From Bacillus sp. FJAT-28004 (lineage in GTDB: Bacteria > Bacillota > Bacilli > Paenibacillales > Paenibacillaceae), in assembly GCF_001280845.1 (NCBI RefSeq), contig NZ_LGHP01000002.1, positions 52,552 to 116,551 of the forward strand: a DNA stretch of 64,000 nt, in the 5' to 3' direction. This document shows, one piece after another, positions 1 to 64,000 of this stretch (positions are counted from its first letter, which is position 1; the number at the start of each line of letters is the position of its first letter). The notes beneath the pieces are model-generated. The model was not told where the DNA came from, searched no databases, and saw nothing but the letters and a program-made list of their open reading frames with translations. A program made the position numbers and the translations under genes.

Positions 1-300
1 CCGAACCAAGGCATGGTATCGCCAATGGCGACACAGCCAAACCAAGGCATGGTATCGCCAATGGCGACACAGCCGAACCAAGGCATGGTATCGCCGTTTG
101 CGACACAGCCAAACCAAGGCATGGTATCGCCGTTTGCGACGCAGCCAAACCAAGGCATGGTATCGCCGTTTGCGACGCAGCCGAACCAAGGTATGGTGTC
201 ACCGTTTGCGACGCAGCCGAACCAAGGTATGGTGTCACCGTTCGCGACACAGCCGAATCAAGGCATGGTATCGCCGTTTGCGACACAGCCAAACCAAGGT
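1..300 (+). repeat. 36-bp in-frame tandem repeat, 8 full copies plus a partial one
   Basis: The unit starts ATGGTATCGCCG and ends CCAAACCAAGGC. Copies differ mainly at third codon positions and at codon 5 (ATG in the first two full copies, TTT or TTC in the other six). The array runs off the left edge of the window and ends at base 300, where the next unit diverges (ATGACTTTCC). Near-identity at the DNA level suggests recent expansion or homogenisation by slippage or recombination. Confidence 0.95.
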
Positions 301-693
301 ATGACTTTCCCATCGAGCGTACAGCCTGAGTTTGGTTATGGCTCTGGCTCTGGTTATGGTCATGGCGGACATGGAAATGTAATGCCAGTTCAAGTACAAA
401 ATGATGGTGGTTATGGCTATCCAGTAGCCGGTTTCTCACCATTTTCGCAGCCATTTCCATCGAACCAAGGCTGGCCGCAAACGGCCGGTGTAGGCAATAA
501 GAATCAGGATGATTGCGGCTGCAAAGGCAATCGCTCTGATCAAAATGCTGCCAAGGCGGTCGAAGTGGAAATTGAAAAACCAGTAAAGGCAGTTATACCG
601 CGGAAAACGAACAAAAAGGCTGTTATCCGTACAGTTTCCGTAAGGTCTAATAAACCAAAAAACCGTGGTAACCAGCCTTGGATCAATCGATAA
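1..693 (+). CDS. 12-residue-repeat protein, C-terminal part (probable SafA-like spore coat protein)
   Basis: The reading frame is open at base 1, so the N-terminus lies outside the window. Eight complete copies of MVSP(M/F)ATQPNQG (codons from base 13) follow a partial copy. Then come a Gly/Tyr/His-rich stretch (GYGSGSGYGHGGHGN), a CGC motif (DDCGCKGN) and a basic tail ending in NQPWINR. No enzyme motif is visible. Low-complexity repeats with Gln, Asn and Pro plus a Cys pair are typical of spore coat and exosporium proteins. In B. subtilis the LysM coat protein SafA is encoded a few genes before bofC, which is the next conserved gene here. SafA identity is therefore an inference from position and composition; the LysM domain that would settle it is upstream. 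A terminator follows the stop codon. Confidence 0.6.
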   Translation, partial: PNQGMVSPMATQPNQGMVSPMATQPNQGMVSPFATQPNQGMVSPFATQPNQGMVSPFATQPNQGMVSPFATQPNQGMVSPFATQPNQGMVSPFATQPNQGMTFPSSVQPEFGYGSGSGYGHGGHGNVMPVQVQNDGGYGYPVAGFSPFSQPFPSNQGWPQTAGVGNKNQDDCGCKGNRSDQNAAKAVEVEIEKPVKAVIPRKTNKKAVIRTVSVRSNKPKNRGNQPWINR

Positions 694-701
694 ATAGAAG
701 C

Positions 702-739
702 AACCCCAGAGGTCTTATGTCCTTTGGGGTTTTCTTTAT
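702..739 (+). terminator. Rho-independent terminator after the repeat protein
   Basis: An 11-bp stem, AACCCCAGAGG pairing with CCTTTGGGGTT with one G-U pair, and an 8-nt loop. It is followed by a T-rich run (TTTCTTTATTTT). It begins 8 bases after the stop codon. Confidence 0.85.
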
Positions 740-763
740 TTTAGGCTCTTTTCGTAAGGATAG

Positions 764-853
764 CCGCGAAAGCGCGGCGGTGTAGCCCGTAAACGGGGTA
801 TCAGCAACGAGCAAATCAGCGTAATGGGCACAGTAAGCTATCGAGCAGGTTAA
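764..853 (+). pseudogene. IS1595-like transposase remnant
   Basis: Reading from 764 gives 29 codons ending in TAA at 851-853, preceded directly by an in-frame TAG (761-763). The peptide contains RKRGGVARKRGISNEQISV. This resembles the RKRGG..KRGISNEQ.. segment I recall from the catalytic part of IS1595/ISXO2-type transposases (DDE fold). No start codon, no catalytic triad and no obvious terminal inverted repeats are visible, so only a fossil fragment is left. The family name rests on memory of the motif, not on a search. Confidence 0.55.
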
Positions 854-889
854 TTGAACAAGTTATAAATTGAATGTTTAAAGTTATAG

Positions 890-920
890 AGCATTTCTTT
901 GTAATGAGGAATGCTTTTTA
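890..920 (+). terminator. Weak rho-independent terminator
   Basis: AGCATTTC pairs with GGAATGCT (one G-U pair) around a 10-nt loop, followed by TTTTTAT. It lies between the transposase remnant and the DUF2975 gene and may insulate the latter from upstream transcription. Confidence 0.5.
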
Positions 921-966
921 TCTATGTCTAAAATTAAATTGACAATAACGATGAGAGGTGCATTTT

Positions 967-1341
967 ATGGAACGAGGAACAACACTCTTTTTAAAGATAG
1001 CTGTTTTTATTATCGGAACTCCAGTTCTTGCTTTATGTATATTTGGGTTGCCTGGGATAGCCGCTAGAGATGCAGCAGCGCATCCAGAAACTGCCTACTT
1101 GCAGTATCCCTTTTTGATAGGTGCGTATATATCGGCAACACCGTTTTTCGTTGCCTTGTATCAGGCTTTAAAACTTTTAAGCTATATTGACCAGAACAAA
1201 GCCTTCTCGGAATTATCTGTTAGAGCTTTGAAGTATATAAAATACTGTGCAATCACCATCAGCACCTTGATTGTAATAGGAATATTATCCGTATTTATAT
1301 TGATTACAGGTGAAGGTGAAGACATAGTAGGAACGGTCTGA
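967..1341 (+). CDS. DUF2975 family membrane protein
   Basis: 124 residues with four hydrophobic segments (about residues 8-28, 45-65, 88-110 and the C-terminus), fitting the small DUF2975 family of integral membrane proteins of unknown function. In other Firmicutes these genes are usually paired with a short XRE-type HTH gene, and such a gene, now broken, starts 10 bases downstream. The ATG at 967 is preferred over the GTG at 958 because GAGAGGTG (953-960) is then a well-spaced ribosome binding site. No function can be assigned beyond the family. Confidence 0.75.
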   Translation: MERGTTLFLKIAVFIIGTPVLALCIFGLPGIAARDAAAHPETAYLQYPFLIGAYISATPFFVALYQALKLLSYIDQNKAFSELSVRALKYIKYCAITISTLIVIGILSVFILITGEGEDIVGTV

Positions 1342-1351
1342 GGTGAATAAC

Positions 1352-1567
1352 ATGGCAATGATAATTAATATTGATGTGATGCTGGCTAAAAGGAAAATGA
1401 GTGTAACAGAACTTTCGGAGAGGGTTGGAATAACAATGGCTAACCTTTCTATATTGAAAAATGGAAAGGCAAAAGCAATTAGGCTTTCAACTTAAGAGGC
1501 AATTTGCAAAGCATTAGAATGCCAACCTGGGGATATTTTAGAGTACAAAATTGAAGAAGATACTTAA
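1352..1567 (+). pseudogene. XRE-family (HTH_26, YozG-like) regulator with in-frame stop
   Basis: From the ATG at 1352 the frame runs 71 codons and carries a small Cro/CI-type HTH (LAKRKMSVTELSERVGITMA, then NLSILKNGKAKAIRLST). It is interrupted by TAA at 1493-1495. After this stop the same frame continues with the family's usual ending (EAICKALECQPGDILEYK) and stops at 1565-1567. Homologues normally have Leu at the position of the stop, so one base change (TTA or TTG to TAA) explains it. The 47-residue product lacks the last helix of the HTH domain and is probably inactive. It sits directly after the DUF2975 gene, its usual operon partner. Confidence 0.8.
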
Positions 1568-1714
1568 ATGCTATACATATTGTTATTTCTTTTTCCAAAA
1601 AAAATGAGTATTGGACGAGCAGCATAGTCTATGGATTATTAGGAGTAAATCATTTTGAATATTTATGTAATAATGGCGCATACTATCAAAAAATATAAAG
1701 AAGGGGTCTTCCCT

Positions 1715-2353
1715 ATGATGGAATTCAGCCTTTGGAAAAACTTAAAGAAACGTTTACGGAGAAAGCGGCGGCCAGTTTGGATGTTAGGCGTTATTATATT
1801 TTGTTTGCTCGCAGGGTGGCTCTTTGTTGCTAATGATAATGAGGTATCAGCTGCGTCCGAGCCATACGTGAATCAAACCAGCGTTATTCGCATGCTGGAG
1901 CAGCAAGAAGAACTACTCTCAGTAGAGCTGCGTCTAATTTATGTGTGCGGCGAAGAATCTAAGACGCTAGGTCGAATGAGGGGTAAGGACGTTGTTCAGC
2001 TCGTGCAAGCACACCAGGAATGGAAGGTTATGTTGAATCAAGAGCAAAGCACCGTTCAGTTCGAGGAGCGTATCGAAGATTTGTCCGAGCATTGTAAAGC
2101 GAACGCTTATATGGGGGTCGACAAAAAAGGAAACCTTACGCTTTATGACGGCGCTCCCAAAAAAGAGAAGGTTGTTCGAACCTTTTTTCAGCTAGACGTA
2201 CGCTATATGGAGAGCAGCTTGCCGCAAGATAAGTTGGATCAGCTTACCAGAGGAATTCGTATAAGCGACATGGACGAATACAATAGTGTACTCTCGACCT
2301 ATAGCGACTACGCCATTGAGCAAAACCAGAAAGTAATGAAACCAACTTATTAG
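1715..2353 (+). CDS. bofC: BofC, intercompartmental sporulation signalling factor
   Basis: 212 residues: a short basic N-terminus, one signal or membrane segment (about residues 23-40, LGVIIFCLLAGWLFV) and an exported domain. The C-terminal half has the BofC_C pattern (LTLYDG, then VVRTFFQLDVRYMESSLP, then a LDEYNSVLSTYSDYA-like ending). In B. subtilis BofC is made in the forespore and restrains SpoIVB, so timing pro-sigma-K processing. Of two adjacent ATGs, 1715 was chosen because AAAGAAGGGG lies 7-8 bases upstream; an earlier TTG at 1655 has no such site. The position shortly before ruv matches B. subtilis. A strong terminator follows. Confidence 0.88.
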   Translation: MMEFSLWKNLKKRLRRKRRPVWMLGVIIFCLLAGWLFVANDNEVSAASEPYVNQTSVIRMLEQQEELLSVELRLIYVCGEESKTLGRMRGKDVVQLVQAHQEWKVMLNQEQSTVQFEERIEDLSEHCKANAYMGVDKKGNLTLYDGAPKKEKVVRTFFQLDVRYMESSLPQDKLDQLTRGIRISDMDEYNSVLSTYSDYAIEQNQKVMKPTY

Positions 2354-2366
2354 TCTGAGAGATTAT

Positions 2367-2406
2367 AAAGGAGATCGCACATCATCGTGCGATCTCCTTT
2401 ATTTAT
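2367..2406 (+). terminator. Rho-independent terminator after bofC
   Basis: A perfect 14-bp stem (AAAGGAGATCGCAC with GTGCGATCTCCTTT), 6-nt loop ATCATC, then ATTTAT. Confidence 0.9.
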
Positions 2407-2434
2407 GTCTATAGGCTGAAATATCAAACGCGCG

Positions 2435-2463
2435 TTCTCATTCACGCCAACTTTTGCTATAAT
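2435..2463 (+). promoter_or_regulatory. Sigma-A promoter of the ruvCAB operon
   Basis: TTCTCA (2435-2440), a 17-bp spacer and TATAAT (2458-2463). The -10 is perfect and the -35 matches 4 of 6. It lies 70 bases ahead of ruvC and after the bofC terminator. Confidence 0.65.
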
Positions 2464-2481
2464 AGATGAAGCAACTTTAAG

Positions 2482-2526
2482 CAATGCTTACGAAGCAAGT
2501 TTTACATTGTTAAACTTTTGAGGAGA
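2482..2526 (+). repeat. Degenerate copy of the SD-linked hairpin repeat (family A)
   Basis: AATGCTTACGAAGCAAGTTT and the following ACATTGTTAAACTTTTGAGGAG align with the better copies at 15581-15694 and 43917-43999. Shared features are GCTTACGAAG, GTTTT, AAAC and an ending that supplies the ribosome binding site (GAGGAG) of the next gene, here ruvC. The hairpin arms are eroded compared with the other copies. Confidence 0.6.
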
Positions 2527-2533
2527 TGACCGT

Positions 2534-3037
2534 TTGCGCGTTCTTGGAATTGACCCTGGTTATGCGATCGTTGGATTTGGATTCATAGATAAGATCGGAC
2601 ATAAGCTTACGCCCGTGCAATACGGTGCTATTCAGACGGAAGCCCATACGCCCTCAGAGCAGCGTTTGCTGCAAGTTTACGAGTCTGCGGGCGCTTTGAT
2701 GGATAAATATAAGCCGGATACTGTTGGCATAGAGAAATTGTTTTTTAATCGAAACGTAACGACGGCTTTTGATGTGGCGCAGGCTAGAGGCGCCATTATT
2801 TTGGCTGCCACACAGCGTGGCTTGCCTATTGGAGAATATACACCGCTTCAAGTAAAGCAAGCGGTCGTTGGTTATGGTAAGGCTGAAAAGAAACAAGTAC
2901 AAGAAATGGTTAAAGTCTTCTTGAAGCTCTCGGCGGTTCCGAAGCCCGATGATGTTGCCGATGCGTTAGCAGTGGCCATCTGTCATGCGCATTCCGTCGT
3001 ATTGAATCAGAAAATTAATGAGGTGAAGCGTTCATGA
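2534..3037 (+). CDS. ruvC: RuvC, Holliday junction resolvase
   Basis: 167 residues, the usual length. RuvC is an endonuclease that nicks symmetric strands of four-way junctions held by RuvAB. Acidic catalytic residues are visible: D7 in GIDPGY, E67 in VGIEKLFF, and D140 and D143 in KPDDVADALA. The start is TTG, set by GAGGAGAT just upstream. It overlaps ruvA by four bases (ATGA), indicating translational coupling. B. subtilis lacks ruvC and relies on RecU, so its presence beside ruvAB separates this organism from Bacillus proper. Confidence 0.95.
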   Translation: MRVLGIDPGYAIVGFGFIDKIGHKLTPVQYGAIQTEAHTPSEQRLLQVYESAGALMDKYKPDTVGIEKLFFNRNVTTAFDVAQARGAIILAATQRGLPIGEYTPLQVKQAVVGYGKAEKKQVQEMVKVFLKLSAVPKPDDVADALAVAICHAHSVVLNQKINEVKRS

Positions 3038-3669
3038 TCGATTTTTTAAGAGGCAATGTCGTACATTTAGAATCAGAATATATCGTTCTGGACGTAAGAG
3101 ATACCGGATACCGAGTATTTACTCCTAATCCATATGCATTTGCCAAAAAAGAGGAACCTGTCGTCGTCTATATTCATCATAACGTCCGTGAGGATGCTGT
3201 TTTGCTGTTTGGTTTTGAGACCAGAGAGGAACAAACCTTGTTCCGTAAGCTGCTGGAGGTATCCGGCATTGGACCGCGCGTCGCTTTAGGTATTTTATCA
3301 GGCGGCAGACCAGATGCGGTTATTGCTGCTATTCAGCAGGAGAACATAGCGTTTCTCATTAAGCTTCCGGGCATAGGCAAGAAAACCGCACAGCGGATGA
3401 TTCTTGATCTGAAGGACAAGCTGATCGGCGCGGGGCTGGATGGAGGTCTTTTGACGGCAGCAGGCGTAGCGCTTGATCTTACTTCGAGCAGACATTCAGG
3501 TCAAGGAGCAGGCACCGCTTGGCAAGAAGCAAGGGAAGGTCTTGCTGCGCTCGGCTACACTGCTGCGGAGCTTGATAAAGCATGGAATGGACTACAGCAT
3601 AGCGTGACGGCAGAAGAATCGGTCGATTCTTTGATGAAGCGAGCTTTGCAGCAGCTATTTAAAGGTTAA
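3034..3669 (+). CDS. ruvA: RuvA, Holliday junction branch migration DNA-binding subunit
   Basis: 211 residues. The order is an N-terminal OB fold (residues 1-65), two helix-hairpin-helix motifs (LLEVSGIGPRVALGIL near 72-87 and LIKLPGIGKKTAQRMI near 107-122), a variable linker and the C-terminal domain III that contacts RuvB (EAREGLAALGYTAAEL). RuvA tetramers bind the junction and load RuvB rings. Its start overlaps the ruvC stop and ruvB starts 19 bases after its end, so the three form one operon. Confidence 0.97.
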   Translation: MIDFLRGNVVHLESEYIVLDVRDTGYRVFTPNPYAFAKKEEPVVVYIHHNVREDAVLLFGFETREEQTLFRKLLEVSGIGPRVALGILSGGRPDAVIAAIQQENIAFLIKLPGIGKKTAQRMILDLKDKLIGAGLDGGLLTAAGVALDLTSSRHSGQGAGTAWQEAREGLAALGYTAAELDKAWNGLQHSVTAEESVDSLMKRALQQLFKG

Positions 3670-3688
3670 AGTAGGGAGATGAAGGCAG

Positions 3689-4690
3689 ATGGATGACAGA
3701 ATCATTTCCGCCAACCTGATGATGGAAGATCAGGCAGTTGAACTCAGCTTGCGTCCCCGTTATTTAGCCGAATATATTGGGCAAACAAAAGCCAAGGAAA
3801 ATTTAAAAATATATATTGAAGCAGCAAAACTACGTAAGGAAGCACTTGATCATGTGCTCTTGTATGGTCCTCCTGGTCTTGGTAAGACAACTTTGTCGAA
3901 CATTATTGCCAATGAGCTCGGAGTCAATCTTCGCACGACATCCGGTCCTGCAATTGAACGTCCTGGTGATCTAGCTGCTTTGCTTACAAACCTTCAGGAA
4001 GGCGATGTTCTCTTTATCGACGAAATTCATCGCCTTCATCGCACAGTTGAAGAAGTTTTGTACCCAGCAATGGAAGACTTTGCGCTTGATATTATGATAG
4101 GCAAAGGACCAAGCGCCCGATCGGTTAGACTCGATTTGCCTCCGTTTACTTTAATTGGAGCAACTACAAGAGCTGGCTTACTATCAGCACCGCTTCGTGA
4201 TCGTTTTGGCGTAGTGAGTCGACTAGAGTTTTACACGATGGATGAGCTGGCGTTCATCGTTGCTAGAACAGCAGAAATATTGAACGTCAGCATTGTAGGA
4301 GAAGCGGCTTCCGAGATTGCGATGCGGTCTAGAGGGACACCGCGGATTGCGAATCGCCTTCTTAAGCGAGTGCGTGATTTTGCACAAGTGCGCGGGGATG
4401 GAGTCATCACACATGATATCGCTCGTTCGGCGCTTGAGCTGCTGCAGGTAGATAAAATGGGCCTCGACCTCATCGATTTCAAAATGCTGCAAGCGATGAT
4501 GACTACTTTTGCCGGCAGGCCTGTAGGTCTTGATACTATAGCAGCGACCATTGGCGAAGAAAGCCAGACAATTGAAGATGTGTATGAGCCGTATTTAATG
4601 CAAATCGGTTTTTTACAGCGAACGCCGCGAGGGCGGATTGCTACTGAAAACGCCTATCGACACCTAGGTCTTCCAATTCCGGGGAGGTAG
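3689..4690 (+). CDS. ruvB: RuvB, Holliday junction branch migration ATPase
   Basis: 333 residues, typical length. An AAA+ motor that pumps DNA through RuvA-bound junctions. Walker A is at residues 59-67 (YGPPGLGKT) and Walker B at about 108-114 (LFIDEIH). The sensor/arginine-finger region is [18 protein letters not shown]. The C-terminal winged helix ends with the conserved [12 protein letters not shown]. The gene has a clear GGGAG ribosome binding site. Confidence 0.97.
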
Positions 4691-4696
4691 TACTCC

Positions 4697-5164
4697 ATGA
4701 GTTCAAGAGCCAAAGGTGCTTCTGAGAAACTATATGTGATCTATGATGGCCATTGCAATCTTTGCCTCGGATCTATAGCGAAGCTGAAGGAGCTCCACTC
4801 CATAGCAGATCTGCATTATGTACAAATTCAACAGTTGGAGGCAGCAGGCAGTACGGAACAGCTAATTCCCTCCGTTGGTCGGTTGAAATTCGAAGAGTTG
4901 TATGAGAAAATGCATGTTGCTGATGAGCAGGGGCAGCTGTTTGCTGGTGCGGATGGAGTTGTCCGCATATTAAGAACGGTAAAGGGCTTCCGCTGGTTAT
5001 CTGTAATCTATCGAATACCTGGCATGAATCACATCGCGAATCGCCTGTATCGGTTTGTAGCGAAAAGAAGATATGAATGGTTTGGATCAACAGAACAAAG
5101 CTGTTCCGTTAATGGCTGCGAATTGCCGCAGAACAGAGGGGAGAATAATAGGAATGTCAATTAA
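4697..5164 (+). CDS. DUF393 (DCC family) thiol-disulfide oxidoreductase-like protein
   Basis: 155 residues. The DCC signature is near the N-terminus (YDGHCNLCLGS, a CxxC pair after Asp-Gly), and the C-terminal part fits DUF393 (WLSVIYRIPGMNHIANRLYR). Family members have a thioredoxin-like fold and are presumed to act in thiol redox chemistry; no substrate is known. It follows ruvB by 6 bases and overlaps the next gene by 11, so it is co-transcribed. Two extra Cys residues near the C-terminus (EQSCSVNGCEL) are not part of the core motif. Confidence 0.85.
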   Translation: MSSRAKGASEKLYVIYDGHCNLCLGSIAKLKELHSIADLHYVQIQQLEAAGSTEQLIPSVGRLKFEELYEKMHVADEQGQLFAGADGVVRILRTVKGFRWLSVIYRIPGMNHIANRLYRFVAKRRYEWFGSTEQSCSVNGCELPQNRGENNRNVN

Positions 5165-7274
5165 ACGGAATATGAAGCGTTACATGATCATGACGATCGC
5201 AATTGTGCTGCTTGCAACCGCTTGGACAGGCTCACCGTCACAGGCAGCAGTGCCAAAGCTCGACAATATTCGGGTTGCTTTGTTCATGCAATTACCTGGG
5301 AAATACGATGATACGACAGCAACTGCAACGTTCTCATCAACGAGTGGAATGAGCATTGGTGTGCGGCAGCCGGATGGCATCAATAATTGGTTTAATGTAG
5401 ATGGAACTACTTCGGCTCGATTTACAGTTGACAGCTTTAAGGTGAAAGTTTACGAGACATCAACGTTTGCTTCAGCACTTGCTGTGCAGAAACGGCTGCA
5501 AGCTTTGAAGGGAGCAGCATTCATAACATCCCTATCGAAAAACGGAGCAATCGTCTATCAGGTCATAGAAGGTACATATAAAACAGCTGCTGAGGCTGGT
5601 ACTGCACAAACGAAATGGACTGGTGACAGTGAGCTGTCTAAGCTGATCGGCGGTTTTAACTCAGTCGTTCAAGGTCCTCTTCATTTGGAAAGCGGCTTAT
5701 TGCCAAGCAAAGCCGATGCGATAGCGGCTGCAAGCAGCTTCGGCGCAGTAGGCTTGGATGCCTATGTTGCCATTCGTTCACAGCAAAATGGATCATCGAG
5801 TTACTCCGTTATGGTCGGGGCTGCTGCAACAGATGCTGAGCTCCAAATCCTTAAAGCAGCTGCCGCAAAAGCTGCAGGCGGAGGAGCATTGAAGGAAGTC
5901 GAAGCAAGTTCGGCATACTTGCTTGTAAGGAATGATCATACCATAAGTGCCAAAGCAGAAAGCAGTACAGAGCTTTATATGTTTGCAGGTAGCGACACGA
6001 AGATAACGGTCTCGCCAATCGGGACTGATCCGATTAAGCTAACCGAGCGAAGCAGTCGCAGCTACAGAGGACTATTTGAGCTTAGTATACTAAATGGACG
6101 TATGGCAGTCGTAAATGAGCTGCCATTTGAACAATATTTATATTCGGTTGTAGGCGTGGAAATGTACCCAACGTGGCCAATCGAGGCACTTAAGGCACAA
6201 GCTGTAGCAGCACGGACTTATGCTTTAAATCGAGGATTTGGTTTCCAAATCGCACATGTCGTGGATACGACTTTAAGCCAGGCCTATTATGGCGTAGGCT
6301 CAGAGCGGCCGTCAACGATTGCTGCTGTTGAAGCGACCGCAGGAGAAGTCGCTTTGTACAATGGAAAAGCTATTGATGCCATTTATTCTGCTAACAGCGG
6401 TGGATTTACGGCTGATTCCAAAGAAGCATGGGGCAATGTGGTTCCTTATATGCAGGCAGTCAAGAGTCCAGACACTACGTCTGAGGTTGGGTTGCATAGC
6501 TGGTACCGCGTTGTAGTTCCTAGCGGTTCGATTGGTTATATTCGAGATGATTTACTTGTTGAGACCGGACAAACGACAGCAGCAGGAAGCCGTATTATGC
6601 AAGTCAATACAAATGGTACTAAGGTGCGCAAGCATCCCCTTATTCAAGATACCATTCCTGTTGTTGCTCAGGTTGACAATGGTACACAGGTCGTTGTACT
6701 AGACAAAAGCGTTGAGTCCAATTCGATGACATGGATACGTGGTCCTTTTAGCGCGCAAGAAATGTTATCTACGATTAATGCGAAAGCAAAGTCTCCTATT
6801 TCAGGTCCGCTTAAATCATTAGAAGTGAGCCAGCGCGGCGCTTCAGGTCGTGCTACAGAAGTTCTGGCTAATGGGCAGAAAGTGGTTGTTACCTATCCGA
6901 TCGATTACCGCGCTGCATTAGGCGTGCAAGGCTCCTTGCCAAGTACATTGTTCCAGATCGAGGAAACAGCGAAAGTCGCTATGCTTGGTGCTAGCTCAGC
7001 GACGCGTACAAAACCATCAGATTCGAATCCTGTCTATATGATAAGTGCGGGCGGCACAAAAACAGAAGCTGTCAATGCAAACTTGTTTATACTTGATGGC
7101 AGTGGAAATATGCGTGCAGCAACCAAGGAGCCTTCCTACCGTTTTATAGGGTCAGGCAACGGACATGGAGTCGGATTATCACAATACGGAGCATTAAGTC
7201 TTGCTCAACAAGGGTATGACTATCAATATATTTTGAAATACTACTACAAAGATGTAACCATCGCTAAGGAATGA
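5154..7274 (+). CDS. SpoIID/LytB-domain protein
   Basis: 706 residues, about twice the length of classical SpoIID. A Sec signal peptide (about 1-30, ending SPSQAA) is followed by SPOR-like segments with repeated alanine-rich sequence. The SpoIID core comes next (YLYSVVGVEMYPTWPIEALK, then AQAVAARTYALN), which in SpoIID is a lytic transglycosylase acting on denuded glycan strands during engulfment. The second core motif lies at the end (GSGNGHGVGLSQYGA, then YYYKDVTI). The ATG at 5154 is chosen because AGAGGGGAG sits 10 bases upstream; an earlier in-frame start at 5073 lies deep in the preceding gene. A B. subtilis SpoIID paralogue (YrvJ/LytB type) is more likely than SpoIID itself, given the long interdomain region. 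Confidence 0.85.
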   Translation: MSIKRNMKRYMIMTIAIVLLATAWTGSPSQAAVPKLDNIRVALFMQLPGKYDDTTATATFSSTSGMSIGVRQPDGINNWFNVDGTTSARFTVDSFKVKVYETSTFASALAVQKRLQALKGAAFITSLSKNGAIVYQVIEGTYKTAAEAGTAQTKWTGDSELSKLIGGFNSVVQGPLHLESGLLPSKADAIAAASSFGAVGLDAYVAIRSQQNGSSSYSVMVGAAATDAELQILKAAAAKAAGGGALKEVEASSAYLLVRNDHTISAKAESSTELYMFAGSDTKITVSPIGTDPIKLTERSSRSYRGLFELSILNGRMAVVNELPFEQYLYSVVGVEMYPTWPIEALKAQAVAARTYALNRGFGFQIAHVVDTTLSQAYYGVGSERPSTIAAVEATAGEVALYNGKAIDAIYSANSGGFTADSKEAWGNVVPYMQAVKSPDTTSEVGLHSWYRVVVPSGSIGYIRDDLLVETGQTTAAGSRIMQVNTNGTKVRKHPLIQDTIPVVAQVDNGTQVVVLDKSVESNSMTWIRGPFSAQEMLSTINAKAKSPISGPLKSLEVSQRGASGRATEVLANGQKVVVTYPIDYRAALGVQGSLPSTLFQIEETAKVAMLGASSATRTKPSDSNPVYMISAGGTKTEAVNANLFILDGSGNMRAATKEPSYRFIGSGNGHGVGLSQYGALSLAQQGYDYQYILKYYYKDVTIAKE

Positions 7275-7284
7275 TTGAATCGAT

Positions 7285-8331
7285 ATGAACGTTGAATGGT
7301 TTGATTTTGAATTGCCAGAACGGTTAATAGCCCAAACGCCATTGCTTGACAGAACAGCCTCAAAATTGCTTGCATTAAACAAGCAAACAGGCGAATTGAC
7401 ACACAATAAATTTACAGATTTAGAACAGTATGTTCGTTCCGGAGATGTCCTTGTTCTAAATGATACTAGAGTTATTCCCGCCCGTTTGACGGGGATGAAG
7501 AGCGATACTGGCGCTAAGATTGAGCTGTTGTTGTTGAAACAGCTTGAAGATGGCAGCTGGGATGCACTTGGGAAACCGGCGAAACGTCTAAAGGTAGGCA
7601 CTGCATTATCCTTCGGAGATGATGGAGAAGGCAACCCACTGCTGCGCGCCGTTGTAGAGCAGGAAGGTGAAATGGGCGGAAGAACGATACGATTTGTTTA
7701 CGAGGGTATATTCCAGGAGCTGCTTGACCGGCTGGGAGAAATGCCATTGCCTCCTTATATAAAGGAAAGGCTTGAAGAACGAGAGCGATATCAGACCGTG
7801 TATTCCAAGCATGCAGGATCAGCAGCAGCGCCAACGGCTGGCTTGCATTTTACGGGTGAATTTCTTGAGAGGCTGCAGGCCAAGGGCGTCAAGCTGGCTT
7901 ACGTAACGCTGCATGTTGGACTAGGTACGTTCCGTCCAATGTCAGTTGAGCTCGTTGAGGATCATGAAATGCATGCAGAGTACTACGAGCTCAATGAGCA
8001 AAATGCCGCAATAATTAATGAAGCCAAACGGAGCGGAGCACGTATTATCGCTGTAGGGACAACCTCTTCCCGTACTCTTGAGACAGTAGCAGCTCGATTT
8101 GATGATAAGAGGATCGAAGCTTGCAGTGGCTGGACATCTATTTTTATTTTCCCAGGTTACGAGTTTAAACTTGTGAATGCATTACTCACTAATTTTCATT
8201 TACCAAAGTCAACGCTCGTTATGCTTGTAAGTGCGCTGGCTGGACGCGATGCTGTCATGCACGCCTATGAAGAAGCGGTAGCTCATGAATATCGATTTTT
8301 CAGCTTTGGCGATGCCATGTTTATTTATTAA
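7285..8331 (+). CDS. queA: QueA, SAM:tRNA ribosyltransferase-isomerase
   Basis: 348 residues. It transfers and isomerises the ribosyl group of S-adenosylmethionine onto 7-aminomethyl-7-deazaguanine in tRNA, giving epoxyqueuosine at the wobble position. Family motifs are the N-terminal [21 protein letters not shown], the central [19 protein letters not shown] and the C-terminal [14 protein letters not shown] followed by [12 protein letters not shown]. It lies directly before tgt, which makes the substrate for this step. B. subtilis has the same order. Confidence 0.97.
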
Positions 8332-8350
8332 ATAGGAATAGGAAGCGTGA

Positions 8351-9487
<1,137 letters not shown>

Positions 9488-9501
9488 AAGGGGGGATTTC
9501 G

Positions 9502-9810
9502 ATGTGGCTAGCAGCAGGTGAAGCAGGTTCAACTAATATTCTAGGTATGATTTGGCCATTTGTACTTATGTTTGCGGTTTTTTACTTCTTACTTATTCGT
9601 CCGCAACAGAAGAAACAAAAGCAACGTAGTTCAATGCTTAACCAATTGAAAAAAGGCGATAAAATTTCAACAATTGGTGGATTGCATGGCACAGTGGTGG
9701 AGCTCAGCGATGATACAGTTGTTCTTCGTGTAAACGATACAACAAAAATGACATTTGAGCGCAGCGCGATTAACACGATTATCAATTCTGCACCAGCAGT
9801 AACGGAATAA
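9502..9810 (+). CDS. yajC: YajC, preprotein translocase accessory subunit
   Basis: 102 residues: one N-terminal membrane helix (WPFVLMFAVFYFLLIRPQQK), then the conserved cytoplasmic part (LKKGDKISTIGGLHGTVVEL). YajC associates with SecDF. The ATG at 9502 has a strong AAAGGGGGG site at 9487-9495; the in-frame TTG at 9484 has none. B. subtilis keeps this gene (yrbF) at the same place after tgt. A strong terminator closes the operon. Confidence 0.93.
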   Translation: MWLAAGEAGSTNILGMIWPFVLMFAVFYFLLIRPQQKKQKQRSSMLNQLKKGDKISTIGGLHGTVVELSDDTVVLRVNDTTKMTFERSAINTIINSAPAVTE

Positions 9811-9824
9811 GAAATATCAAAATG

Positions 9825-9869
9825 AAAAACGGCTGACATGCTTGCATGTCAGCCGTTTTTTTTTTTTTT
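9825..9869 (+). terminator. Rho-independent terminator after yajC
   Basis: A 15-bp perfect stem (AAAACGGCTGACATG with CATGTCAGCCGTTTT), CTTG tetraloop and a run of 14 T. Confidence 0.95.
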
Positions 9870-9877
9870 GTAAATGT

Positions 9878-10273
9878 TCATTTCTTCATATTTACGCCAA
9901 TCATACCGCCAAATGCACCTGCAAGAAGAGCAGCTCCAAGGAGAAGAAGACTGTGTACGGATACGGAAGCATTCGATGCAAGGAAGCTGATAATGATGAC
10001 AATTGATCCGTAAAGCAATCCGAGTATTGCGCCATTATACCAGCCTTTTCTTTCTGAGCGTCTTCCTGAGGTGAAGCCGCCAGCCAGCGCTGCGCAGCCA
10101 TGAACCAGCATGGCATTAGTGGGCAGACTGCTTTCCTTCATTCCCGTAAAATGCAAAAGCAGTGAGAGCAGCAATGCGCCTACTGCTAGCCAAATGATAG
10201 AAAAAAGCACTCCGGCAAGCAAAGGTGAAGCGATTAAAGGCGGTTTAGGTGCTTGTTTAACCGAGCTCATCAT
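9878..10273 (-). CDS. TIGR04086 family membrane protein (YrzE-like)
   Basis: 131 residues with four hydrophobic helices, the TIGR04086 topology, and a charged loop after helix 2 (GRRSERKGWYNG). B. subtilis has yrzE of this family between yrbF (yajC) and yrbG, the same place as here. Function is unknown. The start has a GGGGGG site 7 bases upstream. Here it is on the strand opposite to yajC. Confidence 0.8.
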   Translation of the reverse strand: MMSSVKQAPKPPLIASPLLAGVLFSIIWLAVGALLLSLLLHFTGMKESSLPTNAMLVHGCAALAGGFTSGRRSERKGWYNGAILGLLYGSIVIIISFLASNASVSVHSLLLLGAALLAGAFGGMIGVNMKK

Positions 10274-10499
10274 ATTCCCCCCAGCGTTATGAACGTATTA
10301 CTTATCCATATGGTCAAGCTAGGTAGAATAGTACATGTATTAGTTTGACAGCATGTATTTATGAGCAGCTTATGTCTCATTCCCATATATTCGTATAAAC
10401 AGCAGGAGTATGATGTAGTAACACGTAGGTCAGAATAGCTTTACGGACAAAACGCAGCTGGCATCAGCTCGAATGATAAAGACGAGGAGGCGGTTTCCT

Positions 10500-11252
10500 T
10501 TGGAATTTTGGAGCCTGTTGATCCGGACGATAATGATTTATTTCGTCGTATTTCTGATCATGCGTTTTATGGGGAAACGAGAAATAGGTAAACTATCCGT
10601 GTTCGATCTCGTTATTTCAGTCATGATTGCGGAGATTGCAGTCATTGTTATTGAAGACATGGAGCGGTCGATGTGGGAAGGGATTTTACCAATGGTCGTC
10701 TTGATGGTTATTCAAGTAGGCAGTGCTTTTATGACGATGAAAAGCCGAAAGCTAAGGTTGCTGTTTGATGGCAAACCAAGCGTGATTATTGACAAGGGCA
10801 AGTTGAATAGTGATGTCATGCGCAAGCAACGCTACAATTTAGATGACTTGATGCTTCAGCTAAGGGAAAATAAAATCAGTGCCGTGTCCGATGTTGAATT
10901 TGCTATTTTGGAGACAAGCGGTAAGCTCTCCGTCATACCAAAGGAGAATGTCGATGAGTCTGAAGGAACCCGTAATGAAGGTCAGGCATCAGATCGATCG
11001 GATCAAAAGCTTAAGCTGTACAACCAAACGAATGTTTTTCCACCAAAATATCGATTCGAAATACTGCCTGTCCCGCTTATTATGGATGGCAAAGTACAGG
11101 ATAAAAATTTGGAAAATCTTGAGAAGACGAGATTTTGGCTTAAAAATGTTTTGCAGGAAAGAGGCGTCTTTGATTTTAAGGATGTATTTTTTTGTACAAT
11201 AGACTATAAAGGCAAGCTGTTTATCGATACGCACGATAAAAAACCGCGGTAA
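10500..11252 (+). CDS. DUF421 family membrane protein (YrbG/YetF-like)
   Basis: About 250 residues. Three N-terminal membrane helices with the conserved LIMRFMGKREIGKLS.FDLV motif, followed by the paired cytoplasmic DUF421 domains (KPSVIIDKGKLN, LMLQLRENKI, EFAILETSGKLSVIPK). The TTG at 10500 is preferred because GAGGAGG (10484-10490) is 9 bases ahead; an in-frame ATG at 10473 has no site. A Ser/Asp/Glu-rich insert follows the first domain (about residues 150-170). B. subtilis YrbG is the positional counterpart. The biochemical role is unknown; related proteins affect spore properties. Confidence 0.82.
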   Translation: MEFWSLLIRTIMIYFVVFLIMRFMGKREIGKLSVFDLVISVMIAEIAVIVIEDMERSMWEGILPMVVLMVIQVGSAFMTMKSRKLRLLFDGKPSVIIDKGKLNSDVMRKQRYNLDDLMLQLRENKISAVSDVEFAILETSGKLSVIPKENVDESEGTRNEGQASDRSDQKLKLYNQTNVFPPKYRFEILPVPLIMDGKVQDKNLENLEKTRFWLKNVLQERGVFDFKDVFFCTIDYKGKLFIDTHDKKPR

Positions 11253-11288
11253 AGAGAGGGCTTATCCCTTTCTTTAATGCGGTTTTTA
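11238..11288 (+). terminator. Nested-hairpin terminator after the DUF421 gene
   Basis: AAAACCGC pairs with GCGGTTTT outside and AAAGAGAGGG pairs with CCCTTTCTTT inside, followed by a T run. It starts inside the last codons of the upstream gene. The A-rich 5' flank means it could also serve spoVB, which ends 20 bases further on the other strand. Confidence 0.8.
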
Positions 11289-11307
11289 TAATTGAAACTT
11301 AACTAAA

Positions 11308-12888
11308 TTATTTAAACCAAGCACCGAATAATGGTACGCGCGCCATATCATGGCGATCAATAATTTTCATCACAATCATCAAGATTAAATAAATGATTAC
11401 ACTAGCCGCACAAGCGAGAAGCAAATTTACCCATTCGATGGAGAGTGGTTCATGATTCATCGTAAACCTGGCGGCGGCACCCATAATAATCATAGCGGTG
11501 CCAACTTTTACAAAGTCAAGCAGCTTCATATGGAAGCCAATGAACCTCAAAACGCTAATACCATGCAATAATGTGACGAGTACGATATTGACGTTAATGG
11601 CAATTAAAGCACCATATATTCCAAAATCAGCATTTGATGCAAGTTGGACAATGAGAAAGAGCTTAACCACCGCACCAATCAATGTGTTGATTAATGCAGT
11701 TCCCGGTTTATTAAGTGCTTGAAGTGCTGCCTGCAAAGGTGCCTGCAAATAAATGAAAATGCCAACGGGAGCTATGAGTTGGAGCATGGGGGCTATTTCG
11801 GCATGATTGTATACAATACGGCAGATCGGTTCCGCTAACAATGCCATGATGACAACAAACGGTGCACCGGAAACAAGCGCTAGTCGCATCGACTGATGAA
11901 GTCGTTTGTGGATTAAAGCATGATCACCTCGAGCAGCCGCTTCGGATAAGGATGGAACAAGAGATACGGCAAGAGAGTAGGTTAATGCGGTTGGCAGCAG
12001 TAGAAGTGGTATGATCATACCCTGCAAAGCCCCATATTGCGCAGTGGCGATGCCTGTTGTAATCCCAGCCGCTGCTAAGCTCCGAACGGTTAGGATGGAT
12101 TCCAGCAAGTAGGAGAAGGAGCCAACTAATCGACTCCCTGTGACGGGTATTGATAAGCTGAGCAATTTTCGCAACACGGGAACGTTTTTGGCAGCTTTTT
12201 GACTTGATTGACTGAGAGCATTGTGTTTAATACGGGACTTGTCGCGGTAATATTTCCAAAGCAGTACTGCTAGGCCTCCTATCTCTCCAACGACTGCGCC
12301 AAGCATAGCGCCAGCCGCTGCCCATTCAAGTCCATAAGGCAGGAGCATAAATGAAAATGATAACGAAGCAATGATACGAAGCAAGGTTTCTACAATTTGA
12401 GATACTGCGGTAGGAATCATGTTTTGTTTACCTTGGAAATAACCACGATAGACCGAGGATATGCCAATAATAAGCAGCATAGGAGTCATAACCATAAAGG
12501 TGTTATATACCCGCGAATCTGGCAGTACATGTTTTGTAATCCAGGGTGCAAAAATTACCATTAAGGCAGTCAACAATATGCCAAGCGAGATAACAAGCCC
12601 CATTGCCGTTCGGAAAATGTACTTTACACGAGTCGTATCGCCTTGCGACTCCGCTTCAGCAATCCATTTGGCAACAGCAAGCGGAATGCCCCCGGTAATC
12701 AGGGTAATCATGACAGTCAGAAAAGGATAGCTGAGCTGATATAATCCTACGCCTTCTGCTCCCATGATACGAGGGAGCGCAATGCGAGGTGCGAATCCGA
12801 GCAGCCTGTTAATTAAGCCGGCGGCAAGCAAAATCATAGCGCCTTTTATAAAGTTTTGCTTTGTTTGATCCGATCGCTTTGTCATCAT
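11308..12888 (-). CDS. spoVB: SpoVB, stage V sporulation polysaccharide flippase
   Basis: 526 residues of the MOP/MurJ-type flippase superfamily with about 14 predicted helices (first conserved stretch AAGLINRLLGFAPRIALPRI, then GAEGVGLYQLSYPFLTV). In B. subtilis SpoVB is needed for spore cortex synthesis and probably flips lipid-linked precursors. GAGGGT lies 6 bases before the first of two adjacent ATGs. It is in its B. subtilis position (yrbG-spoVB-yrzD-secDF) but reversed relative to its neighbours. Confidence 0.92.
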   Translation of the reverse strand: MMTKRSDQTKQNFIKGAMILLAAGLINRLLGFAPRIALPRIMGAEGVGLYQLSYPFLTVMITLITGGIPLAVAKWIAEAESQGDTTRVKYIFRTAMGLVISLGILLTALMVIFAPWITKHVLPDSRVYNTFMVMTPMLLIIGISSVYRGYFQGKQNMIPTAVSQIVETLLRIIASLSFSFMLLPYGLEWAAAGAMLGAVVGEIGGLAVLLWKYYRDKSRIKHNALSQSSQKAAKNVPVLRKLLSLSIPVTGSRLVGSFSYLLESILTVRSLAAAGITTGIATAQYGALQGMIIPLLLLPTALTYSLAVSLVPSLSEAAARGDHALIHKRLHQSMRLALVSGAPFVVIMALLAEPICRIVYNHAEIAPMLQLIAPVGIFIYLQAPLQAALQALNKPGTALINTLIGAVVKLFLIVQLASNADFGIYGALIAINVNIVLVTLLHGISVLRFIGFHMKLLDFVKVGTAMIIMGAAARFTMNHEPLSIEWVNLLLACAASVIIYLILMIVMKIIDRHDMARVPLFGAWFK

Positions 12889-13106
12889 GAATTACCCTCT
12901 TCTCTATCATGGAATAGCTAATCCTGTCCTGTCGGTAATGTGATACGAAGTGGTTAGACAAGCAGGTACTATCATCTTTATGCGCGGCATGTCCAGTTCC
13001 ATGTCAGTCATTTTATAGATTAGCGATGAGGCGGGCAGGAAAAAGACAGCGACACAGCGAATAGAAGGGTTACAGCTTTATGTCATAAGCTTTTGGGAGG
13101 CGCAGC

Positions 13107-13346
13107 ATGGCAGACGAAGAATTAAATCGTATGATTGAGGAGCTATGCAACAGCAAAGCGGAGGAGTTTCATCTCATTGGCTATGAACATGTAACAGGCC
13201 AAGAGGTTTGGGAATGCGTAAGCGAGAAATATAATAAGTCGGGTCAGCCCGAGCTGCATGAATTAGTAAATGATATTTTATCTTTAAAGGTTATGAAATT
13301 CATGAATTTCATGACGATTAGCGCATACAAAGGAACCCAATTCTAA
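13107..13346 (+). CDS. comN: ComN-like post-transcriptional regulator
   Basis: 79 residues, no membrane segment: acidic N-terminus (MADEELNRMIEELCNSKAEE), then QEVWECVSEKY and LHELVNDILSLKVMKFMNFM, the pattern of the post_transc_reg family. B. subtilis ComN (YrzD), between spoVB and secDF, promotes comE mRNA accumulation in the late competence pathway. GGGAGG lies 11 bases before the ATG. Position and pattern both support the call; whether it controls competence here is unknown. Confidence 0.82.
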   Translation: MADEELNRMIEELCNSKAEEFHLIGYEHVTGQEVWECVSEKYNKSGQPELHELVNDILSLKVMKFMNFMTISAYKGTQF

Positions 13347-13368
13347 ATTGACGGTTTCTTTTTTTTTT
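13332..13368 (+). terminator. Terminator after comN, abutting the secD promoter
   Basis: GGAACC (with a G-U pair to GGTTTC) and CAATT/AATTG form an imperfect hairpin around the comN stop codon, followed by ten T (13359-13368). The last two T of the run are the first bases of the next -35 box. Confidence 0.6.
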
Positions 13369-13395
13369 GACTCGATTTTGTCCCGTCTGTATAAT
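13367..13395 (+). promoter_or_regulatory. Strong sigma-A promoter of secD-secF
   Basis: TTGACT (13367-13372), a 17-bp spacer and TATAAT (13390-13395). One base off consensus overall. The ATG of secD is 35 bases downstream. Confidence 0.85.
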
Positions 13396-13429
13396 AGGCA
13401 TATTGAGATCATAAGGGGGATTTAGACGT

Positions 13430-14662
13430 ATGTTCGGGAAGAGAATAATAGCCTTCCTTGCGATCGTAGTCATTATGTTTGGCGTTATCGCTTGGACAGG
13501 CCCATCGCTAGTAAAAGATGTAAGGCTAGGCCTTGATTTAAAAGGCGGATTTGAGGTTTTGTACGAAGCTACGCCGCTTGAAGGCGGAGAAGCTGTAACA
13601 CCGGAATCATTAAAGGAAACGGCAAGAAGCTTAGAAAAACGGATTGACGAGCTCGGTATTGTGGAGCCTGAGATTACGACAGAAGGCTCGAATCGCATTC
13701 GCTTAAGACTAGCGGGAGTTACGAACGAGAATGAAGTAAGAGACATTCTTGCCAAACCAATTAATTTGACTTTCCGCGCACCTGACGGCACGATCGAGCT
13801 TGACGGCAGCGACTTTAAGCAAAATGGTGCAGGTATTGGATATGATGAACTTGGAAAACCATTTATCACCATTGAACTCAAAGATGGGAAAAAATTCGAA
13901 GAAATTACGGGACGTCTAGCGGGTCAATACTTGGCTATTTATCTCGATGAAAAAGAGTTGTCTAGACCGAACGTGAGTGGTGCTATTCCTGGTGGCTCTG
14001 CTACAATTACCGGTAATTATACAGTAACTGAAGCAAGAGAAACGGCAGATATGATTAATCTAGGAGCATTGCCACTTAAGCTCACTGAAAAATATACGCA
14101 AAGCGTTGGCGCAAAGCTTGGACTAGAGTCATTGAAAGAGACAGTTGAAGCGGGAATTATCGGAACAGTCATTATTTTGGTATTTCTTGTTATTTTGTTC
14201 CGTATTCCAGGTATTGTTGCCGGTATTACTGTAATTACGTATACTTGGCTTTTGATTGTTGTGTTCAATTTAATGAATGCGACCCTCACGCTTCCAGGTA
14301 TAGCCGCCTTTGTACTTGGTATAGGTATGGCGGTCGATGCAAATATCATCATGTATGAACGAATTAAGGAAGAGATTCGAAGCGGAAAAAGCTTGCTTTC
14401 TTCCCTTAAAGCCGGATCAAAAAACTCATTCCGTACAATTATGGATGCGAACATTACGAACATCATCTCAAGCGCTGTATTGTACTTTATCGGTAACGGC
14501 GCGATTCGCGGTTTTGCATTAACGATGATTTTCAGTATTTTGGTAAGTATGCTGACAAACATCTTCTTGTCCCGCTTTTTGATTATGCTCCTAATTAAGA
14601 GCAAGCTATTTACAAAACCAAGCTACTATGGTGTGAAGGAGGCAGAAATCCGTGAACTTTAA
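13430..14662 (+). CDS. secD: SecD, protein translocase subunit
   Basis: 410 residues. An N-terminal helix is followed by the DLKGG motif (residues near 39), a periplasmic-type extracellular domain, then five helices with GMAVDANIIMYERIKEE and SKNSFRTIMDANITN. SecD and SecF use the proton gradient to pull exported proteins through SecYEG. In B. subtilis the two are one fused protein, SecDF; here secD has its own stop and secF starts 11 bases before it. Confidence 0.96.
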   Translation: MFGKRIIAFLAIVVIMFGVIAWTGPSLVKDVRLGLDLKGGFEVLYEATPLEGGEAVTPESLKETARSLEKRIDELGIVEPEITTEGSNRIRLRLAGVTNENEVRDILAKPINLTFRAPDGTIELDGSDFKQNGAGIGYDELGKPFITIELKDGKKFEEITGRLAGQYLAIYLDEKELSRPNVSGAIPGGSATITGNYTVTEARETADMINLGALPLKLTEKYTQSVGAKLGLESLKETVEAGIIGTVIILVFLVILFRIPGIVAGITVITYTWLLIVVFNLMNATLTLPGIAAFVLGIGMAVDANIIMYERIKEEIRSGKSLLSSLKAGSKNSFRTIMDANITNIISSAVLYFIGNGAIRGFALTMIFSILVSMLTNIFLSRFLIMLLIKSKLFTKPSYYGVKEAEIREL

Positions 14663-15566
14663 TACAAAAATTCGTTATGATTTCATCGGGAACCGCAATA
14701 AGTTCTTTCTGTTCTCGATCACGTTAACCGTAATAGGCATCTTGTCCTTGCTTTTTTTCAGCCTTAATTTCGGTGTTGATTTCAAGGCTGGTACGAATAT
14801 GGATATTTCAATAGGCAAAGCAGCTACACAACAGGATGCTAAAGAGATTCTTGTAAAAGCAGGAATTGAAGGCATTACGCCTACGATTGGCGGCACAGGA
14901 AATGAACGAGTAACGGCTCGTTTTGACGAAGTGCTTACACAAGCCAAAATTACTGAAATCCAAGATGGTTTCAAAGCGAAGTACGGTGATCAAGTATCAG
15001 CTGAGGTTAACGTCGTATCACCTGACATGGCGCAAGAGCTTGGGATCAAGACGATCTGGGCAGTTCTGATTGCCAGCGTAGCGATTATGATTTATGTAAT
15101 GATCCGTTTTGAATGGCGCTTTGCGCTGGCAGCGAACATTGCGATTTTGTACGATGCGTTTGTAGTCGTCGCTTTATTCTCGATTTTCCGTCTGGAAGTT
15201 GATCTGCCGTTTATCGCGGCGGTGCTGACGACAATTGGTTATTCTATTAATGATAAAATCGTTATTTTTGACCGGATTCGCGAAAATCTTCGTTTTGGTC
15301 AATATAAAAACCGTGAGCAGCTCGCTGAGATGGTTAATGCTAGTATTTGGCAAACGATGGCGCGGAATATTTATACGGTATTAGCTGTGCTTATCGTTGC
15401 TGTATGTTTGTTCATCTTCGGCAGCGAATCAATCAAGCTATTCGCGCTTGCGAAAATTATCGGTCTATCGAGCGGAGCGTACTCATCCATTTGTATCGCG
15501 AGCCCGCTTTGGTTATTGCTTAAAGGTAAACAAAAGCAGAAGGCTGTCGTTAAGAAAACAGCTTAA
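14652..15566 (+). CDS. secF: SecF, protein translocase subunit
   Basis: 304 residues, GTG start overlapping the secD end by 11 bases. Motifs are LNFGVDFKAGTNMDI near the first helix, then YDAFVVVALFSIF and TIGYSINDKIVIFDRIRENLR in the membrane core. It ends with a short basic tail. Partner of SecD; the overlap keeps the two in equal amounts. Confidence 0.96.
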   Translation: MNFNTKIRYDFIGNRNKFFLFSITLTVIGILSLLFFSLNFGVDFKAGTNMDISIGKAATQQDAKEILVKAGIEGITPTIGGTGNERVTARFDEVLTQAKITEIQDGFKAKYGDQVSAEVNVVSPDMAQELGIKTIWAVLIASVAIMIYVMIRFEWRFALAANIAILYDAFVVVALFSIFRLEVDLPFIAAVLTTIGYSINDKIVIFDRIRENLRFGQYKNREQLAEMVNASIWQTMARNIYTVLAVLIVAVCLFIFGSESIKLFALAKIIGLSSGAYSSICIASPLWLLLKGKQKQKAVVKKTA

Positions 15567-15580
15567 TGATAAGGATTTGA

Positions 15581-15694
15581 AAGCTTACGAAGTGGTTTTG
15601 CATTCGCAAAACCTAAGTACATGCTTACGAAGTATTCGCAAAACCTAAGTATAAGCTTACGAAGTGGTTTTGCATTCGCAAAACCTTTAGGAGG
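15581..15694 (+). repeat. Three tandem copies of the SD-linked hairpin repeat (family A)
   Basis: Copy 1 (15581-15618) and copy 3 (15651-15694) contain GCTTACGAAGT then GGTTTTGC-ATTC-GCAAAACC, a perfect 8-bp stem with 4-nt loop. Copy 2 (15619-15650) lacks the left arm GGTTTTGC but keeps the rest. Copies are joined by TAAGT. Copy 3 runs straight into TTTAGGAGG, the ribosome binding site of the next gene. The block fills nearly the whole secF/CDF gap. No coding frame is evident. Confidence 0.9.
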
Positions 15695-15699
15695 TACAA

Positions 15700-16617
15700 A
15701 TGTCAACCACACAGCGATATGCAAAAGCAGAGTCCGCAAGTTGGGCCGGCTTATGGGGAAACATGCTGCTGGCTCTATTTAAAGGTGTGATAGGATGGTT
15801 GTCAGGAAGCAAAGCGCTGCTCGCGGATGCATTTCGAACAGCTGCTGAGGTCGCTGCTGGGGTTGCTGCCCTGTCGGGTTTAAGGGCAAGCCGGCAGAAG
15901 AAAATGGCGAATCCAATTTCTAAAGCGGCACCTATGGATGCAAGAGGAGAGACGGCAACAACGATACTGTTGTCTGTCGTCCTTCTCATCATTGGGCTCG
16001 AAATAGGCATATCTGCCATAAGAGATCTTTCTGATCGTGTAACAAGTGCTCCGCATTGGAGCGCAGCTGTGGCAATTGCGCTCGCTCTCATCGTTCAACA
16101 GCTGTTTTTCCCATCGAAGGATCGAATGACAGGACTTTATTGTTCGGTCGCGGCCTTAGTGGGAGCAAGCGGAGCGATTATTGGTAAAATGCTAAATGTT
16201 CCGGTTCTCTATTATTTTGATCCGGCGGCAGCGATTGTTATAGCGGTAATTGTCATCGTAAACGGCTACAGAATGGCCACTGTCTCCATGCGCAAAGATG
16301 ACCAAAGTAATGCTTCAGAGGAAAATCCTGATGAGCTGATGCAGCTCATTCAACGTGTTGACGGAGTAATTACCGTACAAACATTGCGAGCGAAAGAGCA
16401 TGGTCATTATGTCATAGCAGAAATGGTCATTAGTGTTAATCCACGCATTTCTGTTCTTGAGGGTCAAGAGATTGCCAAAAGGGTAAAGCAGCTCGTTATG
16501 AAACGTTTTATACATGTCACTGATGTATCGATTTTCGTTGAGCCTTATGATCCTGGTTATCCTTATAAGTCTAATCATGATCCGAATCAGGAGCAGATGC
16601 CGACACTGCTGCAATAA
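15700..16617 (+). CDS. Cation diffusion facilitator (CDF) family protein, divergent metal site
   Basis: 305 residues: about six hydrophobic helices, then a cytoplasmic C-terminal domain (LIQRVDGVITVQTLRAKEHGHYVIAEM) of CDF type. CDF proteins export zinc, manganese or iron. The usual helix-2 site (His or Asp, three residues, Asp) reads ADAFRTAAE here, Arg and Glu in place of the ligands; helix 5 keeps YFDPAAA. Metal specificity is unclear and transport itself may be altered. The start has TTTAGGAGG supplied by the upstream repeat. Confidence 0.8.
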   Translation: MSTTQRYAKAESASWAGLWGNMLLALFKGVIGWLSGSKALLADAFRTAAEVAAGVAALSGLRASRQKKMANPISKAAPMDARGETATTILLSVVLLIIGLEIGISAIRDLSDRVTSAPHWSAAVAIALALIVQQLFFPSKDRMTGLYCSVAALVGASGAIIGKMLNVPVLYYFDPAAAIVIAVIVIVNGYRMATVSMRKDDQSNASEENPDELMQLIQRVDGVITVQTLRAKEHGHYVIAEMVISVNPRISVLEGQEIAKRVKQLVMKRFIHVTDVSIFVEPYDPGYPYKSNHDPNQEQMPTLLQ

Positions 16618-16649
16618 GAACAGCAAACAGCAGGAGGGGAGCAAGCAGC

Positions 16650-18656
16650 ATGATTCAAAGGAAAACAAGATGGGCTGTATCACCGTGGTCTGTTACCGAT
16701 GAAGCAAAAGCGAAAGATTTGGCATCGAACCTGAGCTTGCCGCCGTTAGTAGCGAGACTTCTCGTGCAGCGCGGCTTTGATGATACCGATGCGGCTGAAC
16801 GTTTTTTGCGAGGCGGGGTGGAGCATTTTCATGATCCCTATTTATTGCTTGGAATGGAAGCTGCTGTCGAACGTATAAGACGAGCAGCTTCGAACCATGA
16901 GAAAATACGGATTTATGGCGATTATGATGCTGACGGTGTCTCAAGTACATCATTATTGGTACATTTATTTCGTTCTTTAGATTATCAATTCGATTATTAT
17001 ATTCCGCATCGTGCTTTGGAAGGTTATGGATTAAATAAAAAAGCGATTGACCTTGCCAAGGAAGAAGGCATCGGCTTAATCGTTACCGTTGATACAGGCA
17101 TTAGCGCTGTTGAAGAAATTGATTATGCGAAGCAGCTGGGGATTGACGTTGTTGTAACCGATCATCATGAGCCTCCTGAGCGTATTCCAAATGCTTCAGC
17201 TGTCGTGAATCCTAAGCAGGCGGGCTGCGGCTATCCGTTTAAAGGACTTGCAGGAGTTGGCGTTGCATTCAAGCTTGCACATGCTCTGTTAGAGCGCCCT
17301 CCGCTTGAATGGGCCGATATTGTAAGTCTAGGAACAGTCGCTGATTTAATGCCGCTTAAGGACGAGAATCGTATTTTTGTTCGCTGCGGCTTGGATCGAT
17401 TGCGCAGTCATGCAGGTGTAGGTTTCCGAGCATTAGCCGAGGCTGGCGGCATTGAGCTGGACAGCATCACAGCGACAGGCATTGCTTTTGGCATGGCACC
17501 GCGTATTAATGCAGCCGGCAGATTAGATCATGCGAAACGTGCGGTCGAACTCCTTACAACCGAGGATTATGACAATGCTATTTTGACCGCAATTGGACTG
17601 GACAGCTTGAACAAAGAACGGCAGCGCGTAGTGGAGAGCATCGTTAAGGAAGCCGAACTGCAGTGGCAGGCCAAATGCGAGGAAGCTGCAGCGGCCGACT
17701 TAACACCTCCGCCGGTCATTGTGCTTGCAGGTGAAGGCTGGAACGTTGGCGTCATCGGTATCGTTGCCTCGAAGCTGCTGGAACGCAATTATAAGCCGGT
17801 TATTATTCTTGGAATAGATGAGCAGACAGGGATGTGTAAAGGCTCTGCGCGCTCGATAGAAGGCTTCGACCTGCATGCAGCACTTACAGCTTGTGATGAG
17901 CTTCTCGATCATTATGGAGGACACCAGGCAGCTGCCGGAATGAGCCTTCATCGTGATCGATTGTCGGAATTTGAACAGAAACTTGGCGAACTGGCTGCTT
18001 CATGGCTCAGTGCTGACGATTGGATTCCGAAAACAACCGTTGATCTCGTATGCTCGGTTAACGAAGCAACACTTGATACGATTACGGAGCTTTCCCAGCT
18101 TGAACCGTTCGGGATGGGAAACCCATCACCGAGACTACTGTTCAAGAAGACGGAACTTGCTGATCGGCGTACGATAGGCAAGGAATCGCGACATCTAAAG
18201 CTGTCACTTGGCAGCGGCCGTCGTTTATTAGACGGAATCGGCTTCAGCATGGGCATGCTCGCTGAAGGATTAAAGCCTGGCAGCAAAATTGATGTTGTTG
18301 GCGAATTATCTGTCAACGAATGGAACGGGCAGCGCAAGCCGCAGCTTCAGTTGCATGATGTGCATTTTGATCCATCTGCTGCTGAATTTCCAGAGCGAGA
18401 GCAATTCGGCAAAGTGTATCAGTACTTGAGACAGCTGGGGCAAGTTCCGCTTCAAGGATTAAATGCTCGCTTATCGAAGCAAAGTGGTTTATCCTTAGAG
18501 ACGGTTGAGCTAATGCTGGCTGTGTTCGAGGAGCTGCAATTTATCGAACGAGACAATGGGCTAATGCATGCTGCAGCGTCTCCTCAAAAAAGGGATTTAG
18601 CTACTTCTGAACGCTATCGAGAAGCAAAAGCGCAATTCGAAGCTACACAAATGTAG
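16650..18656 (+). CDS. recJ: RecJ, single-strand-specific 5'-3' exonuclease
   Basis: 668 residues, shorter than B. subtilis RecJ (about 786) and longer than E. coli (577). DHH-family motifs: DYDADGVSS (91-99), VTVDTG, DHH (171-173) and the DHHA1 motif GGHQAAAGMSL. The OB fold follows, and a C-terminal extension ends near FIERDNG. It degrades single-stranded DNA in recombination and mismatch repair. AGGAGGGGAGC precedes the ATG. It is followed by apt, as in B. subtilis. Confidence 0.95.
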   Translation: MIQRKTRWAVSPWSVTDEAKAKDLASNLSLPPLVARLLVQRGFDDTDAAERFLRGGVEHFHDPYLLLGMEAAVERIRRAASNHEKIRIYGDYDADGVSSTSLLVHLFRSLDYQFDYYIPHRALEGYGLNKKAIDLAKEEGIGLIVTVDTGISAVEEIDYAKQLGIDVVVTDHHEPPERIPNASAVVNPKQAGCGYPFKGLAGVGVAFKLAHALLERPPLEWADIVSLGTVADLMPLKDENRIFVRCGLDRLRSHAGVGFRALAEAGGIELDSITATGIAFGMAPRINAAGRLDHAKRAVELLTTEDYDNAILTAIGLDSLNKERQRVVESIVKEAELQWQAKCEEAAAADLTPPPVIVLAGEGWNVGVIGIVASKLLERNYKPVIILGIDEQTGMCKGSARSIEGFDLHAALTACDELLDHYGGHQAAAGMSLHRDRLSEFEQKLGELAASWLSADDWIPKTTVDLVCSVNEATLDTITELSQLEPFGMGNPSPRLLFKKTELADRRTIGKESRHLKLSLGSGRRLLDGIGFSMGMLAEGLKPGSKIDVVGELSVNEWNGQRKPQLQLHDVHFDPSAAEFPEREQFGKVYQYLRQLGQVPLQGLNARLSKQSGLSLETVELMLAVFEELQFIERDNGLMHAAASPQKRDLATSERYREAKAQFEATQM

Positions 18657-18710
18657 ATATAAGGCAATACATTATTATGAATAGTTAGAAATGGAAAGGG
18701 TTGACCTCAA

Positions 18711-19241
18711 GTGTCCAACACACAATACAACTTCAAAGATTACATCCGGGTAATTCCTGATTTCCCGCAACCAGGTATCCGATTCAAAGATATTACGACG
18801 CTTCTGAAAGACGGTGGGGCGTATCGTGCTGCGATTGAAGAAATGCGTGCAGCCGTTCAACATATGAAAATTGATGTTATTGCAGGACCAGAAGCGCGCG
18901 GCTTCGTAGTAGGCGCACCATTAGCCATTGCACTAGGTGTAGGCTTTGCTCCGATTCGCAAAAGTGGGAAACTGCCAGGCGAGACCATTACAGCCAGCTA
19001 CGATTTGGAGTATGGACAGGATCAGCTTGCTATGCACAAGGATGCAATCTCACCTGGACAGCGTGTACTCATTGCTGACGATCTGCTTGCAACTGGCGGA
19101 ACAATCGCAACATCGATCAATCTAGTCAACCAACTCGGCGGTGAAGTAGTAGGAGCAGCTTTTCTAATTGAGCTTGCTTACTTAACAGGTCGTGAGAAGC
19201 TCGATGGAATCGAAGTGTTCTCTCTCATGACTTACGCATAA
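18711..19241 (+). CDS. apt: Adenine phosphoribosyltransferase
   Basis: 176 residues with GTG start. Converts adenine and PRPP to AMP and pyrophosphate. The PRPP-binding loop is at residues 119-131 (VLIADDLLATGGT); substrate-site motifs are FPQPGIRFKDITTLL and EARGFVVGAPLA. GAAAGGG lies 10 bases upstream. Placed between recJ and relA as in B. subtilis, but followed by its own terminator, so relA is separately transcribed. Confidence 0.97.
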   Translation: MSNTQYNFKDYIRVIPDFPQPGIRFKDITTLLKDGGAYRAAIEEMRAAVQHMKIDVIAGPEARGFVVGAPLAIALGVGFAPIRKSGKLPGETITASYDLEYGQDQLAMHKDAISPGQRVLIADDLLATGGTIATSINLVNQLGGEVVGAAFLIELAYLTGREKLDGIEVFSLMTYA

Positions 19242-19266
19242 TTCAAGCCGTATGATTTCTCTATAA

Positions 19267-19325
19267 AATGACCGCCTATCCCCTTTTATCGCATTTTGCG
19301 AGAAGGCCAGGCGGTTTTATTTTAT
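19267..19325 (+). terminator. Rho-independent terminator after apt
   Basis: ACCGCCT pairs with AGGCGGT; the inner part can pair further (CTCGCAAAA-type arms around GCATTTTGCG). Followed by TTTTATTTTATT. Confidence 0.8.
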
Positions 19326-19344
19326 TGTTGTAGGGGCCTGGTAG

Positions 19345-19374
19345 TTGACGCGGTACTGTGATTACAGGCATAAT
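19345..19374 (+). promoter_or_regulatory. Sigma-A-like promoter of relA
   Basis: TTGACG (19345-19350), an 18-bp spacer and CATAAT (19369-19374), 5 of 6 matches at each box, after the apt terminator. Confidence 0.65.
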
Positions 19375-19439
19375 ATTATAAAAACTCGGAAAACGCATGA
19401 ATGGGATCCGCCAGGAGTGTAATCAGAAAGGGACGTTTC

Positions 19440-21620
19440 ATGGGCATTGAGCATTTACTCGAGAAGGCATCCGCCTATATGAAAGAGCAGGACCTTATAC
19501 GCATCCAGGAAGCCTATGACTTTGCGGAACAAGCCCATCACGGACAAGTACGGAAATCGGGAGAGCCATATATTCTGCACCCCGTAGCGGTGGCGGATAT
19601 TCTTGTTGATATGCAAATGGACGTGCTGTCGATCATTGCGGCATTGCTCCATGATGTCGTTGAGGATACAACTGTAGATTTGCAGACGGTTCGCGCGAAA
19701 TTTGGCGAAACCTGTGCGATGCTGGTAGACGGTCTAACGAAGCTCGAAAAAATTCAATTTCGTTCTAAAGAAGAGCAGCAAAACGAAAATTACCGCAAAA
19801 TGTTTGTCGCGATGGCTCAGGACATTCGTGTCATTTTAATAAAATTAGCAGACCGGCTTCATAACATGCGCACGCTAAAGTTCCAATCGGAAGAAGCGCA
19901 GCGGCGTATCGCTTATGAGACGTTGGAAATATTTTGCCCGATTGCTCACCGATTAGGTATTTCGGCGATCAAATGGGAAATGGAAGATATCGCGCTTCGT
20001 TATTTGAATCCGCAGCAATACTACCGTATTGCCAATCTTATGAAGAAGAAGCGTGCCGAACGCGAGCAGTTTATTGAAGATGTCATCTCCCGTATTACGG
20101 AGAAGCTTGAAGAAATGGGCATTGAGGGAGATATCTCCGGTCGTCCAAAGCATTTGTACAGCATTTACAAAAAAATGACCGATCGCAACAAGCAGTTTAC
20201 TGAGATTTATGATCTGCTTGCTATCCGCATAATCGTAGATAACATTAAGGACTGTTATGCTACGCTCGGTATCATTCATACGCTCTGGAAACCGATGCCA
20301 GGCCGCTTTAAGGACTACATCGCTATGCCGAAGGCGAATATGTATCAATCGCTGCATACGACCGTTATAGGGCCTAATGGAGAGCCTACAGAGGTTCAGA
20401 TTCGAACATGGGAAATGCACCGTACCTCGGAATACGGAATTGCGGCACATTGGGCTTATAAAGAGGGCTCGCTTGTACCAGGCGGCAACTTTGAAGACAA
20501 AATGTCATGGTTCCGTGAAATATTAGAACTTCAGCATGAAGCACGTGATGCGTCGGAGTTTATGGAGTCGCTTAAAATGGACTTCTTTGCCGATCTCGTA
20601 TTCGTGTTTACGCCTAGCGGTGAAGTTATTGAGCTGCCTGCAGGCTCGGTACCGCTTGATTTTGCATACCGGATTCATACCGAAGTCGGTAATCGAACGA
20701 TTGGCGCGAAGCTGAACGGTCGTATTGTTCCGCTTGACCATAAGTTGAAAACGGGCGATATCGTTGAAATATTAACGTCGAAGCATTCATATGGCCCAAG
20801 TCAGGATTGGGTGAAAATTGCGCAGTCCTCGCATGCCAGAAGTAAAATTCGGCAGTGGTTCAAAAAAGAACGGCGCGAAGAAAACGTCGCTAAGGGTAAG
20901 GATCTGCTTGAGCGGGAACTGAAGCGGTTGGGGCTTGAGCCTTCGGCATGGCAGCAAGAAGATAAGCTGCAGGAGGCTGCTGCGAAGTTTGCATTTAACG
21001 ACATTGAGGATATGATGTCTGCGATTGGCTTTGGCGGAATTACAGCGGCGCAAATTTGCACGAAACTAACTGAGAAGATGCGCAGAGAGGCCGAACTGGC
21101 TAGCCAGATCGAGCTAACAAGCGAGATCAAGGAAATTAAGTCGCCGGGCAATCGCAAATCTCGTCCAAATCAAGGCGTGACCGTGAAGGGCATCGACAAT
21201 CTGCTTGTTCGCTTTGCGCGCTGCTGCAACCCTGTACCGGGCGATGCGATCATAGGATACATTACCCGCGGACGCGGCGTTTCTGTCCACCGCATGGATT
21301 GTTTGAACATTCCGTTTGGCGATCAGGGTGAAGAGGGCGAACGCGTTATAGAGGTGGAGTGGGAAGATAATATCGATGCTAATTACAGCGTCGATATCGA
21401 AATAACGGGACACGATCGCAGAGGACTTCTGAATGAAGTGCTGCAGGCCGTTTCAGAAAGCAAAACGAATATTTCAGCTGTAACGGGGCGTTCTGTAAAA
21501 AACAAAATGTCGCATATTCATATGACGGTGCTTATCCGTAATGTCGAGCACCTCACTTCGGTTGTTGAGAAAATAAAACGAGTACAGGATATCTATTCTG
21601 TTCAACGGATTATGCAATAA
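19440..21620 (+). CDS. relA: Bifunctional (p)ppGpp synthetase/hydrolase Rel
   Basis: 726 residues, close to B. subtilis RelA (734). The HD hydrolase comes first ([12 protein letters not shown], then LLHDVVEDT), then the synthetase ([12 protein letters not shown], then [17 protein letters not shown]), TGS ([16 protein letters not shown]) and a C-terminal ACT domain ([13 protein letters not shown]). [10 protein letters not shown] carries the RxKD motif of bifunctional enzymes. Both activities therefore look intact. ATG 19440 is preferred because GAAAGGGA sits 7 bases upstream; an earlier in-frame ATG at 19401 lacks a site. Confidence 0.96.
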
Positions 21621-21673
21621 TCGTTTTGCTCTTGCAGCATAAAGCGCGAAACGAATATCGGAGGTTTTTAGCA

Positions 21674-22117
21674 GTGAAGGTAGTCGTTCAACGGAGTAAA
21701 CAGGCAAAGGTAGACATTGAGGGTGAAACTGTAGGTTCTATCGAATCAGGACTTGTTCTGCTTGTAGGCATGACGCATGAGGACACGGAAACAGATGTCA
21801 AGTGGATGGCGGACAAGGTAGCTAACCTGCGAATTTTCGAGGATGAGTCAGGTAAAATGAATCATTCTATTTCAGATATCGGCGGGCAGCTGTTATCTGT
21901 CTCACAGTTTACGCTGTATGGAGACTGCCGTAAAGGCAGACGGCCTAATTTCATGGCGGCGGCTAGACCCGAGCAGGCAGAGCAGTTATACGATTTGTTT
22001 AATGAGACGCTTCGTTCCTTAGGTTTGACTGTGGAGACAGGACGTTTCGGTGCGATGATGGATGTGGAGCTCATTAATTCAGGGCCTGTAACGTTAATTT
22101 TGGAGAGCAGTATTTAA
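21674..22117 (+). CDS. dtd: D-aminoacyl-tRNA deacylase
   Basis: 147 residues from GTG at 21674, which has GGAGG about 9 bases ahead; an upstream in-frame TTG at 21626 would add a non-conserved tail. Conserved motifs are [17 protein letters not shown] and the NSGPVTL loop that reads the D-aminoacyl group. It removes D-amino acids mischarged onto tRNA. The relA-dtd pairing is conserved in Bacillales. Confidence 0.95.
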
Positions 22118-22209
22118 TATGGGCAGAGCGGGTAACAATATAGTGTAAGCTGTGCAGGCATCTCGAGAAGCTTGTACAAGCAGTATGCCATATTGGAGGT
22201 AAACCGCGA

Positions 22210-22380
22210 ATGCACCAATCACGCAAGGAACAAGGAATGGAACGATCATCTCGCAGGCTGCTTCATTCAGATCGCAGAGAAGCTAAGATCTTTGCAGAGC
22301 TTGAGGAAGATATGGAAGCAGCGGAAGAATGGGCGGGCTTCCCGCAGCACCCACGCCGTGATCATTCGGGTCAACTATAG
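22210..22380 (+). CDS. Small hypothetical protein, 56 residues
   Basis: ATG at 22210 has TTGGAGGT 10-11 bases upstream, and the frame is open for 56 codons to TAG at 22378-22380. A terminator begins 12 bases later, so start signal, frame and end all fit a small gene. The peptide is highly charged (QSRKEQGMERSSRRLLHSDR, then EAKIFAELEEDMEAAEEWAG), has no membrane segment and ends HSGQL. I do not recognise the family. A longer frame on the same strand from 22172 lacks a ribosome binding site and is judged a shadow. Confidence 0.6.
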   Translation: MHQSRKEQGMERSSRRLLHSDRREAKIFAELEEDMEAAEEWAGFPQHPRRDHSGQL

Positions 22381-22391
22381 CTAATCCTATG

Positions 22392-22424
22392 ACCGCCTGG
22401 GCCCAAAGCTTGGGCGGTTATCTT
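22392..22424 (+). terminator. Terminator after the small gene
   Basis: ACCGCC and CCCAA pair with TTGGGCGGT in an imperfect hairpin, then TATCTTTA. Weak T tract. Confidence 0.55.
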
Positions 22425-22590
22425 TAGGCATAGAGCCGTGTTTAGCTGGGAAAAGCGGCATCTTTAGGAAATCATCATTAAAACGCTTTCGAAATTGTAA
22501 TATTATTGTAATCAATCTCTAACTTTTTTTTAATATCATTAACCTATAATAGAACTCGACCCCCTTTTTAAAATATATTTTACTTTTGGA

Positions 22591-22618
22591 CCTACAAACA
22601 TGTTTTGTAGGTTTTTTT
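22591..22618 (+). terminator. Orphan terminator upstream of the hisS leader
   Basis: CCTACAAA pairs with TTTGTAGG around a 5-nt loop, followed by seven T. The preceding 165 bases (22425-22590) are AT-rich, contain no open frame and include TATAAT at 22545-22550 without a recognisable -35. It may end a short untranslated transcript or protect the T-box from read-through. Confidence 0.75.
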
Positions 22619-22661
22619 CTGCCTATTAGATTCAGGTTAGAGCTGTAAGGGCAGATCGATC

Positions 22662-22690
22662 TTGACTTTAATCATAGTCAGAGGTAAAAT
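22662..22690 (+). promoter_or_regulatory. Sigma-A promoter of the hisS-aspS operon
   Basis: TTGACT (22662-22667), 17-bp spacer, TAAAAT (22685-22690); it starts the T-box leader. Confidence 0.85.
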
Positions 22691-22696
22691 TAATCC

Positions 22697-23008
22697 TCAG
22701 TATAGATATGGATTCGTTGATGGGACAAAGTAATTCTACGCCTTATATTCAGAGAGGGACGTCACTTGGCTGCAAGCGTCCTTATATTGGCAGAATGAAC
22801 AGACTTCCCGGAGAACAGACGGTGAACGGCAGGGTGGCAGCAAGCAATTAGGCTTGCAGCTGACGCATAGTAGCTGGACTGCGGATGACGGACGTTAACC
22901 GTCTTTGAGCGAGCTGTTGCATAGGATGCAGGCTCGAAATGTGGGTGGTACCACGGGAGATTCACTCTCGTCCCTTATGGCGCAAGCTATTAGGAACGGG
23001 AGTTTTTT
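22697..23008 (+). promoter_or_regulatory. T-box riboswitch controlling hisS-aspS
   Basis: The T-box core GGGTGGTACCACGGGAG is at about 22943-22959. Stem I features: AAAGTA near 22716-22722, AGAGAGGG near 22751-22758, and a distal hairpin closed by GGGACG with CGTCC. The proximal stem is ATTCT..GCC with GGCAGAAT. The terminator pairs CTCTCGTCCCT with AGGAACGGGAG before six T. Uncharged tRNA binding would favour the antiterminator. Candidate specifier triplets beside the AGTA bulge are AAC (22798-22800) and GAC (22802-22804). I could not decide between them, and no CAC is at that place. Confidence 0.9.
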
Positions 23009-23059
23009 GCGTTTTCCGAAATTTAACCCGTTTATTATGAAAGCAGGAGGGGTTATTCA

Positions 23060-24325
23060 ATGGCATTTCAGAAAATGCCAGGCACACAGGATATTTTGCC
23101 TGGCGCGGTAGAGAGATGGCAGTATGTGGAGCAAAAGGCTCGAGATATTTGTCAGCGTTATAATTTCCGGGAAATTCGAACGCCGATATTTGAATCTACA
23201 GAGCTATTTCAGCGTGGAGTCGGTGAGACGACCGATATTGTTGAGAAAGAGATGTATACCTTCACAGACCGCGGCAACCGCAGTCTAACGCTTCGTCCAG
23301 AAGGAACCGCAGGCGTTGTAAGGTCTTACGTGGAGAATAAGCTATACGGCGAGCCAGACGTGTCTAAACTGTATTATATCGGGCCCATGTTCCGATATGA
23401 ACGGCCGCAGGCAGGACGTTATCGCCAGCTGCATCAATTTGGCGTCGAAGCTATCGGCTCGGTTGATCCTGCTATAGATGCAGAAGTCATTGCATTAGGC
23501 TATACCTTTTATACGGAGGTTGGTCTAAAAGGCGTACGGGTTGAAATTAATTCCGTCGGAACACCGGCTGTTCGTGCTGTTTTCCGTGATCGCTTGCTTG
23601 CTTTCCTAGAGCCTAAGCGTGAGCTGCTCTGCAAGGATTGTCAATCACGGATGGATCGCAATCCACTTCGCGTACTCGATTGCAAAGTCGATCAAGAGCA
23701 TTTTACGGATGCGCCATCTATTTTGGACAGCTTGGACGAGGAATGCCAAATTCACTTTGATAAAGTGAAAATGTATTTGAGTGATATGGGCATTCCTTAT
23801 GAAATTAATCATCGCCTTGTTCGCGGACTCGACTACTATACCCATACGGCCTTTGAATATAAGGCAGAAGGAATTGGTACGATCGATACTGTCGGTGGAG
23901 GCGGTCGCTATAACGGCCTTGTATCGGAAATCGGCGGTCCTGAACAGCCGGGTGTCGGTCTTGGCTTAGGTCTTGAAAGAACGATTTTGCTGCTTCAGCA
24001 TCAAGAAACGGAATTGCCTGTTTTTAATCAGATCGATGTGTATGTAGTTGCGTTAGGCGAAGCTGCGGAGCGCGAGGTAACTAAGCTCGTATACCAGCTA
24101 AGACAGCAAGGCATACGTGCAGAGCGCGATTATCTTGGCCGTAAGATGAAGGCGCAAATGAAGTCGGCAGACCGTCTTCAGGCCCGTTTTACTGCTATAC
24201 TTGGCGATGATGAGCTTGCGCGCGGCGAAATTTCCTTGAAAGACATGGCAAAAGGCGAGCAGCGTGTTGTTGCACTGGATAAGCTTGCTGAAGAAATTAG
24301 CAATTCATTTTCAACACATAAATAA
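23060..24325 (+). CDS. hisS: Histidyl-tRNA synthetase
   Basis: 421 residues, class II. Motif 2 is MFRYERPQAGRYRQLHQFG; the histidine-specific motif is LVRGLDYYTHTAFEY; motif 3 is GLGLGLERTILLL; a C-terminal anticodon-binding domain follows (VYVVALGEAAEREVTKLVYQ). GCAGGAGGGG precedes the ATG. First gene of the T-box operon, 28 bases before aspS. Confidence 0.97.
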   Translation: MAFQKMPGTQDILPGAVERWQYVEQKARDICQRYNFREIRTPIFESTELFQRGVGETTDIVEKEMYTFTDRGNRSLTLRPEGTAGVVRSYVENKLYGEPDVSKLYYIGPMFRYERPQAGRYRQLHQFGVEAIGSVDPAIDAEVIALGYTFYTEVGLKGVRVEINSVGTPAVRAVFRDRLLAFLEPKRELLCKDCQSRMDRNPLRVLDCKVDQEHFTDAPSILDSLDEECQIHFDKVKMYLSDMGIPYEINHRLVRGLDYYTHTAFEYKAEGIGTIDTVGGGGRYNGLVSEIGGPEQPGVGLGLGLERTILLLQHQETELPVFNQIDVYVVALGEAAEREVTKLVYQLRQQGIRAERDYLGRKMKAQMKSADRLQARFTAILGDDELARGEISLKDMAKGEQRVVALDKLAEEISNSFSTHK

Positions 24326-24353
24326 ATCTAACTAAACGAGGAGCATGAACACT

Positions 24354-26171
24354 ATGTTGTTAAAAACACATCACTGCGGCCGCTTAACGAAAGCGGACGT
24401 TGGTCAATCGGTTATTCTAAATGGCTGGGTGCAACGTCGCCGCGATCTTGGTGGCGTCCTATTTATCGATCTTCGCGACCGTTCTGGTATTGTACAAACG
24501 GTATTTAACCCGGATTTCTCCGGTGACGCTCTAGCGATCGCTGATCGCGCGCGTAATGAATTCGTACTTGCCATTCAAGGAACAGTAGTTGAGCGCGATG
24601 CTGAAACTTACAACGCTAACCTTGCAACCGGCGAAATTGAAGTTCGTGTTACGAAAATCGAAGTGTTGAACGCGGCAAAAACGCCTCCATTCCCAATCGA
24701 GGATGGCGTAGAAGTAGATGAGTCGCTTCGCTTGAAATATCGTTACCTGGACCTGCGTCGTCCAGAAATGCAAAAAACGTTGTTCCTTCGTTCGAAAGCA
24801 GCAAAGGTTTTCCGCGATTTCCTAGACGGAGAAGGCTTCATCGACGTGGAAACACCTATTTTAACGAAAAGCACGCCTGAAGGCGCGCGTGATTACTTGG
24901 TGCCAAGCCGTGTGCATGAAGGTGAATTTTTTGCATTGCCGCAATCGCCGCAAATCTTTAAGCAGCTTCTGATGGTTGGCGGTATTGAGCGTTACTACCA
25001 AATCGCTCGTTGCTTCCGCGATGAGGATCTTCGTGCAGACCGTCAACCGGAATTCACGCAAGTCGACATCGAGACCTCTTTCCTTTCGCAAGATCAATTG
25101 CTTGCAATGATGGAAGAGCTAACGGCTAAGCTTCTAAAAGAGACAGTAGGCGTAGAGCTTGAGCTTCCGTTCCAACGCATTACTTATGCGGATGCAATGA
25201 ACAAATACGGCTCCGACAAACCGGACCTTCGTTTCGACCTTGAAATTAAAGATATAACCGATATCGTATCAAGCAGTGATGTAAAAGTGTTCGCAAGCGT
25301 TGCTGCAGGCGGCGGCGTTGTTAAAGCATTGAACGCTAAGGGCTGTGCAAGCTGGAGCCGCAAAGAGCTTGATGACTTGCAGCCATTCGCTGCTCGTTAC
25401 GGCGGTAAAGGGCTAGCTTGGATTACGGTGAAGGATGGCGAATGGCGTGGACCGATCGTTAAATTCCTTAAGCCGGAAGAGATTGCGGCGCTTACAGAGC
25501 GTTTGCAAGTTGAAGACGGAGATTTGCTAACTTTCTCTGCGGATAAGAAAAAAGTGGTTTGCGATGTACTTGGCAACCTGCGCTCTAAACTTGGTAAAGA
25601 CCTAGGCTTGATCGACGAATCCAAATTCAAGTTTGCTTGGGTTGTTGACTTCCCATTGCTTGGATGGGATGAGGATGCGAAGCGTTATGTAGCGGAACAC
25701 CACCCATTCACACGTCCAAATGAAGATGACCTTCATTTCTTTGATACGGATCCAGGACAAATTCGCGCACAAGCGTATGATCTAGTTCTGAACGGTTATG
25801 AAGTTGGCGGCGGCTCCATGCGTATCTACAAGCGTGAAGTACAAGAACAAATGTTCAAAGCGCTTGGCTTCAGCATGGAAGAAGCACAAGAGAAATTCGG
25901 CTTCTTGCTGGATGCATTTGAATACGGAACACCTCCACACGGCGGTATTGCCTTTGGTTTCGACCGTCTGGTTATGCTGCTTACTGGCCGCACGAATCTG
26001 CGTGAAACGATTGCATTCCCTAAAACGGCAAGTGCTACAGATCTTCTCTGCGATGCGCCGTCCGAGGTTGAGCTGTCGCAGCTCGAGCAATTGCATATCC
26101 GTACTGTTCTTAAGCCAAAACAACCTGTTGCATCGGCAGCTGCTGCAGCAACAGAAACTAACGAAAAATAA
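24354..26171 (+). CDS. aspS: Aspartyl-tRNA synthetase
   Basis: 605 residues, bacterial-type class II. N-terminal OB anticodon domain ([20 protein letters not shown]), motif 2 ([20 protein letters not shown]), the inserted GAD domain, and motif 3 ([16 protein letters not shown]). The ATG at 24354 is preferred to 24345 because the GAGGAG site (24338-24343) is only one base from the latter but 10 from the former. It is the second gene of the T-box operon. Confidence 0.96.
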
Positions 26172-26200
26172 GCAATCAATGCGAAGGAGGCGGCAGCCGG

Positions 26201-26956
26201 ATGCTTCACCAATTTTCACGAACAGAGCTGGCTATTGGGCCAGAGGGGCTAGCGCTAATGAAGGGGAGCACGGTTGCCGTGCTCGGCATCGGAGGCGTTG
26301 GCGGCATTGCAGCTGAGGCGCTTGCACGCACCGGGGTTGGACGTATCATACTCGTCGACAAAGACGTTGTAGATATTACGAACGTTAATCGTCAGATTCA
26401 TGCGCTCACAACGACAGTGGGTCAAGTGAAATCAGAGCTTATGCGTGATCGGATTAAGCTTATTAATCCTGAATGTGATGTTATTGCCTTGCGCATGTTT
26501 TATACGGAAGAAACGTTCGAACAGTTTTTTGAATATCCGCTTGATTATGTTGTGGATGCTTCCGATACGATTTCGTATAAGATTCATTTGATCAAGCAAT
26601 GTCTCGAGAGGAAAATTCCGATTATTTCTAGTATGGGCGCAGCGAATAAGATGGACCCGACAAAATTTCAGGTTGTTGATATTTCGCAGACGCATACCGA
26701 TCCTTTAGCGAGGGTTATTCGTACTAAGCTGCGCAAGGAAGGCATCAAGCGTGGCGTTAAGGTTGTATTCTCGACCGAGCTGCCAATGAAGCCGCGTGAG
26801 GATGTTACGAAAAAAATCGTTCCTGAGAACGCGCCTGACATTCGCAAGGCGAAGCAGCCTCCAGCCAGTAATGCATTCGTTCCGCCAGTAGCCGGTCTTA
26901 TTATGGTTAGTGTCGTTGTGAAGGACTTGCTCGTTGCTGGCGGCATCGAGCTGTGA
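26201..26956 (+). CDS. tcdA: TcdA (YrvM), tRNA threonylcarbamoyladenosine dehydratase
   Basis: 251 residues, E1-like ThiF superfamily. The nucleotide-binding motif GIGGVGGIAAEALARTGVG is at residues 32-50, followed by LVDKDVVDITNVNRQ. TcdA uses ATP to cyclise t6A-37 in ANN-decoding tRNAs to ct6A. In B. subtilis yrvM follows aspS in the same order. A short frame overlaps its stop codon (GTGA). Confidence 0.93.
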   Translation: MLHQFSRTELAIGPEGLALMKGSTVAVLGIGGVGGIAAEALARTGVGRIILVDKDVVDITNVNRQIHALTTTVGQVKSELMRDRIKLINPECDVIALRMFYTEETFEQFFEYPLDYVVDASDTISYKIHLIKQCLERKIPIISSMGAANKMDPTKFQVVDISQTHTDPLARVIRTKLRKEGIKRGVKVVFSTELPMKPREDVTKKIVPENAPDIRKAKQPPASNAFVPPVAGLIMVSVVVKDLLVAGGIEL

Positions 26957-27099
26957 ACGAAGCGCTTGTCAAAAAACTAAGGTTGATGCCGGATATGAAG
27001 GCGCTTGTGCTTAAGCCGCCCTCCGAGCATTACTTGGAGGAACTTGGATTAGACTCGGATTCAACCGTTGTAGATGGTGAATTGCAATACGAGGTTTGA
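26953..27099 (+). CDS. Short 48-residue protein overlapping tcdA, probably a truncated remnant
   Basis: GTG at 26953 overlaps the tcdA stop (GTGA), a classical coupling arrangement, and the frame runs 48 codons. The text LVKKLRLMPDMKALVLKPPS, then HYLEELGLDSD, resembles the first part of DUF3052-like proteins (K-L-x-x-x-P-x-M followed by V-L-x-x-P). Those are about 130 residues long. If so, about two thirds is lost: after the stop there is only a terminator. It could instead be an independent small protein. The homology is from memory and not secure. Confidence 0.5.
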   Translation: MNEALVKKLRLMPDMKALVLKPPSEHYLEELGLDSDSTVVDGELQYEV

Positions 27100-27127
27100 A
27101 ATCTCCGTTCGATAAATAAGCAATGAA

Positions 27128-27184
27128 TAAATAGCCGTTTCGAGAAAAAGCGATCTTGCCTTTTCTGCGAATCGGCTATTTTTT
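27128..27184 (+). terminator. Terminator after tcdA and the short frame
   Basis: AAATAGCCG pairs with CGGCTATTT, and TTCG..AGAAAA pairs with TTTTCTGCGAA inside with a few mismatches. Six T at the end. Confidence 0.85.
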
Positions 27185-27315
27185 ATAAACTATGTACGTT
27201 GAATTCCTTGTTATTTTACAGACGATGAGTTCAGTGCTGTGAGTGAATATCTGGCGAACAAATGTGCTAGTATGCTATGATCGGAGTAACAGATGGCAGA
27301 AGGTTGGGGAGCAGG

Positions 27316-28623
27316 ATGGATTTATTTTCATATCAAGAGGCAGAAATGCCGCGTGCCAGGCTGCTTGCAGATCGCATGCGGCCGCAAACGTTAGACGAAT
27401 ATATCGGGCAAGAGCATATAGTAGGAACGGGTAAGCTGCTGCGGCGGGCAATCGAGGGCGATCAGGTATCATCGATATTGTTGTACGGTCCGCCAGGCTG
27501 TGGTAAAACGACGCTAGCCCATATTATATCTCTGCGGACAGCGGGCGAGTTCGTGAAGCTTAACGCGGTGGATGCTTCAGTAAAGGATGTACGTGAGGTA
27601 ATAGATCAGGCTCGTACGAGCAAAGCGATGTATGGCAAGAAGACGACGCTTTTTCTAGATGAGGTGCATCGCTTCAATACAGCTAGGCAGGATGCGCTGC
27701 TTCCTGCTGTCGAGCAGGGTATTATTATTTTTATAGGTGCGACAACTGAAAATCCATTTCATCATGTGAATGGCGCTCTATTGTCTCGTTCAACTTTGTT
27801 TCAGCTCGAAGCGCTTGGCGAGGAGCACGCCTATGAAGCCATGATTAGAGCATTAGCTGATCGTGAGCGGGGTTTAGGTTTTATGGATCTACAAGTGGAT
27901 GAAGACGCGCTGCGGCATATAGCCGCAATGGCGGGCGGTGACATTCGTCGGGCGCTTAATGCGCTTGAGCTGGCTGCGGTGACAACACCATCTGAGATGG
28001 ATGGGTCTGTCCGGCTGACGCTTGAGGTTGCTCAAGAGTCGATAAGGAAGCCATCTATTCGTGCAGATCTATCTACACAATATGATGTGCTATCCGCATT
28101 TCACAAAAGCGTAAGAGGCTCGAGTGACGCAGCATTATTTTGGTTTTTGTATGCGGTGGAAAAGCTGGGCATGGACCCGATGACCTTTATCCGCAGGCTG
28201 ATTGTAGCATGCAGCGAAGATATTGGACTTGCTAATCCACAAGCGATGATTCAAGCGGTCACGGCGATGGATGCTTATCACAAGATAGGCTGGCCTGAAG
28301 CGAAGTATAACATCTCACAAGCGATTCTATTCGCGGTAGAGAGCCCTAAGTCGAATGCTACGGCGATTGCGATCGGCAATGCGGAGGCGGCTATAGAACG
28401 ATCAGGCGACGCAGAAGTGCCGCTGCATCTGCGTGACACTCATTACAAGGGAGCACAGCAGCTTGGTCACGAGGGATACCAATATCCCCATGACTTTCCG
28501 AACCATTACGTAAAGCAGCAATATTTGCCGAGCACGCTTGGGGGAATGACCTTTTATAAGGCTACCGAGCAAGGGATGGAAGATAAAATCAGGCAAAACC
28601 AGCAAAAACGAAAAGGCAAATAA
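27316..28623 (+). CDS. rarA: RarA (MgsA) replication-associated recombination ATPase
   Basis: 435 residues. AAA+ core with Walker [11 protein letters not shown], Walker B FLDEVHRF and sensor [19 protein letters not shown]. The MgsA C-terminal tetramerisation region ends [14 protein letters not shown]. RarA works with SSB at stalled forks. ATG 27316 sits after GGGGAGCAGG; an earlier in-frame ATG at 27277 has no site. B. subtilis yrvN is the positional match. Confidence 0.95.
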
Positions 28624-28634
28624 TAAATGGCAAA

Positions 28635-28707
28635 GGAAAAACTCCCGCTAATTTGATGGAAGTAAGCTGATTCATGAGCTAACGTCCGTATTAGCGGGAG
28701 TTTTTTC
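28635..28707 (+). terminator. Long-stem terminator after rarA
   Basis: AAAAACTCCCGCTAAT pairs with ATTAGCGGGAGTTTTTT (about 15 bp) with a roughly 36-nt apical region. Confidence 0.85.
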
Positions 28708-28788
28708 TGTTATTTTAATTTTTATCTATAAACATCCGAGATTGTATATTCTCATCCGACTGAAGAAATTCCCTCAGCGGAGCGAGCT

Positions 28789-29874
28789 TTAGGCAATCGC
28801 GAACATAAGGCCGAAATAACCGAATACTACGGTCAAAATACTCATTACAAATGCAGGGATAAGCTTATTTGCGCGGTACATCCAGATCAGACCGACTGCC
28901 ATAAGTGCAGCTGCCGCAAGCATGAGCAGGCTCTCCATGTTCATCGTGAATTTCAAGCTGATGTCAGGGCTGAAACTGCCTTTGTAAATCGATGTAAAAA
29001 GTGATGAAGGTGATTCCGATTGGAGCGTTTCCTTCACTTTATGCGGAGGTGCTTGTTGTCCAAGGACGCCTGTTGCTGCAAGCACGAGCAATGCAATCAA
29101 ACTTTCTGCCTTTAGCCACCGTCTCGGATTGAAATTCGGATTTTTTTTGGCTGCCTTTTTGTATCCGAAGCCGTTGGAGAAAGCAAATAGCAGCAAAGGC
29201 AAAATGAGTAGATGTTTGATCAGCAGCATCTGGCCGTAAGGAAGCATCCATGAGTTCACATATTCTGGAGTCGTGAACGACATAAGCGTAATGCCAGCAA
29301 GAAGCGTTACCACGACAGAAATAATGGCCACTGGCGAAAACCAACGTAGAAATGCGTTCCAATTTGCATCATCTTTGGAAAACCAACTGATTATAAACAA
29401 GATGCCAATCCATACGCTGACTGCGAGAAAATGAGCAGAATGTGTAATTAACCCTTTAAATCCATAGAGTGATGAAGCATGTCCTGCATAACCTAGCCAT
29501 ACGATTAGCAAAAAGGTAACAAACAAAGCAACCTTCGGCATATGCTTATCGCCCCGGAATGCTTTAAGTCCTAGTAAAAAAGCGAGTCCAGCTGATCCAA
29601 TCGCTGTCCAAAGCCATGCCTTTCCCGTATTAACATCGAGAAGGATGCTCTTCAGAATGGCGCCATAAGTCATGTCAAAGTCTTTGGCAAATACGAGAGC
29701 AAGCTTATGAATAGGAACATAGGATAAGATCGGTATTGCTATTGCGCATGCGAGCAGCAGGCCATGAGGCACATGCACGGAGGGCCTTCTATCCTCCGGT
29801 ACAAGCCGCAATAGAAAGGTGCCCGTTAAAATGGCGAAGCAAATGTATAGAAGGCCTTCGCTGATATAGATCAT
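28789..29874 (-). CDS. copD: CopD-domain copper-resistance membrane protein
   Basis: 361 residues with about nine hydrophobic helices. The CopD pattern is in the middle (LITHSAHFLAVSVWIGILF) and in later helices (GQMLLIKHLLILPLLLFAF). CopD is a membrane partner of CopC in copper handling; B. subtilis carries the two as a single fused YcnJ. Here the start overlaps the copC stop by one base (TAATG), so production is coupled. Its conserved membrane histidines are present in HSAH and KHLL. Confidence 0.87.
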   Translation of the reverse strand: MIYISEGLLYICFAILTGTFLLRLVPEDRRPSVHVPHGLLLACAIAIPILSYVPIHKLALVFAKDFDMTYGAILKSILLDVNTGKAWLWTAIGSAGLAFLLGLKAFRGDKHMPKVALFVTFLLIVWLGYAGHASSLYGFKGLITHSAHFLAVSVWIGILFIISWFSKDDANWNAFLRWFSPVAIISVVVTLLAGITLMSFTTPEYVNSWMLPYGQMLLIKHLLILPLLLFAFSNGFGYKKAAKKNPNFNPRRWLKAESLIALLVLAATGVLGQQAPPHKVKETLQSESPSSLFTSIYKGSFSPDISLKFTMNMESLLMLAAAALMAVGLIWMYRANKLIPAFVMSILTVVFGYFGLMFAIA

Positions 29875-30446
29875 TATTTGCGCCTCCGCATGAATAAGAG
29901 AGCTGCTGTTACAATGATGACTCCGATAATTACATAGGGAGTATAGTTCGTTCCTGCATCATTAGTTGAAGTTTCGCTGCTTCCACCGTCAGTATTCGTG
30001 CTTGCTTCAGGTGAAGGAGTAGGAGCAGTCGTCGCTGCTGGTGCATCCGTGGCAGTGGTCGTTTCTGGTTCTTGTGTTGGTTCTTCAGTAACAACTGGCG
30101 CTTCTACAGTAAACGAATAGTCACCTTCCACTGAATGACCATCCGCTCCGATAATTACCCACTTTATAGTATAAATACCATTAGGCAGAGCAGCGGGAAC
30201 CGATCCAGTCATCGTCATGCCGTCAATCTCGACCTTCTCTTTTTCCATTTCCTCGCCGGCAGCATTCAATATTTTAAAATTACTAAGCTTCTCGATCTTT
30301 GTGTTAAACGTCATCTCTATACGCTCTGGTGAAGCAGTGACCGTTGCATCTCGCGCAGGTACCGCACTTTCAAGTTTGGAATGAGCCATCGCTACGCCCG
30401 GAACGAGCCACAGGGCCGCAAGGAAAATAAGCAATATTCGTTTCAT
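29874..30446 (-). CDS. copC: CopC-domain copper-binding protein, membrane-anchored
   Basis: 190 residues: signal peptide ending GVAMA, so the mature protein starts HSKLESAVPA, with the N-terminal His that forms part of the CopC copper site. A second conserved segment is IGADGHSVEGDYSF. After the beta-sandwich comes a Thr/Pro/Glu-rich linker (about 120-160), a membrane helix and a basic RRRK end, so it is anchored outside the cell. Partner of copD downstream. No copper-responsive operator was recognised upstream. Confidence 0.87.
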   Translation of the reverse strand: MKRILLIFLAALWLVPGVAMAHSKLESAVPARDATVTASPERIEMTFNTKIEKLSNFKILNAAGEEMEKEKVEIDGMTMTGSVPAALPNGIYTIKWVIIGADGHSVEGDYSFTVEAPVVTEEPTQEPETTTATDAPAATTAPTPSPEASTNTDGGSSETSTNDAGTNYTPYVIIGVIIVTAALLFMRRRK

Positions 30447-30584
30447 TTGTAAACCTCCTACATATTTTTGTAACGAGCCTACTTGGTAAGCTCATTGCAT
30501 TATAACAGATTCCAATTAGCTGTTGCTCCACATAAAATGACCAATTCATTGCGGCTTTATGAACATTTGTTGAAGTTCGATTTA

Positions 30585-30682
30585 TTAAAATATAAGAAGG
30601 TATATCATTTGCTCCTACTTATGTTATATTTCTCCGTCAAAGCAGCTTCAGCATCCAGAGGACGCTGAAGGCGTTTTTGCTT
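30585..30682 (+). repeat. Hairpin-bearing dispersed repeat (family B), copy 1
   Basis: About 98 bp matching 52732-52830 at roughly 85-90% by eye. It holds ATATCATTTGCTCCTACTTA, CTCCGTCAAAGC and the hairpin CTTCAGC.TCC-AGA-GGA.GCTGAAG followed by GCGTTTTTGC. It lies in the divergent gap between copC and the CorC-type gene; the rest of this 471-base gap contains no other recognised feature except the long leader of the next gene. Open frames through the two copies are in different phases, so the element is non-coding. Confidence 0.85.
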
Positions 30683-30917
30683 AGCCTCATAAAAAACGCA
30701 TAGAAAGACTGAAAATCCGTGTATAAGTGTTAGCCTATGACGAATAGACATAATTACAGTCTTGAGAGCGGATTGCCTCATGGCTTTACCGTTTGACGCG
30801 GCGGTTTGTCATCTAGGAGAAATCTCACATTACACAAAGATTGCCGTATCTTTGTTCCAAAAGGAGGTGCACCTGTCATCGCATCCCGTTTCATTTATTG
30901 CGGAGGACAGGAATCTA

Positions 30918-32264
30918 TTGAATGACCCATTACCGACCAGTATGTCTTTGCTGCTCATTTTTATTTTCGTAATGATGAACAGTTTTTTTGTTGCTGCCGA
31001 GTTTGCAATGGTGAAAGCTAGAGGAAGCCGCTTGGATGCAATAGGTGCAGAGGGAGATACACGAGCAAAACTAGCCTCTCATATGACAGGTAATCTGGAT
31101 GCTTATTTGTCTGCATGCCAGCTTGGCATTACGCTTGCATCGCTTGGTCTTGGATGGGTTGGGGGGCCTGCGATCGCTAATGTGATCATACCAGCTATGG
31201 GGTTCATCGGTATTCGCAGTGAATGGTTCATTCATGTTTTTTCATTTTTGCTTGCCTTTACTCTCATAACGATGCTGCATATTGTACTTGGAGAGCTGGC
31301 GCCAAAAACGCTGGCAATCCGCAAAGCTGAATCCATTACGCGATTGACAGCATGGCCGCTCGTTTGTTTTTATAAGCTTATGTTTCCCTTTATTTGGTTA
31401 TTTAACGGCATGGCCAATCTGCTTCTGAGAAAAATCGGAATTGAGCCCGTGACCGAGAAGGATTCTGCACATACAGAAGATGAAATTCGGATTCTGATGA
31501 AGGAAAGCCACAAAAACGGACTAATAGACAATATGGAGCTTACACTCGTCGATAACATTTTTGATTTTGCCGAGACAAATGCGCGCGAAATTATGATTCC
31601 TCGTACAGAAATGATATGTCTGAATACGAGCCACAATTTATCCGACAATAAAAAAATTGCACTGGAGCAAATGCTAACGCGTTATCCGGTTTGTGAGAAT
31701 GACAAGGACAACATCATTGGATTCGTGCACATCAAGGATTTGCTGAAGGACACGATGCATAACCTGCAAGATATTAGGCAAATTACGAGACCGATTACGA
31801 CAGTACCCGAATCGATGCAAATAAGTACGCTGCTAAAGCTGATGCAAAAACGAAAGTCGCAAATCGCTATTTTGATTGATGAGTACGGAGGTACATCAGG
31901 CTTAGTGACTCTGGAGGATATTATGGAGGAAATCGTCGGCGAGATTCAAGACGAATTTGACGAGGAACGAGAGCCTCTCGAGAAAAAGGATGACAATACC
32001 TACTCGATTAGTGGACTCATGCTGATTGAGGAAGTCAATAGCTTCTTCAATCTTGATATAGAGACAGATGATTACGATACAATTGGAGGTTGGATTTATT
32101 CCAAGATAAACATACCTCCTGTCAATAACCAACGTGTCGATTATGCGGGCGAGTATGAATTCATTATCGAAGAGACGGATCATCTTCGGATTTCACGTCT
32201 TATGGTCTGTAAGATCGGTGAGAAGAGAAAAGGGCAGGGCGGTCAGCATTTTGGTTCAAAATGA
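30918..32264 (+). CDS. CorC/HlyC (CNNM-type) transporter-associated protein
   Basis: About 448 residues. DUF21 membrane domain first (FVAAEFAMVKARGSRLD, then CQLGITLASLGLGWVG), then two CBS domains (REIMIPRTEMICL; LIDEYGGTSGLVTLEDIMEE) and a C-terminal CorC_HlyC domain. Relatives take part in magnesium or other cation efflux; 'hemolysin' is a historical name. The start is uncertain. TTG 30918 has GGAGGA 10-11 bases upstream and gives the family's NDPLPTS start. A perfect AAAGGAGGTG at 30860-30869 stands before no standard codon, only an in-frame CTG at 30873. Confidence 0.85.
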   Translation: MNDPLPTSMSLLLIFIFVMMNSFFVAAEFAMVKARGSRLDAIGAEGDTRAKLASHMTGNLDAYLSACQLGITLASLGLGWVGGPAIANVIIPAMGFIGIRSEWFIHVFSFLLAFTLITMLHIVLGELAPKTLAIRKAESITRLTAWPLVCFYKLMFPFIWLFNGMANLLLRKIGIEPVTEKDSAHTEDEIRILMKESHKNGLIDNMELTLVDNIFDFAETNAREIMIPRTEMICLNTSHNLSDNKKIALEQMLTRYPVCENDKDNIIGFVHIKDLLKDTMHNLQDIRQITRPITTVPESMQISTLLKLMQKRKSQIAILIDEYGGTSGLVTLEDIMEEIVGEIQDEFDEEREPLEKKDDNTYSISGLMLIEEVNSFFNLDIETDDYDTIGGWIYSKINIPPVNNQRVDYAGEYEFIIEETDHLRISRLMVCKIGEKRKGQGGQHFGSK

Positions 32265-32282
32265 GCGTATTGATCAAAAGAA

Positions 32283-32327
32283 AAAGCTGCCTGACGCATC
32301 GTGAATGGATGCGTCAGGCAGCTTTTT
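32283..32327. terminator. Bidirectional terminator between the CorC-type gene and mnmA
   Basis: An 18-bp perfect stem (AAAGCTGCCTGACGCATC and its complement) with a 7-nt loop, flanked by A-rich and T-rich runs, so it works in both directions for the convergent pair. Confidence 0.95.
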
Positions 32328-32334
32328 ATGTTGG

Positions 32335-33498
<1,164 letters not shown>

Positions 33499-33669
33499 TT
33501 ATTATTGTAACATAGGCTGCAAACTTTTTCATGAAGATGTCAACCTTTTTGCACATTCTGCCCGTTCGATATGTTAACATATAAGTGAAATGGGAATACA
33601 GAGAATTAACAACCAATGCGTCAGACACATTCATAAATCAATACTAAAAACAATAAAAGAGGTGCCACT

Positions 33670-34089
33670 TTGAAAATATCGACGAAAGGCCGCTATGGCT
33701 TAACAATTATGATGGAGCTTGCGGCTAAATTTGGTGAAGGCCCTACTTCGCTCAAAAGTATCGCTGAACGGAATCAGCTTTCCGAACACTATTTGGAGCA
33801 ATTAGTAGCACCCTTGAGAAACGCAGGTCTTGTGAAAAGTATTCGCGGAGCTTATGGCGGTTATATTTTATCGAAGGATCCAGAAACGATTACGTCTGGG
33901 GATATTATTCGGATTCTAGAAGGACCGATCTCGCCTGTAGACTTTACAGAAGAAGACGATCCGGCTAAACGTCAGCTATGGCTGCGCATTCGCGACAGTA
34001 TTGCAGAAGTATTAGACTCGACTACACTTGCAGATCTAATCAATTTCGAAGACGCTGGCAAACCTGATAGCTATATGTTCTATATTTAA
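33670..34089 (+). CDS. cymR: CymR-like Rrf2 family regulator
   Basis: 139 residues with a TTG start. Rrf2 winged helix (MKISTKGRYGLTIMMELAAK, then LSEHYLEQLVAPLRNAGLV). No Cys residue is present, unlike iron-sulfur IscR; this fits CymR, the cysteine-metabolism repressor that acts with CysK in B. subtilis. AGAGGTGCC precedes the start. It lies 12 bases before a cysteine desulfurase, as in B. subtilis. Confidence 0.88.
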   Translation: MKISTKGRYGLTIMMELAAKFGEGPTSLKSIAERNQLSEHYLEQLVAPLRNAGLVKSIRGAYGGYILSKDPETITSGDIIRILEGPISPVDFTEEDDPAKRQLWLRIRDSIAEVLDSTTLADLINFEDAGKPDSYMFYI

Positions 34090-34101
34090 GGAAGCTGACC
34101 T

Positions 34102-35256
34102 ATGAAAAAACATTATTTTGATCATGCCGCTACTACGCCTATGCATCCTGCCGTCATCCAAGCGATGCTTGAGGTTATGCAAGGTTCTGGCGGCAATTCG
34201 TCTAGTATGCATGCTTTCGGAAGAGCGGCCAAGCATCAGTTAAATCGATCACGAGACCTCATTTCAGCAGCAATCGGCTGCAAGCCAGCACAATTATTAT
34301 TTACCTCAGGCGGTACCGAAAGCGATAACGCCGCATTGATTGGTGCCGCCAGAGCACAACGCAAACGAGGCAAATCACATATCATAACTTCAGCGGGTGA
34401 ACATCACGCTGTTCTTCATACATGCGAGTGGCTGGTTAAGGAAGAAGGTTACTCCCTTACCGTGCTGCCTATTGATAGCTGCGGGCGAACATCGCCGGAG
34501 CTTGTTCAAGAAGCCATGACCCCAGAAACAGGACTCATTAGCATCATGCATGGAAATAACGAGGTTGGCACGATCCAGCCGATAGAAGAAATCGGGCACA
34601 TAGCTAAAGCTGGCGGGGCGGTTTTTCATGTTGATGCTGTTCAAACCTTGGGCTTGTTCGAATATAAGCTTGATGAGCTGCCAATTGATTTGATGAGTTT
34701 CTCTGCCCATAAGATCAACGGTCCACAAGGTGTTGGTGCACTATATGTGGCTAACGGCACTCCGATTGATGCTCTCCAGCATGGCGGATCTCAGGAAAGA
34801 AAACGGCGCGCAGGGACAGAAAACATTGCGGGGATCGTTGGGTTTGCAACCGCAGTTGATATTTCTGTGAACGAGCGAGAAAATAAGCAACTTTTTATGG
34901 ACGAGCTTCGTAAGAGATGGATAGAACTGCTTCACAAGCATGTTGAAGTGCCTATCGTTATTAATGGCTGTGAGCAGCACTTCTTGCCGCATATCGTAAA
35001 TGTCAGCTTTATCGGTGTCGATACGGAGACGATGCTTATGAATTTGGATATGGAAGGTATCGCAGCCGCAAGCGGTTCCGCTTGCACCTCCGGCGCGCTT
35101 GAAAGGTCACATGTACTTAGAGCAATGCAATTGCCCGAGGAACAAATTAATTCAGCAGTAAGATTTAGCTTCGGTTTGGGGAATACTTTGGAGGAATTAG
35201 AAGATGCCGCACAGAAAATTGGAACAATCGTGAGGCGTATTCGTAATAACTACTAG
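34102..35256 (+). CDS. Cysteine desulfurase (IscS/YrvO type)
   Basis: 384 residues, PLP-dependent, fold type I. The PLP lysine is K204 (SFSAHKINGPQG); the persulfide cysteine is C328 (ASGSACTSG). The HAATTPMHPAV start and GNNEVGTIQP are typical. It moves sulfur from cysteine to acceptors, here probably MnmA, encoded nearby on the other strand. Operon with cymR. The paralogue-specific partner cannot be shown from sequence alone. Confidence 0.93.
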   Translation: MKKHYFDHAATTPMHPAVIQAMLEVMQGSGGNSSSMHAFGRAAKHQLNRSRDLISAAIGCKPAQLLFTSGGTESDNAALIGAARAQRKRGKSHIITSAGEHHAVLHTCEWLVKEEGYSLTVLPIDSCGRTSPELVQEAMTPETGLISIMHGNNEVGTIQPIEEIGHIAKAGGAVFHVDAVQTLGLFEYKLDELPIDLMSFSAHKINGPQGVGALYVANGTPIDALQHGGSQERKRRAGTENIAGIVGFATAVDISVNERENKQLFMDELRKRWIELLHKHVEVPIVINGCEQHFLPHIVNVSFIGVDTETMLMNLDMEGIAAASGSACTSGALERSHVLRAMQLPEEQINSAVRFSFGLGNTLEELEDAAQKIGTIVRRIRNNY

Positions 35257-35273
35257 GAGGACTCCAGCTAAGC

Positions 35274-35810
35274 GTGATCAAACTTCAACGTCTTATTGGA
35301 CTACCCGTCATCGTTATCCATTCCGGCAAACTTGTTGGAACCGTCAAGGACGCCTGGTTCGATGAGCATTGGCAGCTGAAAGGCCTGATACTCGATTGTC
35401 CCAAGTGGTTTGCTTCATCCGTAAAAATAGTGGAGTGGACTCACGTGTTATCATGCGGAGAGGACACCGTTATAATAGCAAGTGAAGCAGCGATCGTTCG
35501 GATGAAGTCGAAGCAATTGCTACGTTCTTTTTACACGGGATTAGTGAAATTAAAGGATTTACCCGTCGTAACTGTCCAGGGTGTTCAACTTGGCCGGGTG
35601 TCGGATGTTTATTTTTACCCAAAAGAGGGTACACAAATAGTAGGCTACGAGCTTACGGACGGTTTTGTTTCGGATCTGATGGAAGGGCGCAGATGGCTGA
35701 AGGCGCCGAGTGATCCGGATAACGTATTACTCGGGGAAGACGCGATTATTGTTCCTGCTGTCAGTGAAGCGGAATTGGAGCCTGTCGCAGCTTCCAATTT
35801 CAGAGGATAG
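35274..35810 (+). CDS. PRC-barrel domain protein (YrrD-like)
   Basis: 178 residues, GTG start with GGAGGA upstream. Two PRC-barrel units: residues about 1-75 (LQRLIGLPVIVIHSGKLVGT) and about 88-160 (LKDLPVVTVQGVQLGRVSDV). PRC-barrels occur in RNA metabolism and photosynthesis proteins and often bind other proteins; function here is unknown. B. subtilis YrrD is the likely counterpart. No membrane segment. Confidence 0.82.
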   Translation: MIKLQRLIGLPVIVIHSGKLVGTVKDAWFDEHWQLKGLILDCPKWFASSVKIVEWTHVLSCGEDTVIIASEAAIVRMKSKQLLRSFYTGLVKLKDLPVVTVQGVQLGRVSDVYFYPKEGTQIVGYELTDGFVSDLMEGRRWLKAPSDPDNVLLGEDAIIVPAVSEAELEPVAASNFRG

Positions 35811-35823
35811 GGAGAAATGAAAG

Positions 35824-36021
35824 ATGATGAGATGTCCGAATTGTAATTCGAAAGATATCGGAAAGATCGGTTCCCACCAGTTTTATTGCTGGGGCTGCTT
35901 CATTGAATTGACGGTTAACGGCGACAAAATGTCGGTTTACCAAGTTGAAGAGGATGGCACGTTAAGCTCGCTCGACGACTTGTTTTTTGAAGAAGAAATT
36001 ACACAGGTTCACGTCAACTGA
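35824..36021 (+). CDS. Small zinc-ribbon protein
   Basis: 65 residues with CPNCNSKDIGKIGSHQFYCW ending in a second CxxC (CWGC), a zinc-ribbon layout. The C-terminal half is acidic (EEDGTLSSLDDLFFEEE). Small relatives are common in this position in Bacillales and remain hypothetical. The ATG has GGGAGAAATGAAAG just upstream; the second Met codon could also be used. A terminator follows. Confidence 0.75.
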   Translation: MMRCPNCNSKDIGKIGSHQFYCWGCFIELTVNGDKMSVYQVEEDGTLSSLDDLFFEEEITQVHVN

Positions 36022-36047
36022 CGTGCGTTGCTATAAACATGAATATC

Positions 36048-36076
36048 AAAAGACGGTCTTTGGCCGTCTTTTTTTT
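36048..36076 (+). terminator. Terminator after the zinc-ribbon gene
   Basis: AAAAGACGG pairs with CCGTCTTTT around a 7-nt loop, then a T run. Confidence 0.9.
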
Positions 36077-36176
36077 GCTGTTCTAGGATGAATTTTAGCG
36101 CTTGTACATATACTGAACTAGTTCGGCTTGTCTTGCAAAGGACGAATCGAATAAAGAAAGTTCGGGGGTGAGGACG

Positions 36177-37247
36177 GTGGAACGCTTTACAAAGAACCGT
36201 CTGTTTGTATGGCTGGTTTATATCATATTAGCGCTGCTTGCGATTTATCTCTTGCTGCTTATTAAGCCGCTTATCTTGAACGTTTATGTTTTTGTAAAAG
36301 CGGTTTTTGCGCCATTTATAATCGCGATGATCATATCCTATGTGCTGAATCCTATCGTTACGATGCTGCATGACCGAAAGGTTCCTAGGACGATTGCGGT
36401 GCTGCTCATTTATGCTGTGTTCTGTGCAGTCATTACAGTACTTCTTGTTAACTTGATTCCGATGTTCATCGAGCAAGTGCAGGAAATAAACCGTCATGTG
36501 CCTGAGCTTTCGATGCGTGCGCAAAATATCGTCACAGACATTAATAATACTTCTTTTTTACCGGAAAGCATTCGGAGCGGGCTCAATAAGTCGCTTTTGC
36601 ACATGGAGAAAAAGCTGTCGGAGAGTCTGTTTAACTTTGTTAACAATATCGGCTCCATGTTGAATGCTGTGTTTATCGCGTTCATTATTCCGTTTCTTGC
36701 CTTCTATATATTAAAGGATTTTGACGTGTTTGAACGAACCGTCATAACGTATGTCCCTAAATCGCATCGCAAAAACACGGTCAGGCTGCTTAAGGACATC
36801 GATACGGCATTAGGCAGCTATATTCGCGGTCAATTCTTGGTGTGCGTTATCGTAGGCGTACTGGCTTACTTCGGTTATCTATTGATTGGAATGCCATACG
36901 CTTTGCTGCTTGCCGGCATTGTTGCTATCACGAATGTCATCCCTTATCTAGGGCCATTTTTTGGGGCGGCACCCGCAATTCTAATGGCGTCTACCGTTTC
37001 AATAAAGATGGTCATTCTCGTGGCGATTATTAACACCTTATGTCAAATACTTGAAGGCAACGTTATTTCTCCGCAGGTTGTAGGCCGAACGCTTCATATG
37101 CATCCCTTGTCAATCATTTTTGCATTGCTGGTCGGAGGGGAAATTGCCGGCATTGTTGGCATGATTTTGGCGGTTCCTATTTTTGCGGCTTGCAAAGTCA
37201 TCATTCAGCATATGTTCGCCTATTACGTGCGGAGAAAGATTATTTGA
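36177..37247 (+). CDS. AI-2E transporter family permease (YrrI-like)
   Basis: About 356 residues. Around seven to eight helices with the family pattern (FAPFIIAMIISYVLNPIVTM, IIPFLAFYILKDFD, YVPKSHRKNTVRLLKDID, ITNVIPYLGPFFGA, EGNVISPQVVGRTLHMHPL). The family includes sodium/proton antiporters and a proposed AI-2 exporter; the substrate here is not known. GTG 36177 has GGGGGTGA 5 bases ahead; GTG at 36168 is a possible earlier start. B. subtilis yrrI sits before alaS as here. Confidence 0.88.
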   Translation: MERFTKNRLFVWLVYIILALLAIYLLLLIKPLILNVYVFVKAVFAPFIIAMIISYVLNPIVTMLHDRKVPRTIAVLLIYAVFCAVITVLLVNLIPMFIEQVQEINRHVPELSMRAQNIVTDINNTSFLPESIRSGLNKSLLHMEKKLSESLFNFVNNIGSMLNAVFIAFIIPFLAFYILKDFDVFERTVITYVPKSHRKNTVRLLKDIDTALGSYIRGQFLVCVIVGVLAYFGYLLIGMPYALLLAGIVAITNVIPYLGPFFGAAPAILMASTVSIKMVILVAIINTLCQILEGNVISPQVVGRTLHMHPLSIIFALLVGGEIAGIVGMILAVPIFAACKVIIQHMFAYYVRRKII

Positions 37248-37272
37248 CAGGCGGATAGGCTGTAGCTATAAT
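37244..37272 (+). promoter_or_regulatory. Perfect-consensus sigma-A promoter of alaS
   Basis: TTGACA (37244-37249), exactly 17 bp, TATAAT (37267-37272). The -35 box overlaps the stop codon of the upstream permease gene. Confidence 0.92.
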
Positions 37273-37274
37273 TT

Positions 37275-37571
37275 TAAAATAATCAAGTGTCAATTATAAG
37301 GGAATAAATCGTTGATGAAATGAAGTAAGCCAATGCCCGTTAGCCAGAGAGAAAGCTTCTTCGCATTTGCTTTTTGATAAGTATATGCGTCGGTTGAGAG
37401 AGCTTTTTATGACGAAGAGTGGCCGAAAGCTATTTTCGGAGTGTGAATGAACTTCACCGGTTGGACCCGTTAATGTCTAATGAAGGCGATTGCGCATGCT
37501 GTTTACAGCGAGGCAATAACCAGGGTGGTACCGCGATTCTATTCGTCCCTGTCAATGACAGGGGCTTTTTT
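37275..37571 (+). promoter_or_regulatory. T-box riboswitch controlling alaS
   Basis: The T-box core CAGGGTGGTACCGCG is at about 37521-37535; Stem I shows AAGTAAGCC (37323-37331) and CCAGAGAG (37344-37351). The terminator pairs CCCTG with CAGGG, ahead of GCTTTTTT ending at 37571. Ala-tRNA availability is the expected signal; the specifier GCN triplet could not be placed with confidence, though GAGAGAGCTTT near 37395-37405 is in the distal arm. Confidence 0.92.
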
Positions 37572-37602
37572 GTGTTTTATCATTTGAAGGGGGCTCATCC
37601 TA

Positions 37603-40236
37603 ATGAAAGCTAGTGAAATTCGTGCAAAATGGCTTGCTTTTTTTGAAAGCAAAGGCCATAAAATTGAACCAAGCTCATCGCTCGTACCGCATAATGACCC
37701 GTCCCTGCTTTGGATTAATGCAGGTATGGCGCCATTAAAGGCTTATTTTGACGGACGCATCGTTCCAGAAAACCCGCGTATTACGAACTCACAGAAGTGT
37801 ATTCGTACGAATGATATCGAGAACGTAGGCAAAACCCGCCGTCATCATACGTTTTTCGAGATGATGGGCAATTTCTCGATCGGTGATTACTTCAAGGAAG
37901 AAGCCATTACTTGGGCATGGGAGTTTCTGACAGAGTCGAAATGGATTGGCTTTGATCCTAATCGCTTGTCCGTAACGGTATATCCAGAAGACGAAGAAGC
38001 ATTTGAATTCTGGAATACAAAAATTGGTCTCCCTGCTGAACGTATCTATAAGCTGGAGGAAAACTTCTGGGATATCGGCGAGGGCCCTTGCGGACCTTGT
38101 ACTGAAATTTTCTATGACCGTGGCGACAAATATGGCGATCTATCGGACCCGGAATGCTGGCCAGGCGGTGAGAACGAGCGTTTTCTCGAAGTTTGGAACG
38201 TTGTATTCTCACAATTCAATCATAACAAAGACGGCAGCTATACGCCGCTTCCAATCAAAAACATCGATACAGGCGCTGGACTTGAACGTTTTGCTTCTAT
38301 ATTGCAGGATGTGGATTCGAACTTCGATACGGATTTATTCCGCCCGATTATCGACCGCACATGTGAAATTGCGAAAGTAAGTTATAAAGTGAACGAAGAG
38401 CATGACGTTGCGCTAAAAGTTATTGCCGATCATATTCGTACAGTAGCATTCGCAGTAGGTGACGGAGTAATGCCTTCAAACGAAGGACGCGGCTACATCA
38501 TTCGTCGTTTGTTACGCCGTGCTGTTCGTTACGGAAAAACAATCGGCATCGATCGTCCATTCCTGCATGAGCTGACTTCCGTTGTTGGCGAAGTTATGGG
38601 CGTTTACTATCCAGAGGTTGTGGAGAAACGCGAGTTCATCGAGCGGGTTATCCGGACCGAAGAAGAGCGTTTCCATGAGACGTTGTCTGATGGACTCGCA
38701 ATGCTGTCTGATTTGGTAGCAGCAGGTACGAAAGCCGGCAAGACAGAGATCAATGGTGATGATGCTTTCCGCTTGTATGACACTTACGGCTTTCCTTTTG
38801 ATTTGACGGAGGACTTTGCTTCGGAAAATGGAATGACGGTTGATCGTGCAGGATTCGACGCAGCGATGGAAGCGCAGCGCGACCGTGCTCGCGCAGCTCG
38901 CCAAGACACTGGAAGCATGAAGGTACAGGGAGGCCCGCTTGGCGATTTCACGGTTAAAAGCGAGTTTGTTGGCTATAATGAACTGGTAACTGAGTCCAAA
39001 ATTATTGCCATCGTTCATGAGGACTTGTTGGTAGATGCTGCATCAGAAGGCAGCAAAGTCGTCGTTATTTTGGATCGTACACCTTTCTATGCAGAGAGCG
39101 GCGGACAAATCGGCGATACAGGAACGATTACGGGCAAAGGCTTTACACTACATGTTGAAGAGGTAACAAAAGCTCCACACGGTCAAAGCGTTCACCATGC
39201 CGTTGTAACGTCGGGGACTGCTCGCACAGGCGAAGCAGTAGAGGCGAGCGTTACAAGAGCTGTGCGCGATGACATCATCAAAAACCATACCGCAACGCAC
39301 TTGCTTCATAAAGCGCTCAAAGAAGTGCTCGGCGATCATGTCAATCAAGCGGGCTCATCGGTAGAGGCTGAACGTTTGCGCTTCGACTTTTCGCATTTTG
39401 GCAGTATTACAGCGGAAGAACTGGTAACGATTGAGCGTCGTGTAAATGAGCAAATTTGGTTAGGTACTGCGGTATCTATCGAAACAAAATCATTGAATGA
39501 AGCTAAAGCAATGGGTGCGATGGCGTTGTTCGGCGAGAAATATGGCGATGAGGTTCGTGTGGTTCAAGTTGGCAGCTACAGCTTAGAGCTATGCGGAGGC
39601 TGTCATGTAAGCAATACGTCGCAAATTGGATTGTTCAAGCTGTTAAGCGAGAGCGGAATTGGTTCGGGCGTGCGAAGAATTGAAGCCGTTACAGGTAAAC
39701 ATGCGTATAACTACTTAGATGGCCAACTTGACCTGCTTAAGCAGTCAGCTGTTCTCCTGAAATCAAATTCAAATGATGTGCCTAAACGGATCGAAGCATT
39801 GTTCGGTCAAGTGAAGGAACTCTCACGCGACAATGAATCACTTCAAGCGAAGCTGAGCCGTATCGAAGCAGGTTCGCTTGAGCAAAATGCAAAAACAGTG
39901 AATGGGATTACTGTCCTGTGTGCAAAAGTAAATGCTCCTTCAATGGATGCGCTTCGGGGCATTGTTGACGAGCTGAAGCTGAAGCTAGAGTCAAGCGTTA
40001 TCGTGCTAGGTTCGATTTCGGATGACAAGGTTAACCTTGCTGCAGCGGTTTCTGCAGATTTAATTAAAAAAGGTTTCCATGCTGGAAAAATTGTTAAAGA
40101 AGCTGCAATTCATTGCGGCGGAAGCGGCGGCGGACGTCCTGATATGGCGCAAGCAGGCGGAAAAGACACAACAAAGCTGGATGAAGCTTTGAAACTTACA
40201 GAAGAACTAGTTCTTAATCAAACAAATGTGATATGA
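37603..40236 (+). CDS. alaS: Alanyl-tRNA synthetase
   Basis: 877 residues, full length. Class II core ([25 protein letters not shown]-type [34 protein letters not shown]). Editing domain with [15 protein letters not shown] and the downstream CGGCH motif ([12 protein letters not shown]). C-Ala domain ends [24 protein letters not shown] site before the ATG. Confidence 0.98.
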
Positions 40237-40286
40237 TATAAATGTATATCTCATTGAAATGCGGTTTGGAAAGCGAGGTGCTGGCG

Positions 40287-40547
40287 ATGAGTTCCATGGA
40301 CAAAACAATGAAATTTAACGTGAAGGCGGAGGGGGTTGAATCTTCTCAAGACATTCTGCTATCCGTGCATGAAGCGCTTCTAGAGAAAGAGTATAATCCG
40401 ATTAACCAGATCGTTGGGTATCTGCTGTCCGGAGATCCCGCGTATATTCCGCGGCATAACAACGCCAGAAGTTTAATTCGCAAGAAGGAACGAGACGAAT
40501 TAATCGAGGAGCTTGTCCGGTTTTATCTAAACCATAAGAAACAATAA
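40287..40547 (+). CDS. ireB: IreB family regulatory phosphoprotein (DUF965)
   Basis: 86 residues. The DUF965 core is fully recognisable: MDKTMKFN at the start, [40 protein letters not shown]. In Enterococcus IreB is a target of the Ser/Thr kinase IreK and affects cephalosporin tolerance. ATG 40287 has GCGAGGTG about 7 bases upstream; a start at 40242 would add an unconserved tail. The alaS-ireB-ruvX order is conserved in Firmicutes. Confidence 0.93.
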
Positions 40548-40573
40548 CTAATGAGGCAGGGGCCGGACAAGAC

Positions 40574-40990
40574 ATGAGATTGATGGGACTGGATTACGGT
40601 GACCGCAACATTGGAGTTGCTGTCAGCGACGCTTTTCGTTGGACCGCACAGGGAACAGGAGTTATTGAACGCAGACGAGACAGCAGCGAGTTTGACCGCA
40701 TTGCCGACCTGGTTAAGGAGCATGAGGTTAGTGAAATCGTTGTTGGTCTGCCTAAAAACATGAATGGTACCATCGGTCCACGTGGAGAAATTTGTATAGA
40801 ATTCGCAGAACAGATTAAGCAGAAACTAAACATACCTGTTCACCTTTGGGACGAAAGGCTGACAACGGTAGCTGCCGAACGGACGCTTATTGAAGCGGAC
40901 GTCAGCCGGAAGAAGCGAAAGCTCGTAATAGACAAAATGGCGGCAACGCTTATTTTGCAAAATTATCTCGATTCTAAAGCGAAAAGGTGA
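40574..40990 (+). CDS. ruvX: RuvX (YqgF), pre-16S rRNA-processing nuclease
   Basis: 138 residues, RNase-H fold: MGLDYGDRNIGVAVSD at the start (acidic D7), VVGLPKNMNGT, then WDERLTTVAAER and a final D in LVIDKMAATLILQNYL. Involved in 16S rRNA 5' maturation and proposed resolvase. It overlaps nothing but ends 8 bases before the next start. Confidence 0.93.
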   Translation: MRLMGLDYGDRNIGVAVSDAFRWTAQGTGVIERRRDSSEFDRIADLVKEHEVSEIVVGLPKNMNGTIGPRGEICIEFAEQIKQKLNIPVHLWDERLTTVAAERTLIEADVSRKKRKLVIDKMAATLILQNYLDSKAKR

Positions 40991-40998
40991 GGGTAAAC

Positions 40999-41295
40999 AT
41001 GACAAAAGAAGAAATGGAATTCGAAGAGCCGGAAATTATTTATATTCCGGATGAAGAAGGCAACGAAGAGGAATTCGAAGTCATCATGAAATTTGAAGTT
41101 GATGGTTCCGATCAGAAATATATGATGGTTGTTCCGCTCACTGGCGAAAATGACGAGGAAGATGAAGTTTATGCTTTCCGTTATGAAGAAGAAGGCGATG
41201 ACCTGAAGCTGTATACCATTGAAGACGAAGAAGAATGGAATATGGTTGAGGAAACGTTTAACACTCTCCTTGGTGAGATGGAGGAAGAAAATTAA
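40999..41295 (+). CDS. DUF1292 family protein (YrzB-like), copy 1
   Basis: 98 residues, very acidic (many Glu and Asp), with the DUF1292 core (EEFEVIMKFEVDGSDQKYMM, then VYAFRYEEEGDDLKLYTIED). ATG 40999 has AGGTGAGGGT 5 bases upstream; a GTG at 40987 is less likely. B. subtilis YrzB is the positional match. The function is unknown. Confidence 0.85.
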   Translation: MTKEEMEFEEPEIIYIPDEEGNEEEFEVIMKFEVDGSDQKYMMVVPLTGENDEEDEVYAFRYEEEGDDLKLYTIEDEEEWNMVEETFNTLLGEMEEEN

Positions 41296-41606
41296 TGTCT
41301 GGCACAGAGCATGAAGCACCTAAGAAGCTGAATACGCTAAGAGCGGCATTCGGCAATGAAATTGAGCTTGAAGCAGATGATGGCAGCGTAGAGGTATACG
41401 ATATTAAAGCTGAGTTTCAGCTTGGGGATCGAATCTATGCAGCCCTACAATCGGATCCGATGCGTGGCGAGGATGATGTCGAGCTATTTCGTGTCATTCA
41501 AGTCGACGGTGAACCGCAGCTGGAAAACATTGAAAATGACGAAGAGTGGGAAGCAGCGTCAGAAGCTTACGATGATTTGTTGTTTGCAACTGACGAGCGT
41601 CCTTAA
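41295..41606 (+). CDS. DUF1292 family protein, copy 2
   Basis: 103 residues; the start overlaps the stop of copy 1 (TAATG), so translation is coupled. The order of motifs resembles copy 1 (IELEADDGSVEVYDIKAEFQ; DRIYAALQSD; EDDVELFRV; ENDEEWEAASEAYDDLL) but sequence identity is low. B. subtilis has one such gene here, so this looks like an old tandem duplication. A terminator follows. Confidence 0.8.
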   Translation: MSGTEHEAPKKLNTLRAAFGNEIELEADDGSVEVYDIKAEFQLGDRIYAALQSDPMRGEDDVELFRVIQVDGEPQLENIENDEEWEAASEAYDDLLFATDERP

Positions 41607-41635
41607 AACGTCGTACATGTATATGCATTTAACGA

Positions 41636-41661
41636 GAGAGCGGCCAATAACCGCTCTTTTG
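41636..41661 (+). terminator. Terminator after the DUF1292 pair
   Basis: AGAGCGG pairs with CCGCTCT, short loop CCAATAA, then TTTTG. Confidence 0.75.
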
Positions 41662-41820
41662 TTCCATGTCTAGAGTCAATTGTAAAGCATTGGAGAAAAT
41701 GATTCGATTTCTCAACTGCGTACCGCAACTTCAGCTGAGCCACCAGAGTATGGTCTCAGCCATTTCGCCTGCGCAAATCGATATACCGAAAATGATGGAT
41801 TAAAAAGAGGGGGTCTAAGT

Positions 41821-42927
41821 TTGGACAAGTCATCACAGCACCTTGAGCAACAATCATCATCCGGACCGAGGAAAAGCCGCATCACATTATGGGTTATTTT
41901 GAGCTTGCTAGGTATTATGATAATAGGTGCTGGAAGCGTAGCTTTATACGTATGGAGCAGCTTGAAGCCAACGGCTGCTGGAGAGGTTCAGAAGCTCGAA
42001 ATTGCAAGAGGAACATCAGCGAATGAGGTTGCAGAATTACTGGAAAAACAAGGGATAATTAAAAATGCATTTATTTTTAAATATTATTTGAAGTTGAAGG
42101 ATCAAGGCGGCCGCTTTCAAGCGGGTATATATGAGCTTAGTCCCGGCATGAAAAATGATGCCATCATAGCCAAACTTAACGCTGGTGATACAGTAGAAGC
42201 GGAAACCATTCGATTCACAATACCTGAGGGCTTTACCGTATTGCAAATTGCTGACAAGCTTGCAGAAGAGAAATTGATCAACAAGGAAAAGTTTATTGGA
42301 TTAATTGCATCGGAAAAAAATTGGGGTGATGCAGAGGCTGCTCGAGCTATCCCTAATAACGATAAGCTGCATCAGCGTCTTGAAGGTTATCTTTTCCCAG
42401 AAACGTATGAATTGAAAAAGGAAAGTACAGAAGAGGACATTATCAAACGAATGGTTCTTGAGCTTGACCGGAAGCTTGCTGAGCTTCCTGAGGGCTGGAT
42501 GGATGTGCTCGAAGAGAAGAAAATGTCTTTCCACGACATGCTGACAATTGCATCGCTTGTTGAGCGTGAAGTCGTTGTGGACGAGGAAAGAGCACTTGTA
42601 TCGGGCATTATTTACAATCGTATTGCCGATGGTATGAAGCTGCAAATCGACGCAACTGTTCAATATTCTCTTGATAAACCTAAGGAACGTCTATATGAGA
42701 AGGATTTGCTTGTAGACAGCCCATATAACACTTATAAGGTGGAAGGCTTGCCGCCTGGACCAATCGCTAGTCCAAGCCTTAAGTCTATTGAAGCGGCTAT
42801 ATACCCGGAGAATACCGAATATTTCTTTTATGTAACAAAAAAGGACGGAAGTCAGTCTCATTTGTTCGCAAAAACATATAAAGAGCATTTGAAAAACATC
42901 GAGAAAAGCAATCAGACGGCAGGGTAG
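41821..42927 (+). CDS. mltG: MltG, endolytic murein transglycosylase
   Basis: 368 residues. A short cytoplasmic N-terminus, one helix (about residues 24-46), then a LysM-like part and the YceG catalytic domain. The catalytic Glu lies in ASLVEREVVVDEERALVSGI; conserved motifs are KLQIDATVQYSL, SPYNTYKVEGLPPGPIASP and the ending YFFYV. MltG cuts nascent glycan strands and sets their length. TTG start with GAGGGGGT 6 bases ahead. The gap before it (41662-41820) contains only a small inverted repeat (GCTGAG/CTCAGC at 41733-41762). Confidence 0.94.
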   Translation: MDKSSQHLEQQSSSGPRKSRITLWVILSLLGIMIIGAGSVALYVWSSLKPTAAGEVQKLEIARGTSANEVAELLEKQGIIKNAFIFKYYLKLKDQGGRFQAGIYELSPGMKNDAIIAKLNAGDTVEAETIRFTIPEGFTVLQIADKLAEEKLINKEKFIGLIASEKNWGDAEAARAIPNNDKLHQRLEGYLFPETYELKKESTEEDIIKRMVLELDRKLAELPEGWMDVLEEKKMSFHDMLTIASLVEREVVVDEERALVSGIIYNRIADGMKLQIDATVQYSLDKPKERLYEKDLLVDSPYNTYKVEGLPPGPIASPSLKSIEAAIYPENTEYFFYVTKKDGSQSHLFAKTYKEHLKNIEKSNQTAG

Positions 42928-42981
42928 TTATTCGATTAATTAGTAAGCGAAGCTGGTTGGTGTTTTTAAGGAGGAGCAAGT

Positions 42982-43914
42982 ATGGCGTACAAGCCGGAAT
43001 TGTTAGCTACCGCTGCATCTATAGAGGAGCTGGAAAGGCTCATAGCAGCAGGCGCGGATGCTTTTGTCATTGGCGAAGCACGCTACGGTATGCGATTAGC
43101 AGGAGAGTTTAGCAAGGAAATGATAGCACAGGCAGTAAAGCTTGCGAAGCCTAAGGGTGTGAAAATATATGCGGCCCTTAACAACCTTATGGATAATGAG
43201 GCAGCTGATTCATTAAATGATTATGTATCCTGGCTCGCTGAAGCAGGCGTAGATGCACTAGTATTCGGTGATCCTGCTGTCTTAATGGCTGCTAGATTGC
43301 ATGCTCCTGGCATGGCTCTGCACTGGAATGCCGAAATGACCTCAACGAATTATGTTACAGCTAATTATTGGGGCCGCAGAGGCGCCACTAGATATGTACT
43401 TGCACGCGAGCTCAACATGGAGCAAGTTTGCGATACAACGGCAAGTACAGAGCTTGAAGTTCAAGTACAGGTTCATGGCATGACTAATATTTATCATTCC
43501 AAGCGTTCGCTTGTAGATAACTATATGGAACATCAGTCGGAGCCGGATCGGCTTCCGGAGAAGGACAAAGATCGTGGTCTTTATGTGATGGAAGCGGAGC
43601 GCCAAGATGAGCGTTATCCGATCTACGAAGATGCTAACGGCACTCATATTATGAGCTCGGATGATGTTTGTATGGTAGAGAACCTTCATGAGCTACTTGA
43701 GGCTAAAGTAAGCAGTTTGAAGATTGAGGGACTAATGAAATCTACCGAGTACAACGAAATCGTTGTTCGTTCATATCGACAGGCGATCGATGCTTATATG
43801 GCTGACCCAGAGGGTTACATGTTCCAAGAGGAATGGCTGGACGCTATCAAACAAGTTCAGAACCCGCAGCGTGAGCTGAGTTATGGCTTCTTTTTTAAGG
43901 AGCAAGTCTATTAA
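42982..43914 (+). CDS. yrrN: U32-family protein YrrN (TrhP1), tRNA 5-hydroxyuridine formation
   Basis: 310 residues, TIM-barrel-like U32 family without the C-terminal barrel extension (LIAAGADAFVIGEARYGMRL; NNLMDNEAADSL; LHWNAEMTSTN). The B. subtilis pair YrrN/YrrO hydroxylates U34 of tRNA. It lies next to its partner; GGAGGAGC is 8 bases upstream. In B. subtilis trmR (yrrM) is placed between mltG and yrrN, but here only 54 bases separate them. The true co-substrate is prephenate in E. coli TrhP; not testable here. Confidence 0.85.
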   Translation: MAYKPELLATAASIEELERLIAAGADAFVIGEARYGMRLAGEFSKEMIAQAVKLAKPKGVKIYAALNNLMDNEAADSLNDYVSWLAEAGVDALVFGDPAVLMAARLHAPGMALHWNAEMTSTNYVTANYWGRRGATRYVLARELNMEQVCDTTASTELEVQVQVHGMTNIYHSKRSLVDNYMEHQSEPDRLPEKDKDRGLYVMEAERQDERYPIYEDANGTHIMSSDDVCMVENLHELLEAKVSSLKIEGLMKSTEYNEIVVRSYRQAIDAYMADPEGYMFQEEWLDAIKQVQNPQRELSYGFFFKEQVY

Positions 43915-43916
43915 TA

Positions 43917-43999
43917 AGGAAATGCTTACGAAGTAGTTTTGCTTCGCAAAACCAAAGGAAATGCTTACGAAGTAGTTTTGCTTCGCAAAACTTAGGAGG
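43917..43999 (+). repeat. Two tandem copies of the SD-linked hairpin repeat (family A)
   Basis: AAGGAAATGCTTACGAAGTA then GTTTTGC-TTC-GCAAAAC occur twice in a row, nearly identical, joined by CAAAGGAA. The second runs into TTAGGAGG, the ribosome binding site of the next gene. They fill the whole gap between the two U32 genes. CGAAG can also pair with the downstream CTTCG, an alternative to the GTTTTGC/GCAAAAC hairpin. Confidence 0.9.
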
Positions 44000-44007
44000 T
44001 ACACATA

Positions 44008-45270
44008 GTGACAACAATGGAGAAGACGACACCTCGCTATCAAGGCAAACGCCATCGACTGGATAGACCGGAGCTGCTCGCACCAGCCGGGAATTTGGAA
44101 AAGCTGAAATTTGCGATTCATTATGGAGCTGATGCTGTTTATATCGGTGGTCAGAAGTACGGCTTGCGCTCCAATGCGGATAATTTCAGCTTTGAAGAAA
44201 TGAAAGAAGGCGTCCAGTTTGCAAACCGTTATGGTGCGAAGGTATTTGTCGCTACGAATATATACGCGCACAATGAGGATGTAGAAGGTCTCGAGGACTA
44301 TTTGCGTAATTTAGAAGAAGCAGGAATCTCAGCAATCATAGCCGCAGATCCTGCCATTATCGAAACAGCGCAGCGGGTAGCTCCAAAGCTTGAGGTTCAT
44401 TTGAGCACGCAGCAATCAACGCTTAACTGGCAGGCCGTGCAGTTCTGGAAGGAAGAAGGCTTGCCGCGGGTTGTGTTAGCCCGTGAAACGAGCTTTAAAG
44501 ACATTGCAGAAATCAAAAAAAATGTTGATATTGAGATCGAAGCGTTTATTCATGGTGCGATGTGTTCATCGTTCTCTGGACGCTGCGTATTGTCAAATCA
44601 TTTTACTGACCGCGACTCCAATCGTGGAGGCTGCTGTCAGTCATGTCGCTGGAAATATGATTTGTTTGTCGATGATATGCCAATGTACCCGGAAGAAGAA
44701 GATAAGTTCACAATGGGCTCTAAAGATCTCTGCATGATCGAATATTTGCCTGAGCTTATCGAAGTTGGCGTCGACAGCTTCAAAATTGAAGGACGAATGA
44801 AAAGCATACACTATGTGGCGACGGTCGTTAACGTTTATCGTCAAGCTATCGATGCATACTTCGCTGATCCTGAGCATTTTGAGCTGAAGCAGGAATGGGT
44901 GGATGAGATAAATAAGGCTGCGAATCGTCCGCTTAATACTGGATTTTTCCTCGATACGCCGGGAGCAGAGGATCATATTTATGAGCCTGAGGAAAAAGCA
45001 GCGCCTTATGATTTTGCTGGGGTTGTTGTAGATTATAATGAGAAAACGGGTTTTGCGATCGTGCAGCAGCGCAATCATTTTAAACTCGGACAAGAAATTG
45101 AATTTGTTGGTCCCAAGGGCACATTCTTTAAGCAAACCGTAACCGAAATTACGGATACAGAAGGTAATGCACTTGAGGCGGCGCGCCATCCTTTACAGCA
45201 TATTCGCATTCGTACACTAAAGCCAGTTAAAGCGATGGACATGATGAGAAAAAAGATCGAGAAAAAGTAA
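44008..45270 (+). CDS. yrrO: U32-family protein YrrO (TrhP2), tRNA 5-hydroxyuridine formation
   Basis: 420 residues, GTG start with TTAGGAGG provided by the repeat. Core motif is EAFIHGAMCSSFSGRCVLSN, followed by a Cys-rich stretch (NRGGCCQSCRWKYDL). These cysteines fit the iron-sulfur ligands proposed for the family. The C-terminal barrel (residues about 330-415) is present, unlike YrrN. The pair works together in wobble-uridine hydroxylation in B. subtilis. Terminator downstream. Confidence 0.87.
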   Translation: MTTMEKTTPRYQGKRHRLDRPELLAPAGNLEKLKFAIHYGADAVYIGGQKYGLRSNADNFSFEEMKEGVQFANRYGAKVFVATNIYAHNEDVEGLEDYLRNLEEAGISAIIAADPAIIETAQRVAPKLEVHLSTQQSTLNWQAVQFWKEEGLPRVVLARETSFKDIAEIKKNVDIEIEAFIHGAMCSSFSGRCVLSNHFTDRDSNRGGCCQSCRWKYDLFVDDMPMYPEEEDKFTMGSKDLCMIEYLPELIEVGVDSFKIEGRMKSIHYVATVVNVYRQAIDAYFADPEHFELKQEWVDEINKAANRPLNTGFFLDTPGAEDHIYEPEEKAAPYDFAGVVVDYNEKTGFAIVQQRNHFKLGQEIEFVGPKGTFFKQTVTEITDTEGNALEAARHPLQHIRIRTLKPVKAMDMMRKKIEKK

Positions 45271-45289
45271 ATATGCAAAATTATGACTG

Positions 45290-45327
45290 GAGTCTTATTT
45301 TTTTAGAAAATAAGACTCTTTTTTTTG
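45290..45327 (+). terminator. Terminator after yrrO
   Basis: GAGTCTTATTTT pairs with AAAATAAGACTC, followed by eight T. Confidence 0.92.
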
Positions 45328-45343
45328 TGTTTATTATTATGAT

Positions 45344-45372
45344 TTGACAAGATTATGTCGATATAAAATAAT
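45344..45372 (+). promoter_or_regulatory. Promoter of the chemoreceptor gene
   Basis: TTGACA (45344-45349), 17 bp, AATAAT (45367-45372); nine of eleven bases further down TAATAT offers an alternative -10. Confidence 0.7.
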
Positions 45373-45468
45373 ATACTGTAAATCTACTATAAATACATAT
45401 TTCGGCAAGATTCGCTAGCAGCAAACGAACTATATTAGACATACAAATTAAAGGCGGTGTCTTTCCTA

Positions 45469-47685
45469 ATGGAAAACCAAGAAGAACAAAAAAAGAAGAA
45501 ACCAAAGAAGCAAAAACATGAAAAAGAGCAAATCAGCGTAAATGAAGTAAAGTCTGAATCAAGCTTGAAAGCGTCGTCAAAAATGCAATTCATATCACAA
45601 GCAGCTAAGGCGGCGAGCCTTTCTGTAAAAGGTACGAAGCTGTCGAACCCTATTAAATCGGTAGGGACGAAACTATTTACAATCATCTTTTGCAGTATCA
45701 TAGCCTGTGTATTAACTGTAGGTCTAATGGCATATTCAAAGTCAAAGTCTATTATTGAAAATAAAGTTTCGGAGGCAAGCTTTCAAACGATCAACCAGGT
45801 TGCAAATAACCTAGACGTCATTTTCAAAACATATGAGGATTTATCGCTGCAAATATTAATTGATAAGGACTTTCATGAGATTGTAAGAAAAATGAGTGAT
45901 AGCGGAGACGAATTCGGAAAATTTGAGGCGTCACGTAATTTAAGCGACAAAATGCAAGCCTACGTTATGGGCAACAATACGATTGTCTCGATGATGTTAC
46001 TGCCAGTAAATCCAAAGCTGAGCGTTATAACCTCTGGTACTGCATCAAACGGCACTGCGGAGAATTTAATGAAAACCGCATGGTTTATGGACGTTGTTGA
46101 AAAAGGAGGGAAAACGAGCTGGATTCCTCCTCAGCCTGAAGGACTGTCTAATCCAAAGGGTGCTCCTACCATAGCTTTGAGTCGTCTAATTAAAGATACA
46201 ACTTCAAGTGTAGAATCTTATGTGCTGCTGCTCGAGGTTCAAGCCGATACGTTAGCCAAACAGTTTGCTGATGTTCACCTTGGTGAGGGCAGTCAGCTGG
46301 CTATTGTGAATGCAAACGGTGAATATATTACAAATGCTGATGAAGGAATGATAGGCAAGCCAGCGAGTATTACATTTCCTGCCGAAGGTGATAAAGCGCT
46401 TGAGAATTCAGTAAAAATGCAAACGAATAACGGTGATGATGTCCTAGCTACATACACAACATTCGAAACAATGGACTGGAAGCTGTTAGGTACGGTACCG
46501 GTAAATGAACTTGTCAAAGACGCTAAAGCGATTCAAAGTTTGACATGGATTACTGTATTGATCGCTGCACTTATTGCGATTGCCATCGGTATTCTCGTTA
46601 TTATGACGATTGCTCAGCCACTGGTGAAGCTTCGCAACCTGATGACTGAAGGCGCAAGCGGCAATCTGACCGTGCGATCTGTCATGACTAAACGAAAAGA
46701 TGAAATTGGTGAGCTCAGCGACAGCTTTAATCTTATGATGACACAAATTACAGCATTAGCTGTTCAGACAACTAGGTCTGCCGAGGATGTTTTGAACACA
46801 GCTACAGAACTTGGAGATGCCTCGCGGAAAACAGCCATTTCTGCCAAGGAAATCGCAGTCGCAACAGAAGAGATCGCAGGTGGAGCAACAAGCTTAGCAG
46901 TTGAAGCGGAGCGAGGTTCTGACCTGACAGGCAACATAGATGTTCAAATGAAAAAAGTCATCGCCGCCAATGAACAAATGGTGCACTCAGCTCAAGCCGT
47001 TGAGAAAGCCAGTGAGCAAGGAACGAACTATATGGGCGTTCTTATTCAAAAAACGAGTATGACGGAAGAAATGACGCGTTCTATGGTAGAGAAGGTTGAT
47101 GCTTTGAAGGAAAGCACGGGTTCAATCGTTAAAATTCTGGATGTACTCAACAACTTAACGAAGCAAACGAACATCTTGTCATTGAATGCAACGATTGAAG
47201 CAGCACGCGCAGGAGCGGCAGGAAAAGGCTTTATGGTCGTTGCCGATGAAATTCGCAAGCTAGCTGATCAAAGCCGACAATCCATTGACGTTGTCGGACA
47301 AATCACGGAGAAAATCAGAGGCGAGATTGACGAGACGGTACATGTTTTGTCAGATGCTTATCCGTTATTCCAAGAACAAATCGGTTCCGTAAAAGAAGCA
47401 AATCAAATTTTCTTAACCGTTTCTGGTCAAATGGGGGAGCTAGTCAAGAAGCTGGATCTCGTAACTGACTCAATCGGACAATTGGATGAATCGCAAGTTG
47501 TATTAGGAGAAGCGATGACAAACGTAAGTGCGGTAGCAGAGGAATCCTCCGCGACCTCAGAGGAAGTTGCATCGCTAAGCTCGGAACAGCTTAGTATCAG
47601 TGATGGAATGGTTCGTTTGTCCGAGAAGCTTGATACTGTGTCTCGCGAGCTGAAGGATACACTTTCTCAATTTAAAATTAATTAA
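45469..47685 (+). CDS. Methyl-accepting chemotaxis protein
   Basis: 738 residues. A long Lys-rich N-terminus (EEQKKKKPKKQKHEKEQ) comes before the first membrane helix (FTIIFCSIIACVLTVGLMAY). A dCache-type extracellular sensor follows (about 95-340), then the second helix, HAMP, and a signalling domain with the conserved tip (TNILSLNATIEAARAGAAGK; GFMVVADEIRKLADQS). The ligand is unknown. ATG 45469 has AGGCGGTG 10 bases upstream; the GTG at 45457 would overlap that site. Monocistronic with a promoter and terminator. Confidence 0.93.
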   Translation: MENQEEQKKKKPKKQKHEKEQISVNEVKSESSLKASSKMQFISQAAKAASLSVKGTKLSNPIKSVGTKLFTIIFCSIIACVLTVGLMAYSKSKSIIENKVSEASFQTINQVANNLDVIFKTYEDLSLQILIDKDFHEIVRKMSDSGDEFGKFEASRNLSDKMQAYVMGNNTIVSMMLLPVNPKLSVITSGTASNGTAENLMKTAWFMDVVEKGGKTSWIPPQPEGLSNPKGAPTIALSRLIKDTTSSVESYVLLLEVQADTLAKQFADVHLGEGSQLAIVNANGEYITNADEGMIGKPASITFPAEGDKALENSVKMQTNNGDDVLATYTTFETMDWKLLGTVPVNELVKDAKAIQSLTWITVLIAALIAIAIGILVIMTIAQPLVKLRNLMTEGASGNLTVRSVMTKRKDEIGELSDSFNLMMTQITALAVQTTRSAEDVLNTATELGDASRKTAISAKEIAVATEEIAGGATSLAVEAERGSDLTGNIDVQMKKVIAANEQMVHSAQAVEKASEQGTNYMGVLIQKTSMTEEMTRSMVEKVDALKESTGSIVKILDVLNNLTKQTNILSLNATIEAARAGAAGKGFMVVADEIRKLADQSRQSIDVVGQITEKIRGEIDETVHVLSDAYPLFQEQIGSVKEANQIFLTVSGQMGELVKKLDLVTDSIGQLDESQVVLGEAMTNVSAVAEESSATSEEVASLSSEQLSISDGMVRLSEKLDTVSRELKDTLSQFKIN

Positions 47686-47721
47686 TTTAGGTATCATAGC
47701 TAAAAATTATAAAATAAAGGA

Positions 47722-47761
47722 AGAGCTACTCAGGCAGTAAGTGCCGAGTAGCTCTTTTTTT
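47722..47761 (+). terminator. Terminator after the chemoreceptor gene
   Basis: AGAGCTACTC.GGCA pairs with TGCC.AGTAGCTCT, then eight T. Confidence 0.93.
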
Positions 47762-47876
47762 GTTATGGAAAATAGGATTGATGTTTGAAGGGGAGCTGCG
47801 CAAGGAAATAATGAAAGTATATCGATTACAGCGCTCATAGATCATAAAGCAGCGATAAAAAAGGAGCTCTTACAAC

Positions 47877-47897
47877 ATGAGAACTGAACATGATTAA
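47877..47897 (+). other. Six-codon leader frame overlapping the PBP start
   Basis: AAAAAAGGAGCTC (SD at 47860-47866) is 10-11 bases from ATG 47877, which encodes MRTEHD and stops at 47895-47897. The stop overlaps the second and third codons of the penicillin-binding protein frame starting at 47890. This is the only well-placed start signal here. Confidence 0.45.
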
Positions 47898-49833
47898 ACG
47901 GATATCCATTGCTGCTTGTTTCATTAGTCTAATCATGGTGGTCTATATTGGCCGCCTTGCTTGGATTCAGCTTATGCCTGGCAGCACTTCTGCAGCGGTT
48001 CTTTCTCCATTAGCGAATAGAGGAGGGGGAGGATGGCAAAGGTTGTCGGTTCAGCAGCGTCAACGAAACTTAGTACTGGACACAGGTAGAGGTGATTTCT
48101 ACGATCGCTATGGAAAATCGATAACTGGTGAAACGTATTCGGCAATCGCTTTATTTCCTGTGCGAGCAGATTTACGCGGTCAAGAAGAGGATTTATCCGA
48201 GCTTAGCCGTTTATTAGGTGTAACCAAGGAGCAATTGCAGCAGAAATGGGATGCAGTGCGAGAGCCTGTTTTTTGGAAAGCTGACGGGGTGCAGGCTCCT
48301 TTGCGTCTGACGAATGATCAAATCACTCGCCTAAAAAAACTTCAGTTGAACGGTATACGTGTGCTTCCATATCGCAATCGCTATTTGCCGGACTTTGAAG
48401 CTAAACATCTGATTGGTTTTACTAGCCAGCATCCAGAATGGCTGCAAGCTAACCACGCGGAAGAGCTCATAAACGGCAAAAGAAAGCTAGTTGATCAGGT
48501 TGGCGGATCTGGTCTTGAGAAATCGCTGGATAAGATGCTGCATGGGGTAGGTGCTACTTCTGTCTCCTACTTTTTGGATGGACGTAATGCTCCAATGCAT
48601 GGACTTGATATGCGGATTACGCAGCCGGGCAACCGATACTATCCGCTTAAGGCGATGACGACGATTGATTTGCAGCTGCAAAATGAAATTGAGGCGTATG
48701 TGGATGCTCAAGGCTTAAAGGAGGGCGCGATCGTTGTGCTGGATGCGAGCAATGCGGATATTGTGGCGATGGTATCACGGCCCCAGCTGAAGCCAGGACA
48801 GTTCCTAAGCTCCGACGGCAGTGAATGGGCTAATCATGCAATTAAGGCTGTCGCACCTGGCTCTGTCTTCAAGCTAGTTGCAGAGGCTGCTGCGCTTGAA
48901 GCAGGTGTAGTTAACCAGCATGAAACTTTTTTTTGCAATGGCGAATACGGCAAATACGGATTGTCCTGCTGGAAGGAAGGCGGCCACGGCCGCTTGACGC
49001 TTCAGGAGGGCTTGGCCCAATCATGCAATATTGTGTTTGCAACGCTGGCAGAGCGGCTTCAGGCAAAGGAGTTGAAAAGGACCGCAGACTTGCTCGGCAT
49101 CGGACAGCAAGCGGGCTGGCATCGTGATGAGGGCTTTGGCCCCTTTACAACGCCTCTACGGCTGCTGGAGGAGGAAGAGCGAGGGCAGCTGTTTGCACCC
49201 GTTACGAGCAAGCTGGTTCGGGATAGCGGAGGAGAAAAGGGTGAGCACGAGCAGGAGAAGGACAAGCATAGTGCGAAGCGGAGCGGGAAGTCTGACGCGG
49301 CGCAGAAAGCGCGGGAAGAAGCAGTGATGTTTGCCGGCGTCGATGGCGGCGTGCTCGCGCAGAGCGCGCTTGGGCAGCGTGATGTAAGGATGTCGCCGCT
49401 GCAAGCGGCAAATCTGATTGTAACGCTGCTGAATGAGGGGCGCGTAATGGAGCCGCGCCTAGTTAGTGAAATCCGCTATGCCAACGGCCAGCGGATGGTG
49501 AAGCTGCCCGCGCAGCGCGCGCAAGCGATCCGTGGCCGGATTAAACCGGCCACGGCGCATGCGCTGCTGCGCGGCATGCAGGCGGTCGTCGACCATGGAA
49601 CCGGTCGATCGATCCGCCAAGGGCTGTGGGCGGTTGCCGGCAAATCAGGCACCGCCGAGACGACGCAGGCCGGAATCGCTCGCAACCACCAGTGGTTTGC
49701 GGGCTACGGCCCGGTCAAGTCTCCACGATACGCCGTAGCCGTCCTCGTGGAGAACAAGCCGCCTGGCAGTTCGCATCAGGCGACCAAGCTCTTCCGCGGC
49801 GTCATGGATATTGCCGCCCGCCATTCCAAATAA
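47890..49833 (+). CDS. Class B penicillin-binding protein (peptidoglycan D,D-transpeptidase)
   Basis: 647 residues: membrane anchor (about 5-25), a dimerisation/pedestal domain and a C-terminal transpeptidase. Active-site motifs are SxxK (S325-K328, APGSVFKLV), SxN (S378-N380, AQSCN) and KSG (585-587, AGKSGTAET). It crosslinks stem peptides. Residues 447-477 hold a charged insert rich in Lys and Glu (EKGEHEQEKDKH, then KRSGKSDAAQKAREE) that is unusual in this family. The 3' part, from about 49250, is visibly richer in G+C than neighbouring genes. The ribosome binding site is 23 bases from this ATG. Resembles SpoVD/PbpA types; specific role undecided. Confidence 0.88.
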   Translation: MIKRISIAACFISLIMVVYIGRLAWIQLMPGSTSAAVLSPLANRGGGGWQRLSVQQRQRNLVLDTGRGDFYDRYGKSITGETYSAIALFPVRADLRGQEEDLSELSRLLGVTKEQLQQKWDAVREPVFWKADGVQAPLRLTNDQITRLKKLQLNGIRVLPYRNRYLPDFEAKHLIGFTSQHPEWLQANHAEELINGKRKLVDQVGGSGLEKSLDKMLHGVGATSVSYFLDGRNAPMHGLDMRITQPGNRYYPLKAMTTIDLQLQNEIEAYVDAQGLKEGAIVVLDASNADIVAMVSRPQLKPGQFLSSDGSEWANHAIKAVAPGSVFKLVAEAAALEAGVVNQHETFFCNGEYGKYGLSCWKEGGHGRLTLQEGLAQSCNIVFATLAERLQAKELKRTADLLGIGQQAGWHRDEGFGPFTTPLRLLEEEERGQLFAPVTSKLVRDSGGEKGEHEQEKDKHSAKRSGKSDAAQKAREEAVMFAGVDGGVLAQSALGQRDVRMSPLQAANLIVTLLNEGRVMEPRLVSEIRYANGQRMVKLPAQRAQAIRGRIKPATAHALLRGMQAVVDHGTGRSIRQGLWAVAGKSGTAETTQAGIARNHQWFAGYGPVKSPRYAVAVLVENKPPGSSHQATKLFRGVMDIAARHSK

Positions 49834-49900
49834 AAAAATAGAGCCATGGCCAAAAGCAGCGAATCAAACATTCGCCTGCAATGGCGTGGCTCTATTTTTT
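49833..49900. terminator. Bidirectional terminator between the PBP and permease genes
   Basis: AAAAAATAGAGCCA (49833-49846) pairs with TGGCTCTATTTTTT (49887-49900), a 14-bp stem with a roughly 40-nt apical region. It serves the convergent gene ends. Confidence 0.85.
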
Positions 49901-49913
49901 ATATTACAGCTAA

Positions 49914-51074
49914 CTATTGATCCTTGATGTCTTTATTATTTATTTTCACCGATACATTATCAGCGTCGGACTTGTCCGCAGGGTTGTCGTATTCCCCAAG
50001 CGGGGCGTGAATCCAGCGGTGGAAGTAACCTTGATCATACAGCGCTTTGATTAAGATCATCAGAATAGGTGATAATATTACACCTGCAACGCCGAATAGC
50101 GACAAGGAGACAATCATAAAAGCGAGCATAGTAAAGGCGGACACGCCTAAGGAGTCGCCCGTAATTTTTGGTTCAAGAATTTGGCGGGTAAGCACAACAA
50201 CAAGAAATAGTGCGGACAGCCAAATGGCAAGCGAAACCTTGCCGACAATAATTAAATAAATAATCCATGGGATGAAGATTGTGCCTACGCCGAGCAAAGG
50301 CAGAATATCGAAGATCGCGGAAACGACTGCAATGACAAAAGCATTTTCTACGCCAAGCAGCAGAAGTGCGATCAAAATAACGACAAAGGTGATGCTGATC
50401 ATCTTGGCTTGGGCCTTGATGTACAACGCGATTCCTTTGAATACATTATTTCGGAGGAAGAAAAAAGCAGTTTTGAATGTGTTTGGCGTTTTGTCCTCTG
50501 CCGTCCTCTTCCAAGTCGTAATTTCGATGCTTAAGAAATAAGCTAATATAATGCCGACAACAAAATTGAAGACGAAAGTAGAAAAGGATGTGACGTATCC
50601 GATAATGTTAAGTAGTACAGACTTTCCGAATAAGGCTAATGTAGAAGAAGCGCCTTCAATGAGATCTTTGGAGCGCTGTACCAGGTCCAAATCAGCTGGC
50701 AGGTTTCCGAATCTGGTTTGAACCTCTTCAGTAAGAGTAGCGATTTGAACGGCAAGCATTTCTTGGTATTTTGGGAAGTTGTTAACGAGCTCAGTTCCTT
50801 GCTTCGTAATGAGATAAGCAGCACCTGAGAAGGCTGTAAGTAAAACCAACGTGAATAGCAAAATCGAAATGCCGGAGGCGATCGATTTTTTCATGCCAAA
50901 TTTGTTCAAGCGTCTTGCCAGCGGCTCGATACATAAGAAAATGAGAAAGGATAAAAATATAGGCGTTGCGATTCGGTACAGATAGCTGAAGGAAAACATA
51001 ATTAAATAGACAGTGAGTGCAATGAGTGCGATGTCAAAGGCGGTTCGCCAATACTTTTTGTAAAAGGGCAGCAT
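49914..51074 (-). CDS. AI-2E transporter family permease (YtvI-like)
   Basis: 386 residues with about eight helices. The family's second-half motif is present (FDILPLLGVGTIFIPWIIYL; ILEPKITGDSLGVSAFTML). It is a distant paralogue of the permease before alaS. B. subtilis YtvI, sporulation-associated, shares the general layout, but nothing here shows sporulation control. Substrate unknown. Confidence 0.83.
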   Translation of the reverse strand: MLPFYKKYWRTAFDIALIALTVYLIMFSFSYLYRIATPIFLSFLIFLCIEPLARRLNKFGMKKSIASGISILLFTLVLLTAFSGAAYLITKQGTELVNNFPKYQEMLAVQIATLTEEVQTRFGNLPADLDLVQRSKDLIEGASSTLALFGKSVLLNIIGYVTSFSTFVFNFVVGIILAYFLSIEITTWKRTAEDKTPNTFKTAFFFLRNNVFKGIALYIKAQAKMISITFVVILIALLLLGVENAFVIAVVSAIFDILPLLGVGTIFIPWIIYLIIVGKVSLAIWLSALFLVVVLTRQILEPKITGDSLGVSAFTMLAFMIVSLSLFGVAGVILSPILMILIKALYDQGYFHRWIHAPLGEYDNPADKSDADNVSVKINNKDIKDQ

Positions 51075-51240
51075 CGAATTTCTCCTTCTTTTTCCATAAT
51101 CATATTTCCATAAAGATTGTACTATAGTTTTTAAAAAGATGCCTATTTTTAATTGCGTTATGCTACAATTAAAGCTACTGTTGTTGTTTTGTACCGCTAT
51201 TTATTCGTCGACTAAATCATATAACGGTGGGGAAAACAAA

Positions 51241-52632
51241 ATGGAAAATTTACTGTTATGGGGATTATACGTCGCATCCTTCTATGCGTTTCTTCCTGGA
51301 CTTATTAGCCGTACTTTTGGCTTTCGTGTTTTTAAGAAGGGCCGCGTGGGAAAAGAAATTTCTTTGACGTTTGATGATGGGCCAGATGAGGTTTACACGC
51401 CGCAATTGCTCGATCTTCTTGCCCGCTATAATGCGAAGGCAACCTTTTTTGTTGTCGGCTCGCATGCCGAGGGGCAAGAAAAACTGCTGCAGCGGATGAA
51501 GGATGAGGGTCACAATATTGGTGTCCATAATTACGTTCATAAATCGAACTGGCTTATGCGTCCGCGAACGGTTAAGCGACAAATCGAGCGTACGCTTGAC
51601 ATTATTGAGCAAGCAACGGGACTGCGTTCGACTTATTATCGACCGCCATGGGGAATCGTGAACGTATTCGATTATGCGAACTTAGGCCATTTGCAAATTA
51701 TTTTATGGTCGGCGATGTTCGGTGATTGGCGCATTCGTCTAGGCTCAGAACGTTTGAAGAAACGGATGCTGAAAAAGCTTCGACCTGGTGAAGTCATATT
51801 GCTACATGATTGCGGCATGACCTTTGGGGCGGACAAGGATGCTCCGAGAAATATGATTGCTGCACTTGAGGCTTATTTAGAAGAAGGCACGAAGCGAGGT
51901 TTCCGTTTCGTTGGCATTGAAGAAATGATGAAGTTATCCGAAGCAACGCGTGCTGCTCATACTTCACTCTGGAAGAAAGCAATGATATCGCTTTGGTTGA
52001 TGTGGGAGCGACTGTTTCATGTCGTATTCCGTCTGAAAACAGTTGGTGATGTGAAGGATGCAGCCTTTCATTACCGAGTTACGACATATAATGGTCAGGA
52101 CATTGAACTAGCTGAGGGCGGGCGCGTCTCCAAGGGAGACCGTATTGCTGAACTGCATTTTGACAACAAGAAATTGTCAATGATCGCTGCAACCTCGAAA
52201 TCACCTGTAGCAACAGGTATTCGCATGCTTCGTGAAGTGGAGCAAGCACTTCCGCTGCTCGCAAATCAGCTTGCTGTAGATACAGATGCGGATGACATTA
52301 AAGCCGTATATGGGGTCACAATGATTCATCGCGGAGCTGATCGACTAGGCTTTGAAATTTTCCAGCTACCTGAAGGCTGGTTCGCCAGATCGACGCGTGT
52401 GTACTTGCGCATATTGATTAAAGTACTAACAAACACGAAGCAGACAGCGAAGAGCAAGAAGAAAAGAGAACTGATCTCGCCTCGTATGCTGTTAATGCCG
52501 GTCGCAACGATCAGGCAATATGCTACGGCGCAGCTGAATATGATACAAGATATGAGTCAAACGGTGGAGAGAACATTAAGCGCAGCAGCCGACGAAGCTG
52601 CGCAGCTAGGTACAAAAACAACAGCGATTTGA
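51241..52632 (+). CDS. Polysaccharide deacetylase (NodB domain) with C-terminal YkoP-like domain
   Basis: 463 residues from ATG 51241, which has GGTGGGG 10 bases upstream. Order: N-terminal hydrophobic segment (1-20), then a NodB core at about 40-240. Catalytic base D is in SLTFDDGPDEVYTP, metal His residues in HNIGVHNYVHKSNW, and the RPPW motif in STYYRPPWGIVN. Members remove N-acetyl or other acyl groups from glycan. A second domain (about 275-430) carries FHYRVTTYNGQDIEL and KGDRIAELHFDNKKL, similar to the YkoP family often linked to such deacetylases. Substrate not predictable. Confidence 0.85.
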   Translation: MENLLLWGLYVASFYAFLPGLISRTFGFRVFKKGRVGKEISLTFDDGPDEVYTPQLLDLLARYNAKATFFVVGSHAEGQEKLLQRMKDEGHNIGVHNYVHKSNWLMRPRTVKRQIERTLDIIEQATGLRSTYYRPPWGIVNVFDYANLGHLQIILWSAMFGDWRIRLGSERLKKRMLKKLRPGEVILLHDCGMTFGADKDAPRNMIAALEAYLEEGTKRGFRFVGIEEMMKLSEATRAAHTSLWKKAMISLWLMWERLFHVVFRLKTVGDVKDAAFHYRVTTYNGQDIELAEGGRVSKGDRIAELHFDNKKLSMIAATSKSPVATGIRMLREVEQALPLLANQLAVDTDADDIKAVYGVTMIHRGADRLGFEIFQLPEGWFARSTRVYLRILIKVLTNTKQTAKSKKKRELISPRMLLMPVATIRQYATAQLNMIQDMSQTVERTLSAAADEAAQLGTKTTAI

Positions 52633-52667
52633 TGTTGAAATATAAAAGACTTCTCTCGAATTGAATC

Positions 52668-52696
52668 ATAAATAAATAAATAAATAAATAAATAAA
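52668..52696. repeat. (ATAA)7 tetranucleotide repeat
   Basis: 29 bases of uninterrupted ATAA units between the deacetylase stop and its terminator, overlapping the first three bases of the terminator stem. Confidence 0.95.
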
Positions 52697-52730
52697 GGAG
52701 TGCAGGCTGTTTCCAGCTTGCACTCCTTTT
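52694..52730 (+). terminator. Terminator after the deacetylase gene
   Basis: AAAGGAGTGCA..GCTG pairs with CAGC..TGCACTCCTTT, followed by a T-rich end (TTTTGTTT). Confidence 0.92.
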
Positions 52731-52731
52731 G

Positions 52732-52830
52732 TTTAAATATAATAAAGTATATCAATTGCTCCTGCTTATCTTATATTTCTCCGTCAAAGCTACTTCAGCA
52801 TCCAGAGGATGCTGAAGGCGTTTTTGCTTG
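52732..52830 (+). repeat. Hairpin-bearing dispersed repeat (family B), copy 2
   Basis: Second copy of the element at 30585-30682, same orientation. The hairpin here is perfect: CTTCAGCATCC-AGA-GGATGCTGAAG followed by GCGTTTTTGC. It lies between the deacetylase terminator and the end of ilvD on the other strand; on the ilvD strand no T run follows the hairpin. Confidence 0.85.
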
Positions 52831-52836
52831 GGAAAA

Positions 52837-54522
52837 CTACATTTTCATTACGCCGCCAGTGCTGGCAGATGTAACGAGGTGAGCATAGCGAGCCAAGTAG
52901 CCGCGCTTGATTTTAAGCTCAAAGCCTTTCCATTCGGAGCGGCGTTTCTCAAACTCTTCATCGCTGATAAGTAGATCCATCGTACGGTTGTTCATGTCGA
53001 TCTCGATAATATCGCCGTCTTGTACGAAAGCGATAGGGCCGCCTTCAGCTGCTTCAGGAGAAGCATGGCCGATGCTGATGCCGCGAGATGCGCCGGAGAA
53101 ACGTCCGTCTGTAATGAGAGCAACCTTAGCGCCAAGACCCATACCCACGATTTGTGAGGTTGGTGCAAGCATTTCTGGCATACCTGGGCCGCCGCGTGGT
53201 CCTTCGTAACGAATGACTACAACATGGCCTTCTTTAATTTTGCCGTTAGCGATGCCGTGAAGCGCATCGTCTTGTGAGTCGAAACAGATAGCAGGACCTT
53301 TGTGGTAGCCGCCAACGGACTTGTCAACTGCACCTGTTTTGATAATAGCGCCGTTAGGAGCCAGATTACCAAATAGTACAGCTAAGCCGCCGCGTTCTGT
53401 ATGTGGATTGTCGATTGTATGAATAACGTCGGTGTCTTGAATTTCACAGCCAATAACATTTTCACGCAACGTTTTGCCGGTAACGGTCATGCAATCACCA
53501 TGCAAAGCGCCTTCTTTCTTGAATAGCTCATTAAGCACAGCACTTACACCGCCTGCATTATGCACATCTTCAATGTGATAATCGGATGCAGGAGCGATTT
53601 TTGCCAAATGCGGAACGCGTTCAGCCACTTCATTGATACGCTCAATTGGGTACTCGATTCCAGCTTCATGCGCGATTGCAAGCGTGTGAAGAACTGTATT
53701 TGTTGAGCCGCCCATTGCCATATCTAGAGCAAATGCATTGTCAATTGTATCTTTTGTAACGATGTCGCGAGGTTTGATGCCAAGCTCGATAATTTTCATC
53801 AATTGGCGTGCTGCGTCTTTAACGAACTCTTTGCGTTCTGGAGATACAGCAAGAATTGTGCCGTTACCAGGCATAGCAAGTCCCATACCTTCTGCCAAGC
53901 AGTTCATGGAGTTAGCTGTAAACATACCGGAGCAAGAGCCGCAAGTAGGACAACCGAATTGTTCAAGCTCCATCAGTTGATCGTCATTGATTTTACCAGC
54001 TTGGTGAGCGCCTACGCCTTCAAATACGCTGGAAAGTGAAATCGAACGACCATCGGATGTTTTACCGGCTTTCATAGGTCCGCCGCTTACAAGCATAGTC
54101 GGGATATTGACGCGAAGTGCGCCCATGATCATGCCTGGCGTGATTTTGTCACAGTTCGGAATACAAACCATACCGTCGAACCAGTGAGCATTTACGACTG
54201 TTTCAATGGAATCGGCAATAATTTCACGGCTGGCAAGTGAATAGCGCATACCGATGTGACCCATCGCAATGCCGTCATCAACGCCGATTGTGTTAAATTC
54301 GAAAGGAACGCCGCCAGCCTCACGGATGGCTTCTTTAACGAGCTTACCGAACTCCTGTAGATGAACATGACCAGGAATAATATCAATATACGAGTTGCAA
54401 ACCGCGATAAACGGCTTGTCGAAATCTTCCTCTTTTACGCCTGCAGCGCGAAGCAAGCTGCGATGCGGTGCGCGGTCGAATCCTTTTTTGATCATGTCTG
54501 AACGCATTCTTTTGGCCGCCAT
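52837..54522 (-). CDS. ilvD: Dihydroxyacid dehydratase
   Basis: 561 residues, full length. Iron-sulfur and metal ligands visible in [11 protein letters not shown], in [17 protein letters not shown] and in the ADALG-free type motif GGSTNTVLH. It makes 2-keto acids for isoleucine and valine synthesis. No other branched-chain genes lie in the window. Divergent from the two-component operon; the shared gap is 240 bases. Confidence 0.97.
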
Positions 54523-54627
54523 GTAAGTTCCCCCTATATGCTTATTAAAATATCAATACTCTCGATTTTATCACAATGGACAGGCGTTGGCTATAACGGC
54601 AGCCGAAAGGCATTCCACAAATAAATG

Positions 54628-54654
54628 TTAAAAAAACATTAAAAATGGCTTAAA
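54628..54654 (+). promoter_or_regulatory. Three TTAAA direct repeats at 11-bp spacing (candidate response-regulator operator)
   Basis: TTAAA at 54628, 54639 and 54650: exact 11-bp steps. OmpR/PhoB-type regulators usually bind such direct repeats with 11-bp periodicity. The third (TTAAAC, 54650-54655) could be the -35, with AACAAT (54673-54678) 17 bp downstream. It lies 109 bases before the response regulator start. Confidence 0.6.
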
Positions 54655-54762
54655 CATTGTGATATTCCGGGAAACAATAGGACATGATGCAGGTTATTCA
54701 TGTATAGTATGCTCATTGGCAACGATGAGAATAATTTGAAGACGATAAGGAGGCGCTTGCAT

Positions 54763-55467
54763 TTGGAAAGAAGAGTATTAATTGTTGATGATGAGCGGGA
54801 AATTGCCGATCTTATAGAGATCTATTTGAAAAATGAAGGGTTTGTTACCGAAAAAGCGTATGACGGAGAACAGGCATTGCTTGCCTACGCACGCGATCCG
54901 TTTGACTTAGTCATCTTGGACATCATGATGCCTAACATGGATGGACTGGAGACTACAAGGCGATTAAGGCGGGATCAATCGGTTCCTATTCTAATGCTTA
55001 GCGCAAAAGCAGAAGATATGGATAAAATTATGGGACTGATGACCGGCGCGGACGATTATATGATCAAGCCGTTTAATCCGCTTGAACTTGTTGCGAGGGT
55101 TCGCTCTTTACTGAGAAGATCCTACCAGTACAGCGGGCAAGCAAATGGAAATGGCGGAGCGCGCCTTGATAAGGAGCTTCGCCTTGGGCCGCTGCGAATC
55201 GATAAGCTGAGTCATACGGCTGAAATAGACGGCAAGCCGCTGCATCTGACTTCAACTGAATTTGGCATATTGCATTTGCTCGCTGGTCAGCCTGGCAGAG
55301 TGTTTAGCGCGGAGGATATTTTCCAGCAGGTGTGGAAAGAAAAATATTTTGATTCCAACAATACGGTAATGGTCCATATTAGTAAGCTCAGAGATAAGCT
55401 GGAGAAGGAGCTGGGTGATAAGATGATCATCACGGTCTGGGGGGTTGGCTATAAAATTGAAGGATAA
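54763..55467 (+). CDS. OmpR/VanR-type response regulator
   Basis: 234 residues. Receiver domain with D9, D10, phosphoacceptor D53 (LVILDIMMPNMDG) and K102 (DDYMIKPF), then an OmpR-type winged helix (LHLTSTEFGILHLLAGQPGR; DSNNTVMVHISKLRDKLE). TTG 54763 has AAGGAGG 9 bases ahead; an in-frame ATG at 54700 lacks a site. It overlaps the kinase gene by 11 bases. VanR-like is a sequence impression; no van resistance genes are nearby. Confidence 0.9.
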   Translation: MERRVLIVDDEREIADLIEIYLKNEGFVTEKAYDGEQALLAYARDPFDLVILDIMMPNMDGLETTRRLRRDQSVPILMLSAKAEDMDKIMGLMTGADDYMIKPFNPLELVARVRSLLRRSYQYSGQANGNGGARLDKELRLGPLRIDKLSHTAEIDGKPLHLTSTEFGILHLLAGQPGRVFSAEDIFQQVWKEKYFDSNNTVMVHISKLRDKLEKELGDKMIITVWGVGYKIEG

Positions 55468-56557
55468 CCTAGCGCTAAAGCTTGTCTTCCGCTCGTTGCT
55501 GAATATGGTCATAAGCGTTGTGCTTGCGGCCTTTACGCTGTATATATTATTAGGCTTCGGTATGTGGCTAATCGATAATATAAGGCCAATTAGAGTTTTA
55601 TATCAATTCGTTAATTCTATAGTTAACGATCGAAAGCTTGTACCTATTGCGGCAGGGGTCTTTTTGTTTGTTTTCTACTACATCATTCTCCAGTGGAGCT
55701 TATTTCATTATCTTGGGCGAATGAATAAGACGGTTCGCGGCATTGCGGATGGTACGTATGAAATGGATTACAAAATCGAAGTTCGGAAAAATAATATTTT
55801 TGGTCCAATGGCGGCGAATGTGAACAGCTTGGCTGGACGGCTTCATCACGCGCTCGTAGAAGAGCGGAAGGCAGAGCAAACCAAAAACGAATTGATTACG
55901 AATGTCTCTCATGATCTTCGGACACCACTAACGTCTGTCCTTGGCTATTTGGGACTAATTGAGCAAGATCGCTATCGAGACGAGGTTGAGCTGCGCCATT
56001 ACGTTCAAATTGCTTATGAAAAATCAATGCGGCTGAATGTCCTCATTAATGATCTCTTTGAATATACGAGAATGCGTCATGATACGACCGCACTTAAAGT
56101 AACGAATTTTAATTTAATCGAAATGCTGGGGCAACTGCTCGTGCAGTTTCGTTTGCCGCTGGAGGAAGCGGGAATGGAAAGCAAGCTGGTGACGGATAAA
56201 ACATCAGTCATGATCAAGGGGGATGCAGCCAAACTTGTGCGTGTATTCGAGAACTTGGTTGTAAATGCAATGAATTACGGCAGAGACGGCAAACAAGTTA
56301 TTGTGACCGTTCAGGTGGAGGGAAAAACAGCTGTCGTTGAGGTTATCAATTACGGTGAACCGATTCCAACGATGGATATTCCTCATATTTTTGAACGTTT
56401 TTATCGCGTAGATAAATCACGCACTCAGTGGTTAGGCGGTTCAGGCCTGGGACTTGCCATTGCCAAGGGCATTGTAGAAAAGCATGAAGGTACAATTTCG
56501 GTGACAAGTGATTCGGAGCAAACCGCATTCCGCATAACATTGCCGATTATTAACTAA
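55457..56557 (+). CDS. VanS-like membrane histidine kinase
   Basis: About 366 residues: two membrane helices (around 10-40 and 60-85) with a short extracellular loop, HAMP, HisKA (NVSHDLRTPLTSVLGYL, His near 152) and HATPase (NLVVNAMNYGRDGKQV; GGSGLGLAIAKGIVEKH). TTG 55457 is used; TTG 55445, directly after GGGGGG, is an alternative. The short loop suggests sensing at or in the membrane. The next gene is a D-alanyl-D-alanine carboxypeptidase, hinting at a cell-wall signal. Confidence 0.9.
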   Translation: MKDNLALKLVFRSLLNMVISVVLAAFTLYILLGFGMWLIDNIRPIRVLYQFVNSIVNDRKLVPIAAGVFLFVFYYIILQWSLFHYLGRMNKTVRGIADGTYEMDYKIEVRKNNIFGPMAANVNSLAGRLHHALVEERKAEQTKNELITNVSHDLRTPLTSVLGYLGLIEQDRYRDEVELRHYVQIAYEKSMRLNVLINDLFEYTRMRHDTTALKVTNFNLIEMLGQLLVQFRLPLEEAGMESKLVTDKTSVMIKGDAAKLVRVFENLVVNAMNYGRDGKQVIVTVQVEGKTAVVEVINYGEPIPTMDIPHIFERFYRVDKSRTQWLGGSGLGLAIAKGIVEKHEGTISVTSDSEQTAFRITLPIIN

Positions 56558-56596
56558 TAATTAAGGGTTTCTTATGGTTTGTTTACGGTCTCCTTA
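56550..56596 (+). promoter_or_regulatory. Five TTA direct repeats at 11-bp spacing before the carboxypeptidase gene
   Basis: TTA at 56550, 56561, 56572, 56583 and 56594, all exactly 11 apart; the three middle ones read TTAAGGG, TTATGGT and TTACGGT, and the last TTAAACT. A possible -10 (TATACT, 56609-56614) is downstream without a good -35. The first repeat overlaps the kinase stop codon region. Confidence 0.6.
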
Positions 56597-56653
56597 AACT
56601 GAAGCTCCTATACTTGGTTGTATAGAAGTGACAGTGAAAGGGGATCGTTTTTT

Positions 56654-57622
56654 ATGCAGCAAGAAACGTACGGAAGAAAACGTGGAGGCATAGTCCTATG
56701 GCTCCTAACAGCAATTGGAGTGATGGTTTGTATCTTTTATGTTATTTCATTAAAAGGGAGCCCTTCTAAATCTGATTTGCAGCTCGATTCAAGTTCGGCT
56801 ATTTTAATAGATCTCGGCACGGGGGAAGTGCTTTACGAAAAAAATGCGAATGAGGCGCTGCCGCCTGCAAGCATGTCCAAGCTGATGACGGAGCTTATCC
56901 TATTAGATCTGACAAACGAGGGGCAGCTCAATTGGAAAGATCAAGTCATAACGAGCTCTTATGCTGCTGAGGTGCCGGGCTCGCAGATCGGCTTCGAGGC
57001 GGGACAGACTTATACGGTGAGAGAGCTTTTTGAAGCGATGGCGATTCATTCCGCGAATGATGCGGCTGTAGCGCTTGCGGAGCATGTTAGCGGCAGTGAG
57101 GCTGCATTTGTTCAATTAATGAACGCTCGGGCAGCTAAGCTGGGTTTATCCAGCGAAACTGTTTTTGCGAATGCAACGGGGCTCAGCTATGAGGATCTAA
57201 TCCCATTCGCAGCCGCTTCATCGACTAGGGATACTATGATGACAGCTAAGGATACAGCATCGCTTGCAGCTTATGTGTTGAAGAAATATCCCGAGGTATT
57301 AGATGTGTCCAGCCAAAGCAGCATGAAGCTTGCAAGCACCTCGCAAAGATTGAAATCGACAAACTTGATGCTAAGCGGCATGCCTTATGCTTTTCCCGGC
57401 AACGATGGACTGAAAACAGGTTATACCGTACAGGCAGGTTATTGCTTTACAGGCACAGCAAAGAAGGATGGTAGACGCCTTGTATCCGTCATTATGGGAG
57501 CAAAGACGCCTGAGCAGCGATTTGCGGAAACAGGAAAGCTGTTTCAATATGGCTTCAAATTGAATGGCTTGGAGAGTGTAATGGGTCATGTTCAAAGTAA
57601 ACTTGGTTTAAAAATAGGATGA
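56654..57622 (+). CDS. D-alanyl-D-alanine carboxypeptidase (DacA/S11 family)
   Basis: 322 residues. N-terminal signal anchor (about 11-31), then an S11 penicilloyl-serine domain: SxxK at 73-76 (PPASMSKLM), SxN at 133-135 (IHSANDAAVA) and KTG at 254-256 (GLKTGYTVQAG). It removes the terminal D-Ala from peptidoglycan stem peptides. It lacks the C-terminal amphipathic anchor domain of DacA/PBP5. ATG 56654 has AAAGGGGA 9 bases ahead. Confidence 0.92.
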   Translation: MQQETYGRKRGGIVLWLLTAIGVMVCIFYVISLKGSPSKSDLQLDSSSAILIDLGTGEVLYEKNANEALPPASMSKLMTELILLDLTNEGQLNWKDQVITSSYAAEVPGSQIGFEAGQTYTVRELFEAMAIHSANDAAVALAEHVSGSEAAFVQLMNARAAKLGLSSETVFANATGLSYEDLIPFAAASSTRDTMMTAKDTASLAAYVLKKYPEVLDVSSQSSMKLASTSQRLKSTNLMLSGMPYAFPGNDGLKTGYTVQAGYCFTGTAKKDGRRLVSVIMGAKTPEQRFAETGKLFQYGFKLNGLESVMGHVQSKLGLKIG

Positions 57623-57712
57623 TTTCGGCAGAAGGAAAGTCGTACTCTCTCGAATAAAGTTGAAAGTAGTCGAGTAATCTCATCTAAATAGTTGTGTAAA
57701 TGTCGTGTTAAG

Positions 57713-57749
57713 TCTAGGAGAAGCGCAAGTCGCTTTTTCTAGATTTTTT
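57713..57749 (+). terminator. Terminator after the carboxypeptidase gene
   Basis: TCTAG.A.AAGCG pairs with CGCTT.T.CTAGA, then TTTTTTGTTTTT. The 90 bases between stop codon and this hairpin show no other feature. Confidence 0.8.
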
Positions 57750-57781
57750 GTTTTTATGTCATAAAATCTGACGCGGAAAGA

Positions 57782-57810
57782 TTTACTATCCATTATTTGC
57801 TGTTTATAAT
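57782..57810 (+). promoter_or_regulatory. Sigma-A-like promoter of the urease operon
   Basis: TTTACT (57782-57787), 17-bp spacer, TATAAT (57805-57810), 30 bases ahead of ureA. No GlnR/TnrA-type palindrome was recognised around it. Confidence 0.7.
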
Positions 57811-57839
57811 GAAACTATTACGGAAAAAGAGGTGAGTAC

Positions 57840-58145
57840 ATGCAATTGACCGAACGAGAAAAAGAAAAGCTGCTCATTACGATCGCTGCGGATTTGGCGA
57901 GACGTCGAATGAACCGGGGCTTGAAGCTTAATTATCCTGAAAGCATAGCGTTAATCACCTCTGAAATCATGGAAGGCGCACGTGATGGAATGACGGTCGC
58001 ACAGTTAATGGAATTTGGAACAAAAATTTTGAAATCTGATCAAGTCATGATCGGCATCCCGCAAATGATTCACGAGGTTCAGGTAGAAGCGACTTTCCCT
58101 GACGGAACGAAGCTCGTTACCATTCATGACCCGATAACAGGATAA
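57840..58145 (+). CDS. ureA: Urease subunit gamma
   Basis: 101 residues: [57 protein letters not shown]. Smallest structural subunit of the nickel enzyme that splits urea into ammonia and carbamate. AGAGGTGAG lies 7 bases before the ATG. Confidence 0.97.
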
Positions 58146-58233
58146 GTTTATGGATGGATATTGGCATTTGTAAATTTGATATAGAAAGTGGAATGTGACG
58201 GATTAGCTTCATAGGGAAAGGAGTGAATGGCCC

Positions 58234-58602
58234 ATGATACCTGGACAATTTCGCACGGCTGAAGGTGAAATTGAATTAAATGCCGGACGTTTAACGAAGC
58301 AGATCATTGTAGTAAATACGGGTGATAGACCGGTTCAGGTTGGCTCGCATTTTCATTTTTTTGAAGTGAATCGTGCATTGAAGTTTGATCGCGAGACAGC
58401 TTTCGGGATGCGCCTGCACATTGCAGCAGGGACTGCGGTTCGTTTCGAGCCAGGTGAGGAGAAGCCCATTACAATCGTAGAGCTGGGTGGTTCGAAGCTT
58501 GCTTATGGACTTAATGGTCTAAGCCAAGGAAAAGCGGTGAATGGCGTGCTGCCTGATGCTGTTCGCGAGAGACTTGAGGCTTGGGAGGGCGAAGGTACAT
58601 GA
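58234..58602 (+). CDS. ureB: Urease subunit beta
   Basis: 122 residues: [55 protein letters not shown]. The 88 bases between ureA and ureB are longer than usual and contain no convincing extra promoter. AAAGGAG ribosome binding site. Confidence 0.97.
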
Positions 58603-60314
58603 CGAAGATGGATCGACGAAGCTACGCGGCCATGTTCGGCCCTACAAAGGGAGATGCCATTCGGCTGGCAGATACAGAGCTTTGGGCACAGATTGAACAC
58701 GATTATACGGTGTATGGCGATGAATGCAAGTTTGGTGGCGGCAAGGTCATACGCGATGGCATGGGGCAGTCTAGCGGTGCGCTACGTGATGAGGGCGTGC
58801 TGGATACGTTGATTACAAATGCAGTTATTATCGATCATTCAGGAATCGTGAAAGCTGATATTGGCATTAAAGATGGTTTTATCGTTGGCATTGGCAAAGC
58901 GGGAAATCCAGACATTATGGACGGCGTGAATCCGAATATGATCGTTGGGGCAAGCACCGAGGTCATTGCAGGTGAGGGCAAGATCGTAACAGCGGGAGCT
59001 ATCGATTCACATATTCATTTCATTTGTCCGCAGCAAATCGAGACAGCGCTCTCCTCAGGTGTTACGACGATGATCGGCGGTGGAACAGGGCCGGCAACAG
59101 GAACAAACGCAACGACGGTCACACCAGGTGCGTGGCATATGCGGCGTATGCTGGAGGCGGCTGAGCATTTTCCGATGAATATCGGCTTTACAGGTAAAGG
59201 AAATGCTTCATTCACCGCTCCGCTCATTGAGCAAATCGAAGCGGGAGCGATCGGATTAAAGCTGCATGAGGATTGGGGTACGACACCAGCAGCAATCGAT
59301 GCCTGCCTGCAAGCAGCAGATCAATATGACATTCAGGTTGCCATCCATAGCGATACGCTGAATGAGGCAGGTTTCGTTGAGGATACTTTGGCGGCAATAG
59401 GCGGGAGAACGATTCATACCTATCATACCGAAGGCGCAGGAGGCGGTCATGCGCCAGACATTATCATCGCGGCTGGCGAGATGAACGTGCTGCCTTCCTC
59501 AACGAATCCTACGCGGCCTTTTACGATTAATACGATTGAGGAGCATTTGGATATGCTGATGGTTTGTCATCATTTGGACAGCAGCATACCTGAGGACGTC
59601 GCATTCGCCGATTCTCGAATTAGACCGGAGACGATTGCGGCGGAGGATATTTTGCATGATATGGGCGTATTCAGCATGATTAGCTCAGATTCACAGGCGA
59701 TGGGGCGTGTCGGCGAGGTCATTATTCGGACATGGCAGACAGCTGACAAAATGAAGAAGCAACGCGGACCGTTGTTATCGGACAATGAACAGCATGATAA
59801 CTTTCGCATTAAGCGCTACATTGCTAAATATACGATTAATCCAGCGATAACGCATGGCGTTTCTCATCTGGTAGGTTCGCTCGAAGCTGGCAAATTCGCT
59901 GATCTTGTGATTTGGAATCCGATGTTTTTTGGCGTCAAACCCGATCTTGTTTTGAAGGGCGGGAGCATCGCTTTTGCACAAATGGGCGATCCAAACGCTT
60001 CGATTCCGACACCCCAGCCTGTGTTTGGCCGTCCGATGTTCGCCTCCTTCGGAAAGCTGGTGTTCAGCAGCTCGATAACGTTTGTATCTCAGGCAGCGTA
60101 TGACCTGGGGGTAGCGAAGGAGCTCGGTCTACAGAAACGCATTGAACCTGTAAGGGGCTGCCGCAGCGTAACGAAGAAGGATATGATCCATAATGATGCA
60201 ACCCCTAAGCTAGAGGTGGACGCAGAGACGTACCATGTTCTGGTAGATGGCGAGCATGTGACCTGTGAGCCAGCAGAGGTGCTGCCAATGGCGCAGCGTT
60301 ATTTCTTGTTTTAG
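58599..60314 (+). CDS. ureC: Urease subunit alpha (catalytic)
   Basis: 571 residues, overlapping the ureB stop (ATGA). The active site is complete: nickel ligands H138 and H140 (DSHIHF), carbamylated bridging K221 (GLKLHEDWG), H250, H276 and D364 (SSDSQAMGR), flap residues C323 and H324 (MVCHHLD). ATG 58599 is chosen over an in-frame TTG at 58581 because of the overlap and the GGGAGGG site. Confidence 0.98.
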
Positions 60315-60355
60315 GTGAGCGCTGCGGCCTCGAAGGATAGGAGGGGCAATCCTGT

Positions 60356-61048
60356 ATGAATGATGATATTAAATGGCTGGCTATGCAGCAGCTTCTTGAT
60401 TCGGCGCTGCCGATCGGTGGCTTCTCGCATTCGTTCGGTTTGGAGACCATGGTTCAAGATGGCAGAATGAATCGATCAGGACAGCTCTATGATTATGCTT
60501 CGGCTATGCTTCTGCAAAGCTGGGCAAGCTCGGATGCGATGGTGATCAAGGCTGTATATAGGGATGCGCCGCAAGGAGATTGGAAGAAGCTTTGGTCAAT
60601 TGAACGGCTGGTCCATTTGCAAAGAGTCGCATCAGAAACACGCGGCGGTGTCGAGAAAATGGGCCGGAGGCTGCTTCAGCTTGCTGCAGCTATACATCCA
60701 CAGCTGGATTGGTCGCCTCTGATGGAGGCGATGAAGGCGGGGAACTGTTTTGCATCCCATCCGCTTGCACACGGCTATGCCTGCTGGATACTCGGCGTTC
60801 CGGAGGAGAAAGCAATACAAGGATATTTGTATACTTGCATCGTAACCTGCGTCAACAGTGCTCTACGACTTATGTCGATGGGACAGACGGAGGGACAATC
60901 GTTGATCGCAAGGCTGACCCCTCTTACAGCGGAGGCTTTGGAAATAACACGAACGATGGAACCAGAAGAAGCATATTCCAATATGCCGATGGCAGAGATG
61001 GCGATGATGCGCCACGAACGGTTATATTCGCGATTATTCATGTCTTAA
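60356..61048 (+). CDS. ureF: Urease accessory protein UreF
   Basis: 230 residues, mostly helical: LLDSALPIGGFSHSFGLETM near the start, then FASHPLAHGYACWILGVPEE and MEPEEAYSNMPMAEM. UreF joins UreD and UreG in the complex that delivers nickel to apo-urease. Directly after ureC (41 bases), without the ureE gene usually found between ureC and ureF. Confidence 0.93.
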   Translation: MNDDIKWLAMQQLLDSALPIGGFSHSFGLETMVQDGRMNRSGQLYDYASAMLLQSWASSDAMVIKAVYRDAPQGDWKKLWSIERLVHLQRVASETRGGVEKMGRRLLQLAAAIHPQLDWSPLMEAMKAGNCFASHPLAHGYACWILGVPEEKAIQGYLYTCIVTCVNSALRLMSMGQTEGQSLIARLTPLTAEALEITRTMEPEEAYSNMPMAEMAMMRHERLYSRLFMS

Positions 61049-61073
61049 TTATAAATAAATGGAGGAATGAAAA

Positions 61074-61802
61074 ATGTGCCAAGGACAAGGACATACGCAT
61101 CAGGAATGGGAAAGCCCGTCAATAGATAACTCGAGACCGATTCGAATCGGAATTGGAGGGCCGGTAGGCTCAGGGAAAACAGCGCTTGTAGAACGTTTGA
61201 CGCGTGAACTTCATACTAAGTACAGCCTTGCTGTTATTACGAACGATATTTATACGAAGGAAGATGCTCGTATATTGTTCAATACGGGCGTGCTGCCTGA
61301 AGAACGTATAATCGGTGTTGAGACTGGAGGGTGCCCGCATACAGCTATTCGTGAGGATGCTTCGATGAATTTTGAAGCTATCGAGGAGTTGGAGCGGCGT
61401 TTTGACCATTTGGACCTGATCTTCATCGAGAGTGGCGGAGATAATCTAGCTGCGGCGTTCAGTCCTGAGCTTGTCGATCGGTTTATTTATATTATTGATG
61501 TCGCCCAAGGCGAGAAAATTCCACGCAAAGGCGGACCTGGCATTATGCGTTCGGACCTGCTTGTTATTAACAAAATCGATCTTGCGCCGTATGTTGGCGC
61601 GAGCCTCGAAGTTATGGAGGCGGACACGATCAAAATGCGCGGAGAGCGTCCTTTCGTATTTTCTAATTTGTTCGGCGGAGATGGCGTGGATGAGATTGTG
61701 AACTGGCTTACACATGAGGTGGCTCATGCGCGCGGAACGGAACACTCGCATGTGATCCAGTTAACGAGCATACCAGATGATAAGCGACATACAGCATCCT
61801 AA
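61074..61802 (+). CDS. ureG: Urease accessory GTPase UreG
   Basis: 242 residues. P-loop [15 protein letters not shown], the CPH metal motif ([17 protein letters not shown]) and the GTP-binding NKID. Before the P-loop there is an about 20-residue extension, [20 protein letters not shown], containing one Cys and two His. The C-terminus has further His residues ([14 protein letters not shown]). It powers nickel insertion. ATG has TGGAGG upstream. Confidence 0.95.
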
Positions 61803-62695
61803 TGAAGCAAGAACCAAGCAGTGCGGAGGCAGCAGTGATTCGGGGCGAGGGAAATGGAGTGCCAGAGGTCAGGACATCCGTTCTGCGCGCAACGTTCGCA
61901 AGTCGCCTCGGCCAAACATTAATCGGTAATAAATATCACACCGCCCCCATTAAGATTGCCAAAGCTTTTCCGCTGGATGGTCAGCTGGGCGTGATCGTAA
62001 TGGATGTGTCACCAGGACTGCTCAGCGGCGATAGGTATGAGCTGGAATGGACTTCCGAGCAGGACTCTCATGTCATGATTACGAACCAATCGTATACGAA
62101 GGTACATCCTAGCTTGCCGAGCAGAGACTCCTCGATGCAGCAGTCGTTCGCGCTTGAGAATAATGCAGTCGTTGAGCATATGCCGGAGCCGATCATGCTT
62201 TATAAGGGAGCTGCGTTTCGAAACGAAACGAACGTTCGACTGCAAACAGGGTCTGCTTGGCTGCAAGCCGATGTGCTTTGTCCTGGTCGTACGCTACGTG
62301 GCGAACGCTTCGACTATCGCTCATACAGCAATTCACTAACCGTTCATTATGGTGAAGAGCTTATCTTCTCACAGCGGCAGCGAATTGAACCTGAAAGCCA
62401 AGCTATTTCCGCGCCAGGGAGCTGGGACGAAATGACCCACTGGGCTACTTTTTATATGTTCAGCGATCGTGTCAACAGTACTCATCTGGAGCAGCTTCAG
62501 GAGAAGCTGGATAGCTTCGTAGCTCCTGAGGCTCACAAAGTGGTTGCCGGAGCGTCTATGACCTATCGATACGGGGTTTCGGTGTCCGCTGCTTCGACGG
62601 CGGCATGGCCGCTGCTGCAATTAATGCAAGAGTTGTGGCAGACAGCGCGTATGGGATTGCTTGGCAAGCCTCCGCTGCGATTTTTGCAAGGATAA
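61802..62695 (+). CDS. ureD: Urease accessory protein UreD (UreH)
   Basis: 297 residues; the start overlaps the ureG stop (TAATG). UreD pattern: MDVSPGLLSGDRYELEWTSE, VMITNQSYTKVHPS, VEHMPEPIMLYKGAAF. Scaffold for UreF and UreG on apo-urease. Last gene of the operon; terminator 30 bases downstream. Confidence 0.93.
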   Translation: MKQEPSSAEAAVIRGEGNGVPEVRTSVLRATFASRLGQTLIGNKYHTAPIKIAKAFPLDGQLGVIVMDVSPGLLSGDRYELEWTSEQDSHVMITNQSYTKVHPSLPSRDSSMQQSFALENNAVVEHMPEPIMLYKGAAFRNETNVRLQTGSAWLQADVLCPGRTLRGERFDYRSYSNSLTVHYGEELIFSQRQRIEPESQAISAPGSWDEMTHWATFYMFSDRVNSTHLEQLQEKLDSFVAPEAHKVVAGASMTYRYGVSVSAASTAAWPLLQLMQELWQTARMGLLGKPPLRFLQG

Positions 62696-62724
62696 TGCAA
62701 GCAGCTCCCTTCTTTTGTTTTGTT

Positions 62725-62766
62725 GAAAAAAAAGGTCAACCTGCAACCGTCGGTTGGCCTTTTTTG
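62725..62766 (+). terminator. Terminator of the urease operon
   Basis: AAAAAAGG.CAACC pairs with GGTTG.CCTTTTTT; A-rich 5' side and T-rich 3' side. Confidence 0.9.
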
Positions 62767-62883
62767 AGCTAAAACGAAAAGGTTTCATATTTATTTAATG
62801 AAGAACGTTAGTTAAACAAAGAAAGGGAAGGTATAATGTGAACAACAAGATGAATTAAAGAGAGTAGATAGGTTGGTGATCAA

Positions 62884-63342
62884 TTGGAAGCTTCAAATGT
62901 GGAAAAGCAAGAATTAATGAGGCGGCTCGACGAATCATTTCGACAAGTGAGAAGACAAATAAACACCGAGTGGCACACCTATAATGTGCATGGTTTAGGC
63001 ATGACTCATGGAAAAATGCTAATTATTTTGGGGAAAACGGGACCGCAGAAAGCATCAGCTTTGGCTGAGCAGCTGCTTATTACAAGTGGCGGAGTTACTG
63101 GAATTGCAGATCGTTTGATTGAGCTTGGATATGTGAAACGCGAACGCGGCGAGAAGGATCGGCGTGTCGTAATGCTGGACATTACGGAAGAGGGTATGGA
63201 AATTATCCATTTAATTGAGACGATACGCTCGAAGCTGATGCTTAAGCTGTTCGATGGAATGTCGATCGCAGATATGGAGCAAGGTGTTCAGCTATTCGAG
63301 CAAATGAGTAGAAATATGGAGTCGGATGTTACAAATTCGTGA
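62884..63342 (+). CDS. MarR family transcriptional regulator
   Basis: 152 residues, TTG start with GGTTGGTGAT upstream. Winged helix: MTHGKMLIILGKTGPQKASA, LAEQLLITSGGVTGIADRLI, GYVKRERGEKDRRVVMLDIT. No Cys, so not an OhrR-like thiol sensor. TATAAT at 62832-62837 may be its promoter. Target unknown; the lipoprotein gene downstream is a candidate. Confidence 0.9.
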   Translation: MEASNVEKQELMRRLDESFRQVRRQINTEWHTYNVHGLGMTHGKMLIILGKTGPQKASALAEQLLITSGGVTGIADRLIELGYVKRERGEKDRRVVMLDITEEGMEIIHLIETIRSKLMLKLFDGMSIADMEQGVQLFEQMSRNMESDVTNS

Positions 63343-63417
63343 CTAATTGCATATTTCATTATTATTATGGATGAATTTAGTGTAGAATAAACTAGAAATT
63401 TGTCGAATCGAAAAAGA

Positions 63418-63446
63418 TTGACAAAATCCGATAAAACAACTAGGAT
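63418..63446 (+). promoter_or_regulatory. Promoter of the BMP-family lipoprotein gene
   Basis: TTGACA (63418-63423), 17 bp, TAGGAT (63441-63446), 42 bases ahead of the ATG. Confidence 0.75.
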
Positions 63447-63487
63447 TAAAAGGAATTAAAACATTCAATTGTTTAGGGGAGATTACG

Positions 63488-64000
63488 ATGAAAAAGGTTT
63501 TTGCTTTGGCGGTATCGTTGTTTCTAATGGTTGCGATTGTTGCAGCTTGCGGATCCAACAAAAATGAACCAGGAAACGCAGCGAATAACGGTGCAGGCGA
63601 CAAAGCGGAGAAGAAAAAAATCGCTCTTGTATTGCCCGAAAAAATTGGCGTTAACAAGTTTTTTGTATTGATGGATGAAGGCTTCAAAAAAGCAGGATCC
63701 GAATTTGGCGCTGAAGTGAAAACAATTGAGTCCACTGACCCAGCGGGTTTTGAACAAAATCTTCGTGCAACGGTAGCTGAAGATTATGACTTGATCATAA
63801 CTGCAACATTCCAAGCAGAAGATGCACTTAAGAAAGTGGCTGCTGAAAATCCGGACAAGTCTTTCGCGGTTATCGATACTGTCGTTGACCTTCCAAACGT
63901 TCGCAGCGTTAACTTCCGTGAGCATGAAGCTTCCTATTTGATGGGAGCACTTGCAGGTCTTGCAACTAAAACAAATATTGTGGGTGCAGTCGTTGCAATG
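63488..64000 (+). CDS. BMP family ABC transporter substrate-binding lipoprotein, N-terminal part
   Basis: 171 codons up to the window edge, no stop. A lipoprotein signal peptide (MKKVFALAVSLFLMVAIVAA) is followed by the lipobox Cys (VAACGS) and a Gly/Asn-rich linker. Then comes a Bmp/Med-type binding domain (IALVLPEKIGVNKFFVLMDE; TVAEDYDLIITATFQ; VNFREHEASYLMGALAG). Relatives bind nucleosides for import. AGGGGAG site at 63475-63481. The permease and ATPase genes should follow outside the window. Confidence 0.9.
   Translation, partial: MKKVFALAVSLFLMVAIVAACGSNKNEPGNAANNGAGDKAEKKKIALVLPEKIGVNKFFVLMDEGFKKAGSEFGAEVKTIESTDPAGFEQNLRATVAEDYDLIITATFQAEDALKKVAAENPDKSFAVIDTVVDLPNVRSVNFREHEASYLMGALAGLATKTNIVGAVVAM

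Follow-up and report, generated by a model that had tools for sequence, protein, structure and literature searches.

Unrelated genes of Paenibacillales carry, directly upstream of their SD, a short unit composed of a conserved word and a small hairpin. Judging from comparative sequence analysis, we assign a probability of about 0.5 to its interpretation as a family of short leader modules acting in cis, which are attached to the SD and probably serve as 5' barrier or insulator. Within this proposal, an action at the level of RNA as a module of the SD appears very probable, and the assignment of a barrier or insulator function as its main action, which we base on analogy, would be tentative. 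Direct support extends to the position, orientation and spacing of the unit, its covarying stem and its conserved word, and equally to the concerted evolution of arrays, their occurrence at loci common to relatives and their turnover. A repeat family so closely tied to one translation signal, at a narrow distance and with a covarying stem, would mean that a large order of soil bacteria tunes expression at a new level.

Architecture of the unit

The analysis concerns a stretch of 64,000 nucleotides of DNA from Bacillus sp. FJAT-28004 (the window), for which an earlier note had described copies at 15581-15694, 43917-43999 and 2482-2526. With rechecked coordinates, we find units at all three places. 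Each consists of the word GCTTACGAAG, a few bases and a hairpin of 7-9 bp, usually located 2-3 nt before AGGAGG. The consensus reads (N)TGCTTACGAAG, mostly followed by 1-4 nt and then by a hairpin with XXTTTGC/GCAAAXX arms, whose loop in the common unit encompasses 3-5 nt; the period of the unit is 37-42 bp. The features of the three loci are:

2486..2517, + strand: single, degenerate unit of ruvC; motif 2486-2495, arms 2497-2505 / 2509-2517
2520..2525, + strand: SD of ruvC (GAGGAG), start TTG at 2534; this SD is also found in relatives without unit
15583..15613, + strand: unit 1 of the CDF array; motif 15583-15592, arms 15594-15601 / 15606-15613
15623..15645, + strand: unit 2 of the CDF array, truncated; motif, then loop and 3' arm, 5' arm missing
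15655..15685, + strand: terminal unit of the CDF array; motif 15655-15664, arms 15666-15673 / 15678-15685
15689..15694, + strand: SD of the CDF transporter gene (AGGAGG), start ATG at 15700
43924..43952, + strand: unit 1 of the yrrO array; motif 43924-43933, arms 43936-43942 / 43946-43952
43963..43992, + strand: terminal unit of the yrrO array; motif 43963-43972, arms 43974-43981 / 43985-43992
43994..43999, + strand: SD of the U32/TrhP-type gene, yrrO (AGGAGG), start GTG at 44008

The three copies that had been counted in the CDF array are present, but the middle one is unable to form a hairpin for lack of its 5' arm. The copy upstream of ruvC is indeed degenerate, with 8 of 9 stem pairs formed, and the motif of the first yrrO unit lies 9 nt after the stop codon (43912-43914) of the upstream gene. 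RuvC and the CDF-family transporter score above NCBIfam cut-offs, in agreement with the names they had been given, whereas the name yrrO is not backed in this way, as the best NCBIfam match of this U32/TrhP-type protein falls below its cut-off.

The stem covaries. Among 126 distinct rows of an alignment fitted to the covariance model described below, 7 of 8 pairs have changed on both sides (five of them in at least five rows), amounting to 70 double-sided changes compared to 13.6 in shuffles, and the covariation score of 0.225 drops to 0.065 or less once slid. The loop-closing pair is broken in 18 of 123 rows. An unfitted alignment (A3) contains double-sided changes at 5 of 8 pairs, with a number of pair types no better than in shuffles (160/500). 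Compensatory exchanges are also manifested at the CDF locus alone, where 31 units from 13 of 26 orthologous loci display the replacements GC/AT/TA, TA/GC and TA/CG, and the CDF copies of one relative contain a AGGTTTCAC/GTGAAACCT stem that is changed in every copy found. The hairpin can grow greatly with word and SD persisting, as seen in the CDF ortholog of another relative (L333) with a stem of about 21 bp and in the sister genomes G060 and G063, where the model matches reach lengths of 60-68 nt in some cases.

No covariation was detected for a mini-hairpin within the word, whose observed pairing was reached in 258 of 500 shuffles. This mini-hairpin is thus rejected and the word is kept as sequence. 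Two further readings of the word were discarded. Pairing with 16S rRNA reaches 9 of 10 pairs at L411, a locus of 3558 bases that matches 16S partially at two places (9-546 and 567-754 of the model), as do 238 of 300 shuffled words with 9 or 10 pairs. A short upstream open frame (ATG CTT ACG AAG) would require a strict second base of its putative ATG, which is T in 99 of 121 lettered rows, and a period divisible by three; with unit periods between 37 and 42 bp, no common frame is kept. In the window, GCTTACGAAGY with up to one mismatch occurs 9 times compared to 2.2 expected (9 or more in none of 100 shuffles), and the 6 exact matches all reside at the CDF, yrrO and ruvC places. In the whole genome, GCTTACGAAG is found 87 times and the reversed-word control 43 times, which attributes about half of the matches to the bare word to background. 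The special feature is the word together with the hairpin rather than the bare word.

Distribution and attachment to the SD

For a search of the whole genome and of other Paenibacillus genomes, which the earlier note had proposed along with a covariance model, we built such a model (R1) from 19 units. In the genome of the window it provides 121 matches at E≤10, and the 100 matches at E≤0.1 are organized in 47 arrays of 1-7 detected units. The unit is thus far wider in its occurrence than had been claimed, and the notion of a widespread hairpin at the starts of unrelated genes is borne out: R1 detects it in all 37 sampled genomes of the genus including that of the window, and in 4 of 23 sampled genomes outside the genus (both at E≤1e-3, with 1 to 97 matches per carrier genome), and across the order in 226 of 296 genomes at E≤1e-5. 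The genome G025 of the same genus contains a single weak match that is lost at E≤1e-5. A sample of the phylum with stricter filters (E≤1e-4) yielded 6 of 398 genomes, all from the family of the window. A pattern scan of named genomes returned at least 118 stretches, and the 80 matches listed belong to Paenibacillus except for five records (two of Gordonibacillus and one each of a 'Bacillus', a Paenibacillaceae isolate and a Bacilli MAG). We reject an origin from phages or plasmids, since the respective collections are nearly empty of the unit, with one stretch in viral contigs, none in the phage collection and one partial match in the plasmid set, in a Paenibacillus record.

The position of the unit is tied to the beginnings of unrelated genes. 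By reading each of the 47 arrays in the genome of the window, we found 46 to lead to an SD and a start codon, two of them with weak SDs (L047, L251), as had been proposed for the last copy at the three window loci. The exception is L060 (G000 C14:277942-277979), whose downstream gene was perhaps lost. For arrays from many species, we defined a test that demands a start codon 4-31 nt on, an SD of at least 5/6 and a frame of at least 35 codons. It is passed by 160 of 191 arrays but by only 1 of 188 in the opposite direction (three skipped due to short flanks) and by 206 of 8800 random points, revealing the preference for start codons whose absence would have spoken against the element. A slightly different version of the test is failed by 32 arrays, which we classified by reading. 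An SD is present in 17 of them, with spacing, strength, a short frame or an intervening copy being wrong, two are cut by the end of the locus, one is a chance word (L049), and behind 12 there is no SD, five of which are part of the composite RNA described below and seven lack a visible SD (L060, L155, L170, L196, L202, L219, L233).

The earlier note had suggested to tabulate the distance to the next start codon. The spacing between arm and SD is narrow, with AGGAGG 2-3 nt behind the 3' arm in 139 of the 158 arrays with an SD of at least 5/6, while the SD precedes the start by a variable 4-13 nt. For the 160 arrays that had a start and whose upstream sequence was long enough, a simple frame finder located a codirectional open frame that terminates no more than 250 nt upstream in 122 cases (no more than 40 nt in 54), an opposite frame in 19 and neither in 19. 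Arrays are thus found both behind promoters and in operon-like places, which implies that the unit goes with the SD and not with the promoter.

The 171 proteins encoded downstream of arrays fall into 124 clusters. Thirty-six of them, from the genome of the window, were scanned against NCBIfam, where, in a subset of 30, 7 found no match at E≤1e-20. Besides ruvC and the CDF transporter, the assignments above cut-off comprise prs, dnaB, mnmG, L25/ctc, rnhA, murB, pgeF, fxsA, a TIGR00266 protein, a C-terminal processing protease, gltX, an RNase J family protein, araA, rapZ, L27 (rpmA), an S1-domain protein and map. The unit thereby precedes genes such as dnaB, prs, mnmG, gltX, murB, rpmA and that of an RNase J, and in a record of P. 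amylolyticus it is found upstream of rpmJ. By inspection, we see no functional theme among the identified downstream genes. The RNase J family protein, whose gene carries an array (L240), is cut by the end of the locus and has RnjA as best match, below the RnjA cut-off; enzymes of this type are 5'-3' exonucleases, whose progress would be stopped by a leader hairpin.

Related genomes

Comparison of 24 arrays from the genome of the window shows that copies within an array evolve in concert. Units of the same array share an identity of 0.91, and 31 of 65 pairs are identical over 20 nt, compared to an identity of 0.657 and none of 276 pairs for units of different arrays. In L371, internal copies end with TTTAAG-CTTAT and the terminal copy with TTTAAGGAGG. 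As internal tails can resemble the start of an SD, we infer that local tandem duplication enlarges the arrays and that one of its breakpoints lies within the SD, which would leave the full SD to the last copy only.

At orthologous loci, presence and copy number of the unit vary. At the ruvC locus, the genome of the window carries one unit, G028, with 99% identical RuvC, carries none and others contain one or three. The absence from such a near relative indicates that the unit is not essential, and sister species with 0, 1 or 3 units upstream of ruvC offer a ready natural comparison. By reading, the unit is found in 6 of 30 yrrO loci shown, and it is present in 15 of 26 orthologous CDF loci shown. 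The sequence TTTGAGGAG is contained in the ruvC leaders of all ten closest genomes shown, irrespective of the unit, and in the yrrO locus of G011, which is devoid of a unit, TATTAGGAGGTGCACA is found right where the upstream gene ends. Since unit-free relatives already contain the SD and the sequence following it, the SD is native, and the suggestion that the element brings its own translation signal is not supported. In six syntenic windows, exact-word arrays were found at the ruvC, CDF and yrrO loci and at one location private to G020. Other matches of the detector contain 1-2 mismatches, and two with one mismatch (G000 41565, without SD; G028 minus strand 37968, with an SD by a loose test) are taken as chance.

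The earlier note had also considered the element as mobile or self-duplicating. Tandem multiplication is supported by our data, and signs of mobility are limited to one relative, in which unrelated loci contain near-identical copies. In this genome (G022), units from 12 fetched loci share an identity of 0.946, compared to 0.52 for the 5' flanks, which include further copies of the unit, and 0.38 for the 3' flanks. An identical 39-mer is found at six of the 12 loci in unrelated flanks, demonstrating that dispersal happens, and new loci might be reached by some copying process.

The CDF loci of G008, G031 and G001 (L334, L335, L336) contain, instead of the unit, an unrelated hairpin GTGGAA..TTCCAC right before GCTGGAGG. 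A second dispersed hairpin family was rejected, as the respective 14-mer occurs at most twice per genome and in 7 of 60 genomes.

Possible action and relation to known elements

In the proposed mechanism, the module, consisting of the word GCUUACGAAG and a small hairpin whose base as a rule is located 2-3 nt before AGGAGG, would act in the mRNA. The hairpin beside an SD-bound 30S subunit would form a 5' barrier against 5'-3' decay of the cistron by RNase J1, and it would insulate the initiation site from upstream structure and ribosomes. We favour this reading because Bacillus leaders that occlude the 5' end and/or contain a strong SD are described to stabilise whole mRNAs (PMC3997798). It counts against this reading that a ten-mer would not have to be conserved for a plain barrier. 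The conserved word instead suggests that it is read by some factor, by which it is better explained than by a barrier, and a model invoking a regulator thus stays alive. A dedicated RNA-binding protein or small RNA would in this case recognise GCUUACGAAG and the hairpin and set the translation of a large post-transcriptional regulon, with tandem copies, of which an array contains 1 to 7 detected units, tuning the affinity. This is consistent with a word that is conserved as sequence next to a varying stem and with the recurrence of both in a structured RNA devoid of an SD, but neither the lack of a common function among the genes nor the wide differences in copy load between carrier genomes would be expected from it, and we consider it unlikely. 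To a similar degree doubtful is the extended proposal of a hidden RNA-binding factor that throughout the order reads GCUUACGAAG and the hairpin, located at a constant distance from the SD in dozens of unrelated mRNAs, with the module copying itself from SD to SD. If true, genes would gain, lose and multiply control by a factor-read module within a genus.

Somewhat less probable again is a selfish dispersed repeat of little or no function, resembling REP, MITE or IS200 ends, which would have been placed at SDs by insertion or recombination at AGGAGG. Such origin could account for the near-identical units in the dissimilar flanks of G022 and for the patchy presence between close relatives, and the sequence of TTAC, GAAG and hairpin resembles the left end of IS608 with its TTAC, AAAG and hairpin. 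Conversely, copies away from SDs are few, the arrays of the six syntenic windows occupy the same three loci except for the private one in G020, and at the CDF locus pairing of the stem is retained by compensatory change. Moreover, the Y1 transposase domain PF01797 was detected (E≤1e-5) in 4 of 37 genomes of the genus, all of which carry R1 matches, and not in that of the window, and we thus discarded a resident RAYT/IS200 transposase. An SD-sequestering switch, such as a thermometer or riboswitch-like element with perhaps two exclusive folds, appears highly improbable, despite a hairpin that almost touches the SD. The SD is located outside both stems, and its unpaired probability of 0.426 in native leaders exceeds the value of 0.374 obtained with shuffled elements (p=2e-5; 150/156 leaders); deletion of the element in silico results in 0.414, which is not significantly different from native (p=0.13). 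Sequestration is thus not seen. A rival CGAAG/CUUCG stem, preferred by the lone yrrO unit, is available to only a third of units (33 of 93 with CGAAG that also contain CTTCG). The Rfam 5' UTR thermometer that matches the last CDF unit does so at chance level (13.2 bits, cut-off 88, E 4.5). Folding z-scores amount to -2.52 for the CDF array, -0.66 for the yrrO array and +1.43 for ruvC, the latter two leaders thus folding no better than shuffles, and to -1.11 and -1.34 for two lone units. The best fold of both arrays joins arms from different copies. For the barrier or insulator proposed above, the greater openness of the SD relative to shuffled elements counts in favour; the non-significant effect of deletion counts against it, as do these folds of single leaders, which lend it little support.

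In line with the statement of the earlier note that no named family has this sequence, we found none in Rfam at cut-off and none in the open PMC literature. A scan of the window at the Rfam cut-off detected only RF02514, described below, and no match to the unit, and the matches obtained at E≤5 for the two tandem arrays, yrrO and CDF, are all far below cut-off. Searches of open PMC literature by titles and abstract starts returned nothing on the element, and papers containing the letters GCTTACGAAG bear unrelated titles among the matches listed. Dispersed bacterial repeats are mostly viewed as extragenic debris or as elements of mRNA ends. REP and BIME sequences with their RAYT transposases contain a short conserved word 5' of a palindrome and are dispersed and tandem. 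The unit shares the short word 5' of an imperfect palindrome but its place is 5' of SDs and not, as for REP, extragenic in general, and PF01797 was not found in the genome of the window. MIRUs are oriented tandem repeats, often between operon genes, which are longer and whose small open frames overlap neighbouring stop and start codons. The unit is likewise tandem and oriented towards the downstream gene, but unlike MIRUs has a fixed geometry of hairpin and SD.

The nearest published idea in the available texts are the TAACTGA direct repeats of marine Beggiatoaceae, Cyanobacteria and Bacteroidetes, which were suggested as post-transcriptional binding sites (MacGregor 2015, PMC4679880). Both share mostly oriented tandem copies just 5' of start codons (in one species for TAACTGA), and the text of that study likewise describes no gene pattern and no evident mobility mechanism (PMC4679880). 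Unlike our ten-mer with its covarying hairpin, which in a different phylum is joined to a strong SD, TAACTGA is a heptamer described without predicted secondary structure, which overlaps the expected place of the SD in genes that mostly lack an obvious one (PMC4679880). With its different word and covarying hairpin, the unit does not belong to this family. The ermC, cryIIIA and aprE leaders also contain a stem-loop close to a strong SD but, as portrayed in the available text, are single leaders at mRNA 5' ends and neither a dispersed family with a conserved word nor, as is the unit, located between operon genes (PMC3997798). A hairpin following a stop codon can also limit re-initiation, and in arrays that closely follow a gene the unit resembles such ribosome termination structures (PMC7518266). 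These are described as being defined by the stop codon together with the energy of folding and as depleted within operons (PMC7518266), whereas the unit is defined by sequence and by the distance to the next SD. In an account of the 5' UTRs of one Paenibacillus, these were compared with Rfam over 100 bp, and the available text does not contain the word 'repeat' (PMC5670726).

The composite RNA mentioned above (L137:5483, L152:1578, L173:3486, L229:1080, L230:1487, L285:813 and L382-L385) spans about 120-140 nt by eye. It contains the same word and hairpin followed by AGGTCGCTCATC, another hairpin that might form and a T-rich tail, behind which there is no SD. Found in several species, twice in some genomes, it is uncommon (exact pattern in 2 of 296 genomes), and five loci scanned gave no Rfam match at cut-off. 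It may be a small RNA or a riboswitch-like element. At L170:6740 and L353:1011, a common stretch TGGAGGAGCGATAGCG(T/C)..., which is also contained in L092 and L215, is located downstream of the unit or a unit-like word and looks like another repeated element. Finally, the minus strand of the window at 58749-59046 matches Rfam RF02514 (5_ureB_sRNA) with 95.3 bits, which is unexpected in this genome, since the family is known from Helicobacter.
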